Below are positions 1 through 64,000 of a stretch of DNA of 64,000 bases, one piece after another. Numbering within the stretch: the first letter of the stretch is position 1; each line of letters starts with the position of its first letter. Below the pieces are notes generated by a model, which was not told the DNA's origin, searched no databases, and saw nothing but the letters and a program-made list of their open reading frames with translations. The stretch lies in the NCBI GenBank assembly GCA_030248295.1, contig JASANH010000086.1, positions 62,001 to 126,000 of the forward strand, written 5' to 3'. The position numbers were made by a program, and so were the translations under genes. This DNA is from Mesodorylaimus sp. YZB2_4 (taxonomy: Eukaryota > Nematoda > Enoplea > Dorylaimida > Dorylaimidae).

Positions 1-83
1 TCTTCCCCTCCAATTTTGGGTCCATCAGGACTCTTATTCCCAACTGGAATGGCATCTGATCCGAAAGGGAAGAGTTAAGAGGC

Positions 84-135
84 GATGGCTCAGCTGGTTA
101 GGCGTTAATTCGCCTTGGTGGCTTGCAACCCTCAC
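84..135 (+). repeat. tRNA-derived SINE-like head
   Basis: An A-box-like TGGCTCAGCTGG lies at 86-97 and a weak B-box-like GGCTTGCAACCC at about 120-131, a spacing normal for tRNA-type internal promoters. No full cloverleaf could be drawn, so this looks like a SINE head or tRNA relic rather than a tRNA gene. The body may continue to about 300. Confidence 0.27.
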
Positions 136-2959
136 TGGGAGGCCGAGGTTTTACTCGACGGAGGATTGCAGTTTAGTATCTCGTCGCTGGCTTTGGACAA
201 CTGGCTCTAGGCGACACCCCTGCTACTGTCACATGGCGGACGCCCAGCCGAGGAGTAGAGAATTGGGAAACTGTCCTCGAACACCAGTCGGGAAGGTCCC
301 TAAGCTAAGCCGAAGCCCCTTCTCACTAGTATGCCTTCGTTGAAGGTGCTCCCAGTGAAGGCACAAGGAACCTGCCGTGAGGACTGGTCACCTCTTGGGA
401 TAGGTCGGAAGCACCTTTTTCTGGGATCGGAATCAGGCCAAGCCTGATCGGGATTGGGGTTTTTTGTTATTGGTTTTTTTTGTTTTGTTTTTCGTACCTT
501 GTTTGCACACACGAAGGACATGAGTCTATTATCTCACTAAAGCACACTTTCGTCAACCAGGTTTTTTAATCTTTCTATCAGGTCGAGTTTCAGTAATTAC
601 AAATTAACTAAAATTGATGCGTACATTCGCAGTTTCGGTACGCGTCCAGCAAGCTCAGCCGAGGAAAATCAGTGCTGTCATCATTATCGATTTGAGCTGA
701 TGTTGCTGTTGTCTCTTCATCTCAGCATGTCATAATTATTAGCAGAATCCCGATGCCTAAATGTCAGGACCAGGATCGGAATCAGGATCCAGGTCAGGGC
801 CAGAATCGGAATCACGTCACCTTACAGTCTCGCTTATCAAATCATGACTGCTGGCCAGCTAATACGATTTGAAGTCACGTGGAGAGTTGGGCCGGCGCGC
901 CCCAACCCGCAAAACTTTAAAAAAATATAGGGAAAAGTTGTGGGAAAAGTTTGTGGAGGCTTTTACAAAATAGAAATCCGCTCCATAAATCGAAAACGAT
1001 TTGTCTTCGAAGGAGGGGGCACCTTGTCAAGCTCAAGAAAGCATAAAATGAGACATTTCACAAAACTGCGTGTGGGAAGGGGGTGGATAAAGTGGTCGAC
1101 CATTTTTGAGGGGGGTTAGCCAGATACGGTCAGCATGCAGTCAGGGGAAGAGGAGTCAAAAAATCGAGATTTAGAGTGGTCGAGCTTCATGTATGTATTT
1201 TCTGATATTTTGAAACGGCTCACTATTGAAATACGTGTCGCTGTGGAAAAGCTTGAAATTTAGAATGTCGTCGAAGAAGAAGAATTGGATCGACGCCTTG
1301 AAACGTACAGGTCGATTCGCGATACAGCACCGAACGTTAAGCAGTGGGTGATGACACAAGCGAACCAGTCTGGCAATGATTTAAAAAAAGATGTAAGAAC
1401 CGCATCGTGGGCACTAGTTAATGGATTTTGCTGAGGTGCAAGTACGGGCAAGGTTAGCTGGTTCAAGGGGGCAGCGGGGTAGGGGAAGGGGGTGCGGAAG
1501 ATGGCAAAGATGAACGCTGGCCGCTGGCCACCATCGCGAAGCGCAGGGGGGTGGGGTGTGGGGCGAGGCACATCCTCCTCCCCGCCGGGGCTGAAACGTT
1601 TAGAAATTACTGGTTTTATAATGCCCCTTTAATGCATTTTCCTGTTATGGAAGATATGCCTTTAAAGTTTTATATCCTTCAGTCTTTCCTTGACGTATGC
1701 CCTTCTCAGAAGTGTTTGACTGATTGCGAGAATAGCAAGGGACCTTGATTGATATGTATAGATAATATGTATAACAAGCAGGACTTGGCTGCTGGCTGTC
1801 CGATTAGCTCAGGCTAGGAACTTGGTGAGTCAAGCTTGTGAGTATATACTTACTGCGAAGAAAAAAGCAGGACTAGCCCAGGACAGGCAAGGCTGGCTTT
1901 CCTGTGCTATGAAAGAAGGCAAGCCTGATCTGATTGCATGTGAGACAGGTCAGGCTTAGGTCGGTCGAGTGAATGAATGAATTGTATGAGTGTTGACATA
2001 AGTACTCTAAGCTGGCTGGACAATTGGCATGTGCTTGGAGGTAAGGGCTCTGTACGTCAGGTCAGGTCTTGGTCCAGCCCACATACAGTATGATCGCTTT
2101 TCTTTCTTCCTGCTGGACCTGAGGTGGGGAAGAGGGTTTTAGACAAAGGCTCCGAGGTACTAGCCGGCCAGACAGAGGGGTTTACCTATCCTACCTCCCC
2201 CTTGCCCAAACGTGCCGAGGTGTATGGGTTGGCTCTATGCTCATTGCTCAGCTCATTCCAACAAAATAGAGGATAAATCGGAGGCTGTCAAGCAAATATC
2301 ATACCAGTTGATCATTAAATTTTGTGCATAAAAATTTTTAATCCATTTGATTTTTAAAAATTCAAAATGTTTTAGTTGGCCTATCGGAAGCAAATCTTCC
2401 TGCTGGTCGGTATTGGAAAAAGAGCTGCACAAACCGAATCAACATCGGTCGAAATGGGATAAAGTTTCTCAATGTAATGCCACCTCGCTGGAAATTGGGA
2501 GACGCAAGCTGCCAGGCAGATACAGTATTTCTCCACTGTATCGCCGTATGCTCGAAATGAAAATCAAATTAAACAATTCACCGAGTGAAGGTGAGGGAAT
2601 GCATTCGAAGTCCGAACACGATGAATTTGGAAAGGTGTTAGAATAGTATTAGATAAGAGATGAAGACAAGAAAACTTTTTTGTGAAGCGCCTAAGTTGCC
2701 TTTTTTAATTTTTTGTTTTTGCCATATGCTTTACTAGTAAGATCTTGCCTTTTTGCTTTATTGAACGGCCATTCTAGTGTAGTGTCATTTCAGTAACTTG
2801 GTGGCTTTATCAGCACCCAGTTACTTCACATTAGCTGAGTGACTTAATTTTTGCCATTTTCCCTCTTATCAAGAGGCTTGCTCATGTTTACAAAGCTTCC
2901 AGCATGCGATAGTAAAATCAATGTATGTTTTCTGAATGATGAAAGTACAGTAGGACCTC

Positions 2960-3165
2960 TACGTTTACTAAGCAGCCATCTTGTCATGACTGGTTGTTTT
3001 CATGGTAAGACTTGCCCAGATCCTGGTTTGCCTTGGCAAGTTCTTGATAGCTTCTTATCAAGATCCACTTACGATCTCATCATGACTTGACAAGAAGATT
3101 CCTACAGATCTTGCCAAGAAACACAAAATCGGGCAATGCGGGCTAGTTCGCAAATCGACCCATTT
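2960..3165. repeat. Dispersed repeat rich in AAGATCTTGCCAAG-like words
   Basis: Near-palindromic words of the form CTTGCCAAG/AAGATCTTG recur, ending in CAAGAAACACAAAATCGGGC. The end resembles 60108-60130 (CAAGAAATACGAAAATTGGG), inside a similar stretch at 59950-60450, so both look like copies of one non-autonomous repeat. Confidence 0.4.
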
Positions 3166-3467
3166 TTAAATAAAAGCTTTGCTATAACTTTTTTGCCGAG
3201 CTGGGGATGAAAATAACCCTAAAAACAAAAAAAATTAAATAAATGACTTTTCGGAGCTTCCCGCCTTATTTTATTAGGTGTATGTGTGTAGTCGGATTAC
3301 TCATTGTCAGAGTCAAGACGCACTGGCGGGGGAGACCGACAGTGGTTGCGTTTTGCAGTGGCTGATAATGAGCAGGACGAATACAGAGTCCGCGTTGGTA
3401 TTACTGCTTCTTCGAATTCACCACCATTGCTCGCGCAGATTTACTACTCTCTCACGTGGCATCGACG

Positions 3468-3514
3468 TGGATTTTTTAATGGCGTCGGCGACGGCGCCGC
3501 CATTAAAAAATCCA
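3468..3514. repeat. Perfect 17-bp stem hairpin
   Basis: TGGATTTTTTAATGGCG at 3468-3484 is exactly complementary to 3498-3514, leaving a 13-nt GC-rich loop. It could be the core of a foldback element or a small hairpin RNA; no function is shown. Confidence 0.6.
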
Positions 3515-4974
3515 AGTCGAGAAAACACCAATCATTTTACTTGGCAAGACCATAATGCACTACGAGCCAACTTCCTGACAGAAACTGCCCCAGTCGACAG
3601 ATGTCTGCTCGAAAGTTCGAAGTGTCTTCATCATCATCTTGGCGAAACATTTTTGACCGAAGGATTAACAAGCATCGTTACTTCGCGCAAGAATAAGTGT
3701 GATTCAGCAAAGAAAGTTCCTTGGCGAAACTAGACCATGAAGCACCCAATTCAGGAAATACCTACGCAAAATGATATAAATGAGCAAACGTATAACATAT
3801 GTGCATTTCTTTGCTTGGGATTTTCGATCAATGCAATTCAAAACCTTATTTGACCAGCCGTGAGCTCTGAGGAGTTAATCGTAATTTCCATACCTGCTCT
3901 GCATTGACATTTCCTCCCTATGAAAAAGCGCAAGAAACTCACGCCTCCACCTCCACAAGGAATTGGCTAAATGAGGTGAGAGAAACGTACGGTGTGTAAT
4001 CTACGAGAAAAGCGTGTGAACTTGGACCATATGCATCTAGAGTATACCCAGATAAAATAGGTACAATATCTCCATAATGCTCACCTTCAGGCGAAGTACC
4101 TCATTTTGTAAACTTCGTGATCATTTCATCTTCGTCCATAGAATACAATATGTTCTATTTTTCATTTACACTACATATGAACTGTGCATATTCGTGCTCA
4201 GGAATACGAGTCTAGTAGACCCCGGATCGGGCCGGGTCGGGTGTTGCCGCGTCGAAATCGGGTCGGGTAAATTTTTAAATGATCAGTTCAAACGCGTCAA
4301 AAATACAGGAATTTTGCGAGTTACTACTATCAGCAGTTACAGAAACCTTTTCTATCTGTTCAGTTCCAGGATTTGCAGAACTGGCTTTAAGTGCACGCAT
4401 AAAGTCTTGCATACCACGTTTTCATTTTGCGTTACTTCCAAGAATGTCAGACAAATTGTAAGCAGTGCCGATGAGCAAATTTTTTGAGTTTTTTCTGCAT
4501 AAGAAATGGTCCATTTCTGAGAGTTCAAGGCATCATTAACAACTCTGATATGAATAGGTGGAAGTAGCCATAGTTTGAAAAGGAATTGATAATTTTTTAC
4601 AGGCCGTAGGAGTATCTACATACAATCACATTCGATTTTTGAATATGACGAATAAGTTCTTGGGTACACCCGGCTGGAAAGCGTGGTATTCAGTCAGTGC
4701 CCAAACCAAAAAAACCAAAAAAAGCAAAAACCGATCTTCGCACGAAGGCATAGGCCGCTCCGCTCTCCTTACGAAGCCATGAGATCAGTGAAAGCCAAGG
4801 GCAGCCTGATGTCGGTCGAGGGGCGGCCGAGTCTTCTTTGCGCTCCGCTATACGTATATGTTTTCAACATAAAAAAAACCAGTTTACCTGCCATGAGTAA
4901 AAATATCCTTCGCTACGATTTTTTATTGATTTTCACCAGTTTTCTTGGTCTGACTTAATTATCAGAAGAAACAA

Positions 4975-7750
4975 CGATAAACTTGCATATCGGATTCGCA
5001 AATCTTGATGGAATTCGAAACAAGCTTTACGAACTTCGCTAAAATCATATTGCTGGCTTATTTGATATTATTGGCATAACTGAATCAAAAATCGACAAAT
5101 CAATCGAAGATAATGAAGTATCGATCGCCGGATTTTCGATATTTCGGACCGATCGCACGATAAGAGGGGGAGGTGTACTCGCATATGTTGGTGACGATTT
5201 ACCAGCTACTCGCCTCAAATCACCATCGGATGTTGGAATAACCGAGCAAAACTTGGAAGTATTGTCACTCGAAATTGAAACAGTTTCTGGTCCAATGATC
5301 CTTATGGTTGTCTATATTCCTCGGTCAAATGCATTGGAGGTTGAGCAGTTATTATTTTATTGTCAACGGATACTTCGAAATCGTTTCGACATTTGGTCAT
5401 CGTGGGAGATTTTAATGGTGATTTATTGAAACCATCTACTTCCAGAACAGCTGTTTTTGATCTAATTTCGTCGATAAATGGCACCCAAACTGTGAAAGAA
5501 ACGACGAGATTGGATGCAATCCTCGATTTGTATATTATCGGAAATCCAGACCGTCAAATCTCTACGAAAGTTCTCGCTCTAGCTGGAACCTCCGACCACA
5601 ACTTGATTACTGTCAAATTGGCTGCCGAAAACAAGTCGCAAAGATCCAGACCTTCGTCAGGTTTGGAGGCTTCGACGAGTCAATTGGGAATTCATGAATC
5701 AAATTTTATCTACTGAGCATTGTCTTCATTAAGTTACGTCAGCCGCTTGTGTCGATCAAGCATGTCAAAATTTGATGGCACATATACCAAATGTAATCAA
5801 AAAGAATATTCCCCTAAAAACAATTGGCAGGCATAAGCAAGACCCTTGGATGACCACTGAATTACTTCGTTTGATCGATGAAAAAATAATGCGAATAAAC
5901 GTTTCCGAATCTCAAATGATCAAGCCGACTATCAGTGGTCCTCGCGGCCAAAGAGAAAGATCAAAAAAGAAATACGGAAGTGAAAGCACCGATACGTGCA
6001 AGAATTATTCTCTGAAGCGCATGATTCAACTGAATTCTAGAATGCGATTCGGAAATTTAACCCTGAAAACGGAAAAATTCCCTCCCGTCGATAATTTCGG
6101 GAATTCTTATTTTACAAATGAGGAGAAAGCAATGGTTCTTAAAGTACGTTTACATCGAATTTCAACCAAAATTGTGAAGAGCCGTATTCTCCCCCACAGT
6201 CTGACCTAGATGATTTTGGACAATACTCAGCTAAAAAAAAATTCGTCCAAGACCAAATAGCGAAGCTGAGAAATCGAGGCGCCCCAGGTCTTGACGGCTT
6301 GACTGTGCCAATTCTGAAGAATATCGCACAATCAATTGCTCCAGCGTTGACAGCATTGATAAACCGATCACTGAAAAAAGACTGTTTTCCTGCAGTTTGG
6401 AAGATTGCTAAAGTGGTGCCCATACCAAAACCAGGGGAGCGAACGTCAGTTACAAATTATCGCCCGATTTCGCTGCTACCTATTATGTCAAAAATGTCGA
6501 AACAGAACGTACTGTCTCTGCTTCGCCCAAAATTTAAATTATCCCACAATCAGCATGGTTTCCGGAAAAGATTGTCGACGACTGGTGCTTTAGTTCGCTT
6601 GACACAATCAATTCATACTTGGCTAAATGGATCCGAATATCGATCAGTTGCAGGCCTTTTTTTCGACATCAGGAAAGCCTTTGATAAAGTTAGTCACACT
6701 AAATTATTAGAAGCCATGGGAACCGACCACAAATTATGTCCAAAGTTGTTGCGTTGGCTGTCATCATATCTTAGCGGGAGATCGCAGTTCGTCTCACTTG
6801 GTACAAGCTCATCGCAAAGATCGCCAATCATTTCTGGTGTCCCGCAAGGATCAGTTCTTGCTCCAATATTGTTTGTGGCTTTCATCAACTCTGTACTGCA
6901 AAAATTTTCGGATCAGCTCAAACTGCTATGTTACAAGCGTATGCCGATGACTTAGCACTATTAGTCTTAGGCGAGTCTATTAGAGAGGTCGGCTCGATGG
7001 TCCAGCCTCACATCGATTTTGTTGTGGCGAGTATAAGTGATCTTGGACTTTAGTTTAACACAGCAAAGACTCAAGCCAGTATTTTTCATTTTGGTCGCAG
7101 TAATTTGCAATGCGAACCATGTCTCACAGTCGTGGGCAAATTCAGGTTACGTAAAATATTTGGGTGTTTAACTTGACCGCGATATGCAATTTAATCAACA
7201 CTGTCAGCAAATTTGTAGCAAAGCTCGCCAAATGATTGTTTTTTCAGAAGAAAATTCGGGAAATTCGCATCCAGCGTCCTTGGAGTGGTCTATCTTCAAT
7301 GTGTTCGGCCCAGTTGGACTATGGATGCGTTTCTTGGGATCCGATCTCGAAACAGTCCATTAAGGCATTGGAAAGCTCTCAAAAATTTGCTGCTCCGTCC
7401 ATATTAAACAGCTGGAATATTGAATACGAAGAAGCTTTACTGCAGTTGAAATTGCCACTACTATCCGACCATCGTAGGCGTTAGAAGCTACTGCAGCTTT
7501 ATCGATACTATAATGGCCACGCGTATTACCCAAACGCAAATTTTAATCACACCGACATGGTAGATCGTCGTAGCAGTGACCATCAAACATCAAACCACAT
7601 GTACTACCTTTCCCAGTTTCATTTCATGGGTTTTTTTCTAATCGATCAATTAAAAAAGCAGCGATTACTAACGACGCTTATGCAACTTTCGATCCAACTT
7701 TCTGCAGATTATCTGGATTTACACTATAAACAAAGGGATACCTTGTACTT
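4975..7750 (+). mobile_element. Degenerate non-LTR retrotransposon, CR1/Jockey-like
   Basis: Three blocks in order give a LINE ORF2. First is an APE-type endonuclease (4975-5716) with ITESKID, a GGGV-YV block, GDFNGDL and SDHNLI. Next is a reverse transcriptase (about 6240-7115) with PGLDGL, NYRPISLLP, HGFRK, FDIRKAFDKVSH and SGVPQGSVLAP, followed by YADD in another frame at about 6939-6950. Last is the C-terminal region after the thumb (7236-7740), with LDYGCVSWDP. Frameshifts near 5345, 6930 and 7220 and in-frame stops (for example near 5043 and 7052) make it a pseudogene. The clade is judged by eye. The 3' end meets another element at 7779. Confidence 0.88.
6299..6955 (+). pseudogene. Reverse transcriptase domain, longest open block of the LINE
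   Basis: This frame covers RT motifs 1 to 4, including FDIRKAFDKVSH (first catalytic Asp) and SGVPQGSVLAP. It stops just as the catalytic YADD appears in the next frame (about 6939-6950), so a single-base change breaks the enzyme at its active site. It is part of the 4975-7750 element and not a host gene. Confidence 0.85.
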
Positions 7751-7778
7751 CTCACGGCGAATAAAAGACTTGACTCCA

Positions 7779-9148
7779 GAGGCCGTATTCCAGAAGCGTT
7801 TTCCAGCGAGATTTTGCAGTAAGGTGACTGGATTCTAGTGAGATGGCTGCGTTTGCTATTACAGAAACAATTACAGTCACGTAGTTTCAGTCACTGAGCC
7901 CGATAACACAGTCACTGCGCAAAAAATACCTAAACGCTATTCCATAAAACTTTGTCGCTTGGAAAGTCCAGTGAACTATCGGAGGTGGCTGAGAAAAATC
8001 TTCAGGTGCTCTCGATCGCCTGAAACTGTTTTCCAGCGAGCTTTTACCCTATATAAACAGTAGAGTTTGGCTGTGAGTTGTCCCAATGGCAGAGCAGAGA
8101 TATGGCGGTCAATGCGAGGGAGGATTTTTTTCAGGTTTCCCATGAAAGTAAGGAGGTGCGGAAATTTTAGGACCACAGATAAACACTTCAGACAATTTAA
8201 AAAGTGTATAATTCCCCAATTGATTGAGCTTATGTTATCGATGTAGCAAGTGCGTCTTTAGCACCAGTTCGGATCTGACTGTAGAATAAAAGAAAGACTG
8301 ATCGTTTTACATCCACATACTGTACTATAATGTTTGTTTCGCATGATTTTCTGCCCGACCACTGTGGTATTCAGCTTGGTTTTAACATCGATCGGGCGAT
8401 CCAAGTAGTAGGTGGTCAACAGTCAAGGCAACAGACAGATCCTCTGCACTTCAAAAAGAGGAGGAGCTTCCACCTTCGATGACAATTTACACGTGATAAG
8501 CACAGGTTCAATCTCCCACCCAGCTCCACAAGCATAACATCCCGGAGATTCCCTTATACCTCACAGGAGAAGTTTCGAGGGGCTGGCTACACTCCTGTTC
8601 ATATACTCTTGAGATGGAACATTCGTACTTTTGTTTGGCACTTGGAGCTTTCCTAGAAGCGTCATCAAAAAGGAGAGGAAGTCATGTAAGAAGGTGCAAG
8701 AATTCAGAAAAATGAATGTACGCCTAAGAAGTGCAGGAGTAGGAAGGAATAAACGTGAGAGGGGAGGGGAAGATAGAAGAAATCATGACCTGCAATTTAT
8801 TTTCTCTACTTTTACCAGACATTCACGCTCATCTCTCTACAGCTCCCCTAAAATCACTATTGCGGGGATGCACTCAGCGTGGGTATCTATCTAGAAACCG
8901 TAGGTGACAGCAAATGCACGCGGAAGTCGCTGGAATATGCGAGCCTTGTCACCAGAAAATCACAAAGACCCTATTTTCTTTCTGGAATAGGCGCAAAAAG
9001 TTAGGCCTTTCTACAGTCACCTCAATTGACTTTCACAGCGAGCTCAGTGGAATAAGTCACAGTCACCTCATTGGAAAGTTACAGTCACCTCGCTGGAATT
9101 TTCCTTTCATGTCACTATTTTCCAGAGAGCTTTCTGGAATACGGCCTC
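7779..9148. mobile_element. DNA element with 17-bp terminal inverted repeats
   Basis: GAGGCCGTATTCCAGAA at 7779-7795 is exactly repeated in inverse at 9132-9148. Subterminal words of the type CAGTCACCTC..TGGAA recur at both ends (7800-7840 and 9015-9100). The 1.37 kb between holds no recognisable transposase, so it is probably non-autonomous. A clear target duplication was not found, so the ends could be slightly off. It lies at the decayed 3' end of the LINE. Confidence 0.5.
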
Positions 9149-9582
9149 AGCTCTCAATCTCGCTTCACCCCAACCAGCCTTTCTCTTCCTTTGATTTTCC
9201 TGATCGTGCACACGAATCGACTTAGCTTCCGCGGTAGCACTCGTCCATGCTGCAAAGAACATGCTGTGTAACATGAGCCGCTACTCATCACCAATATCAC
9301 CATCTTCATCATCAGATCAACAGGCATTTTTCCCGTTGGGTCCCCAACTCAGGTTAGCTTACACTGATATTAGGCTTAGGCTGGTAAAAGGCTTAAAAAG
9401 CCGGCCTTATACGAGCCGACGCCTGCGGACCGAACGGCAAGAGGCGCTCAGGACTTACCATTCCAGACATCGATGTCTTTATTTGGCTGAACTGGCAACA
9501 GATAAAGGCCTTTCTGGTGTGCGCATTAATAGCAATCGCTTATACTGACCTGACTACCGTTATCGTATCCTTTGTACTCTCA

Positions 9583-9840
9583 CGCGACTCCACTCATCAT
9601 CGCCATATAAACGCCTAAGGCTTCAAAAACTGAAAGCGTCCTTCGCTGACAGTTAAAATAGTAAAGACTCCTCACTTCGAGCAGCTGGTGCTCAGCACCC
9701 GCGTAATTGCACCTGGCACATACATGAGATCCTTCTTTGGCAACATATTTCGGACAGTGGTCGCATCCACTTTGATTACAGCGTCCACGCAAATAGCCTT
9801 TTGAGTCCCTATTTCCAGGCGCACTGTACACTTCGGCCAT
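9583..9840 (-). CDS. Cys-rich zinc-binding exon, possible first coding exon
   Basis: The minus frame opens with ATG at 9840 and shows a compact Cys/His array: C-N-Q-S-G-C-D-H-C, then H-V-C-A-R-C-N-Y-A-G-A-E-H. This fits a small zinc-binding module common in intron-rich invertebrate genes. A GTGAGG donor follows the codons LLE, after which the frame becomes featureless, so the exon probably ends near 9677 rather than at the listed stop. The protein family is not identified and the downstream exons were not found. It could also belong to a decayed element. Confidence 0.4.
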
Positions 9841-10077
9841 GTTCAGGTATTAACAGGCGCGGTAGCTGCCTATTTAGCCCAGCCACACAGACTCGCAATG
9901 TTAAGCGGACAACTTTGATCGTTCACAACTCGACAACAAATCAACAAAAATGCACAAAATTTTGGGGGTGAGCTATGTTTGCTATGGCCAATTATCGTGC
10001 AAAATTTCGTTTGAAATGGTTCAGCCGTTATCGAGATCCAAAATTCACGTTTTGCTGTTCCAGAGATGACGACGGAA

Positions 10078-10096
10078 GACGACGACGACGACGACG
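10078..10096. repeat. (GAC)n microsatellite
   Basis: A short GAC trinucleotide run follows a segment reading TTTCGTTTGAAATGG.. that looks like the tail of a dispersed repeat. Confidence 0.6.
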
Positions 10097-10526
10097 AAGT
10101 ACTTAAGTCCTGTCCACAGCAATAACCACTAAAGCTACGGACAACGGAGTTGGTTTTTCTGAAAGCTCTCATGGCGCGAAGTATTCTTTTGAGGGTGTGA
10201 TTTCGAAATTCGAGCTAATTAATTCTTTGTGCTCGAAAAACTGGATTTTAGCACATACCACCAGCAGGCGGAATATTTTTATTAGCCGTGCGGCGCCCGT
10301 AAGTGCTGTTTCTGTTAGCCGTAGTTACCCTCCGTTAAAATTACTAGCCGAGACGAGTGTTCTGTTCTGTTTAGTTTGGTTGAACTTTTTGTTTTAGTTC
10401 GGTGGATTTGTTGACTTTTTTATTGATTTGATTTCTAAGCCAAAAGTTTTTGAAAAATTCTCTCGCGATCCACTGTACCTTCTCTGTAGCAAAGAATATT
10501 TGTCGCGTAACTGGAGCCTGTTTGCC

Positions 10527-10655
10527 ACCAGGGCCGGGCTCCTGAATCGCGATTTACTTTAACTGGGCAGTCAAAATTAACTGCCCAGTTAAGTGCCTTA
10601 ACCGGGCAGTACACTAACTGGGCAGTTAAGGCAGATTTAACCGGCGTTCCTGATA
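10527..10655. mobile_element. Harbinger-related MITE
   Basis: The left edge, GGGCCGGGCTCCTGAATCGC, matches the inverse of 21140-21163 at the right end of the Harbinger element, and both share repeated AACTGGGCAG words. The segment is about 130 bp with no coding capacity, so it looks like a deletion derivative mobilised by the same transposase. Confidence 0.55.
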
Positions 10656-10659
10656 TCTA

Positions 10660-11348
10660 ATTTTAAAGCTGTCAGACTTGCATGGTGTTGTTTTTTGGAA
10701 TGGCGCGTTTGATTTTCACAGTGGTCGTTGAGGAAGACGAGGTCGATGTCGACGAAATAGCATGTGAGCTTGGAGATTTAGTGCAGTCGGCGGACAAGTG
10801 TGAGATTGCGGATTGCAGATTTTAGTGTATGCATCCAAACTTAAAAGGTCGCGCCTGGAAAAACCAGTCAAGATGAAAAAGAGCGGAAGAAATTCATCCA
10901 TGTACTGTGAGCCGGTTTTCAAGCGCGCTGTCGGCCATTTCATGCTTCATACTAAGCCAAAGCACCTAAAGATAAAAAAAACATAAATTGACAATCATAT
11001 TTAGCCTAGGTGGCAGTCGAACCTTGTAAGTGCGCACGTACTGTAGAGTGAGAGGCAAATGCTTCAGCCCGCCTAGGCCACAACCTGGGCAGTCGGCTTC
11101 GTGAGACAGTCGTACTTGGTTGGGCAAACGCCGTAATAAATTAAACTGAGCAGGGAAATTCAGTGTGGAATATTACTGCTGACGTTGTCGTCGATCATCG
11201 ATTGATGCCGGATGCCGGTCAAAAAGTGCTGCACTGTTACTTATATTTCACATCTCCTCTGTTTGAATCTGACGGAAATCCTATTCGATTTCCCTATCCC
11301 GATGTTCCACTCTTGGCGAGTATGCCTGAATTTCTTGGCGAGTATGCC
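10660..11348. other. No recognisable feature
   Basis: Only short frames without recognisable domains are present. Confidence 0.4.
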
Positions 11349-11687
11349 CTATTTTGCGAGTTTAACAGCGTGAGCCAGGCGAATGCGTCGAAAGAATTCT
11401 AATCGCGCCACAGTTACAGTAGGACTGTAGAGATTAACTAGAACTCCCTTAAAATCGCCCGCCTGCACATCCAGCGTCAGGCACTGGCCCTCACGATCTC
11501 TCCGAACACGATTAATTTTCACGTTCGGGCCTCGCCGAAATATGATAGCTACCCCACATGCATTATTTGTGCCATGTGAGTAATAGATACTGCGGGAAAC
11601 ACCCAATTGCTGTTGCCAAGCGACTTCCTGACTTTCCACGCTGTGTGTTTCTTGCAGGAAACTGGCATAAAACTTCCTTTCCTCCAA
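11349..11687 (-). pseudogene. LINE endonuclease fragment (L1/Tx1-like)
   Basis: The minus frame carries SFLQETHSVE, YYSHGTNNACGVAIIF, RDREGQCLTLDV and GVLVNLYSP, the N-terminal half of an APE-type endonuclease. It is closely related to the LINE copy at 55391-55942 (SFLQETHSV, FSHGTDIARGVAIV, NLYSPNS). It has no downstream RT, so it is a fragment. Confidence 0.82.
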
Positions 11688-11689
11688 CC

Positions 11690-14585
11690 AAATAAATATC
11701 TTCTTCCTTTTTAGTTAAGAACTCATTCCACGCACGTTAGTAGCAGCTAGCAAAAAAATTATACGCCATGACGGTTATGTGTGTGCACGGTACACTGTGC
11801 CTGCCACAATTTTATGCATTCAATAGGCTCCCTGGACACGCCACCCCACGTGGGTGGTATGGTTTAAGGTGAATGTGAACGCGTGCCCCCTACGAGCCGC
11901 CGAATCGGCAATTATAGAAAACTCTAAGTAACTAGTTAGCTATACACAATATTAAACTAATCTGGTTTATGATTATCGTTCCTTGGGCACTTGCTGTGTA
12001 GCCAACTCAAAACAGATCTATAATTCGATAAGAAGCATGCTGAAACAATGTTCACCAGATTCAGTCCAGAGCTGTGGCCACCCCCGCTTAAGATAAAGGT
12101 GCCAGATTTTTTTGATATTCCAATCGAGTGACCTGGCTCTGGCTGCTCTGGACCCAACCTCCTCGCTATAAAAAAGATACCAGATTCTAAAACTAGATTT
12201 TCAGGGCGGGCTAGGGTCCAAGCGAGCAGAAGATAGTTTAGGCAAAAGCTCAACTAACTAAAATAGAAGAGAAACCAGATTCTGGAGCATGATTTTTGCT
12301 GATGCCATTTAAATGAGTGTGTGTGCTCGTGGTGTATTCACTTGTCTTGGTGGTACACTGTTCCCTCCCCCACCCGCGTGTAAACACATATTGGCATGAC
12401 AGTCAATAGAGGGCCAGTTATCACACGAGCACACACATGGAGTATGTAGCAGACAAGAGGCAAACAAAAAGAAAGAAAAAAAAGACCGTGTCAAGAAGGA
12501 ACATCAAATCAGGCATCCTATTAATTGCACGTATGCAGCGTTTAACGTATAGTACATGGGCGATGCCTGTAAATCAATTTAATTTGACAGCACCAATATT
12601 TGGCGGTTCCTTAGCCTTGGCGCTCTTTGGCGAAGACAAATTTTGGCGGAAGTACTGTGAAGTTTTGAACTTCCGCGGTGGCGAAGGTACCTGCCTTGCT
12701 GTTTTTGAGCGCGAGGCTGGCCAATGGATCTTATTCTGGGTGAGCCGAGTGGTCAAGATGATGTTGGTACTTCGGATCAACCAAATGGCGGAGCTGAGCT
12801 TTTGAGTTTGGGTCAACCAAAGGATGAAAATGAGTTTTGGGCTTTTTATTTTTGTTGGATCAAGACGAGTGTTGCGTTGCCATGTGATTCAATCACGATG
12901 ATGAGGGTATGAAAAATTTTCCTTTGATTGCTTTAAACAAGAATGCCTCAACATTGGAATGTGTATGCGTATGTTTGTCACTCCAAATGATTGATCTTAT
13001 GATTTTGCTAGTTAAATCATGCATAACCGAGGCAATGCTGCCCCAGTTTAAAAATATTTCCTATTCATTTCTGTTGCCCTATATTTTGTACACAGCTATT
13101 GACGGAAAGAAATTTTAGCGGAGCCTGGTCGACCGCCAAATTAGCCAAATTAAATCGCTCGCCAAATTAAGTAGATTTACAGTACTACGATACGTACTAT
13201 GTATAGAAATAACCCCGGTGTCGCACCTTCCCAGCAATACCGAGAGCAGCAAGAAATCGTCGGGGCCAAAACAAGTGCATCATGAAAAGTGTACTGTCGG
13301 CAATTTCACCACAACTTATCCCCGGCCCTCTGCTCAAAAGCACGAAAAAACCAAGGATCACTTACGAGCCAATTTTCCTCCTTGCTCCTGAACCGACCCA
13401 CCACCACCACGATGTTGGAACCGACGTTTGCGTTCATCCCGTTGCTTCGAGGTGAGGTCGTCAGCCCAGCGAATAGGATTGATCAGCTTTCCGCTCTTCC
13501 CAGATTCTTTGCATGATCCCTGACCGTCTGTTTGTTTGGTAAAATCGATACGGAGCGTCGCGTGGTCGGGGTTGGTTTTGATCGAAATTACCACTATCGA
13601 CTGAAAGAAGATGTTGGCCTTTCGTTTTCATGCATACCCAATGCAGAGGGCAGGAAATTTCGAATGACTATGCCTTGTTCCTAGGTTCTTAGCCCGAGGT
13701 CAAAGTCCTTGCATGGAAAGTTGATGAAGCATTCCATGGACATACGTGCATTTCGTTTGACCATTTCTGTACGATTCTCCAGTGTATCCACCCGTTCCAG
13801 CCGTACAATGTTATTTTGCATTGTTATCTTCGAACAGCGCGGGAAAAGGTGAAACCTTTTTCCCTGATGTTTCGTTGTGTTTATGTAAAAGCTGGAAAAA
13901 ATCAATGTGCTGCAGCAGGTTAGACCCGAGCAGACGTTTTATGCATATTCCCTTGGCTCATGCAATCAATAAGTAGGTCTTCTGGAAACAGGCAGGCGCA
14001 AAGCCGTGATAGAAATGCCATAACACCAGCCCCTACTGTACTGTAGTGTACAGTGAGGCGAAGCAACGACAAAAATAGCGACAGGGAGTCGATTTGATAA
14101 ATTCGATAAACTTAGACAGTCAGAATACCAGTGGCCTCCTGCATTGGAACCCTTATGCGAACTGTTCAAACAACCTTGGAAACGGCATTATTTGCGTCAT
14201 CGAGCGCATGACAGTTGGGATAAAATCAGTGGGACATGAATGCACTTGACTGTTATCATGCCTCAGTTCAAATCCTTCCGCATTTACTTCTTTTTTTGTC
14301 GTGCAACGATTGTGTCGATTGTGAGCCGTCATCCTCTTGGACAGGAAATTTTTGCTGGTTCAGGCGAATAAAAGTGCAGGCGCACTTATACGTTGCGTGT
14401 GTGAAATTTGCGGCGCAGTGCGTTGGAGAATGCACCTCGGAAATCATCTCGCTCTCACTACAAGAACGTCATGCAAATCTTGTGTGCTGCCCGCAAGGAA
14501 TCCTGCGTAATGTTGGCCTCCGACAAGAACGCAAGTAAAATAAATCTCGAGGCGAGAACGGGGAGACATAAGCAACTGATTGAGA
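11690..14585. other. Intergenic, repeats only
   Basis: No gene is recognised. A possible MITE with poorly matched inverted ends spans about 12564-13185: CTGTAAATC-AATTTAATTTG and TTTGGCGG words at the left recur inverted at 13135-13190. Frames at 12437-12805 and 13358-13594 show no domain. Confidence 0.35.
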
Positions 14586-14703
14586 CTGACAATAAGAGTT
14601 TTTACGGGGGTTTTCTCATAACGGCATTGGTGTTTGCCTTGTTCGCATAACAATTTAAACACCAATTATGCTGCGAGAAAACACCAAAAACTCTTATTCT
14701 CGG
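14586..14703. repeat. Foldback element of about 118 bp
   Basis: ATAAGAGTTTTT..GTTTTCTC..ATTGGTGTTT at the left recurs in inverse at 14658-14700. The arms are roughly 45 bp and imperfect. It fits a small MITE. Confidence 0.45.
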
Positions 14704-15503
14704 GCAGAGAACACGAATCGATGCTTGTGATCAGCTTTGATGCTTTGCTCAAATGATAAAAGAGAAACTGCAAAACTAGACATTGACCACTGTTCACTGC
14801 TTTAGGCTGTATAGACTGTGTCACAGTCTCCAGTAGCTCCGACAATTAAACACAAAGTGAAACATATTAAGGATTTCATAGCCATGGTACATGGCGAGCA
14901 TGCCACACGTTCGAGTAAAGAGAGAACGATCTCACAGTCATCAGAAATCCATTCGCCATTAACGCTATAAGAAAACCCCTCGTGATATGAGCGATTGGGA
15001 AAACTCTAGAAGACAGCATAAGCCCACCTGTCAGATAGAGCGGAATGGGCGCTGTGGCTCTGGGGTTCAAGTCTCCCCGATGATAATGATTTTCGAAAGG
15101 AGGCGCATAAAAAAGGAAGCCTATGAAACAAAACAATCAAGTTTTATCCATTTGTCAATGCTATTGTACACATAATAGGGGTTATGGTTGCAATATAAAA
15201 TTGGAAAGTACATGAAAAAAGACTTCATTGTTGTTGCACTAAAAATTAGCAAAGCTCTTGGATGGAAAAGCCAATAATTACCTTTTGCGGTTAGAATCTT
15301 GAAACGCTCTCAATTTACAATGACGCGCCCCTAGAAGCTTAAAGAAGCGTGACGTTTTTCTAAGCCAGCATGGAAGAGTGCCTTATTGGACGACTATGCG
15401 ACGTCTGAAGTGGTGGAATTTACATGATCATATTCGACCGCCTGACTGGCTGATTCAGCCATCAGAAGTATCAAAGGACGAAATTATCGCGTGAATTGCA
15501 ATA

Positions 15504-16074
15504 TAGTCGAGTCCGCTTAGTATCACCAGCTCCAGACGGGAACAAAATGTGACAATATCCGGACTGTGAATTAAACCGAAGCACACTCTAAAACAGCCCA
15601 AACTTTACTTTTATGCGTTTCATCGCCATTTCGTATTATTTTCGTATATTCCTAGCGTTTTTAACCCTCGTACTACCGTGGGGTTACAAAATGAATGAAA
15701 TGAAGATGAAACGCTTTTTCGAAAGTTTTTCTAACCAAAAAAAAAACAGATTATGGGGATGCTAGATCAAAGCTGAAGCTTAATTGAAGGTGCCATGCGC
15801 CTTCATGCAAGCGTTTTCTCGCGAGAAATCCTAGTTTTTGACGATTCCGCATTTGTTTCAGACTGCCAAGAGTGAAAATGTGACTCTTTTCTCATGCTTA
15901 TTCCGCTTGGCCAAGAAATATATGTGACAATAAGCGGACTAAGCCAAAGTGAGCATGATAATAAGCGAACTTAATACGCATACAAAGTATAGGGAAGAAG
16001 TTCGGGACTTTAGAAACCTGTGATGATAAGCGGACTGTGACATTATACGGTGTGACTATAAGTGGACTCGACTG
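15504..16074. mobile_element. Tc1/mariner-like MITE with TA duplication
   Basis: The left end AGTCGAGTCCGCTTAGTATC and the inverse of the right end CAGTCGAGTCCACTTATAGTC match, and each is flanked by TA (15502-15503 and 16075-16076). The words GACAATAAGCGGAC and GATAAGCGGACTGTGAC repeat inside the right end. There is no transposase, so it is non-autonomous. Confidence 0.58.
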
Positions 16075-16199
16075 TAATTCGTGGTAAAAAAGTATTCGCG
16101 TAAGATTGACAACTATTGCTAGCCCCATTAGAAACCTCACATTCGAGATTTACCACGTTCTAAGTCGCCAAGAATGATTGGATTGACTCCAGTGGGATT

Positions 16200-16874
16200 T
16201 AAATAACGTAAGCGATAATTGAAAAAGGATCCCCTGGAGACGACGTGCAGTGTTTCATGCAATGTTTACAGCTCCGAAGCATGCTCCGCCAAAAACGAAT
16301 ATTATCGTGCCACTCGAATTGAGACCACGAGAACCAGTCACTGGTTGAAATCTTGATGGTAGGGACGTCACACCGGCCGGGCTGTTCTTTGGGACTGCGG
16401 CGGGTCGTTGGCGCGAATGTCTGGGTTGTGACGAGCATAGCCGGGGCACACGGGGATGACTCTGGTACTAGGTCGGTGACCTCCCTGAGCAGAGGAACGG
16501 ATATCAGACCGCTTACTCTGCTTGTGGTGACCGCTTTCGACTTGGCCAGCTCGGTCTGCATTGCTTGAAGTTGTGACTCGAGAATGGACATCTTGAGGAG
16601 ATCTTGGGCGGACCTTGCACGTTTCCTCAGCAATGTCTGCTCTCATTGAGTCTGCTGCAGCGCGTTCTCAGGACTGTGTCTCTTCGTCGCAGAGCTGTTT
16701 GGCCTGCGTAACAGAGATATTCTGTCGACGACTTGTGCTAGGCTGACCAGTATTGGCTAGTGGCTGCTCATCGAATTCATCGGCGGGAGGATCGACTGCC
16801 ATGATCTGGACTGTCGTTTCTTCGGGTGGCTCTCCATCGGTGGCCTGATCAACATGGGGGAGTTGATCAGCCAT
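16200..16874 (-). pseudogene. LTR-retrotransposon gag-like remnant
   Basis: A minus-strand ATG at 16874 starts an acidic N-terminus (MADQLPHVDQ..). A stop at about 16668 and frameshifts follow. A coiled-coil-like stretch (LLKMSILESQLQAMQTELAK) then precedes VPTIKISTSDWFSWSQFEW near 16300-16375. The last block resembles the start of the capsid-like domain in BEL/Pao or Gypsy Gag proteins. No protease, RT or clear LTR pair was found next to it. Confidence 0.4.
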
Positions 16875-18260
16875 TTCGAACGAAATAATCGGCAGAAATC
16901 AATTACGTGGCTTGCAAAGGCTGGATGACGTCGGGTGGGAGTATGATGAAAAATAGGCGGATGGATGCATGGCTCACACGGGTTGAAGACTGGCGATAGG
17001 AACCAATATAAAAGATTGTGTCCCATAAGAAGAGATTTATTACTCAACCGCACCGAGTACACACAGGAGTAACACTGATTAGTTCAAAGGCACCAAGCCA
17101 AAAAGAGTAATAGTGCACCAGCTCAAAACAAACAAATAACACAACAGACAAAAAAGACTAGTTCGACTCACAGCAATCACCAACTATCACCAGACAGGCC
17201 TAACATCAGACGAAGTCATGTCATTCGCATAACAGACATAACTAGATCTTCATTGCCCCTCACAATACTAAAAGGGCTGACTCAGTACGAGAGCAGGCAA
17301 CAGAAGGTTTGACAAATCAGGATATCACTGTCGATAACAGCGCCATTGTCCCTGGTAATCTGTTGTTTCAACGTGGCTTGTACATTTAAGTATTCGAATT
17401 CTGGATTCTGGTTTGTAGGTGTCAAGATGGCAAGGTATCAGTATTTCGGTAAAGAATGCTCACAATCATGTAGGCATTGCATATTTTGTATGCATAAGTT
17501 ATTTTAAAAACATGGCAAAAACGATTGACAACTAGGTCCCAACAACCACCCTAATGACGACAGGCTAGAGGCGCTATGACATCTCATAGAAGATTTCGAC
17601 GCAAAAGTTTCGACAGGCTTTTCGCCTCAACTTTTTTACTTTTTCACCCTTAACTCATTTGACCGAAGATATTTCGACGCAACACATTTCATTTCGATAC
17701 GAGAATAGAAATATTTTGAGCGAGATTCGGGAAGGGCTGGGACAATGCATCACTACGACTCGATCACTGCGACAACTACCTTTATGATTCGACACAAAGG
17801 ATAATGGATTATTTTACTGGATTACATGGATTCCAGGCTCTCGCTCTTCTGGAGCAGCAACTTCTGTAGTTAAAACTGTAGTAACGATGCCAATATCTTA
17901 CAGTATTATCCAGTAGTAAAGACGTCGCCAAGGGCTTGGGATTTTTCCCTCCGACTTTGGGCTTACGATTTGTTAGACGTAGTCGGTAGATAAATATCGC
18001 GGGACCTACGCTCTAATATTTTGACATTGTCGAATTGTCTTGCCGTGAAATCTGCGTCGAAAAGAATTGGGTCGCAAGCGCGCAACGCCACTGCAATAAT
18101 GCTAGACACATTAAGTAAACCTGTTATGCAAAGCAAATCTGAAAACGGCGTCCTCTTCGCGCTAGCTTTCGAGTCGAGAAATGCGGGAAACTTTTTGAAG
18201 TTTTTTACTCATAATCCAGTTCAAAAAAAACATTTGTGAACTTAGAAGCGCTTAAAATCG
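16875..18260. other. No recognisable feature
   Basis: This could include an LTR of the gag-like remnant, but no matching second copy is present in the window to prove it. Confidence 0.35.
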
Positions 18261-18299
18261 TTGCATCAAAATAATAAGCGCAGTGTTTTTTTTGCTAGA

Positions 18300-18871
<572 letters not shown>

Positions 18872-19097
18872 TCAATCTTAAAGAGTCATTGGATTTTAAC
18901 CAGGCGGTTAACTAACTGGCCCGCTAAGTCACTAACCGGGCAGTCAAGTGGCGAACTAGAGCAGTTTCCTGTAATTGGAAGACTATCTCCATTTCAAATT
19001 TCTTTTGATTCCGCGTCAGAAGGCAATCTGTTTGAAATCTGCATATTTTAACTATGAAAAAGCTCAAAAAAGAGTGAGTCAGACTAATCCTAAAATT

Positions 19098-19529
19098 ATG
19101 GATGATGGAGCTAACATTAAAAAGCGACGCCCCAACTGGACTTTAAAGGATGCTGCTATTTTGGTCGAATTGTATGAAGGCCACCACGAGATCATAGTCG
19201 GTCAGGGTCAAAAGGTTACGAAAAAACAACGAGCGGGTGCTTATCAGAATTTTCAACAAATGGATACTACAATTTCCGCTGCAAGTGTGGTCCCAAACTT
19301 CCTCAATTTACCACTGAAAAAAAGAGTTGGAATTTGTGCTCGAAGCGGCCAGCTCGCAGCTGAAAGTCCACTGACTGTGCCTATGTTCAATTTGCAGCAA
19401 GATTTGGTCAAGGAGCAATTGAAAATGGTGCGGCAAAATCGTTTATTACTTGCTGAGAAAACGGCTGCATATCAAGAAAAGCGCCTTTTAATAGCAGAAA
19501 AGAGGGCTTATCTCGAAGAAAAAAGATAA
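19098..19529 (+). CDS. Harbinger SANT/Myb-like DNA-binding protein
   Basis: The first in-frame ATG (19098) is followed by RRPNWTLKDAAILVELYEGHHEIIVG, a Myb/SANT-type trihelical start with a Trp and charged helices. A long Glu/Lys-rich helix closes the frame (LLAEKTAAYQEKRLLIAEKRAYLEEK). In Harbinger elements this partner brings the nuclease to the ends and to the nucleus. The frame stops at 19527, but coding-like sequence continues after the stop (YLRLKKITKQPSVPNGP), so the stop may be secondary. It lies opposite the transposase within one element. Confidence 0.68.
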   Translation: MDDGANIKKRRPNWTLKDAAILVELYEGHHEIIVGQGQKVTKKQRAGAYQNFQQMDTTISAASVVPNFLNLPLKKRVGICARSGQLAAESPLTVPMFNLQQDLVKEQLKMVRQNRLLLAEKTAAYQEKRLLIAEKRAYLEEKR

Positions 19530-19865
19530 TATTTGAGATTGAAAAAAATTACCAAGCAACCGAGTGTTCCCAATGGTCCTCAAATGACATCACCAGTTCG
19601 TACTCCAACTTCAAGCATTGATTATAATTTGAGTGGCAACGATTATAATTTGACCAATTTAGGCTGATGTCAAGATTAATCATGCAAGTGCACATGAACG
19701 ATAAGTATGGCGACGTGCGTACCGTCTAATCGTGCTGTGCGTACACTATTAGTTTGCTATGCTAAATGATAAATGTTTGCAAAAAGTGGCCAGCTGGTTT
19801 CTCACTAGGAATACAATCATGATCACTATGTAGCTACAACAAAAAACAATATACCAAGCCAGTGG

Positions 19866-20937
19866 TTAGCGAAAATGCACTCGAGCAAAGTGAGCACAAA
19901 ACGCACTACCTGTATTGCGGTCAGCAGGTTGATGGTCAAATTGTTCCTCCTCGTCCTCACTCTCAGTCTGTTCATCTTGAACATCAAAGTCGTCATCATC
20001 CTTCCGTGATTTGGCGATGTTGTGTGGGACAGCGCAGGCAGCGATCACGCGACAAGCTCGGAGAGGCGACATTCGAATCTCGCTATGCAGAACATGGAAT
20101 CGACGTTTCCACATACCAAAACACCTTTCAACAACGCACCTGGTTCTTTTGTGTGCTACATTATATCGTCGCTGCTCGTCTCCGACTGGTGCCAGAAATG
20201 GGGTTAACAGCCAGGGACTGCAAGCGTATCCACTGTCACCGAGCAGAATTCCATGTCTCTGACAAGTCTCAAACTCCATACCAATCTTGCTACGCTTCAA
20301 TATCGTCGAATCATGGACACTACCAGGCCAATCAGCCACAATATTAAGGAATCTGCCCTCATGATCGCAAATACCCTGAACATTGATCGAGTGTTGTTGC
20401 TTGCGATTCACATACACGTGTTCCTGATCACCAATAGGTGCCAAAATTTTTATATGTGAGCCATCTATGGCGCCAACAACGCAAGGAAAATTCCCAATAT
20501 CAAAGAATCCTTTTGTAATTTTTCTTAATTCATGTTGATCATCTGGGAACTTGACAAAGTTATCCAACCTCCGACATATGGCTAATGAGAGCATAAACCA
20601 CTCGGCTAACTGTCGATTTTGATACCGCCATTAAAGTGTCGCCAATCACTTCCAAGAAACTCCCAGTCGCATAAAATCGAAGTGCTATGGCCAGTTGAGT
20701 TGCAGTTGACAAAGCATGACGATTAGTGATACGTCCAAGATCACTTTCAAATTCTTCGCATAAATATTTAAAAGTTTCCTTATGAAATCTAAACCGTTTT
20801 CGAAAATCTTCATCTAAGTAATAGTCGACTGGATTTATCCGATTTTGCTGAATTATTTTATATGGTCGCCTATTGTGAGCTGATCGAGCACTTATATCAA
20901 AAATAGGGATGATCGGCATGTATGGGAGCAAATTCAT
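19866..20937 (-). pseudogene. Harbinger transposase (DDE nuclease), one frameshift
   Basis: The protein begins at ATG 20937 with the N-terminal helices (RFRFHKETFKYLCEEF, LALRFYATGSFLEVIGD, SKSTVSRVV). It then changes frame in the overlap at 20560-20594. The second part carries the catalytic blocks VVGAIDGSHI, VADWPGSVHDS, LGDSGYACSPWLLTP and RCVVERCFGMWKRRF, ending at 19866 with an acidic tail. These are the signature blocks of the HARBI1/PIF family. The enzyme would cut and paste the element using the SANT-like partner. A short frame-restoring intron cannot be excluded. Confidence 0.85.
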
Positions 20938-21480
20938 GATGGGTTTTTTATTCAAAACTTCACCGCAGTGCAGAAGATGGGATAACCGGCAAGTTAATCT
21001 ACCTGTCGAGGTAGGTTAGATTTGGGCGGTCAAGTCGCCCGGTTAACTTTTCCAGTTAACTTTAACCGCAACTCAGGGACGCCAGTTAAAGTTGACTGCC
21101 CGGCGAAGCTAGATTTAACTGCCCAGTTGAAGTTAATCGCGATTCAGGAACCCGGCCCAGAAAATAACTCGAATGTTGGTTTTCTTTGCTGGCACAACCG
21201 ACACAGCCGGCAATGGAGTGCTTTTTAAGAGTGTGAACCCCCCCCCCCCCCGCCTATCAACAGCCGCATTAGTTTGCTGTTTAGCCCAGGCATTCTTGAA
21301 CTTATGCGCAGTAGGCCACAGTGACAGAGCAGTACGTGCGAACCTTCTTTTGTACGAAATTTGCGTCAGCTCAGGAGGGACCAGACGACCAATTTCTTTC
21401 GTCTATTCTGAATTCCTAGCCCAAATGTAGGTGCGAAAAAGTACTATTATTTATAAAAAATCTGCTATCAGACAACAAAA

Positions 21481-22094
21481 AGGTTAGCCCAGCCACCCTA
21501 CTCTAACCAAATGCGAGGCAAACGAGGCTGGCTAGGCTCCCTCGGCGGCGTTTGTAGGAAAATTGTGATCAGATAGCATTGCTACTGTCACTAAAAAAGT
21601 GTAACAGGGCGTCCCCTACCTTAGCCACTTCATTCAGGGAATAGGAGATGGAAACACAAGGGCCGATGGTCGTACTACTAGTGCTGAAGGTTGTACGCCC
21701 AAAACTATTAGCATGCTGGCTCCACAGAAGCTGAATTTCCGGTTCTAGTATCACTGGGTTGGTGATAGATATACAGTACTCGTGCTGTCACGGCAGATCC
21801 AACCTTACCTTACCTTACCCGAACAGGTAAATTCATGTTGGTAAAAACATAGCCTTTGGTAAAAACAAAGAATAAAACCCCGCAGGGAGTCGACCCCGTG
21901 ACTCCACGATGCACCGAGGTAATCACAGAGACACGCGTTATGGGTGAGTGCGGGATCACGATTGTGAGCCTAAAGGCAACATAAACGTAGATATATCACG
22001 TCTGGATATAGCCCACTCAAGCATGTGCCGTCGAGGCAGCCCAGCCAACCTCGTTTGCCTCGCATTTGGTTAGAGTAGGGTGGCTGGGCAACCT
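21481..22094. mobile_element. Foldback element with about 65-bp inverted ends
   Basis: The left arm 21481-21547 (AGGTTAGCCCAGCCACCC..) is the inverse of 22030-22094, with only a few differences. The 0.5-kb interior has no transposase. On the minus strand the interior contains a B-box-like GGGGTCGACTCCC near 21886-21899, so a tRNA-derived SINE may be nested in it. A GCCT-type tip is compatible with several superfamilies; none is proven. Confidence 0.6.
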
Positions 22095-22251
22095 CGGATA
22101 AATTATGATTAACCTTTTCAAATGGACTGGTGGCGGCGTTTAGCAAGAGGAATTGGTATGCGTCTTTTCGGTTGGTTTTTGTTTTTTGGTCTTTATTCTA
22201 ACCTCCTTTCTTGCGGCTTTGTGTCTAATTTTTGGGATACCATGAATTGGT

Positions 22252-24078
22252 TTGTTTGGGATGTCTCTTAGGATTGCAACTATAAATGTGCGGGGCTTGA
22301 GAGACAGAGTTAAAAGGCGGTTAGTTTATAAATTTTTGCGTGATAATCGAGTTGATATAGTTTTTTTGCAAGAGACCCATTCAGTGGAGGCTGATAATAG
22401 AATTTGGCGTGCTGAGTGGGGTGGAGAAATGTATATAGCTCATGGTACAGAGAATCGATTTGGAGTCTCGATCTTGTTTAGACGCAACCTTAGTGTTTCC
22501 ATTATTTCTAAGTTTACCTCAATTGACGGATGCTTTCTTTTCTTGAATGTCTCTTATTTGGGCAAAACTTTTTGGTTGGCAAATCTGTACTCCCCCCCCC
22601 GTATGGTAGTGCTAGGTGTGCTGCGTTTTTCCGGGATGTTGGTAGTCTACTCAATGAGCGCATTTCTGGAGATTTCTCACCACTACTTATGGAAGGTGAT
22701 CTCAACACACACCTGTCTTCTTTGGACAAAAGTACTTTTTCTAGTAGTCGGCCATTTTCTAGAGCTGAATGTGCGAGAGAACTGGTAGCCTTGGCAGACA
22801 GTTTTGAATTGGAGGATCTTTGGCGATCGCTAAAGGGGGACGAACGAGGGTACACAAGGTTTCAGCGCACTCCACCTGTTTTTTCTAGAATCGATTACTT
22901 TTTCACTACCAGGGAGCTTAGGCATTCTTTTTCGGAGATCCGTCTTAAGGTGACCCCTTTCTCTGACCACTCTGTCCTGATTGCCGAGTTTGCTGTTTTT
23001 GGCAATCCTTCCACCACCCGGTCGCCTTATTGTAAGTTCAATTCCACCCTTCTGGAGAATGAGGATTATGTGGCTAAAATCAAGGAAGTCATCGAGACTT
23101 TTTCCAATGTCAGTGAGGTCCATTCCTCTCCTACTGTCCGGTGGGATTTTCTTTTGTCTGTTTTGCGAGGCGAGACTATAAGTTATGCATTTTTCCTTAG
23201 AAAGAGTAGGGCTGAGGCGTCAAAGGAATTGTTAGCTGAGATTTCTCTTCTTTCCACAATTCTCTTCGAGCTTCCTGACCAGTTTCCAGGATACGATACT
23301 ACTGCTGGCCTGGAACAATGAGCCTCTTGTCGGGCTGAAGTTTCTCGCTTTGAGGAAGCAAGGGTTCAAGCTGCCATCGTCCGCGCCAGGGTTCAATGGG
23401 CTGAACTAGGTGAGAGAAGTACGCGTTACTTTTTTCAGTTGGAGAAACAGCGAAATAAAGAGGTTTATATCGATTGCATTGAGGTAAATGGGCAGATTAT
23501 TTCTGATCGTGGTCGAATCCATAGTGAGATAGGCGATTTTTACTCCCAGCTTTTTTCCTCCCGACGCGAAGGGCTTTCAGTAGTGCAGGCCGATTTGAAT
23601 AAGTTTTTTTAAAATCCCCTTTTGCCTCGCCTTTCAAACGAGGAGCGGCTTTTATTAGAAAATCCTCTTTTTGAGCGGGAACTTAGAGCAGCTGCCTTTG
23701 CATCTTCTGCAAACAAATCTCCTGGATTGAACGGGTTCCCTACAGAATTTTTCAGGAAATTCCGGATCGAGTTGTTCCCCTTTTTGAATGAGTCGGTCGC
23801 CTACTCTCGTGAATCCGGTCTACTGTCTCTCGATCAACGTCGTTCATGTATTAGATTGATTCCCAAGCCTGTGCCTGAAGCAGATCGCCCCGAATTTCAA
23901 TTTTCTGAACGTATGATTGCTGTTTTAAATTGTGACTATAAAATTTTTTTAAAGCATTGGCAAATCGCTTAACTTGGTTTCTCCCTTCACTTATTTCTTG
24001 TGAGCAGCTATCCTATTTGAAGGGGCGCTTCATCTGTGAGCATATCAGGACACTAGCTGACCTCATATCTGCTTAAAT
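22252..24078 (+). mobile_element. Degenerate L1/Tx1-like LINE ORF2 (5' part)
   Basis: The APE endonuclease opens at 22261 with RIATINVRGLRD, VFLQETHSVE and IAHGTENRFGVSILFRR. The frame shifts near a C-run at 22593-22602, then continues with MEGDLNTHL, FSRIDYFF, PFSDHSVL and the linker RARVQWAELGERSTRYFFQLE (about 23380-23440). The start of RT (SSANKSPGLNGFPTEFFRKF, 23688-23765) is present. Stops at 23321 and 23610 and truncation before the RT core show that it is dead. It abuts the 3' end of a second LINE on the opposite strand at about 24079. Confidence 0.85.
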
Positions 24079-25183
24079 TTATTCCATTGGGCCAATAAAG
24101 CCTTCTTTGCATCTGGCCTGCGCCCTGATCGCCCACCGCCTTTCGAAACTGTCAACAGCATTCTTTTCCCACCAACCCTGAATATCTGCAAGAGTTGCAC
24201 GCATAAGGCATTCCTTCGATGTCCATTTTGTCAAGTGGATTTGTGTTTTAACGAATTTTTTGTGCAATATCACAATCATTTGGAAGCCGCTACGAGCGTG
24301 TTCGATTGGAGTTGGGTGTGATCATTGGTCTCGATGTGAGTGTTTTGATTTTTGTTTTGTTGTGGGGGTTTTGTTTTTGTTGATGTGAAATGCATTCTTG
24401 TTAGCTAACCACCATTGACCAGAGGAGGGGGACAGGCTAAATCAGTGTCAGAGTTATCTGTTTGATCTACTTCGCTTCACCAAACATCCCTTACTCACAC
24501 TCACATGGATAACGCGATCACATAAAACGATCATCAGACACCTGCCGCACTTTCTTGGGTGGAGGGTCAAATAAATCCCAGGATGGATCCCAAGACACAG
24601 AATCTGCGCAAAATTCGACTGTGATAACAGGTATCCTCAAACTCCCCTTTTCCTCCTCTTCTTCCTTCTTCTTTGCTTCCCTCCTGGCTTTCAGCTCGTT
24701 TGGATCAAAATCCCGCTTCAGTTAACCTGAAAATGTGCAGCGAATTGCTTCGGCCTGGCATCTGGCTTCGCGACTACTGGACATAAATCTCCACACACTC
24801 TTGCGTTGCTGGAAATCCTGTTTCCCAAGAGTGCTCTGGTGCTCTCACTTTCTTCATCGGTGCGTATGTTGATCGGTGCCGACTTATCTGATTGACTCGT
24901 TCTTGCCTTGACTTTGAGGTCAGATTCAAGGCATCAAAGTACTGAAATGGTCTGTGCATTAGAAAATGTCTAACAACAATCCATTGCATAATCCAACAAC
25001 AATCCTCGATATCCTGACCTTGGGGTCCCAACCCTAGACATTTCGTCTTCCCTCTGTGGAGCTTGAGTCCCGACACCACGCTGACCTTATCCAATACACT
25101 TACGAACGTGCTGAACGTTACTTGCCCTAACGTGCACTTGCGTTAGGGCAGCATTGGCTGATTGGATGTCTCGTAGAAACAGG
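24079..25183 (-). mobile_element. 3' part of the LINE split by the Polinton
   Basis: On the minus strand, leaving the Polinton, the sequence resumes LINE RT after FADD: a helix region, then VLDKVSVVSGLKLHRGKTKCLGLG (25025-25094), the RT block after the catalytic loop. The C-terminal region ends near 24079 (CLMRATLADIQGWWEKNAVDSFERRW). A 9-bp hairpin (25124-25132 / 25141-25149) interrupts the frame just before this block, and there are further frame breaks. The 5' part is at 54303-57361; the two were contiguous before the insertion. Confidence 0.85.
24300..24770. other. Low-information part of the LINE 3' region
   Basis: T/G-rich and C/T-rich sequence without a recognisable domain lies between the LINE C-terminal blocks, perhaps a secondary insertion. 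Confidence 0.3.
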
Positions 25184-25189
25184 TCTGTG
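25184..25189. repeat. Target-site duplication, left copy
   Basis: TCTGTG stands directly outside the left inverted repeat and is repeated at 54297-54302. Polintons make 6-bp duplications through their retroviral-type integrase. Confidence 0.93.
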
Positions 25190-25500
25190 AGCAGCATAGT
25201 ACATACCAAAATCGGTTGGATTTTAACGTGGCAACTTTAGGAATGCACCCTCTAAAAAGTTTAAGTCCGACGATGTCTGCTAGATGGTGGGAGGTTGGCG
25301 CCCCCTAGCGGCGCGTGTCTGGGGTGTCGCGTGGCTGGGTGGTGCGTCAGCTGTCTGGCGCCCCAAGGCGGTTGGCGAGCTTGTCAGCAGCTGTCTGGCG
25401 GCTCCCCCCCTCTAAGCGGTGGGTGTCTGGTTTTAGGGGGTTGGCCCTGGGAGACTGGTTATAGCCCGAGGGTGGAGGGTCGATCTCAAATATTACGCAA
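25190..25500 (+). repeat. Polinton left terminal inverted repeat
   Basis: This is 311 bp, gap-free against the inverse of 53986-54296, with differences near the tip (CACCCTCT/CACCCCCT), in GCCCCAAG(G/C)CGG and at the inner edge. Both repeats keep an apparent open frame, which is only a shadow of the shared sequence. Confidence 0.95.
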
Positions 25501-25735
25501 AGACGCGGGGCGCGCGTGGCGGTGCCAGGAGGCTATAGCTCGGGGCATAAAGTGAATCGGCTATGTTTTGAATCGTACTGTATACAGCAGGCGGAGACGC
25601 AACAAAAAGGAGACGGGACCGTTACGTATTGTCTGACGAAGGGAATTAGCGAGATGGGGTGCGCAATGGAAAAGAAAAATCATCCTTCATCATTTTTATC
25701 GGGCGTCGAGTCGGTTCAAAGTGGGCTAATCAAAA

Positions 25736-27661
25736 ATGCGTACAATTTTGATTTTCGTAAGTTTTTCGCATTGTTAAAAATTGGAAAATAATTTAATTTA
25801 AAATTTTTCAAGGGACTTTTTTCGATTGTGGGTGCTAGCGGCAATTGCCGTTGCTTATCCCAGCCTTCATCATCGCCCGGTTCAATCACCACCACGATGC
25901 TTCGATGCGATGGGGGGCCTATCTACTCGGTCGACGAATACAAAAAGTGCCAGACGGCCTCGACGATTTACCTTTATCGAATCTCCGACCCGTACAACGT
26001 CTGGGCGTTATTGGATATTCGAGATGTGGCGCCTCGGGCAACCAGATTGGAGGGCACGTTTTCGGATTACAACTGTCGCCAATTCTGTCAAAGCCGGTTG
26101 TTGAAAAGTTTTCAAGGTCGTGCCAAGACCAATTGCCGATGCGAGGAGTAAGTGTAATTGTACTAACTATATACGGAGCGAGTGGACTATATAATGGTGT
26201 GTAAGAACACTGAGCGAGATTTGTTTGTTTTACCTATAACTTGTAGGATCTCTGGAAAAAAGGTCGCTCGGCCGCCGACAGAATGGGGCTCTACTAGGCC
26301 CGCATCCGACCATTTTGTCCTAGCCGCCCAATTAGTCGACGCTTCCACGACCAGGCCCTTTATCGCAGCCACCACCACCACCAGGACATCCACCAGGGTC
26401 GCTTCCACGACCAGGCCCTTTATCGCAGCCACCACCACCACCAGGACATCCACCAGGGTCGCTTCCACGACCAGGCCCTTTATCGCAGCCACCACCAGGA
26501 CATCCAGCATGGCCGCTTCCACGCCCCTCGTCGTAGCCGTCATCACCACCGCACCAAGGGTGATCGCTTCCTCGTCCTCGACCCGGCGCTTTGAGGAGCC
26601 TAGTACTAAAAGTATGAGCAACGCTACGCCGAGGACGAGAAACGCAACGACGATGACAACGACGATCGATTCTACAACAGCCGAGCTATCGTCCCTAAAT
26701 TCCTCGGTGGCGTTAGCAGCAACAAGAGCAGTCGGCAAAACGCGTGGATCCCCATCCACAATGACAAATGTTAGAACGAAACGAGAAACTTCGCGATCCA
26801 GGTCGGTGCTTACTGAACTATTGTCGTTTTTGTTTGCAAAACACCTCGGAAAATGTATGTTTTTTTCATTTTAGCAAGCCTCAAGAACGTTTCCCTCTGA
26901 GCGGACCGACGTCGCTAGCCACTCAACACCTGGCCTACGCAAAATGGTGTCTATGTCAATCCGAAACTCCGTCAATTTCGGAAATAGAAGCTACCTTCCA
27001 GCCAACAAAACAGCTAGCCGACTCTCATCAAACGGGAGCTCAAAACGGTAGGTGGGTGGGGGGGGAGAGAGAGAGGACCCGCGTAGTGCGCGTGATCAAC
27101 TAAAATGTTACCTACTTTTTAGATGTTTCGCGACTTTCGGCTTCTAGTAGCAATGGTGCGGAGAGAATAGACGCGCCTGGTGCTTCAACTGCTACAATCG
27201 GGACCAGCACGACCCGCACCCCGAACACCTGGTCGTCGACAGCGCAAACCAATCCAGAGTCGACGACATTTGAAACTGGCGTGCAGAAAAAGGATACACA
27301 CAATGACGACCAACGATTCGGCGTCAAGGATTACGTATTGATCGTTTTAGTGGGCTTACTTATCGTTCTGGTCATCGCCGCTTCGATCAGTTTCCTAGTC
27401 TACAAGAAATGTTCGCCGCAGCGCGGTCGGCACTCGATCAACGTCCCCCCAGTCGTGATGAGCCATTTGTTGGCTCGTAATCGGACCCCATCTCCCCAAC
27501 CTGACCAACAAATTCGTTCGATACAAGGAGAAAATGAAGAAGAACGGGAACAAGCCGGTCCTTCTCACCGACCCCCTCCATCCCAACGAGCCGAGCGCGC
27601 CGTAGTGAGCGTAAAGGCTATTGTACACAAGAAAAATGAACCAAAATCGACTTGGGTGTAA
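25736..27661 (+). CDS. Membrane glycoprotein A: Cys-rich ectodomain, Thr-rich stalk, one TM
   Basis: My exon model is 25736-25756, 25813-26147, 26247-26801, 26875-27047 and 27123-27661. Every junction is GT..AG and frame is kept for 540 aa. Exon 1 plus the start of exon 2 form a signal peptide. Exon 2 encodes a domain of about 100 aa with at least seven Cys. Exon 3 is a mucin-like stalk rich in Thr/Ser/Pro with 20-residue repeats. Exon 5 holds a single transmembrane helix (about 27330-27400) and a proline-rich cytoplasmic tail of about 85 aa. It is a paralogue of the minus-strand gene at 42290-44238, with the same phases at the first two introns (0, then 2). It is probably a type I surface protein; roles in attachment or an envelope are inference. 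It is the leftmost gene and reads inward from the left inverted repeat. Confidence 0.78.
26341..26510 (+). repeat. 60-bp tandem repeat coding the Thr-rich stalk
   Basis: Bases 26341-26400 and 26401-26460 are identical, and a shortened third copy follows to about 26510. Each copy encodes 20 residues rich in Thr, Ala and Arg, the likely O-glycosylated stalk. Exact identity implies recent copy-number change. Confidence 0.9.
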
Positions 27662-27704
27662 TTTTTAATCAAAAATCGTGTTTTGGCAGAAAAAAAACGT
27701 GCAC

Positions 27705-30700
27705 TTACAAATCGAGGGCTGTTGTATGTACGCCGGAGGGCGAAACCACTCGTTTCACGTAAAAGCCAGTGACCCCAACTTTCACAACTTTGGTTGAGAA
27801 CACTCGCGAGGTTTTCTTGCAAAGCTTGAAGCCTCTGTTTTCGGTGATTGTCTCTTCGTTGAACAGAACGGCTTTCAGATAATTTTCTTTGCGTAGTTGA
27901 TTGATCTTTTGAACCCCTTTGGCTTTCCAGATGACTCCTTTCTTATTTTTCCTGATTACGTGATAGAGTTTGCTGGCCGGCGCCACGATCGATTCTCCGT
28001 CCAGCAATTCGGGTTTCCATCTCATGGGCGTGCTAAAAAAGAATAGTGTACTAAAAATATTGTTTTCCCAGGCTCGACTAGGCTTAACTATGCGGGCAGT
28101 TATTCTGGGACGCATTTTTAAAATGGACTCACAATTTATGTTCGGGCGTTAAAGCCAGAATTTTGTCCTTTGCCTCTTCATATTCGGCTCGATCCTCGGG
28201 TGCGACGTGATCATCCAAATTTTCGTGGCAGCCGGAGAAAAAGGCAGAGTCTGAAAAAAAATGTTGATGTACTCGATGTGCTAGTTTTCTATGCGCGTTT
28301 TGTATTACCCGTGTCGATAATGCTAAGGTCGACTTTGTCTCGAAAAAATCGAAATAAAAAATTCCACATGAATTTGTTTAGCTCAATTTCTACAAAAAAA
28401 AGAGAAAATGTGGGGACCGTGGGAATGTAAAAGAAAAACAGGTTCACTTACTCGCCAAGTTCAGGACAGCGACAGCCAAGTGGATAGGTACATTCATGCG
28501 CGATGCTCGTTTGGCCATCGTTACTTGATAGCACTTGTTCGGCACGATCGCAGTTGCGTGTCGAAAACGTGGTTGGGCGGCCAGTTTCAGCGCCTCCTCG
28601 CACGACACGATAACCACTTTGCTATGCTTTTTTCGGTCGATGCAAGTATAACCGTAAATGCAGTTACCTGAAAAAAAGATTTATATTTTAGAAAATAAAG
28701 AGCGTGGAAATTTATCGTTTGCTCAGTCGAGGTTGGTGCCTTTTTTTTGACCCCGCCCGCTATTTCCGATTTGGATGGGCTACATTTTAAAAAAAGCACT
28801 TGAATGGGTCGAGTAAATCTCACCCTATAAAAAATACTTACTTTCCAATTTTTTGGCGTTGCTTCTCGCCGATTGGCCTTGTTCTTGAGCTGAAACAAAC
28901 AAAATCACAAAATAGTAGCAGTATGCGCATCTACAGTACTCAAAACTAGTTTTTTCGCCCCATTTACTAGGTAAAGGCGCGGTCGATACTTACACAAAAA
29001 GGTGGAAAATTTGAAAACCTCAAAATTGTAGTTTTGGTTTTACCTCAAATTGCCTATTTTTTCCCAGAACTTAAACTATATATTAGGTGCGCATAACTTA
29101 CCGAGAATCCTAGCGTTCAGATTATTCATAAAATACTCCTTATAAATTGGGTTCAAGCGATAATAGATGGCTTGAGACACGTTTGTTACCGAAACGTTAA
29201 ATTCTTCCACCAAATGCTTCAAATAGGTGGTCAGAATCGTGACTTGTTTGGCCCCCAAAGTGCTAACCAGTAATCTTTGTGGTCGTTTCAATAGATTACG
29301 CTTCTCAGCGTAATCCTTCATGACTCCCTTCAAGTCGTTCCTGCCTTTAAGAAAAGGATAGAAATATTAAAAAATATTCTCACACGAATCGATTATCCGC
29401 ACTTTACCTATTTCACGATTCACAAAAATGGGAGGAAAACGTTGAAAATGAGCGCGTTTCTCCTGATCCTCGATTTCCAAATCGCAAGTCACGAAACCCG
29501 TGAATCGACCAGCCAAGACCAAGTTCAATAGTTGCTGTCCAGTTAGCTTATTTGGAATGTTGTAATAGGGGAATTCCTTTCGACAATATGCAATCAAATC
29601 CGGATCGCGAGGAATTTTGGGAAAATTAATATCATTGACCTTGGAATCGTGAATCATGCCTCGTTGAAGAAGAAATTCGCACTCGTACATTATGACAACC
29701 TTGTGATTGGCGAAGAGCGAATACTTTTGCAAATGTTCATCGATTCGGGCGGTCCGTTCTTGTCGTTCCGCCCATAGAATTTGATCAGATTCTGAGAGGG
29801 AGCGGTATCGACGTTCATGCGCCGGATCTCGACATTGATCGAGGGCGTGAGCGTGCCAAAAGCACTAAAACAAAATAAAAAAAGGTTTTCGTTTTATAAA
29901 AGAAGAAAATAATAAAAATTTGTCTTACCCCGTGAAATTGTTCAATAAGCTTGCAATTGGGACAATAAGCATCCACTGGAATGGACAATGGGCCTAATCG
30001 CAGTTCGATACCTGAAAAATGTTACCATAAGCGATTGTGAGATTAGCACCAACTCCACTCACCGCTATAATATCGCGAAATGGGCTGATGATTGTGACAG
30101 GTGCCGAGCGTGCGATGCAGGTGGCAGGAGTAGCTTAGCCATTCGACCACGCGTCTCCAATACAATTCAGTTTGGCAACTTTTCAAAATGGTCGTTTCCA
30201 ACGGATATTGGACATTTTCCTCCTCCTCCTCGCCCCACTTTTTCTCAGCATCGTCCAGACAGTCGATGAGCGCGTCCAACATGTCGGACGCAGTGTCCTC
30301 GATCATCGAATCGCCAGCCGGTCCGTTGCTTCCAACCATTGGAGTTGGATCGTTTTGAGATAAATGGCAATTATTGACAAATTGATCTCGATCAAAATTC
30401 ATTTCCTCCTCGTTTTGCAGCCGCTGCGACGATGGCGACTCGGCCGCTTGATAACGTGCGTTGGGACTGTGAGGATAGTCCGTCGTGGAGGATGAGGACC
30501 TCTCCTCAGCAGCATCCAGGCAGTCGATGAGCGCGTCCAACATGTCGGACGCAGTATCCTCGATCGTCGACTCGCCGCCGTCGCTTTCGTCACTCGCTCC
30601 CTTGCTTTCAGCCGTTGGAATTGGATTGGTTTGGAATAAATGTCCATTATTGATCGATTGCTCCCGATCAAAATTGAGCGCAGCGTCCGAGCTTATTTCT

Positions 30701-33700
30701 GGCTCGTTTTGCATCTGCTGCGGCGATGGCGACTCGACCACTTGATAATGTACGCCCAGACCGTGAGGCAAGTCCAACATGAAGGCTGAAGGATATCTGA
30801 AAAGAAAAAAGCATGACAGCAAGCCGCACAACCCGTTTCCATTCTCCCCCTTCCCCTAAAAAAGGGCTGTTTGCTTACAAAGAATTGACGTCGAACCCGA
30901 AAATGTTTTTTACCAAGGCCCCGGAAGGTACTCGCGTTACATCGACCTCCTGATAGCGATTGAAAACAATGCTCGGTCTAAACAAGAAAAAATGAGGAAC
31001 AAAAAGTTTTGCCTCGGTTCAGCCCGCAAATCTTACCCAGCCACTAGGCTCTTCCTGAAAAGGTCGTATAAATCTTGATGTTTTCGGTTATAAGTTTGAA
31101 TCATGCTAAATGGCCGCGTCTTTGCGAGAAACCTCACAAAGTTTTCCCAACTTAATCCTGGATACAAATAAAACATTCTGAAACTGCGTGGCGGAGACGA
31201 ATAAAGCATAAAAAATTACCACTGAGAGATAGAAAGCCCTTGAAAGGATCGATCCCATTCTCCATCGTCCAGTAATCGTACAAATTCTTCAACGCCAACA
31301 TCAATGAGGTAACATCAGCCTAAAAAATAACATAAACAAAAGTAATTGTGCATTTTAATCGTGATCTCACCTCGTTGTAGAGTCTCAACAACATTTTTAA
31401 ATCTTGCACATTATTACGAGCCCAAAAATTTTCCACTTTTTCGTACTTTTCGGGAGTCATAATCTCGTTTCGCAGCCAATTATTGAAGCATTTCATCGGT
31501 GGCAGTTGAGTTTCTTTCAATCTCGGTATGGTGATATAATCGTAAGGATATATGCCGTCCAGTTTGCCGTCCTCGTCGCTCACATTCCAAGTTTTGAGAA
31601 AAGTCTGAAAGAAAATTAATTTTTGAACTTTGGCGCCAATAGACCGCTTATCGCAATTAGTATCTACGATTCCCGCTGTTGCTACCCAACGTATTTAGCA
31701 CCAGTTAAAAATACAACACGTATTTCCTACCCGTTGAAATGGAAACTATTCTAAAAAAGCACTCACCTTTAAGGGCATGGGGGACGTGTAATTGAAAGCA
31801 TCTAGAAAGACCAGATTCGGCGTATAAATTGCTGAATATCGCTGATGCTTAGTAATGGCGCTGATACATGAAGAATCTTTGCCCGATTCTTCGTATTGAC
31901 GGCATAGGGCGGGCAGTAAAAATCGTTTCATGACCTGAATATCGAACGATCCCGATGCGTAGCCCAAACACGGCATTTGGCTCAAATATTGATCGAGTTC
32001 TAACCATAATTTTGAAATTAACGCAAAAGTTTTCCCAGCCAATCGCATATTTTCAATCTCGACTAAATTAAAGCCATCGGCCAGAAGTCGAACTTGCGCT
32101 TCCGATTCGGCCACCCGTTTGCTCAATTTCGCACCACCACCAGCACCAGTACTGCAGCGAACAGCTTTTAGCACCCTTTCGTAAGGCTTGTGCAAAGTTT
32201 TATAAAAATTCATTTTTGAACGTATTTGATCCAAGTAGGGTTTAAGTCTGGCCGACATTAACCTTTTCGCTTCGACCGAAGCAGCAAAAATAAAATCCAC
32301 GAAGCGCGCGACGATATCTTCGGCCCCTCGTTCGCAATCCTCTTCATCTTCGTTGCAGAAAAACTGTACCTTGTCAAAGTTTTTAAAATTTCCTTGGACG
32401 CAAATCGAAATAGGAGACAGTTCGTATAAAAATACCAAACGTTGACATTCGTGGCAGCATTCGAAGCCCAAAATTCCGATCAAATCGGATTTGGACTCAT
32501 CCAAAACGGGCGTAATCCAGGCTGTCAAAGTTTGACCGAACGAGTCCTCGGTCGAAGGCAGGGCTGCTTCTACTCGGGCGTACGCATCCGCCCAGTCTAA
32601 AATGGTCATCGGCGATCCGGGAGTTGAAAAATCGTTGAAAAAATAGCAAGTTTTTAAAATTTCGTATTCTAAGGTCTCTCGATTTTCAACGCAAAGCATG
32701 AGCCGAAAATCCGTCGCTTTTACATCGGCTTTGGTCTCTCTGGACACCAATGTCAACGCACAAATAATGTTCTCCCTAATTTCAGAATTTGTCATTTTGA
32801 AAATAGTTTCGTCCTCATTTTCAATGAATTTTCTTCCACTCTTTGTTTGAACTAGCCGCACATCGTTTTCGGATTTTGGCGGAAAACACGTTCGAACCCT
32901 AATCTTCTTATAGCTCGAACGATTCGAAGAAAAAACAGTAAATTTTGATGACAAAAATTTACTCAAGTCATCGCCCACATTTTTCGGTTGATAATCGGCT
33001 TTGGACTCGTGATCGGTCGTCCAAGCGGGCGGCCTATACTTGCGGCATAATTTCAAATCGTTTCCGACATAATTACTATTTTCGCTATTTAAATCTCTTA
33101 TGGCGTACCGATCAGTATCGGGAGCAGAAAAATCATCGGCGAAATTTGACTGTCTAGATGGCGTAATAGTTTCAATATCGTATACGCAACGAAAAGGATA
33201 AAATTGAAGAGAAGGTGGAATATTGATTCCACAATTGGCTGATATTTTATGAAATAAAGTGACTCGTGGTCCGACGCAACCTCCATTGAATATCTCTCGG
33301 GTTTCACCCTTTTTACACGGCTCTCCATTTTTTCGACCAAACAAATGACGATTTAAATCGCGATGAGACTTGAAAATTAAGTTGCACGATGTACACGTGA
33401 AACTAAAATAATTATGAAAATTAGTTTCGCTTTGATAAAATTACATTCTAACAACATTGGCCTCTCGCCAAGAATGCGCCACGTCTTGCGCCAAAAGCAC
33501 TAAATTATGGTAAAATTGAGATTCGAATAGCGGTTACAGCAGGAATACGGCGCTCCCATTTTGGGCGCTCAGCTGGGCCATCTGCGCACCACTTTATCGC
33601 CGCGCGGAGGGGCGGGCGTTGACCAGAGGGCGCGGAAGGGAGGGAGGGAGGTGAGGGACCGTTACAGTAATATTACTAACCTGAATCCAAACCTCATTTT

Positions 33701-35158
33701 TACCATGTTTGCAGTGCGTACACGAGTGTGGTAAAATTAAGGTTGGGATTAAAATTAAATGAAGCGGTTACAGTAATACCTCAAAGGCAGTTGCAACAAC
33801 TATTGGCAAGATGGCGGCTCGAAAAGGGGCTGTTTTGCGGGGTTCGCTTACCTTTTGGCTAGTCGCCGATGATTGGAAATTAGAAAAAAATGATTCGACC
33901 ATTGCATCAAGTGAAGAGTTTTGCAATTTGGATAAGCGTCCACTGATCTTCTGATCACTTTAACCCGGACACTGTCTTCGTTCGAACCATCTCCTTCAAA
34001 AGTCCAGACTTGAATCGAAATTTGGAAACACGCTTCGGCTCGATGTAAATCGGCCAACATCATTCCAGGGAATTTATCGATTCTCACACGCTTCGACGCC
34101 AGCTTGTTATCCATCAAGTAGTCCTGGTAAGTGTGATAAAGATTTTTCGTTTCCTGTTCAATGTCTCTAAATTGTTGAAGTTTATGGGCGGCGAGACAAC
34201 GAAAAAAACAAATGTTTTTCTCATTTTTCTTTGCACCGCGCCAATCATTTTTTAGAAATGCGTGAATGTGTTTGCTGTTGGCGATAAATGGTGGCAGATC
34301 TTGGGTGCGAAAATTTGGTGAACCAATGGGCAAGTCACCCACAAAATTGACGAAAACGACCAGAGACAAATAGGTCAAAAATTGCCACTAAAAACAAATT
34401 AATAGTTTAAGACTTGAGTTAATTTAATCGAGCAAAAAAATTTTGCCTACTTTTGTGTCTTCTCTTTGAAGACTACATTGCGCCACGAGATCAGTTTCGT
34501 TCAATGCATCAATCGCTAAATCCATAGACGATTGATCCATTATTAAAGGTGGCTGATCACGGTCGTAATAAACAAAGGAATTTGAATTGCCGATAAAGGT
34601 CCTTATTGAGCCGTAAGCGTCGGCAGATTTCTCGGCCTCACTCTCCAATCTGCTCAATAAAAATGAAAAGGCAAGATTTAGCTTGAATGCAGAATTTTGT
34701 TCGAGAAATATCTAAAAAGTTTGGGGTAAAATATTTAGGTTTTGTGCTGGATATTAGCCTAAAACACAACTTACTGCTCGGAAATAATGCTTAACTCTTT
34801 CGAGAATAATTGGAGCGAATAGTGGAAGACGTATCGTGTATATTTTCATAATTTTCAAGTCGGTCGTATGAGTTCTAGTCGAATGATAATTTTCCACAAT
34901 CGCGTTGTAAATTTCCTGGTCCTGAGGCGACCACCCTAGTCCGAATTCTTCCGGTTCTGGGCAGATAATTTGATCTTCCAGCGGCATGCCGATGTCTCGG
35001 GCCGTTTGCCAAGTCGACTGAAAATTGTCAGATGCAGTTGGCACGGCGTAGGGGATCGACTCGAGACCCCAAAATCTCGGGTTGTCCGGATCAAAGGCTT
35101 CTTCGTCGTGCTCGCTGTCCGCATGATCGTTGGCTAGATTTTGAATCGCTTCCGCCAT
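27705..35158 (-). CDS. PolB: Protein-primed family B DNA polymerase, 17 exons
   Basis: Exons (minus): 35158-34775, 34711-34451, 34387-33852, 33402-31767, 31604-31371, 31319-31220, 31157-31037, 30977-30879, 30796-30063, 30011-29929, 29864-29408, 29344-29102, 28889-28842, 28667-28452, 28389-28309, 28250-28133, 28032-27705. All are GT..AG and the total is 1892 aa without a stop. In order: a CFFRCLA block and C2H2 finger (N-terminal third), Exo I (DIET, about 33170), Exo II (SGSFD), Exo III (Y-x3-D type), motif A (D-x-x-S-L-Y-P type, across the exon 8/9 border), an acidic duplicated insert, a CPNC..FHG/CFWH block, motif B (N-x-x-Y-G type) and motif C (DTDS type, across exons 15/16). All catalytic residues are present. 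It would replicate the element from a terminal protein. It is divergent from the integrase across 200 bp. Confidence 0.95.
30240..30750 (-). repeat. Duplicated acidic insert within the polymerase
   Basis: Exon 9 holds two copies of an approximately 80-aa acidic segment. Each begins with Y-Q-(V/A)-(V/A)-E-S-P-S, contains NFDR(E/D)Q and ends with TASDMLDALIDCLD. They lie between motif A and the following Trp/Cys-His block, where relatives have only a short linker. Confidence 0.9.
33405..33851 (-). other. Long intron 3 of the polymerase gene with GC-rich core
   Basis: At 447 nt this is several times longer than the other introns (about 45-75 nt). Its core (about 33541-33665) is GC- and CpG-rich. 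Imperfect direct copies of TGGTAAAATT..GCGGTTACAG flank it at about 33508-33540 and 33729-33768. This may be a small inserted element or a regulatory segment. Confidence 0.55.
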
Positions 35159-35357
35159 GTTAGACAATTCAAAAAATGACTGGCGCGCCGGCGGGTGTCC
35201 AAGTACCCTCGTTTGTACAGTACGCACTGACTGCGTTGGGTGGTCGGTAGGTGGGCAGGCGGGCAATGTAGTTGGTTATCGCTGTTGGCGGGAGATTTTG
35301 TAAAAAACGCACGCAGCCCATCTGGCGCCCTTGTTGAAATTATGTCATTTTTTAGAA
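35159..35357. promoter_or_regulatory. Divergent promoter gap between polymerase and integrase
   Basis: The two start codons face apart with 199 bp between them, so both promoters must lie here. I see no TATA box. A BssHII-like GGCGCGCC word and GGTCGGTAGGTGGGCAGGCGGG are the only striking elements. Confidence 0.5.
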
Positions 35358-36826
35358 ATGAAAAAGTGGTTGGAAAAGCGACGAACCAAAGACGACGAGA
35401 TTCGTCATCTTTACACTGCGCTAGATTTCGACGATGGTGATAGGTCTGTTCCGGGGCCTTTAGGCGCGAAAAGGACATTTTACGAGGCCGTAAAAAAACG
35501 TTTTGGTCGTGTAAAGAAACGGACAGTGGATCGAGTGTTACGAGATAGCGCGGCCTACAATCGATTCAGATTACCCAATTGGAAATTTCCTCGTCGTCCA
35601 GTTGTTGCCTACAAGGTGGCTGAGGTTAGCGAAGCCATTTTACCTCATAGCTTACATTTGGTCTATGCTATTCTCTTTTCTCGGTTTCTTTTAGATTTTA
35701 CAACTCGATCTCGCTTTTATGAATGATTTGAGTCGGGCTCAAAGCTCGCCTTACATGTTGGTATGCACGTGCACCCTTTCGACGTTCACAATTCTTCGAC
35801 CACTCGCTTCGAAGACGGTCGAAGCCACCGCTAATGCCATGGAATCAATCCTGGACGAAATTGCTCGAGATGAACGTAAACGAGTAAAAATTATATTCTC
35901 AGACAAAGGTGAGACGGAGAATATCGATTTTTAATCTATAGTTTATGCTCGTTTTATTATTTTATTTCGTTAAAGAACGTTTTCTTTTTTTTCACGTATT
36001 TCAGGAGGGGAGTTTTGCGGACGCGCTTTCGATTCTATGCTTCAGAAGAGAGGCATTTTACATTTTCTCTCAACCGGAGGCATCGGCGCTCCACTGGCCG
36101 AGGCCAAGGTGCTTCAGTCGAAAAGACTAATTTACAAGTGAGTCACCAGACGCGTGCTGACGCATTTATCATTTATTCTGTCAAACTTTTAGATATTTGA
36201 GCGTACATACGAGGGACAATATTCGAAAACTATTGCCCGACATTCAGCGATTGATTAACGAGACTCCGAGCAGAGTTCTTCCTCAAAATTGGTCTCCCGC
36301 TCAAGTGTGGTCCGATCCAGAACGCAAAGGAGCATTGGTCGCTCATTTTCGATTCCAGAAGCGACGAGACAAATTTGAAAAATTAGGATACCCTAAAAAT
36401 TTTTCTTTTCAACTCCATGATGTCGTAAAATTGCAGCAAGATCAATTTGCTGGAAAATTGGGCACAAAAAGCTCCCAAGGACAAGTTTACGGGCCCGAAC
36501 TATGGACGGTTGTGGAACGCTTGCCGACCATTCCTCACACTTATAAGCTTCAAGATTCCGCCGGCCAGTAAGTAGTCTTTTTTTAATTGTCCCCTTTGTT
36601 GAGAAGGAAATTGATTTTTCTTGAAATCGGCTGAGTTAAAATGGATTCTGTAACGACGGGCCCGCCCGCCCACTTTTATAGAATGACCTACTTTAGGGAG
36701 GGGGTGTGGTGAGGTTTGTCAAGTTTTCTCGCGCGACCCTCGTTGTTTCTTCTCGATAGAAAATGGCAGATGGTATTCGAGTTGGTTTCGGATGGGCAAA
36801 ATTCCGAGGCAAAACTAGTAACTTAA
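35358..36826 (+). CDS. INT: Retroviral-type integrase of the Polinton
   Basis: Exons 35358-35624, 35695-35908, 36005-36137, 36193-36567 and 36760-36826 give 351 aa with every junction in frame. The N-terminus is basic and helical. The DDE core has the first Asp in QLDLAF (exon 2), the second in FSDKG at the end of exon 2, and the Glu in the PLAEAK block about 33 residues later (exon 3). The C-terminal part has the VVKL..GPELWTV..YKL layout of an SH3/chromo-like module, finishing in a short last exon. It would join the element ends to the target with a 6-bp stagger, which matches the TCTGTG duplication seen. ATG 35358 is the first in frame. The catalytic triad is intact. Confidence 0.93.
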
Positions 36827-36910
36827 AATCGAGAAAAATCCTTTTTTATTTTTTGAAATTTTGATTGAGATAAATGAAAGAATGAGAAATGCTAGTATAA
36901 TTCTCTGGGA

Positions 36911-37357
36911 ATGCTAAAATTATCGCATTTGGCTGGGCTAGAAGTTATCAAGGCTTTTTTCCATCAACCCACGAATTATGACGTCATTTTCAACGCAAGA
37001 ACTGATAGCGATATTATCTTGACGGTCGTCATAAATGAACCTAGTTTGCTCGGTGATATTGCGCGAATAGCTGATGCGCGTTTCGAAGCGACCAATCGGT
37101 CAGTTTGGACTCCTGGAATACGAGACAAATTGATGCAAATGCGGGAGGAAGTGTGGTGTGTCGAGCGTTTGAATCGTGCGGATTTCGCATTATTGCCTTG
37201 CGAAGATTGGGATATTGACTCCTTTTGCGAAATTTTATCTACTGAAAGTGTCGCGAGATGTTTTGAATTGCGGAGAGGATACGAAATGAATGGAGAATAC
37301 GTTTTGGACTTTTGGCAATTGAGTACTTTTGAGCGAAAAAATAGCATTATAAACTGA
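36911..37357 (+). CDS. Unknown 148-aa protein
   Basis: This is a single-exon frame 85 bp after the integrase on the same strand. It is acidic (pI likely near 5), has two Cys near the middle (EEVWCVER, LLPCEDWD) and ends in DFWQLSTFERKN. It has no signal peptide or transmembrane helix. I do not recognise the family. Its position between integrase and capsid genes suggests an element-specific virion or regulatory protein. It lacks the His-Asp/Glu-Cys layout expected for the adenain-like protease often found here. Confidence 0.6.
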   Translation: MLKLSHLAGLEVIKAFFHQPTNYDVIFNARTDSDIILTVVINEPSLLGDIARIADARFEATNRSVWTPGIRDKLMQMREEVWCVERLNRADFALLPCEDWDIDSFCEILSTESVARCFELRRGYEMNGEYVLDFWQLSTFERKNSIIN

Positions 37358-37479
37358 GGAACTTCTATTCAAAAAAATGTTGGGTGAATATTTATTTGAT
37401 AATGCAGATTGTGAAATTTCTTAAAACGAGCAATCCTAACCTTTTTATAAAAATTCATTTTTTTCAGAAATTTAAGTCA

Positions 37480-37761
37480 ACCAATTTATTCCCCCGAGCT
37501 TCTACGAGTTCGGTTCGCTTATTTGACCATTGATTAGCGAGCGTCGGGTGGTACCAGCTCTTGATGCTGGTTCCCGATTGGCTAGTCTTTCAAACCAGCG
37601 CCACGCCCCCTCCACCGTCTGGCGTTTGAATTTCGTCAGACGAGCGTCTGGTCGTCAAACGGTTGCTAACTGGTTTTTTCCGGATCAGTTGCGTGGTATT
37701 ATTAGGAGCTTCGGATAACCCGAGGTAAGTCTGCTGTATGTTTTTGTGGGTTTTTTATTGA
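37480..37761 (+). promoter_or_regulatory. Probable promoter and 5' leader of the capsid cluster
   Basis: No convincing ORF is present. An inverted CCAAT word (GATTGGCTAG, about 37577) is followed by a GC-box-like CCACGCCCCCTCC (37600-37612). A good donor (GAG|GTAAGT) lies at about 37721-37722. This fits a promoter and leader feeding the three packed frames downstream, but no TSS evidence exists. Confidence 0.35.
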
Positions 37762-38400
37762 ATGGCTACAGCCCCTGCAAAAAAAGACAAAGCTCGGTCG
37801 GAAGGTGTTTTTGAGAAACACCTTTCCTTATCAGTACCACTTTTTGTTGGACCGACATCAGGATTTCCAAAGTCGGCCATCGCCATTTGGCAACCTAAAA
37901 TTAAAGCATTTGAGTTGAAATTTTAACCCATTTTAAATTTTTATCCTTCTTCGACTGTAAATTCGTGGTGGTTCATTAATCTAAAACGATTAACTGTCAG
38001 GGCCATTTCTACTATTTCCTCGAACATCTTGGAACGTATTTATCTTCAGCCGGTGGCTGTCCTATGCGATCAGGTCGAGACGCGGTTAGTCGGTGGTAAC
38101 GGAGTCGCGCAGCCTATACTCGACGTAGCCATCTTGAAACCACCCTTCGATCCCCTTATTTTCACATATTCGTATCAGGCTTCGCCCCCAGTCATTCCTG
38201 GATCGAACTCTGCCCTTTATACGGGACCGACTGTATTGGAATTTTTACATTTCAGACTAGACTCGCTGTTGCGTTTGGCTGATCCATCGTCATCGCCGAT
38301 CAATATTGATCCATTTCCGGCTGATGCGATTGAATACGGGAGTTTGGAACTGACATTCACAGCGGCGAGCTCTCTTTCTTATGGCAAATTTCACAACTGA
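37762..38400 (+). CDS. Possible minor capsid (penton-like) protein, two exons
   Basis: The main exon (38001-38400) has no Met in frame, and its acceptor (CTGTCAG) needs a phase-2 upstream exon. The ATG at 37762 followed by a GTCGG-type donor at 37797 supplies exactly that, giving 144 aa. Glycoprotein A uses a similar GTCGG donor. The sequence is rich in beta-strand-like hydrophobic alternation and Pro/Ser turns, compatible with a single jelly roll, and it lies directly upstream of the major capsid gene as in other Polintons. Assignment rests on position and composition only. The ATG frame also reads on alone for 53 codons, so a separate mini-ORF is possible. Confidence 0.42.
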
Positions 38401-39195
38401 ATGGCAGCAATTATTGAAACTTTCAAGTCTGGTTTGGTAGAAATTCGTGACGACGCTTCGCATTCATTAGCTGCTACGACTAACAAGAAGGCATCGGCGA
38501 CCAAAAGGAAACGTTCGCAGCCCGCGAAGAAGAAACAAGCCTCGACTACAGGGACTACTACTAGTACTACTACGACCTCGACGTGTGAGTCGCAAGATAG
38601 AAGAGCCGTTTCTCCCCATCTCGATCCTCAACGCAAGCCGAGACCATTGCCAAATCGATTAGCTATTCAGTATCCTCAACGCGTTCGAATAGAAAATACT
38701 CATAATCGCCTTCGTCGTCAGAGCGATCAACAACCGTTTAGTTCAGATTTTGATTCGCATTATCAACAACAACATCCTCGCCCAATTAGCAGGCGCGGCA
38801 AGAAAAGGCCGATTGCTGACGGTGCAAGCCCTTTCGCAATTTCTCGAAGGCGTCTTCCGATTGACGAATTCTGTGACGATTTGTTATCCGACGAGGACAA
38901 AGATTCTAATCATCAACTCAAGACTATTGCTACCGCATCTATTAGGGGACAACGAACGCGGAAACTGGTGCAGAAGCGCAAAACCAAGGGGCAGAAAGAT
39001 TATCTACTAGATTACGAAGGAGATTACGAGTCCGATCCAGAGTCTGAAGAGGAAAAAGAGCAGAAAAGTGTCAGAATCAGCAGGGGCGGACATCGTTTGA
39101 CTACAATTCGAGAAGGAGAGGAACAAGATCGAGCGGTAGCGGTAGAAGAAGAAGAAGAAGAAGAATACGACGACGACGACGACGAAAATGAGTAG
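38401..39195 (+). CDS. Basic-to-acidic low-complexity protein, 264 aa
   Basis: It starts at the ATG that touches the previous stop (TGAATG) and ends eight bases inside the next gene (ATGAGTAG). The first 60 residues are Lys/Ser/Thr-rich (KKASATKRKRSQPAKKK), the middle is Arg/Gln-rich, and the end is a Glu/Asp run. It is likely disordered. A DNA-condensing core or scaffold role would suit the charge pattern and the place between capsid genes, but no family is recognised. Confidence 0.62.
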   Translation: MAAIIETFKSGLVEIRDDASHSLAATTNKKASATKRKRSQPAKKKQASTTGTTTSTTTTSTCESQDRRAVSPHLDPQRKPRPLPNRLAIQYPQRVRIENTHNRLRRQSDQQPFSSDFDSHYQQQHPRPISRRGKKRPIADGASPFAISRRRLPIDEFCDDLLSDEDKDSNHQLKTIATASIRGQRTRKLVQKRKTKGQKDYLLDYEGDYESDPESEEEKEQKSVRISRGGHRLTTIREGEEQDRAVAVEEEEEEEYDDDDDENE

Positions 39196-41883
39196 CCACT
39201 TGTTAAAGACGACATTAAAGAGGAGAATGAAAAAGCGAACTGTCAAAAATGGTGGTGCAAAATCCAGCGGAGAGGGCGTTCAAGCTCGTGCGGCTGCTAA
39301 AGAAGCTGAAGAACTGGCAATTTTGGCCACTAATTATACTGGAACTGTGGCTAGTTTGAATCAGCTAATCTATAGGTGAGCGTTAATCTCTTTACTTGGT
39401 CATTTCTTGCGAGCATTTTTAATGAAAAAAGGGTTGAAAAGAAGGCTGACTCGTTTACTTTGTATGTTTTATTTTTATAGCACACCACCCGAGCAGCAGG
39501 ATGTCGAATCTCAGTCTTTGGAATCGAGGTCTTCGTCTTCGGTTTTCCCCGTTAAAGTATGAGCTAGTTTATGCTCTGGTTTTTTTTGTGGGTCAAAGAC
39601 AAGCGTGTTTTTTCCAGGGTTCTGGGACGATTGATTTCTATTTGGAACCAGCTGGTAGTTCGAATTTATCAGTCAGCCTGTTAGACAGTTTTTTCATGTT
39701 CAAAGTGCAAATTGTTCGAAGCGACGGAAGCAAGCTTTTACCTACTGACAAGGTGAGAAAATTCCAATTTATTGTCAAATTCTACGTCAATTTCCATTTT
39801 TAGGTCAGCACGATTCCGTTTTTGCTAAACACCATGATTAAACGGTGCGCCCTTTACGTAAACGAACAGCTGCTAACTGGTGAGCTTATCATTTTTGAGC
39901 TTATTCTGTAAAGCAAAAAATTCTTTTTTTTGCGTTTCTATGTAGCTTCAACATCCAACAATCATCATTATCAAAGTTTTTTTCAAGCCGTCTGCAACTT
40001 GAGGTAAATGAAAGAAAAAATGCAAATTCTGCTGCTAATTTTTAAAGAAAAGCAAAAAATGAGATGTGTCATTTCAGCGATTCAACGAAGCGTTTCTTGC
40101 TATCCACCAGTTTATTTCTTCCCGACGTCGAGATTGACGCCTACACTATCGACAACTGGGACGGTTTGGGTATAAGTTCTAATTTACGTCAGCGCGCGGG
40201 CATGTTCGCCTCGTCGAATGTGGTCACATTGTTGGGACGTTTGATCGACGAGACTTCGCTGGCGCCCAGATTCTTTCCACCTTCCACTTCGTTCAGGTGC
40301 GATTTTCTAGTCTGCGTATAGCAAAAAGCATTTACCCAACTCGAGTCGTCTCTCATTTCTTTCAGATATCAGCTAACGCTCAATTCTAGCAATTTCATTC
40401 TAATGGCGGATAGTTCAATCGATAATTATCAGTTTCAAGTTGTAGAAGCAAAGTAAGTTGCACTTTTTTTGAGCCTAATCCATTGCCACCCTTGCTGCTG
40501 AAAAAATAGCCAACCAAGATTGTTTATTTTTCTCGGACAATGTGGCCCTTTTTCTCGTGATCACGCGTAAAATGCCTCCTTTTTTTCTGGTTCTAGGATG
40601 ATGGTGTCGCGTTATCGGCTTCGTCCGCAAGCCCTCGCTCGACAACATCATTTGCTGAACACGACCGGCTTGCATTATCATTTCCCGAGGTTGGACACCA
40701 GAATAATTCTCATATCAAAGGATGATACGGCTGCGAATGCGGAAATTTCGAGAGGTGACCTTTTGTATTTTTTTAGAAACGGTTCCTTTTTTGGCTAATC
40801 CATAGCGGCTTGTTTTGATAGGTCGTTGCCCGGATAGGCTGACTTTGTTTTTGGTCCCGCAGCGAGCTATCATAGCGGAAGAAATGAAATTGAATCCATT
40901 TCACTTCAAACCGCATTATCTCAGCGAGCTTCAGGTGGGTTTTCTTGCAACAGGCTCTTTTCTTTACGTTTTTGGCGAAAAAAATCAATAATGTTGTTTT
41001 TTTTAGGTTTTCCTAAATCAGACTCCGTACCCCAGTATTCCGTATCGCGTATCGACCGGCGATGTTCTCGATGTGGTCAAAGCGGATTTGGCCTATTTTT
41101 TGCTGATGCGAGAACTGAATCTCTCATCCTCGTTCAGCATTTCGCTCCGAGACTATACCAATAGTTTGTTCTTCCTCGTCATTGATTTGTCGCGGGATCA
41201 TTCGAGCGGAATGCGTGCCTCGTAAGTTTATCTTTTAATTTGTCTGGCTTCAACGTAGGTAAAGAATTAGCCTATTTCTGATACGTCATCATTGGATGTG
41301 CCATTTTCTCAAGTGACATTACTGATCTGTCATTTTTTCTATGATATTTCTTATTTTATGAAGCAAAATCTGTAATCTTTTTGATACGCCATCGCTGATA
41401 AGATATTTCTGATATGTTATCGCCGATATGTCATTTTGTGATTAGCCATAACTGATATGCATAGCCCGTTATGTTATCACTGATATATCATTTCTGATAT
41501 GTTATCACTGATGTTATTTTGTGATGAGCTATCACTGGATATGCTGCTCCTAATATGTTATTACGGTTGTGCCATTTTAATGTGCTAATCATAGAAATGC
41601 TATTTTCTGATATGTTATCAGTAATGTATCATTTTCTAATACGTTTTCAAAATTTTGTTTTTTCAGGTATTTATCATCGAACGAAGAAGGGTCGCTCATG
41701 CTACGCGCCACATTTCAAAAGGGTGCTCAAGAACCGCTGGCGATGGTCGCTATAGGTAAGTGAGCGTGGACTAACCACTTTTCTCTGGGAACACCCATAT
41801 TTTAAAATTCTTTTTTCTATTTAGCTGAATATCCAGCTGTTCTCACGCTTCACGGGGACAGAAGAATTAGCTGTTCGATATGA
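39188..41883 (+). CDS. MCP: Major capsid protein, probable double jelly roll, 12 exons
   Basis: Exons: 39188-39375, 39481-39556, 39618-39752, 39804-39879, 39946-40003, 40078-40296, 40366-40452, 40597-40754, 40822-40934, 41007-41221, 41667-41755 and 41825-41883. All are GT..AG and give 490 aa. After a basic N-terminus, the body follows the order typical of Polinton/adintovirus hexon proteins: a GTIDFYLEP strand block, FKVQIVRSDG, ALYVNEQLL, a GRLIDE block, an NPFHFKPHYL block, and a GSLMLRATF strand near the end. Recognition is by block order and spacing, without alignment. It would form the icosahedral shell. It overlaps the upstream frame by 8 bp and is convergent with glycoprotein B. Confidence 0.82.
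41270..41645 (+). repeat. Degenerate TGATATGTTATC repeats in capsid intron 10
   Basis: The 445-nt intron 41222-41666 is mostly imperfect copies of a unit like CTGATATGTTATCACTGATATGTCATTT. All other introns of this gene are 50-145 nt, so the repeat accounts for the excess length. Confidence 0.7.
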
Positions 41884-42151
41884 TTATGTTTATATTGTAT
41901 TATGATATATTTTAGTAGTAGTAGAATTCTGTTTTCTGTTAGCGAATACACGTCCACGCACTCGCAGCTGGTGTGATTTTCTGTTGCTTGTTTTAGCATA
42001 TAGCATTTTTCAGCCTAAGCCTTGCGCGATATACTGCTGATGCATCATTTCATATAACTTTGGTGTGTGTTGATTTTAAAATGCGTGGGATTTAAAAAAT
42101 TTAACCCATCTGGTGAGCATTTTCATTTTATTTTTATCAAGAAAAAAACAC

Positions 42152-42191
42152 TGTCAAAAAATATTTGTGCACAAAAAAATATTTTTTGACA
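42152..42191. terminator. Hairpin between two convergent genes
   Basis: TGTCAAAAAATATTT (42152-42166) is exactly complementary to 42177-42191, with a 10-nt loop, in the gap between the capsid gene (+) and glycoprotein B (-). It is followed by A-rich repeats to 42270. A role in 3'-end formation is inference. Confidence 0.4.
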
Positions 42192-42289
42192 ATTGATTAT
42201 TCAAAAAAAACCAAAAAAATTTGATTATTCAAAAAAACAAAAAAACAAAAAAATGATTTAAGAAACCAAAAAAATATTCTACGTTATCT

Positions 42290-44238
42290 TTAAACTTTGC
42301 TAACAGCAGCAGTTTCAGACATGATCTTGGTCCAATTCGAATCTATAAATTCGAGATCATAAATAGTCAATATCAAAATATAGGCATTTATATCATCAAC
42401 ACGATCCGAGTCAAAATGTAAAGCCTCTAAAAACTTGGCAATTTTTTGATACATGGTTTTTGAGCTCATTTTCTTTAGTGATTGGATTTTTGTGTGGGGG
42501 AAGCAATGTAAAAAATTTGCCATCAATATTGAACGGGGTAGTTTTCTCGCGTTTTTGTCCAAACTATCATCAAAAATTCGTTTGTAAATATCTCCAAAAC
42601 TCATTAGCGCATAAATCGAGTCTTTATCTATAAATATGTGTAAAATAATTATAATGGTAAATGTGACTGCGCTATATTGTAATAATTTAGTAGATTACCC
42701 GTTGTGAGTGGTTTCCTCAAATAGAATCCATCCGGCCATTTTGAATCTGGTATTGGTTCATCGATTTGTATAGTACTTTTTTCGTTAGATGTTGAGGGCA
42801 ATTCTAAAATTGAGCAAAAAATTTTTAAAATGTAAATAAGAAATAAGGGCGGTTGTTTCTTTAGTTTTACCTCGTTTATCATATAATATTTCTTCGTCAC
42901 TGCTCGAAGACAAGTTAGGACTGTGGAGTTGTGGTGAGCTAACCAGAGCCGATGCGCCGTCTTTTGTGTAGGAATCGAATGGGTTTTCAGTACGCACTAT
43001 GTTTTTCGGTTTCACATCCCTCTGTTTCGAAAACTGTCCTGATTTAAATCGCTGTAAATTTTCAAATATTTTTCGCTCCTGCGTTCTCTAAAAAATGTGA
43101 TCTGATCTGATCCGACAGGTAAGGACACACAAGTTATGTGGTCTGACAGGTTGTGATGAGGACACACAACGAGTTGACACGCATAACTTATGGTCTACCC
43201 ACCCACAAAGACATAGTAATTACTAGACTATAGTATCGCAATCAATCATAAAAATCGCTACTTACAAGAAAAGCCTCGTTTCGTCGAGGTGCATGGGGGC
43301 GTCGCTGTCGATTTTGACAAAAAATTCTAATACGATGCCGACATAAATAAATTGTAATGGAACCGGAAGACAAGGCGATTATTCCCATGATGGATGAAAT
43401 ATATTCGATTATAGTAATTGTTAGCGTCCTGTCTTGATCTAGGGTAGTGGGAGGCGATGCGGGAGAATGTTCAATGGATTGCAAACCTTGAAGCTGGCTT
43501 TTTGTCATAAGTATTCTGGTGGTGGTGGTGGTTGTAGTGGTGTGGGTTGGTTGAGAGCTTTGATGGAAACTGAAATAAAAGAAAATAAAAAACCGAGGTT
43601 AAAAAAAAGGTTTAACCCTTAGTTGGTCCAACTGTTAGCACCATCAAGTTGCAACAGTAAGATGCCTATGCTAGAAGATAGTTCTTCCCCCAGTAGTCTC
43701 TGGACCCAAGAGTTGGACCAACTAAGGGTATGAGCGTAGTGTATATGTGAGTGAGGGAGTGAGCAAGTGAGTGAGTAACTAGATGAACTTACGTTGATTG
43801 AAGTGATACTAGTGCCGACTGTTGCAGTCCGCAAAATTGTTGGCAGTTGTGAATGATAAGACCGACAAATGTGCGGAAGAGTTGAGATTTGCAAAATTCT
43901 CGACAGTTGAAATCATTTAAATTTGCATTTAATCGAGTTGCGCTCGGAAGTAATTCTTGAATGTTGAAAGTTGACCAGGAAGCATCAGAAATTCGAAAAA
44001 AATAAATAGCCGATGGATTTTGGCACGTCAGATACTGCGATCTGTCAATGATCGGGCCACCGCTGCACTTGAGGATGATATCCGCTCCGCTCGAACTAAC
44101 GCACTCACATTTTCCCGATACACCATCGGTCATCTACGTACGTGAGAAATATGTTTAAAAAACCGAAGAAAATACAAAAAAACCAATTACCTGAATGCCA
44201 TAATTTATTACCGAAAAAATCAAAAATAAGCCAACCAT
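42290..44238 (-). CDS. Membrane glycoprotein B, paralogue of A with a long tail
   Basis: Exons (minus): 44238-44191, 44133-43793, 43569-43266, 43051-42871, 42803-42699 and 42627-42290, giving 438 aa in frame. Exon 1 is a hydrophobic signal peptide. Exon 2 carries the same Cys-rich domain as glycoprotein A, sharing GGPI, CQ, IY-x-x-RISD, ATRL, NCR-x-FC and NC. Exon 3 begins with a Thr run and holds one transmembrane helix (IIEYISSIMGIIALSSGSITIYL). The tail is longer than in A: a Ser/acidic segment, then a helical domain of about 100 aa (exon 6) that I do not recognise. Introns 1 and 2 have the same phases as in gene A, so one gene arose from the other. It is convergent with the capsid gene. 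Confidence 0.76.
43616..43728. mobile_element. 113-bp foldback element inside a glycoprotein B intron
   Basis: An 18-bp end (CCCTTAGTTGGTCCAACT, 43616-43633) is perfectly inverted at 43711-43728. It sits in the intron between exons 2 and 3. No clear target duplication is seen. It is followed by a GTGAGTGAG low-complexity stretch. Confidence 0.6.
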
Positions 44239-44499
44239 TTCTAAAATGACCCGTTTTTTCCTCAAAAAATTTGATGAAACACAAGTTTTCGGAAATCTAT
44301 TATCTGCGTATCTATCGCTTGCGAAACCACACTCAATGCCAATTCACCCCTCGCCAATCAATCAATCCATCAGATTATGATGTCCACGAATCTGCTAGGA
44401 CCAGCAGGAAAAAAAAAACTGGTTTTTTTCTTCTTATATCATTCCATAGACTATAACCTAATTACCTTTTTTACGTGCACCCTTGAGCGCCAAAATTTG

Positions 44500-44735
44500 A
44501 AGGTAGCCAACTGTCCATAACAAGAATCAGCAGCAGGCATAAAAATGACCGCATAAGTAATGCTAGGTACAAAAGCGACTGCGTATGTTGAGCATAAAAC
44601 TGACTAGCTACGTATGCTAGGCATAATATAGGCATGTTATGCCGGCATAATATTGCGCATGTTGCGCATAAAAGCGACTTCCTACGTTATACACACATAA
44701 TAAGTGTAATGTAATGCCTTTTCGAGGGGTCTTAT
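44500..44735. repeat. Imperfect GCATAAAAGCGACT-type repeats
   Basis: Words such as GCATAAAA(G/T)CGACT, CGTATG(T/C)T and GGCATAATAT recur several times before the palindrome. No coding capacity is evident. Confidence 0.5.
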
Positions 44736-44739
44736 TATC

Positions 44740-44775
44740 GCTTCGACCCGTTTATGTACATAAACGGGTCGAAGC
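44740..44775. repeat. Perfect 36-bp palindrome
   Basis: The sequence reads identically on both strands from GCTTCGACCC to GGGTCGAAGC, centred on GTAC with no loop. It stands at the left edge of the minisatellite region. Confidence 0.95.
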
Positions 44776-44844
44776 AATCTAAAATGGAAAACGCGCGCGC
44801 GGAAAACGGATACCTCCACCCGCCAGTCGCCATTTGCTCATGTT

Positions 44845-45365
44845 TTTTTAAATTTCCCTCCGGCGCATTGTACCTGAGCATCTTTCAAGCTCGCTCTTGC
44901 GTTTTTGAATTTCCCTCCGCCGCATTGTACCTGAGCATCTTTCAAGCTCGCTCTTGCGTTTTTTTGAATTTCCCTCTGGTGCAATGTACCTGAACATCTT
45001 TCCCGCTCGCTATTGCGTTTTTGAATTTCCCTCCGGCGCATTGTACCTGAGCATCTTTCAAGCTCGCTCTTGCGTTTTTTGAATTTCCCTCTGGCGCAAT
45101 GTACCTGAACATCTTTCAAGCTCGCTCTTGCGTTTTTGAATTTCCCTCTGGTGCAATGTACCTGAACATCTTTCCCGCTCGCTATTGCGTTTTTGAATTT
45201 CCCTCCGGCGCATTGTACCTGAGCATCTTTCAAGCTCGCTCTTGCGTTTTTTTGAATTTCCCTCTGGCGCAATGTACCTGAACATCTTTCAAGCTCGCTC
45301 TTGCGTTTTTGAATTTCCCTCCGGTGCAATGTACCTGAACATCTTTCCCGCTCGCTCTTGCTCGT
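44845..45365. repeat. 57-59-bp minisatellite, about nine copies
   Basis: The unit reads GAATTTCCCTC(C/T)G(G/C)(C/T)GCA.. TTTC(AAG/CCG)CTCGCT(C/A)TTGCG, then a T run of variable length. Because most units are multiples of 3, frames stay open on both strands, but T-run changes break them. I therefore do not call a protein here. Two alternating subtypes (AAGCTCGCTCT and CCGCTCGCTAT) suggest higher-order duplication. Confidence 0.92.
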
Positions 45366-45762
45366 TCAAACGCAAAACGAAAAATTTGCAGTCCATTTTA
45401 TTTACATTTTATAAAAATATTTACACAAATTCAAAAAACATACATACAATATTTACATGGAAATTGTAAAAATTATATTAATGTATGGGCCTTTAAAAAA
45501 GACCCATACATGTGGCAACCTGATATTCACCAAAATTCGTGGCCGCCTTGCCGTCGCCGCCCGTTGTCGAAATAACTAGATGCCTTTTCGTTTACTCCAT
45601 TAAGTATATACCTATAGGTAGGTAGTGACGCCTCCCAAGCCTTTGCGTGTGCGTGCGCTCGTCCAATGACTAGAGGCACCCTAAAACATTTACCCACCCA
45701 CCCACCTATTCTTCCATCCGAGCCAGTTATGCGTGTCTATTTGCGAGGCCGTTTTTATTCGA

Positions 45763-46017
45763 ATGCTGAAGGAAACTAAGCACAAGCATAAGCATAAGCA
45801 TAAACATTTTTACAACATTTACAAACTTTGCATTAATCACATTTTACATAGACGCATAACTGCTAAGGTCAGCTGGCTGACTGGTCGGCTGCTTGCTCGT
45901 GGCCACTTGGGAAAAGGAAAGCATCGAGGGGATGGGAAGACGGATTTCATTCCATCTCAACATCAAAAGCCGAGAACGCCGGGCAAAATTGACGACGATC
46001 TAAGCGTCGAACAATAA
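45763..46017 (+). CDS. Small basic ORF with KH repeats
   Basis: From ATG 45763 the frame encodes about 84 aa beginning with Lys-His pairs (HKHKHKHKH, from an AAGCAT run), followed by a basic middle (LLARGHLGKGKHRGDGK). No family is recognised. The His/Lys run could be chance low complexity, and a CATTTTACATAG acceptor-like site inside suggests part may be intron. Confidence 0.25.
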   Translation: MLKETKHKHKHKHKHFYNIYKLCINHILHRRITAKVSWLTGRLLARGHLGKGKHRGDGKTDFIPSQHQKPRTPGKIDDDLSVEQ

Positions 46018-46058
46018 ATCGCACAAAACGCGTGTGCGGACGTAGGCTAATTGCATAG

Positions 46059-46241
46059 ATGCGCCTGGAATACGATGGAAAATCGATGAAAGTGCGGAGC
46101 ATAAGGCTGAGGGTGAATCATTTGATACGTGGAAAGCGGCTCGGGCATCGGGTGTCAAACGAGGCCTACAGTTTTGCTGCTACTACTGCTGCTGTTGCGA
46201 GGTTAATTCTTGTTGCGACTCGACAAAAGATTCTTGGCTGA
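46059..46241 (+). CDS. Small basic protein with hydrophobic C-terminal helix
   Basis: A 60-aa frame starts at ATG 46059. Its N-terminal 35 residues are Arg/Lys-rich, and the end is an Ala/Leu/Val helix (FAATTAAVARLILVA). This basic-then-hydrophobic build resembles the small core peptides of adenovirus-like virions in outline only. An ATTAAA polyadenylation word overlaps the 3' end (46248-46253). Its 3' end faces the minus frame below at only 5 bp. Confidence 0.38.
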   Translation: MRLEYDGKSMKVRSIRLRVNHLIRGKRLGHRVSNEAYSFAATTAAVARLILVATRQKILG

Positions 46242-46246
46242 TTTTA

Positions 46247-46405
46247 TTAAAAAAGTTTTTTCCAGCTAATTTCTCTGGACGATTGGTTCGAATCCAGATC
46301 CGGATCCCAGTCTGGTTCCGAATTCTGATCTGAGCAATCATCGTTCCTAGATGTAGTAGAGAGTAGAAAAATTAACGACGGGTCGCTGAGTAAAAAGTTA
46401 GCCAT
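46247..46405 (-). CDS. Small acidic minus-strand ORF
   Basis: From an internal ATG near 46405 this frame gives about 52 aa: a hydrophobic start (MANFLLSDPSLIFLL), then an Asp/Ser-rich part (SDQNSEPDWDPDLDSNQSS). An AATAAA word begins at the stop codon, a compact 3' end. The start may lie in an upstream exon. Confidence 0.33.
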   Translation of the reverse strand: MANFLLSDPSLIFLLSTTSRNDDCSDQNSEPDWDPDLDSNQSSREISWKKLF

Positions 46406-46479
46406 CGCTGTTAAAAAAGTTTGCTGGCTGAATTGTAAGGGGAAGATAGAAAACTGTAAAAAAACGATAGCAATCAATA

Positions 46480-47020
46480 CTTGGTCAACACATAGGAAAA
46501 CTAGCGAAAAGGTGGAAGACGGGCGCTCTGCAGACGAAGCATTGATAAGTTACGCTCATGGGGTGATGCTCGGCAATCATGCATACTATAGTTCTCATTT
46601 ATATTTTCAAATCTTTCTACAGTAACCTCGCTCAGGGCGTACAAGAGCGAAATGCGAGTGCAGCCGGAACACGTCGTTTCTGTCTAGGTCGTACATGATT
46701 TATTATGTCCATGATTTATTATGTGACATTTAGTAAGTGATCGATTAATGGGACAATCTCCGGCGCCACCAAGTCGACTAATAACTCCTATCGCGCAGCA
46801 GATCGTGCACGTGAACTAGAAGATGAAAACTTGGGTCCTTTTTTCCAAAAACGAAAAAGCCTACATCACACACATGCGAGAAGTTGAGGCTTTCACGTGA
46901 CTAGCGACAGATGGCATATAGTTTTCTTGAGACAATGAAAAAAACTGGAATTTGTCCTGTGTAGTTTTTGAAGCTCGTTTATTTTTCAAAGAATAATTGA
47001 TTGCCTGAGGGATCCAAATA
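46480..47020. other. No recognisable gene
   Basis: Only short frames are present. The right end leads into the TATA box at 47025. Confidence 0.4.
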
Positions 47021-47024
47021 GGGG

Positions 47025-47032
47025 TATATAAG
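47025..47032 (+). promoter_or_regulatory. TATA box
   Basis: TATATAAG stands 41 bp before the ATG at 47073, placing a start site near 47055-47060. It probably drives the small membrane protein and/or the dual-frame genes downstream. Confidence 0.65.
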
Positions 47033-47072
47033 AAGGTGTTTTCTAGCACTTAGTATTGAGTTAGATAAATCG

Positions 47073-47213
47073 ATGCTATCGATCGGCGACGAGCTCCCAA
47101 CTACCCCCGTTTTACCTCTATCGACCCCGAGTATTGCGATTATTGCCCTAGTTTTTGTTCTCGCACTTGGTATTATTATCTGTACTCGCAGAAGTATTGC
47201 GTGCGCCCTCTAG
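47073..47213 (+). CDS. 46-aa single-pass membrane protein
   Basis: The first ATG after the TATA box opens a short frame. It has a 20-residue polar start (GDELPTTPVLPL), one strong transmembrane helix (IAIIALVFVLALGIIIC) and a short basic tail (TRRS), predicting an outside-N, inside-C topology. It is 45 bp upstream of the next ATG (47258), so both may come from one mRNA. No family is recognised. Confidence 0.55.
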   Translation: MLSIGDELPTTPVLPLSTPSIAIIALVFVLALGIIICTRRSIACAL

Positions 47214-47257
47214 CGTCCATCTGTCTCTGCCCGTTTGCCTATCCTCCGCCCGTCTGT

Positions 47258-49585
47258 ATGTCCGGCGGCAGTCACGAGGACGCCGTCGTCGAGTCACTCA
47301 TCCGAGGTCATCTTTGCCTCGCTCACGAGCAATTCATCATTGTCTCTTCGCACCGCCCCACGCCAGCCATTCATCAACGTCAAAAGTCAGACGAGTCCGG
47401 AGCGTCGCTGGCGTGTCCACTCTTTCGAGAAAAACTCGAACAGAGCTCACTTTTGACCTCTTTTTATCGCGAACTGACGACGTGTTTAAGTCCGGCTGTA
47501 ACGAACAACCAAGAAAACGAATATCTGATTGCCGTATTGGAAGCGAGATTAATCGATCGAATTGCTGAAGTCACTATAATCACATCGAATCGCACCATCA
47601 CTTATTCCCACATTTGTCAGTCCAACCAACCAACGGCCCGAACTGAAATCGAGCATGTCGAACAATCCTCAGCTGAAATCGAAAAGGCCGTCTTTGTCGC
47701 CCTCGGCCGACCCTTCCTTCATTGCTGCGTCTGGAGCCCAGAAAAGGCTGAAAGAAGCGAAAGACGAGCGAGTGGACAAAGTGGAGAAGATGCTGAAACA
47801 GATAGACGAGGAGGAGATGGGCGAGGAGCAGGATTTGGAAGTCAGAGAACGGGAACCAGTCAAAAAACCTTCGAAACCGTCCTTGAGCGCTTTGGAAGCG
47901 TTTATGTGCTCTTCAGAAACCGATTCGACAACTGGGCAAGAGGACGAAACTCCCAGGATCAACGAGTAAGCATAGTTTTGACACAATTATAAAATCAGAT
48001 ATCATACAGTGTACGCTTTTTTTAGGCATATTTTTGTGAGGAAACAGGACGGGGGATGGGAACGTCGCGAATGGAAGAATGTGACTCTACCGGTCGGAGC
48101 GTATGTCAAAACAGTAACCGTCCATCAGCCCTGCACATTGTCGACAGTCTACTCGGAAATGACTGTAACGCCGTCAAATGGAGAAAATTCCTCACAGGTA
48201 TGATGCGTAGTTGACGGTACACCGCATAGTCTATTGGGTCGAGTCGGGTCTGCATAAAAAACGCACGGAATAGAAAATATTCTCATCGTTTAACAAGCAC
48301 CCTCGTTTCAGGAATTACTTCGTTCCGCAAGCAGTTTGTGGACGAGAGCCGGGGGTATTGCAACGAGCGTGAGTGGACAAACAGTGCTGAAGAAGTATCC
48401 GAATCGTTTGCAAGTGTCCGATGTAATCAGCGATCCCAGCCTGGATCGTACGACGAAGTGGATCGAGTCGAATTGTTCCACATCCAAAAAACAGTGGCGT
48501 GCTGGCAAAAATACCTATTAGCCGTCAGCATTGATCAATTGAGGACACACGCGTTCGAAGCCCGTTTTCTCCCGGTAATTGCTTTTCTCGCCAGCCCTTG
48601 GTTTTTTGAAAACGTAGAGTTAGTGGAAAGCAGCGTTAAACAATCTCTAAGCAGCCTGAAACAGCTCGGCTTTTTAGCCTTGATTCAAAATGCGAATTTA
48701 TCTGAAAAATTTTATTTTGATTTTTTAAACTGTAATCATGTCTTGCAATCATTGAATATGTTGAATAAGCTTTTTGTCGATTCCCAAGCAGCAGGTCCCG
48801 CATCCGTGAGGCTGTTTTTTTCTTCCCTCGTCAGCTTTCTCAATCGAACAGCCTCTAGCCAGCGGTGTTTGGTTTTCGTGGGATCGGGGGCTTTAATGAT
48901 GGGTAGACTTCTAGCCAAGCTACTCGTGTATTATACGACTTATAGTTTCTTTTTCACGCCCCCATCCTTGGATGTGGTCAGGCGGGACAACTTCAACGCA
49001 ATTCTTTTGTATGAGCTGGTACCGACAGAGGATAATGCTAGAACCTTATCGAATCTCCTTTTCGATCCCAGCCCGAATGACCCGTTTGTGTTTGTGATTT
49101 TTAATTTGGATGAAACAAAAAACGCATTTTTCGATGGGTGCAACTTCTTAGCACACGGACACGAGACCCCCGAAGTTAGAAATGCCTGTTGCTGGTTCAC
49201 GAATTTGGAATTTTCTGATGACATAGGAACGAGAGATCTAAACCCGGGCTGCTTGCTTCCATTTCTGATACAGGAAGAATACACCCTATTCTCCCAACAT
49301 TCCGTTGCTAATGAACTTGATATTCAAAGGCGAGATAAAACGCAGGAACTGAGTCAAAACGAAAAAGAAGAAGAAACCCCCCCAGGATTGTCCCATTTTT
49401 CTGGTAGTTTTGACCATCGTCGAGCTAAGCTGAGACTGCGTAGACCCAAGAAGCTTCACCTTTTTGCAAACCTAAGGCGACGCTTATTTCGAGGTCCGCA
49501 GGGGGAACCATCTTGCTCATCCGCTGCTGCTCCCATGAATTCGGCTTCCGCGCCGTCTTCCCCCCGCTCGTCCATATCCGATTAG
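47258..49585 (+). CDS. Large unknown protein, frame 1 of an overlapping pair
   Basis: Exons 47258-47965, 48026-48197 and 48312-49585 give 717 aa with all junctions in frame. The N-terminal third is Cys/Ser-rich, the middle is Arg/Gly-rich where it overlaps the second gene, and the C-terminal half (48522 on) is a folded-looking alpha/beta domain read in this frame only. That part contains CLVFVGSGALMMGRLLAKLL, then NAILLYELVPTED and FVFVIFNLDE, spaced like the A, B and C motifs of superfamily 3 helicases. The usual Walker A GKS/T reads MGR, so ATPase activity is doubtful. A basic Pro/Ser tail closes it. The helicase link is a hypothesis only. Confidence 0.66.
47655..48521 (+). CDS. 230-aa protein in the alternative frame of the same exons
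   Basis: Starting at ATG 47655, one base offset from the larger gene, this frame uses the same two introns (exons 47655-47965, 48026-48197, 48312-48521) and stays open through all three. It has a Lys/Glu-rich coiled-coil-like stretch (KRLKEAKDERVDKVEKMLKQIDEEE) and an acidic Ser/Thr region. Exons 2 and 3 read as a beta-rich domain (WKNVTLPVGAYVKTVTVHQP). Its composition looks more protein-like than the other frame in the shared part of exon 1. Leaky scanning past 47258 could express it. No family is recognised. Confidence 0.6.
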
Positions 49586-50043
49586 CATCGTTCAAAATGT
49601 GGCTTCAATGTCCCTCCGACCCAGGCTTACTTTCGGCTTCAATGTCGTGCTTGCGCCCCGTCTTTTTTTTCATGCAGCTAGAACAGCCTCGCCGAATGTC
49701 AAACATTTGGTTAGGAAATGGCCCGAAACTTTATAGTTGGGAGTAGGTAGGTCATGGTGATGGTTCAAAAAAATTTATCTAAGATTGCTGTTGTTTGGGA
49801 TTTGTATGTATGTAACGTATAATGACCTGTACTGCATGTGCTTCGTGCATTTGGCGTCGTGAGTAAGCTCGAATTTATTGACGTTGGGCCGAAAAAATAA
49901 AAAATGTCAAAAAACTGGTTTTTTTTGTCTTTTTTTGAGAACGTCGTGTACGTGAAATGCTTCCTTTGTGCTTATTTCAATGCTGCTTTTTTTCACTTTT
50001 ATTCCTGTTGCGGACAGCTTTCCAGCGACCAACCAGCAGAAAT
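49586..50043. other. No recognisable gene
   Basis: This is 3' untranslated sequence of the dual-frame genes and the next promoter. AATAAA occurs near 49898. Confidence 0.4.
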
Positions 50044-50365
50044 ATGGCTGATCAAAAACACTCACCCCCGCCGAAATCGCCATCGATATTCGACATCCCC
50101 GAAACCCAAGAACCGGATTTCGACTACCCGTGCTCAAATTTTGTCCCGCCGCAAAGCCAAGCAAAAGTAATGCAATGATTTAAAGCGAGTGTGTGAGATA
50201 ATTTGTATATTTGCGTCCCTTTTTCAGCCTTGGAGAAAGGAGGAGGAGATCAGGTGCGATCAGTGCGGCTCGCCCGAATGGCGCCATTGTAAACAAGAGG
50301 TCGAAGCAAAGCAGACGGAGCCCCCGCAAAATGACAGCAAACAAGACAACGCCAAGAATGATTGA
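50044..50365 (+). CDS. Small two-exon CxxC protein, 86 aa
   Basis: Exons 50044-50166 and 50228-50365 join in phase 0. The first exon is Pro/acidic-rich (SPPPKSP.., DIPETQEPDFDYPC). The second has a half zinc-knuckle, CDQCG..WRHC, followed by a polar Lys/Glu/Asp tail. Small Cys-containing acidic proteins occur as accessory genes in related animal elements, but no homology is claimed. Its four Cys and one His could bind one metal ion. Confidence 0.58.
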
Positions 50366-50707
50366 CATTTATTGCCGCTGCCTTTAAAACATGTTTGCTC
50401 ATATGTCCTATGCGCAATCCGTTTTACAAAAAAAAAACGTATTTTTCTATCATAAGTGCGTATGTTGAAAAAAACCCCTAAAACCACGTGATAAAGGTAA
50501 TAACAAATACAACAAGCTACAAACTCTCCCTCAATTTTCCACCCCGCCATACTCCTCGACACACTCCGCCAAAATGAAATAAATTGGCTGCATCTTCATC
50601 ACCCTGTGCACTGTTGAGTAGCGAACCAGCTCGTCTTTGTAGATTGCAGTCTCCGTTCCCAACGTTGCGACATGGTGTCAAAATAAGCTAACCCTTGGCA
50701 GAGGGGG

Positions 50708-51775
50708 TTACTTATTCAAGTAGTCTCTTGCTGCTTTTTCGAACGCGATCATTTGTGGCAGCAGAATGAGACCGCGACCGAGTCCACGGCACCCGTGTGG
50801 CAGCTTTAATTGGGCGAGGTAATCGTCACGAAGTTCTTGACTTCCACTGAGCAGTGCGCCCATCGAGAAGCGCCCCACGCCTCCCATATTTTCACCCCCC
50901 GAAGCTCCCACCACGTCTTGGACATCGTCCGAGGCGGGCGCGTGGCGGGCGGTGGCGGAGAGCGGAGGTGTGGTGTTAAGGGTGGCGGCCGAAGCCCACG
51001 CGTCAGCGGGGCACGAAGGAGGTGGTGGTGTGGTGCTAGGGGTGGCGGCCGAAGCCCACGCGTCAGCGGGGCACGAAGGAGGTGGTGGTGTGGTGCTGGG
51101 GGTGGCGGCCGAAGCCCACGTGTCAGCGGGGCACGAAGGAGGTGGTGGTGTGATGCTAGGGGTGGCGACCGAAGCCCACGTGTCAGCGGGGCACGAAGGA
51201 GGTGGTGGTGTGGTGCTGGGGGTGGCGGCCGAAGCACACGCGTCAGCGGGGCACGAAAGAGGTGGTGGTGTGGTGCTGGGGGTGGCGGCCGAAGTCCACG
51301 CGTTAGCGGGGCACGAAAGAGGTGGTGGTGTGGTTTGAATTGAATTATCATCGTCGTCGTGGCCTGGGGGGATTGGGGACCACGGTAGCAAAGCACGATT
51401 ATCAAAAACACTGTCCAAAACGGGTTCGTGGAGGGCGGCGGCGACGCAAGAGAGCGGAGGACCTTTGGTATTAGGGGCGGCCAAAGCCCACGCGTCACGG
51501 GGCGACGGAGGAGTTGCTGTGTGGGGGGCAGCCGAAGCACCAGGCCGCAGCGGTGGCGGGTGGGCGTGTTCGACTCTAATGACAGAGCCATAGAGCATCG
51601 ACTGATTTAATTGCTGGACGGCGAGGTCGGCGTCTTTGGCGCGTTTGAATGTGATAAAGCCATACGGATGGGTGTCGCTGATCCACGCGCGCACGATCGG
51701 TAAGGGCGCGAAATGGCTCTTGAAGGCCCCGATGGTAAGGCCGCTAGGCAAATTTCCGATGAAAATTTTAGCCAT
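50708..51775 (-). CDS. RRM RNA-binding protein with Pro-rich repeats
   Basis: This is an intronless 355-aa frame from ATG 51775. Residues 1-72 are a full RNA recognition motif: RNP2 is KIFIGNLP and RNP1 is PYGFITFKRA, with the DADLAVQQLN helix after it. Then comes a Pro/Ala region and about six or seven 20-aa repeats of the TPPP(L/P)SCPA(D/N)..A type. A basic-hydrophobic end follows (GCRGLGRGLILLPQ). The RRM binds RNA or ssDNA; the repeats are probably disordered. A TATAAA word lies at 51899-51904 on the minus strand, about 125 bp upstream. RRM proteins are not part of the known Polinton core, so capture from a host gene is likely. Confidence 0.88.
   Translation of the reverse strand: MAKIFIGNLPSGLTIGAFKSHFAPLPIVRAWISDTHPYGFITFKRAKDADLAVQQLNQSMLYGSVIRVEHAHPPPLRPGASAAPHTATPPSPRDAWALAAPNTKGPPLSCVAAALHEPVLDSVFDNRALLPWSPIPPGHDDDDNSIQTTPPPLSCPANAWTSAATPSTTPPPLSCPADACASAATPSTTPPPPSCPADTWASVATPSITPPPPSCPADTWASAATPSTTPPPPSCPADAWASAATPSTTPPPPSCPADAWASAATLNTTPPLSATARHAPASDDVQDVVGASGGENMGGVGRFSMGALLSGSQELRDDYLAQLKLPHGCRGLGRGLILLPQMIAFEKAARDYLNK
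50950..51340 (-). repeat. 60-bp tandem repeat in the RRM gene
   Basis: There are about 6.5 units of 60 bp (GGGGTGGCGGCCGAAGCCCA.. on the plus strand) differing by single bases. All are in frame, so repeat number changes protein length by 20 residues. Long open frames on the opposite strand are by-products. Confidence 0.93.
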
Positions 51776-51898
51776 TAAAACCGTTATCTAAAAAATTCTT
51801 TTAATAGTGGGGCGAAAATAGATAAAACAAAAAAGCAAATCAGATTTTAATCTACATTACAAGAGAGAACAAAAGCGCAAAGCGACGATGCAGCGCAG

Positions 51899-51904
51899 TT
51901 TATA
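51899..51904 (-). promoter_or_regulatory. TATA box of the RRM gene
   Basis: TATAAA on the minus strand (GGTATAAACT) lies about 125 bp before the RRM start codon, allowing a leader of roughly 95 nt. Confidence 0.5.
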
Positions 51905-52248
51905 CCACCCCCTACCGCCCGGCCGAAAAAAAGTTCGAAGAGGATCGGCCGTTCAAGTCTACAGCCCAACAGTCCACACACTCCGAACAGACTAAAATAA
52001 ACGGCATCAAACTTTAATCGCGCATTCTCATCGATCAACACGTGTACAGGGCGAGGTTGCCGCGTACAATCATGCTTGCCATTAATCACGTTTACAAGTC
52101 AACATTCCAGCAACATAAATAACGAAAACAGGCCGCACTGATCATGCCTACACGTTACAGTATGCTCACACGTCTCACCATCAGTTCTTTTCTCGTCACC
52201 TAAGACTGTACTGTATATTCTGAAATTTTGTGGCCAGTGCGTAACAGA
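51905..52248. other. Gap between RRM and ATPase genes
   Basis: A minus frame from about 52089 to 51847 overlaps the RRM TATA box and has no ATG-led start or domain, so it is not called. Otherwise only promoter or 3'-UTR sequence is visible. Confidence 0.35.
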
Positions 52249-53964
52249 CTACAGTTTATTCAAGAGCGACTTTTGCATTTGCTTTAAAAGCACGCTAGGC
52301 CGTTTCGACGGATGAAAAGCGGGGCTATAATCGAGACCGGATTTTACAAAAAATGTGCACAAATTATACAGCTCCCTAGGTCTGGGCGCGTGGCTTCTCG
52401 AATCGACGCTAAAATACAGTAAAACATCGACGATCGGCGTACTCCCCATAATCATTTCCCCCGGAGAATTGGGGCGTAGAGAAGGAAACGATAAAATACC
52501 GGTCTCTGGATGCAATCGAATTTTGAGTTTGCGAAAAATTTTGGCCAATTTTAACATGCGAATTCTTACAGCGGCCGGTAGGGAAATCATGGAAGGAATG
52601 GTTGAATTCATAAGCTCTTGATAAGCATCATTTTTTGCCTGACTACTACCATTACCATTGACGGTTGTTCGATGGTGAGAATCGGGATAGAGCGCATGAG
52701 GAGCGGGGCTAGTCGAATCTCGTCTTTCCATCACCAGCTTTCGCTTTTTTACTAAGCCGATACCAATGCGGGGATCCATCGATTCAGCTTCGTCCTCCCA
52801 TCGCCGTTTGACCTGGTCGATATTGGCAGCGCCAGAAGTGATCGGCGGAGGTGATTTCGTGAGCATATCCAAATCCCGTTGACTCAAAAGATAAAATGTT
52901 TTCAGCCCCGATTTTCCATTTGCGGAGCCGGCTTTGTTATCGGCGGCATTGCTAGCATCGCCTTTAGCCATATTATTAGTAAAGTCGTTGAGGGTTCCAG
53001 GAGGCGGATAAACTACAGTCAATGCGGAAATAATTCTTTGCCGCCAAAGAACGTAATTCTCTCCTTCCTTCCTATCAATATTGACCGATTGTCGTCGTTC
53101 AAATTGCGGCTTAATCACATTAGCAGTGACCACGAGAAAGGGAGCTAATCTGGGCGAATAATTGAGAAAAAGATGTCCAATTTTTGGGTTTGCCTCCTTC
53201 GTTGACTCGTCCACGCTGGCTCGCTCGACCGCTCTCGTGTAAGCTTCCAAGAGAAAACTTTTGGGAAAATTTGATTGATACGAAAATGTATGCAAAGAAT
53301 GAATATCGCGAGCCAAACGAGTAAATACAAAAGCCTGAAAAAATCACACATGTTTGCGTTCTTTGAAAAAAGTTTAAATTCCCGCCAAACGCGCCGAGTG
53401 TGCCCGTTCTACAGTAGGATTTAAAAGGCGTGGGGGGGTGCTTACTTTGAGATTTTTCAGAATCGAACTTCCAAATTTTGACTTGTTATAAATCGATTGA
53501 CTTATCAAAATTAAATTCGTGTTGCTATGATGCACACCGCCTTTGACAAAATCGTTCATTAAAGCCGATGCGTAAGCTTGGTCGTCCAGGTCGTCGAATA
53601 CGACGCACGAAAATGGTTCGATATAACCCTCGAAAAATTGACGGTCCGGGAATCCTCGATAAAATATTATCTTATCTTCCAAATTCTTTTTCAAATAATC
53701 GTATAAAGTTTGATAGAATGAATAAAAGAAATATATTTTCGAAAATTTGTTTTCAAAATATCTGGCCGAATCCACTAATAGCCAACATAGCAACGAAGTT
53801 TTGCCAGAACCTAAAAAATATAAATTTTTTATTTCCAAAATTTTATATAATTTAAGGCTCCTACCAGTCGGACCAAATATTCCCACGCTCGTTCCTCCAC
53901 CTATCAAATACTGTTTACGGCTCAACTTAAATGATAAAAAGTTTTTCTTGTCAATTATAGTCAT
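52249..53964 (-). CDS. ATP: FtsK/HerA-type packaging ATPase with long C-terminal extension
   Basis: Exons (minus) 53964-53865, 53810-53446 and 53334-52249 give 516 aa in frame. The P-loop (GPTG plus SGKTS) is split by the first intron. Walker B is SCVVFDDLDDQ, followed by the NTNLILISQS sensor-like strand. Exon 3 starts with AFVFTRLARDIHSLHTFS and a GHLFLNYSP strand, completing the ATPase core. The remaining 280 residues begin in a linker and end in a helical block (MLKLAKIFRKLKIRLHPETGIL.., GSTPIVDVLL). That block resembles in outline a separate small Polinton protein, so this may be a fusion. The ATPase would pump DNA into capsids. Its start is only 22 bp from the right inverted repeat. Confidence 0.9.
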
Positions 53965-53985
53965 CTTTTTTTCTATCAGTTTTTT

Positions 53986-54296
53986 TCGCGCAATATTTGA
54001 GATCGACCCTCCACCCTCGGGCTATAACCAGTCTCCCAGGGCCAACCCCCTAAAACCAGACACCCACCGCTTAGAGGGGGGGAGCCGCCAGACAGCTGCT
54101 GACAAGCTCGCCAACCGGCTTGGGGCGCCAGACAGCTGACGCACCACCCAGCCACGCGACACCCCAGACACGCGCCGCTAGGGGGCGCCAACCTCCCACC
54201 ATCTAGCAGACATCGTCGGACTTAAACTTTTTAGGGGGTGCATTCCTAAAGTTGCCACGTTAAAATCCAACCGATTTTGGTATGTACTATGCTGCT
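53986..54296 (-). repeat. Polinton right terminal inverted repeat
   Basis: This is 311 bp, the inverse of 25190-25500, ending at AGCAGC on the minus strand. It ends 22 bp before the ATPase start, so it probably contains that gene's promoter. Confidence 0.95.
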
Positions 54297-54302
54297 TCTG
54301 TG
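54297..54302. repeat. Target-site duplication, right copy
   Basis: TCTGTG is identical to 25184-25189. Confidence 0.93.
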
Positions 54303-54966
54303 TCATCCGCGAAGTGGCTACTTAGGTAGTAGTGCCCGCCAACGGTGATCCCATGAACCTCTGGATGCGCCTCCAACGCAGTTGATAAAAAATCGAGTGC
54401 AAGAATGAACAAGTATGGCGAGATTGGACAGCCTTGTCGAATGCCGCGCCTTAGCTGGATTCTTCCTGATAAGAACTCATTGTTCATTACCTCACTCGAG
54501 ACATCCCTGTATAGCATTTCCACAGCTGGAATGAACCGAGTTCCAAAGTTCTTCCTTTTCAAGGCTGTAACCATAAAGTCCCACGATAGTGTGTCAAAGG
54601 TGCTTCAAGTGCTTCCTTGGCCTCCTGGCTTAGCTTACGATTATCAACTTGGTCAAATTGATCAAACCAAGATTCTAGTCTTGATGGATCCGCGACGGAG
54701 CCTGCTTGGTAAGTCTTCGCAAAGAAATCTTGCGCTGCCTCAAGGATGCCTTTATAGTCCGTTACCGCCTGTCCACTCTTTGCCACGATCTTGGCTACTG
54801 ATGTCCTCACTTTATTCCTTTTTTCTAACCCCATAAAGTATTTGGTAGACCGTTCGCCAAAAGCTAACCAACGCACTCGTGACCTCATAATCGCCCGCCT
54901 TGCGTCATCTTCTGCAAGGGCACTCAGTTCTGCCTGGATGTTATCTCGTTGTACCGACTCCTTCAC
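54303..54966 (-). pseudogene. LINE linker and RT core, internally deleted
   Basis: The linker reads RWLAFGERSTKYFMGLEKRNK, then the sequence jumps to RT blocks RRGIRQGCPISPYLFILALDFL and HFADDT. The QGCPISP and FADD motifs are the RT palm signature. The first catalytic Asp block is missing because of an internal deletion near 54570-54630. The frame runs straight into the Polinton at 54296. Confidence 0.88.
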
Positions 54967-55239
54967 AGTTAGATGGTCTGCCCGAGTTTCAAGATAATCC
55001 AGTGTTTACTGCAAGTCCAATTTCCTGCGGGTTCTGCGTGAATTAACTCTAGCGCATAACCGCATCGCGTGGTCCCGAACTACCATTTCAATAAAATCCC
55101 AGCGTTGACGGGGGTCCCATCACTGCGTATCCTTTATGCTGTCCTCGATTCTAGCCTTAGCCTCGCTGATATACTGCTCGTTTTGTAGTATCATGGTGTT
55201 TAGTCTCCACACACCAGGTCCTCTCTTCTTGTAATGCGG

Positions 55240-55942
55240 TCATTGCAAATAAAAGATTACGCTGTTGTGGTCACGGAAGTGAGCCCGTGAGATTTTGCAT
55301 TTAACAACCTGATCCATATGTGAGGCGGAGACCAAGCAGTAGTCAAGACGGCATTTTACATTTGGGTGAGGCTGTTTCCACGTGTATTGTCTAGTTAGTG
55401 GGTGAAGTTCTCTCCAGCAGTCTACAAGGTTCCAGTCGGATTGTATTGATCGGATGACTTTTGTCGCCCCTTTTCGAGGGCGGTAGGAGCCCCCCTGATG
55501 TATCCATGATAGGATCAAGCACAACGTCCATGTCGCCTGCTATTATCACAGGCAGGTTGTGCACATTAAACAGGGCAATGGCTGCTCGTATGCGTTGGAA
55601 GAATTCCAGTTGTTCAACTACACTGTTTGGACTGTACAGATTGACTAAGATTGTACTAAGCTCTTTCAGTCGTGCCTCCAGCATGATACACCTACCCTCC
55701 CTGTCGCACCACGTTCGCTCGACTGTTATGTCACTACCTCGTTTGACAACAATAGCCACACCCCTTGCAATGTCAGTACCGTGCGAAAAGTAAATACTGA
55801 GGTTGTAGCCCCATTGGTGCTGCCAGATAACTTCTTGCACTAGCACACTGTGCGTTTCCTGTAAGAAGCTAACGTCGAAACCTCCTTGTTTCAGCCATGA
55901 TAACACCCCCTTCCTCTTTAGTTCTGTACCAATACCACGCAC
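55240..55942 (-). pseudogene. LINE APE-type endonuclease
   Basis: Blocks SFLQETHSV, FSHGTDIARGVAIVVKRG, CDREGRCIMLEA, TILVNLYSPNS and IAGDMDVVLDP occupy 55942-55461. After a frame change near 55470, NLVDCWRELHP, TWKQPHPNVKCRLDYCLVS and AHFRDHNSVIF follow (to 55240). The catalytic Glu, Asp and the terminal D-H pair are recognisable. One frameshift makes it inactive. It is very similar to the fragment at 11349-11687. Confidence 0.87.
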
Positions 55943-56706
55943 GTTAGTAGACGAGAAGAGAAAATTATAGGCTATATTGGGATTATATTGGATGATACAC
56001 TATGCCTGACAGTAGGAATCTATGATCTATGACCATGTACCCTCAGTTAGTATCGATAGTGATTTCCTTATATAAGCTCATGTGGTTCGAGTCCTCAGTT
56101 GGCGAAGTACAGTGTTTAGACCCATTAGGCTCATGTCTCGAACAAGTTATCCTGGCAAGCCAGGAAGAGCTGAAATAGAAAAGCTCACGTCTTGATCTCG
56201 TTTAGCTTGTTGGGAGCAAAGCTCCAGGCCCAGCTGCTTTGGATAATGGCACATGTCAGATTCGCCTGGCTGCGGCCTATGCTGCATTACGTGTGGTTCT
56301 ATTGAATTGGTGTACCACACTCACACAGAAACATATCTCACCAAGACCAGAGACAATATCCTACTCAGACAGAAAAGTTGGGACCAGGGCCTCAAGAAAC
56401 CAATCATTCCTACACAATCATATATAAAAAGGACAGTGGTCAAAGCACAACACTGCTACGTATCCGTTACGGACAGGATATCGGCCTATCATAAGGTTTC
56501 ATTGATCAAGCAGTTCACAGTCAAATGAAACAGAACGGTAGTATGTGGCGAGTGGAGGCAAACCCAGGAACCCGGACATATGGTATTCTGGACACACTAT
56601 CTCATTATTATACGAACCAATCACTAGAGGCAAGAATGAAAAACCACGAGATAATTTCCTTGCAGTAGATTATCAGATGCCCTGGCCCAACAGCAGATTA
56701 TAAGAC

Positions 56707-57361
56707 TTACGTGGTCATATTTCCTTCGTTGTTGCCACCAGAGTGCTGTCCTCCGCTAGTGACTCGGGAATAACTGGCGCTCATTGAGCCAGGTCCGGCT
56801 AACGATTGACCAACATCTCGACCATGACCACCCTCCCCATTTCGATCGCGACGTATTTGTTGTTCCTGTCGTTGTTGAAGGGACAGATCCGGTTTCCACA
56901 CTATGCGCTTACTTTTGGAATTGGCCCTATTATATCCCCTCTTTATCTTCAAAGTTAACGAAATCGAGGTAGAGCGTGTTGGATTGACTAATAGAAATCG
57001 AACGAAACATAATTGTGGAAGCTCGGGTTGTAGGGATTCCAAAAACGGTGACCAGGAAGTTTCTAATCACTGCCGTCTTATTTATCGTTTGTTTGGCCAA
57101 TGGGTATTTATCGACAGGAAAATTGAAGACGACAACTGACAAGGCTCGCAGTTTCCTTTCCATAAGTTCTTGACAATTTACCACACTACGAACCTCGGTT
57201 TCAATTGCAGTGATCGCCTGGTCGTGTTCTCGCAAGTGTAAGTAAAATGGTAACATGGCCGCTTTGACCGCTTCCATAATCGACGAGTTGGTCACTGGTG
57301 CGGAAGGATCAACAGCATTAGTCGCCGTATCCATAGGGCCTGGCATCACGTTTGACTTCAC
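56707..57361 (-). pseudogene. LINE ORF1 (coiled coil plus RRM-like region)
   Basis: The first frame (57361-56930) has a helical N-terminal part (AVKAAMLPFYLHLREHDQAITAIETEVRS) and a strand-rich part (LRALSVVVFNFPVDKYPLAK, TLYLDFVNFEDKEGI). This is the usual layout of L1-type ORF1 RNA-binding proteins. After a frame change near 56940, a basic Gln/Arg/Gly-rich tail continues to 56707. It lies just upstream of the endonuclease of the same element. Confidence 0.62.
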
Positions 57362-57665
57362 TAGGTAAGCCGTTAGCTGTCGCTGAGTCTTGGATTTTGG
57401 AGAAATATGTACCTGTTGGACTATAATTTGGTTTTCGCTTGACTGAGGAAGCCGTTTTGGGAAAGTAAGGCGATAAGTTGATACAAAAGTAATTGATTAT
57501 CCAAGCGGTCTCGTAGGGACTGAAGACAAATACGATTAGCTCACAATCAAGAGGACTTTTCCGCCAAGTGGGAAGCTTGATTTATTGCTTCATTAGATGA
57601 CGTGGCAAGAGGGGACACGTTTTCTTTATCGATCCGTCACACGTCAGGCATAGGCACTCGCGTCA

Positions 57666-58028
57666 GTGAGGATGCAAAGCGAGAGCGAGTTGAAGAAACA
57701 ACCTGCCTCCAACGATGCAAGACGCGAAATCATATCAATCGTGTTGATGCGCAAGAAGTTAAAAGAGTTCGGAATCAACAGCAACGGTATCATAAGAGAA
57801 ATCAAGAGCCAAACACGAGATGTCATCGATTATCTCCCAACAACAACTATGAGTATCCGTGTGGATGACAACTACTTGTTCCGGAGCGTGATACGCGCGA
57901 TTATTTGCGATCAGATCAAGAAGGCGATACTATTTGGGCGGCATTTAGGCTTCGCTCAAAATTTCCTTACACTTGTCTCTCCACGTTTAAATATCTACTA
58001 TGCATTGTACGTTCTGTGTCTTCGTTGA
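57666..58028 (+). pseudogene. OTU-protease-like remnant
   Basis: Around 57853-57915 the frame reads MSIRVDDNYLFRSVIRAIICDQ, which has the outline of the OTU active-site helix (Asp..Cys-Leu-Phe-Arg). The catalytic Cys position is Tyr and the preceding Gly is missing. The rest of the frame has no further OTU blocks. It could be a decayed transposon-borne OTU domain; chance similarity is possible. Confidence 0.3.
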
Positions 58029-58329
58029 CAAAGGTGGTGCTTGTTGGAACGAAATATTAGGTCTAAAATATTCTGCAACTTCAACAAATCCTCGGATACT
58101 TTGACATGACCCGTCACAAGCATGGCGAATTCGTTGCACGGAACCCCGACTTTACCAACATGGCCTTGTTGCTTGGGACCCCCCCTATATTTTTCGGTTT
58201 TCGTCGTCACAGAACGCATTTTCCTGGCCGACGTGCAGTTGTTGCCCGTATGCGTTGTTGTTATTTTATTATGTTGATTTTGTTACAGCTATTCAACTCC
58301 CTATCAAATCAAATTTTTATTTGAGAGGT

Positions 58330-59940
58330 CTCAAAAATCTGTAAAGTATGTAAGGAGAGTACGATCGTTTGCATAATTTTTTATGTACTATGTAGCCTTT
58401 TTGTCCTGTTATTTTGTGGGAAACCGGCTTTCTTCCGCCTATGTATGTACCTGGAAGTTTGTATGACTTAGCCACTGTCTAATTGCTCCGACATTTTTAG
58501 GATGAGAAAATCGGAGAAGTTCGCCAAGGTTTTGAAAGCAGCACCACAAGCTTTTTTCAAAAAGCAAGAAAACAAGCGGGTTTGTTGGAAGCTGCTGATA
58601 TGTGAAATCTGTCGCGCTGTGGGACCTAGCTTTTTTATTTTGACCGATTATATTGTGATTGTGACTAATGTTTTATTGTGATTGATCATTCTTTCGATTC
58701 TTTCGTGACGAATGGTAATGAACTAAGCACAGACAGTGTAGGTGCTGTTTAAACAATGTAAAACTATCAAATAAAACCCTAAAAAAGTAAAACGCCAAAT
58801 TTCAGCACGCTGAACATCGAAACTGTTTTCGAGAATTACAAAACGCAATCTCTGCTTCTTTCCTAATATTTTACACGCAACATTCGTGGTAACATTTCCT
58901 GCAGGCTTTCTTCCAGCACGGAACCCAGGTATGGTGGCTTAAGCCCATTTAAATGTGGGAGTGCTGTTGAGAAAAGCCACAAATCCTGATCCTCAAACTG
59001 TGTATTTGTTTTCGCATTTGTTTGAAGACTTAATGTTAGATGTACATGAATTGCGTCGCCTGTTCCGTACAAAAGGAATGTATGTACTGTAAAAACTATT
59101 GAAGGAATGTATGTACAGTAAAAACCATTGAAGCAATGTATGTACTGAAAATTAACACTTCTGTCGTCTCGTGTTTTATTTCTGTACCGAATTTGTGTTT
59201 CAAAAAGGAAGCAGTGAGAAGAATACCAAAGGCAATGTTCGCAAACAGATGGAAATTTGCTGAGTGTTGAGTTAGCAAAATGCTGAGTTGGCAGTCATAT
59301 AAATGCACAAGCCCTCAGCTGGGTAAGCCCCACTGCGGCGAGTTAATGTGCTAGTTTTGAATTATAAGTGCCCAGTGTGAGACATGATTTTCTATCAGAC
59401 AGATCTGCATGAAGTTTTTACAGAAGCATTGTGATACACATCATTTATTATCTGTTTTCTTTAGGAATGTACACGGGACTATTCTTTAAGGCGGCAGGCA
59501 AGTATATTCCTTAAACAGGTTATAGTTTATCTCCATCGAATCAAACTCTTCCACTAACCCCAAGCGAATGCCCAAATCAGAAAACAAGTCATTGGAAGCA
59601 TCACTATCGTAACAGACTGTCACACTGGCAAAACGTCAGAAGAGGTGGGATTAAATCGTCCGCCCCTTGTTATTGATGGATGGACGACTGCCTCAGATTC
59701 CAATCGTGCTTTGCAGCGTGTAATCGACTTACAAAAACAATGTTCGCCATTTGAAATAGATCGTGATCAGCTTTGTGCTTCGAAATTAAGTATGACAAAT
59801 TTGGGTTTCCAGTCGAGTTTAGTGGTTAATGTGTTTATGTGGTGGATTTTCCTGATGTTTTATTGCTCGCCCCATGAATAGTACAGAAGAGAGACAGAGG
59901 GAAACGCCATACATTTTGGATGCCCCTCTTAGAAAGAATG
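58330..59940. other. No recognisable gene
   Basis: Short frames only. A tandem-like word GGAATGTATGTAC(T/A)GTAAAA occurs two to three times at 59075-59150. Confidence 0.4.
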
Positions 59941-59949
59941 AAAAAGAAC

Positions 59950-60450
59950 AAGCTAAGCTGCTAATATTTTCCTAAGATATCCTACTTCTTCGGCAAATTA
60001 TGAATTTCTTATCAAGATTTTCTAAAATCTTGCTAGCTTCTTAGAAAGTCTTGCAAAAACCGTTCTAAGAAAATTTTGCCTTCTTAGCACGTCTTCCCAA
60101 GAAATACGAAAATTGGGAAATGCGCCCGCATTTTCCATCTAGCTAATTTCCTAGTAAGACATGATAAAATCTTGGCAACCGGCCATTTTCTTAGTAAGAT
60201 TCGATAAAATGCTGGGAAGGGGAAGTTTCTTAACAATTCTTAGCAAGATCTTGGTGAAAAAATACATTCTCAGGAAGATTTTTTTAAGATAAAATATTCT
60301 CAGCGGAGTTCCGAATTTCTTACTAAGATCTTATCAAGGCATCTTATTGCGGAGAATCGAATGATAAAAATCTTAACTAATACTAGCAAGATTTGTGGTG
60401 AGGCTTAGCAAGAATTTTAGCAGGATCTTAGTTAGATTTCGCTGAAATGG
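59950..60450. repeat. Repeat rich in TCTTAGCAAGATCTT-like words
   Basis: Imperfect, partly palindromic copies of AAGATCTTAGCAAG recur about a dozen times. The stretch resembles 2960-3165. No coding capacity is evident. Confidence 0.5.
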
Positions 60451-60960
60451 GAAATGCGGGTAAGAACATGACGTTTTTTGTTTATGTATAGCCATTATTG
60501 ACAGACATCTGCACCAGCTCAGACAGTCCTTTCTCAGTTGAACTTGACAATTTTCGTTCCCTTCCAAATAATAATCTTCTCTTCGATTCACCAACTCATC
60601 GATTGTCTTCGGTCTGACACTCGGGTGCTGATAAACGAACTTGACCAGCACTGCCGATTCTTTTCCTACATCTGCAACCATGGCATGAGGTTGAGCTTGC
60701 AATAATTGAAAGGATTTCCAAGGCAGCAACTATTAAGGAGTCAAAGTAATTTGGACTCTTTGGAAGAATCTTATCAGGCAAACATAAAGAAAAGAGCATC
60801 TTGAACCGACATTCTTGCAGGTAATGCAAAGACTACAATGATGCGCGTGAAAAATCTGCACCCTATTGAAAGATTCGTGAGAGCAGGAGTCATCCAGTCA
60901 CCTGAGCCTGCGAGACCACCAATAAAGAAATAACCCCTCTCGAGGTCACCCATCATGTCA
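60373..60960 (-). other. Unassigned minus frames
   Basis: Frames at 60829-60596 and 60729-60373 contain Cys-rich stretches (TSCHGCRCRKR; QVQLRKDCLSWCRC) but no family is recognised. Coding status is doubtful. Confidence 0.2.
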
Positions 60961-61342
60961 GTCATAAAACACTCACCCCGAACGTCACCCGCCAAGTCAA
61001 TCATTCAGATCACTCCCAGGGCATATAAAAAGGATACTAAAAATATGAATAGTCACTTTTTTGAAAACGTTTACCATGAAATGCCTTTTCCTATGACGCT
61101 CTTCTGCCTCCGAAACAAGTCAGGCCCTTCCAAAGGAGCGTCGCTCCAACAAAAAATGAGAATCAGTGGCATGAGGAAAAAACGCCCCCCCCCCCCCCCG
61201 CCCCTCCCCCCGCACCCCCCGCCCCCATCATTTCGTTGTAAGGTGTTGGGTCTTATTTCCCATTTTGCTTCGAATCAGTTTGCTGTCTCTCTAAAAACCC
61301 CTTTCTCAAAATACTGTTATTGGAAGCCGGACTATTTCGAAA

Positions 61343-61560
61343 ATGGCCGACAGCGTCCAATCTCAAAAGGGAAAACGAAAGCTGGTACATGAAAATCATA
61401 TTTACGTGTTCCCAAAAAAGGCGAAAAACGAACTCAAAGGGATATGGGTTTGCGAAAAGCGATCTGGCTGCAAGGGTCGTGTTTGGACGAACTGAGTCGA
61501 TGGAGAAGTGGTCAAGATTGTCACCGGACAATCATGCCGCTCAAGCTGCGCGTCCATAGG
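61343..61560 (+). pseudogene. FLYWCH zinc-finger exon, left-arm copy
   Basis: From ATG 61343 the frame reads MADSVQSQKGKRKLVHENH, then FPKKAKNELKGIWVCEKRSGCKGR and a stop. The HAAQAA end of the finger follows in another frame. It is the inverted duplicate of 63403-63609 and is cut off from any transposase. Confidence 0.7.
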
Positions 61561-61611
61561 CGCTGCGAATTATGGAAGAAGTCAAGGAGCGAGCATCGAC
61601 CGCACATGAAT

Positions 61612-62170
61612 TTTGGGAAGGCGGTTTCCACAAACGCCTCGTCCGAATGGTGAAACAATGCATCCGACAATCTATCGACTATGCCACTCAGACCCCCTCT
61701 TAACTGCGCACCTTTGCTAGCGAAATCGAAGCGATCTTGAACTCGCGCCCTTTTGCCTATGTTGGCTCAGATCTTGGCAATAGAAAGTACCTAACTGAGC
61801 AATTATTCCTTTCGACTCGGACATCCGCTTTTATTAATGGCACTGTTTCAGCCCAAGACCAATTCCGAAACACCAATCTCGTCGCTCTATGGAAAAAGAG
61901 CCAATTATCTCGATATGTTTTGGCAATGCTGGCATCGTCAATGCCTGACATCTTTAATGGAAAGGTCTGGATGGACACATCTACAGCCCCGGACTCGATC
62001 ATTTACTTCCCTTGTTTTGGAGAAATGGTCCTTGTCAAGTTCCCCACGCCACGAATGCAATGGCCTCTCAGGGAAATCATCAAATTTTAGGTAGGAAAGG
62101 ATGGATTAGTCCAAAAAGCATTGGTTAAAGTTCCTTCTGGACGTAAACTTGAAACCGCTTGAAAACACAA
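61612..62170 (+). pseudogene. BEL/Pao integrase C-terminal fragment
   Basis: The frame WEGGFHKRLVRMVKQCIRQSI, then EIEAILNSRPFAYVGSD and LTEQLFLSTR, then GEMVLVKF and GLVQKALVKVPSGRKLE is the usual end of a BEL/Pao Pol (integrase core end plus C-terminal domain). A stop near 61700 and another at 62088-62090 break it. It begins exactly where the left MULE arm stops matching the right arm. Confidence 0.72.
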
Positions 62171-62519
62171 CAGACGCAAACACAGCTAGCATGTCAGAAG
62201 GACGCATCTGAAGTATAAAAGAACGTTCAAAGTATTATGTAAATTGTATCTGAACGGTTTCCTTCTAGTTCATTTTTTCTCTAATTTAGATGTCAAGGTC
62301 TGAGTTTGTGTTATCGTTCTGACGCCGTTTTCTCTGAACTAACTCGCAAGTGTACTTTATCTCTTTTGGGTTTCCTCCCATATACTATATTGAAATTAGT
62401 GAATGGGTATCCGCTGGGTTTAGCGGCTCTACTGGAATCTGTGACCTCCGAATCCCCCAGACATAATTGGGGAGTGATTGACTTGACGCAAGGCAGTGGC
62501 CACAGCCTGATGCTTTAAA
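62171..62519. other. No recognisable feature
   Basis: This is AT-rich sequence inside the MULE; perhaps an LTR remainder of the BEL/Pao fragment. Confidence 0.3.
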
Positions 62520-63173
62520 TCAAGCGTACGCTGGTATATGTTCCACAATTCGATTATAAAAGCTGGGGGCCTGACGACCTCGGCGTTGCCTCCGACCAAT
62601 GTACACGTCTTCGAAATAATTTGCGATCGGTAAAGCATCTTCAGGAAACTCTCCATTTTCGACAAGCTCCTCGAATGCGTTGACAACATCGGCAGGAGGA
62701 ACAAATGCCAGAGCTGGTATCATTCGGATCCAACAGGCGAAATCGTGATCGTTCGAGTACCTCTCTTTCAGGCCTTCGCTTTGAACCTTTCTCCAGACGC
62801 ATTGAGCCAAATGGAAAAAACACCCAATCTTGGCAATGCCTTGAAATTCCTGGTCAAAAGCCTGCAAAGCGGCTCGCTCAAAGTCAGTCATAAGCCTAGC
62901 AGGATGCAATCCAGGCTGTAACTTTTTCAGCTCCTGTAAGAGCTTCACGTATGTCGCCCGAGTCTTGTTTGGCAGCAGAGCATGAACGACAGGAATCACC
63001 GCATTGTACTTAATGACGTGAATAGTGTAAAGCTGATGCAACAAGCTGGGGGTGGTACTGAACGTGCCATCGGCGAACCAATGCAAGCTTTCGGCTAATA
63101 ATTGCAGATTAGCCCGCGTTGAAAAAAAGAGCATCCGGCCAGGAAGCAGTTCGTCACCAGAATCATACATCAA
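62520..63173 (-). CDS. MULE transposase catalytic region
   Basis: Blocks WFADGTFSTTPSLLHQLYTIHV (first Asp), PVVHALLPNKTRATYVKLLQEL, LMTDFERAALQAF (second Asp) and GCFFHLAQCVWRKV are the MULE DDE signature. They continue to a Glu-rich region and stop at 62520. The frame from about 63173 is open for 217 residues. The FLYWCH exon (63609-63403) lies upstream on the same strand, but a frame break or intron separates them, so the intact protein is not shown here. The enzyme would act on the long inverted arms. Confidence 0.82.
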   Translation of the reverse strand: MMYDSGDELLPGRMLFFSTRANLQLLAESLHWFADGTFSTTPSLLHQLYTIHVIKYNAVIPVVHALLPNKTRATYVKLLQELKKLQPGLHPARLMTDFERAALQAFDQEFQGIAKIGCFFHLAQCVWRKVQSEGLKERYSNDHDFACWIRMIPALAFVPPADVVNAFEELVENGEFPEDALPIANYFEDVYIGRRQRRGRQAPSFYNRIVEHIPAYA

Positions 63174-63402
63174 AAAACGTTGATTCGCGCCCTTGATCGT
63201 AATTTCCTGATACGCTTCAGGAATAACAAGATCGCGCGTCTTGCAGGCAGGCTTTCACCAACGTTTCGGTATTTCTAATCGTCTTCCGATCTTTCCTGGA
63301 GCACGCGGCGACGTTTTTATGCCAGCATACAGCAGCAACGATTTGCTGCGGCAATTCATGTGCGTCGATGCTCCTCCTTGACTTCTTCCATAATCGCAGC
63401 GC

Positions 63403-63609
63403 CTATGGACGCGCAGCTTGAGCGGCATGATTGTCCGACAATCTTGACCACTTCTCCATCGACAGTTCTCCACACCCCTTGCAGCCAGATCGCTTTTCGC
63501 AAACCCATATCCCTTTGAGTTCGTTTTTCGCCTTTTTTGGGAACACGTAAATATGATTTTCATGTACCAGCTTTCGTTTTCCCTTTTGAGATTGGACGCT
63601 GTCGGCCAT
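63403..63609 (-). CDS. FLYWCH zinc-finger exon of the MULE transposase
   Basis: ATG 63609 opens a frame with HIYVFPKKAKNELKGIWVCEKRSGCKG and, further on, DNHAAQAA. The Trp-Cys..Cys..His pattern is that of FLYWCH fingers, the DNA-binding part of many animal MULE transposases. A stop comes at 63403, about 230 bp before the catalytic frame, so splicing or a frameshift is needed to join them. Confidence 0.72.
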   Translation of the reverse strand: MADSVQSQKGKRKLVHENHIYVFPKKAKNELKGIWVCEKRSGCKGCGELSMEKWSRLSDNHAAQAARP

Positions 63610-64000
63610 TTTCGAAATAGTCCGGCTTCCAATAACAGTATTTTGAGAAAGGGGTTTTTAGAGAGACAGCAAACTGATTCGAAGCAAAATGGGAAATTGC
63701 CAAGATCTCCCATATACGTAGCTCGCTTTTATACTTGACACAACTGCTGACCCCAGGTCATTTGTTTGGTCTAAAATGATTTAGGTCAGGGGGCGAGTTG
63801 CGGCGGGGGCGAGTTGTGAGGGGCGAATTGTGGGGGGGGGGGGGGGGGCGTTTGTTCCTCATGCCACTGATTCTCATTTTTTGTTGGAGCGACGCTCCTT
63901 TGGAAGGGCCTTGACTTGTTTCGGAGGCAGAAGATGCGTCATAGGAAAAGGCATTTCATGGTAAACGTTTTCAAAAAAGTGACTATTCATATTTTTAGTA

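Follow-up and report, generated by a model that had tools for sequence, protein, structure and literature searches.

Three spliced exons of a Polinton/Maverick-type element in a nematode genome are open in two reading frames

Background

Can a mobile element of a eukaryote encode two different proteins in two frames of the same spliced exons and, if so, how would ribosomes reach both? A locus in Mesodorylaimus sp. YZB2_4 raises this question. Viruses, some DNA viruses included, offer familiar examples of dual coding on this scale, which here spans 230 codons in three spliced exons. Adenovirus E1B encodes the unrelated 19K and 55K proteins in overlapping frames of one early mRNA by use of an alternative AUG, and in insect parvoviruses, the NS1/NS2 genes nest a small protein in the other frame of a larger one, with expression via leaky scanning. 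Overlapping genes expressed via leaky scanning are well known in viruses (PMC8227390). For Polintons, no paper on overlapping genes was present among the literature matches listed for overlap, overprinting and leaky scanning, although other papers may report some, and term searches of two related articles (PMC8097293 and PMC11071296) found no use of "overlapping".

Methods

The window analyzed is a stretch of 64,000 nucleotides, comprising bases 62001-126000 of contig C211 in a 145-Mb assembly, and copies of the locus were sought in the same assembly. Exons were compared in each frame with eleven copies using tblastn, with exon 1 of copy C350 matched as two pieces in the identity comparison. 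The tables of stops, fourfold-degenerate sites and dN/dS cover copies other than C353a (5'-truncated), C353b and C915 (decayed, with incomplete exons) and further partial matches. Values of dN/dS were computed for comparisons other than those with C535 and C628 and four pairs centered on C634. In codon shuffles, synonymous codons were permuted while the protein of one frame was preserved.

Results

Two frames share three exons and two introns

The larger frame, f0, encodes 717 amino acids on the plus strand in exons 47258-47965, 48026-48197 and 48312-49585. The smaller, f1, lies in the +1 frame relative to f0 and encodes 230 amino acids on the same strand, from an ATG at 47655 to a TAG stop at 48519-48521. 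The first 132 codons of f0 exon 1 (47258-47965) precede the overlap, and the f0 start has a weak context with T at -3; f1 exon 1 (47655-47965) opens with an ATG that has A at -3. Intron 1 (47966-48025, 60 nt, GTAAGC...TTTTAG) and intron 2 (48198-48311, 114 nt, GTATGATGCG...TTTCAG) are common to f0 and f1. Both frames are open in exon 2 (48026-48197) and in the part of exon 3 that ends at the f1 stop (48312-48521), after which f0 is the sole open frame for its C-terminal part of about 354 amino acids (48522-49585). The overlap covers 690 coding nt and the stop codon of f1, and the third frame contains 13 stops over the same exons.

These findings agree with an initial annotation of the locus, which had placed frames of 717 and 230 amino acids one base apart, with the same exon bounds and about 690 nt of spliced overlap; both introns have GT..AG ends. 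It had also pointed out that frame is kept over both introns. This is true of f0 and f1, but it is not independent evidence, since a splice that preserves one frame preserves the parallel one. The telling point for dual frames is that f0 and f1 are open on either side of each intron. A further remark, that the smaller frame ends 63 codons before the larger becomes the sole frame, does not match the sequence, in which f1 stops at 48521 and f0 alone continues to 49585.

The openness of either frame does not follow from the protein of the other alone. When the f0 protein was preserved, the f1 stretch was open in 131 of 20,000 synonymous shuffles; when the f1 protein was preserved, f0 was open in none of 20,000, with a mean of 12.3 stops. 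The f0 frame of the window is open in the overlap beyond chance in this comparison, to which copy C634, described below, provides a contrast.

The arrangement recurs in copies elsewhere in the genome

Both f0 and f1 were found by tblastn in seven copies (C535, C628, C585, C335, C336, C234 and C350), with identities in the overlap exons of 73-95% for f1 and 66-96% for f0. Upstream of the overlap, f0 is more diverged, with identities of 38-93% by piece. An eighth and more distant copy, C634, has 79% identity in exon 2 and 75% in exon 3 for f1, versus 58% and 49% for f0. The use of the same splice sites by both frames, as initially annotated, holds up among the copies: both junctions are identical in eight of nine, the ninth being C353b, in which intron 1 was not resolved. 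In eight copies, intron 1 measures 63-92 nt and intron 2 measures 112-126 nt. Since three does not divide several of these lengths, the exons of the copies join in frame only when spliced. Seven of eight copies end f1 with TAG, and C628 has AAG in that position. Both frames, both predicted introns and the order of the starts thus recur among the copies.

In six of the eight copies (C585, C335, C336, C234, C350 and C634), f1 is conserved above f0 in all three exons; this is the case in two of three exons for C628 and one of three for C535, where f0 is conserved equally or better in the other two. These counts bear on the disfavored explanation that f0 alone is translated, with f1 arising incidentally from the codons that f0 uses. 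The 131 open shuffles show that such a by-product can arise, and conservation in C535 is in keeping with it; the predominance of f1 conservation in the other copies, the f1 dN/dS of about 0.25 reported below and the persistence of f1 in C634 despite a broken f0 make it highly improbable.

Constraint on f1 is clear and constraint on f0 is less firm

Fourfold-degenerate sites of f0 changed far less inside the overlap than outside it. Between the window and C585, 60 of 128 such sites differ outside the overlap (16/35 before it and 44/93 after it) and 11 of 76 inside (Fisher p = 2e-6). Outside and inside values were 58/127 and 10/73 for C335 and 56/127 and 11/74 for C350. C234 repeats the C585 picture, as does C336 in the part before the overlap; values after the overlap in C336, and both before and after it in C634, were left out because amino-acid identities of 0.16-0.22 made these parts impossible to align. 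C535 (1/62, 8/112 and 5/92) and C628 (3/58, 7/110 and 5/94) are too close to the window for this contrast. Changes at f0 codon positions 1, 2 and 3 numbered 31/28/49 and 96/67/151 outside the overlap and 49/18/28 inside, a shift from position 3 to position 1 (p = 1e-4 for C585 and 3e-5 for C350) that is as expected if the constraint on f1 were the stronger.

An overlapping-frame count of dN/dS gave f1 dNN/dNS ratios of 0.23-0.32 in all six copies computed, with none of 500 bootstraps reaching 1. For f0 in the overlap, dNN/dSN in the six copies was 0.47, 0.57, 0.58, 0.74, 0.75 and 0.82, with bootstrap probabilities of a ratio of at least 1 of 0.014, 0.036, 0.054, 0.068, 0.206 and 0.236, respectively, so that P < 0.05 was reached in two of six; five of the six copies form one clade and are not independent, and ratios that use sites silent in both frames depend on about 4-5 of them. 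Sites in the overlap that are silent in f1 change no less than introns (22/85 versus 29/131, p = 0.62), which counts against a strong claim for f0. The initial annotation had proposed codon-substitution analysis of both frames as a check on its claim, and the outcome is divided: constraint on f1 is clear, but rate constraint on f0 is weak.

Stop counts are better evidence for f0 than rates. Without constraint on f0, the 43 f1-silent changes would be expected to create 4.2-4.4 f0 stops. No f0 stop is present in C335 or C234 (P = 0.012-0.015), two near twins that were chosen for the comparison on account of being open. The comparison applies to open copies alone, since f0 has two stops in the overlap in each of C336, C535 and C628 and three in C585; the two in C336 or three in C585 are compatible with the unconstrained expectation. 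The f1 frame also carries stops in the overlap, with two in C628, one each in C585 and C234, and at least two plus a 1-base deletion in C350. The deletion confounds per-frame stop counts in exon 1 of C350, whose f0 piece 150-236 is free of stops. Taken as patterns of substitution, these data indicate that f1 is clearly under purifying selection and suggest, less firmly, that f0 is also kept open in the overlap.

The weak rate constraint on f0 would also fit an explanation in which f1 alone is translated through the overlap, the two ends of f0 come from other transcripts, such as one from which the overlap is spliced out, and f0 is open by inheritance. Three copies in which the N- and C-terminal stretches of f0 are nearly adjacent, with shared breaks at 47410 and 48946, can be cited in its favor. 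We consider this explanation quite unlikely, given that no f1-preserving shuffle left f0 open, that C335 and C234 lack all of the f0 stops expected, and that C634, with its incomplete f0, shows decay of that frame.

Decayed and deleted copies

Relatives in which one of the two frames is full of stops had been put forward in the initial annotation as evidence against dual coding, and C634, taken alone, is such a copy. Its overlap has seven stops in f0, against an expectation of 8.1 for an unconstrained frame, and one in f1. However, its blastn homology to the window corresponds to the f1 gene (about 47645 to 48522), and the C-terminal part of f0 was not found within the 4 kb fetched; downstream, the sequence past the f0 end resumes, as in C350 and C585. 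Because the copy lacks the C-terminal part of f0, we interpret its stops as a sign that f0 was lost here. In this one case, the frame of an incomplete f0 has decayed while f1 was mostly retained. Among more distant or broken copies, of which only parts were compared, f0/f1 stops numbered 3/3 in C353b, 2/2 in C418, 4/4 in C618, 4/3 in C513, 5/1 in C915, 2/1 in C231, 1/0 in C379 and 1/1 in C860.

The three copies with shared breaks, C716, C665 and C314 (loci L067, L068 and L070), have identical break points. The f0 N- and C-terminal stretches almost abut, f1 and the middle of f0 are missing, and a pyrimidine-rich linker lies between the stretches. This gap may be one inherited deletion or the trace of a splice form.

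Start sites suggest leaky scanning

Upstream of the pair on the plus strand, a CACGTG box (46894-46899) is present in all ten aligned sequences (the window and nine copies other than C350), and a TATA-type box, TATATAA (47025-47031), in nine of the ten, a deletion having removed it in C535. The first ATG opens a 46-aa ORF (47073-47213, plus strand) in a weak context, with T at -3 and C at +4. Its peptide, in which one hydrophobic stretch was judged by eye, has relatives of at least 30 amino acids in five copies: 96% identity in C628, 54-57% over 35-38 amino acids in C350, C234 and C336, and 32 amino acids with the start deleted in C535. The relative in C335 spans 17 amino acids only, and the frame or start is lost in C585 and C335.

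The starts follow in the order 47073 (46-aa ORF), 47258 (f0) and 47655 (f1), and the 397 nt between the f0 and f1 starts contain no ATG. Shuffles of 47258-47655 that preserved f0 had a mean of 3.5 ATGs in this interval and none in 154 of 20,000. The interval is likewise free of ATGs in C535, C628, C336 and C585, and has one in C335, C234 and C350. In C634, C353b and C915, the f0 start was not recognized and several ATGs are found upstream. The base at -3 of the f0 start is T or C in the window and seven copies, and that of the f1 start is A throughout, in the window and in each of the ten copies compared. The layout is the one expected for leaky scanning, with weak upstream AUGs, a better downstream AUG and none between, C335, C234 and C350 being exceptions. 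Judged from these contexts, leaky scanning is the likeliest mode for f1 translation.

Both proteins could also be made with f1 read from its own mRNA, produced by an internal promoter or by splicing into an acceptor-like site, TTTGTCAG, that ends at 47620, 34 nt upstream of the f1 ATG. TCAG occurs at this place in nine of eleven sequences. The site lies within f0 codons, which could preserve it, and C634 and C915 lack it while retaining the f1 start. A separate mRNA would moreover account neither for the lack of ATGs nor for the order in which the start contexts occur, and we regard it as unlikely. An exact search of the whole genome for the nematode spliced leader SL1 returned no matches.

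The host element

The pair lies in a Polinton/Maverick-type element of 29,107 bp (25190-54296) that is flanked on both sides by a 6-bp target site duplication, TCTGTG, in direct repeat. Its terminal inverted repeats of 312 nt (25190-25501 and 53985-54296) are 99% identical and 28.5 kb apart, and its ends read AGCAGC...GCTGCT (AG...CT). Vertebrate Mavericks likewise have terminal inverted repeats, 6-bp target site duplications and AG/CT end motifs (PMC8097293). Intact vertebrate Mavericks are reported there to be intronless, whereas genes of the present element appear to contain introns.

The polymerase exon pieces had no Pfam polymerase match, one piece had no PDB match, and the PolB-like exon had no relative in IMG/VR. 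A minus-strand exon junction at 28309/28250 would give DTDSA, which we take to be a PolB motif. The ATPase-like piece (53377-54021) matched Pox_A32 with an E value of 0.034, below the cut-off, and the integrase-like piece (36161-36568) had no relevant Pfam or PDB match. We take these frames tentatively, on weak scores, to be polymerase, integrase and ATPase genes, and membership in the Polinton/Maverick group therefore rests mainly on the ends. There were no capsid or protease Pfam matches among the element ORF pieces scanned. The polymerase-like C-terminal exon has 23 matches elsewhere in the genome, and its distance to the gene pair is about 20 kb in C350, about 14 kb in C234 and 19 kb in the window, with identical order and relative strand.

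Other ORFs of the element include two related, cysteine-rich frames at 25792-26148 (plus strand) and 43792-44133 (minus strand), which are 43% identical over 103 aligned positions and are possibly duplicated surface proteins. An RRM protein (50711-51787, minus strand; Pfam E = 9.3e-9) contains about six copies of a 60-bp repeat, across which alternative frames are open too, probably as an effect of the repeat. The same probably applies to a 60-bp tandem repeat at 26167-26874, where both strands have long ORFs. A DDE_Tnp_4 transposase ORF (19869-20630, minus strand; Pfam E = 2.8e-36), presumably Harbinger-like, is found outside the element, about 4.5 kb to its left. A second mobile element (61035-64000) has inverted arms of about 530 nt or more that are 1.8 kb apart, with the right arm reaching the window end and a MULE transposase ORF (62523-63254; Pfam E = 4.8e-12) between the arms.

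The two proteins

No Pfam domain was found in f0 exons 1 and 3 or in f1 exon 1. Relatives of the pair outside this genome were not found among viral contigs (IMG/VR, searched with f0 exon 3) or in a set of 5.8 billion proteins, which was searched with f0 exon 3, with f1 (E values up to 10) and with whole f0 (best 7,996 candidates scored). An f0 exon 3 profile had three matches among solved structures, with a best E value of 0.54, and these were taken as chance; a single-sequence AlphaFold2 model of f0 exon 3 alone had a pLDDT of 37 and was unusable. The C-terminal part of f0 contains GALM(M/F)GRL in all three sequences compared, a motif that resembles a P-loop minus the lysine. On the basis of motif spacing, f0 was considered as an SF3 helicase and rejected as anything beyond a lead: it departs from the Walker A pattern GxxxxGK(S/T), the lysine being absent in all three sequences, and has no Pfam match. 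That f0 is a dead ATPase would be a guess, as would an early, regulatory or replication-linked role for the pair, which is suggested by the arrangement only.

Discussion

We think it likely that f0 and f1 constitute one gene of a Polinton/Maverick-type element, in which two frames of one spliced mRNA are read by leaky scanning to give two proteins. In the proposed mechanism, a single gene would yield a single spliced mRNA. Ribosomes moving from the cap would bypass the weak ATG of the 46-aa peptide, and some would then bypass the second weak ATG, that of f0; those that bypass both would meet 397 nt without an ATG and may initiate at the better f1 ATG. In f0, the stretch that encodes f1 would act as a linker, joining the N-terminal 132 to the C-terminal 354 amino acids. 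Both products would thus be translated, and each may have a function.

This arrangement resembles adenovirus E1B in its overlapping frames and choice of AUG; the likeness is one of arrangement, with no sequence relation claimed. Unlike in E1B, the smaller frame starts second, inside the larger one, and extends over three shared exons. A nested small frame is also the point of likeness to the insect parvovirus NS1/NS2 genes, from which the pair differs in that f0 exons 1 and 3 have no Pfam domain.

With regard to origin, f1 is possibly the older frame, and f0 may have been born by the fusion of upstream and downstream frames through f1, with overprinting in the form of a long linker. We put this forward tentatively; it fits the conservation of f1 above f0 in six of eight copies and the survival of f1 beyond f0 in C634.

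Conclusions

Our analysis of sequence conservation suggests that a virus-like element in this nematode obtains two proteins by reading the same three spliced exons in two frames, and that both readings matter. A genome with many copies, in one of which f0 is lost and f1 is kept, provides a natural experiment on how each frame constrains the other.
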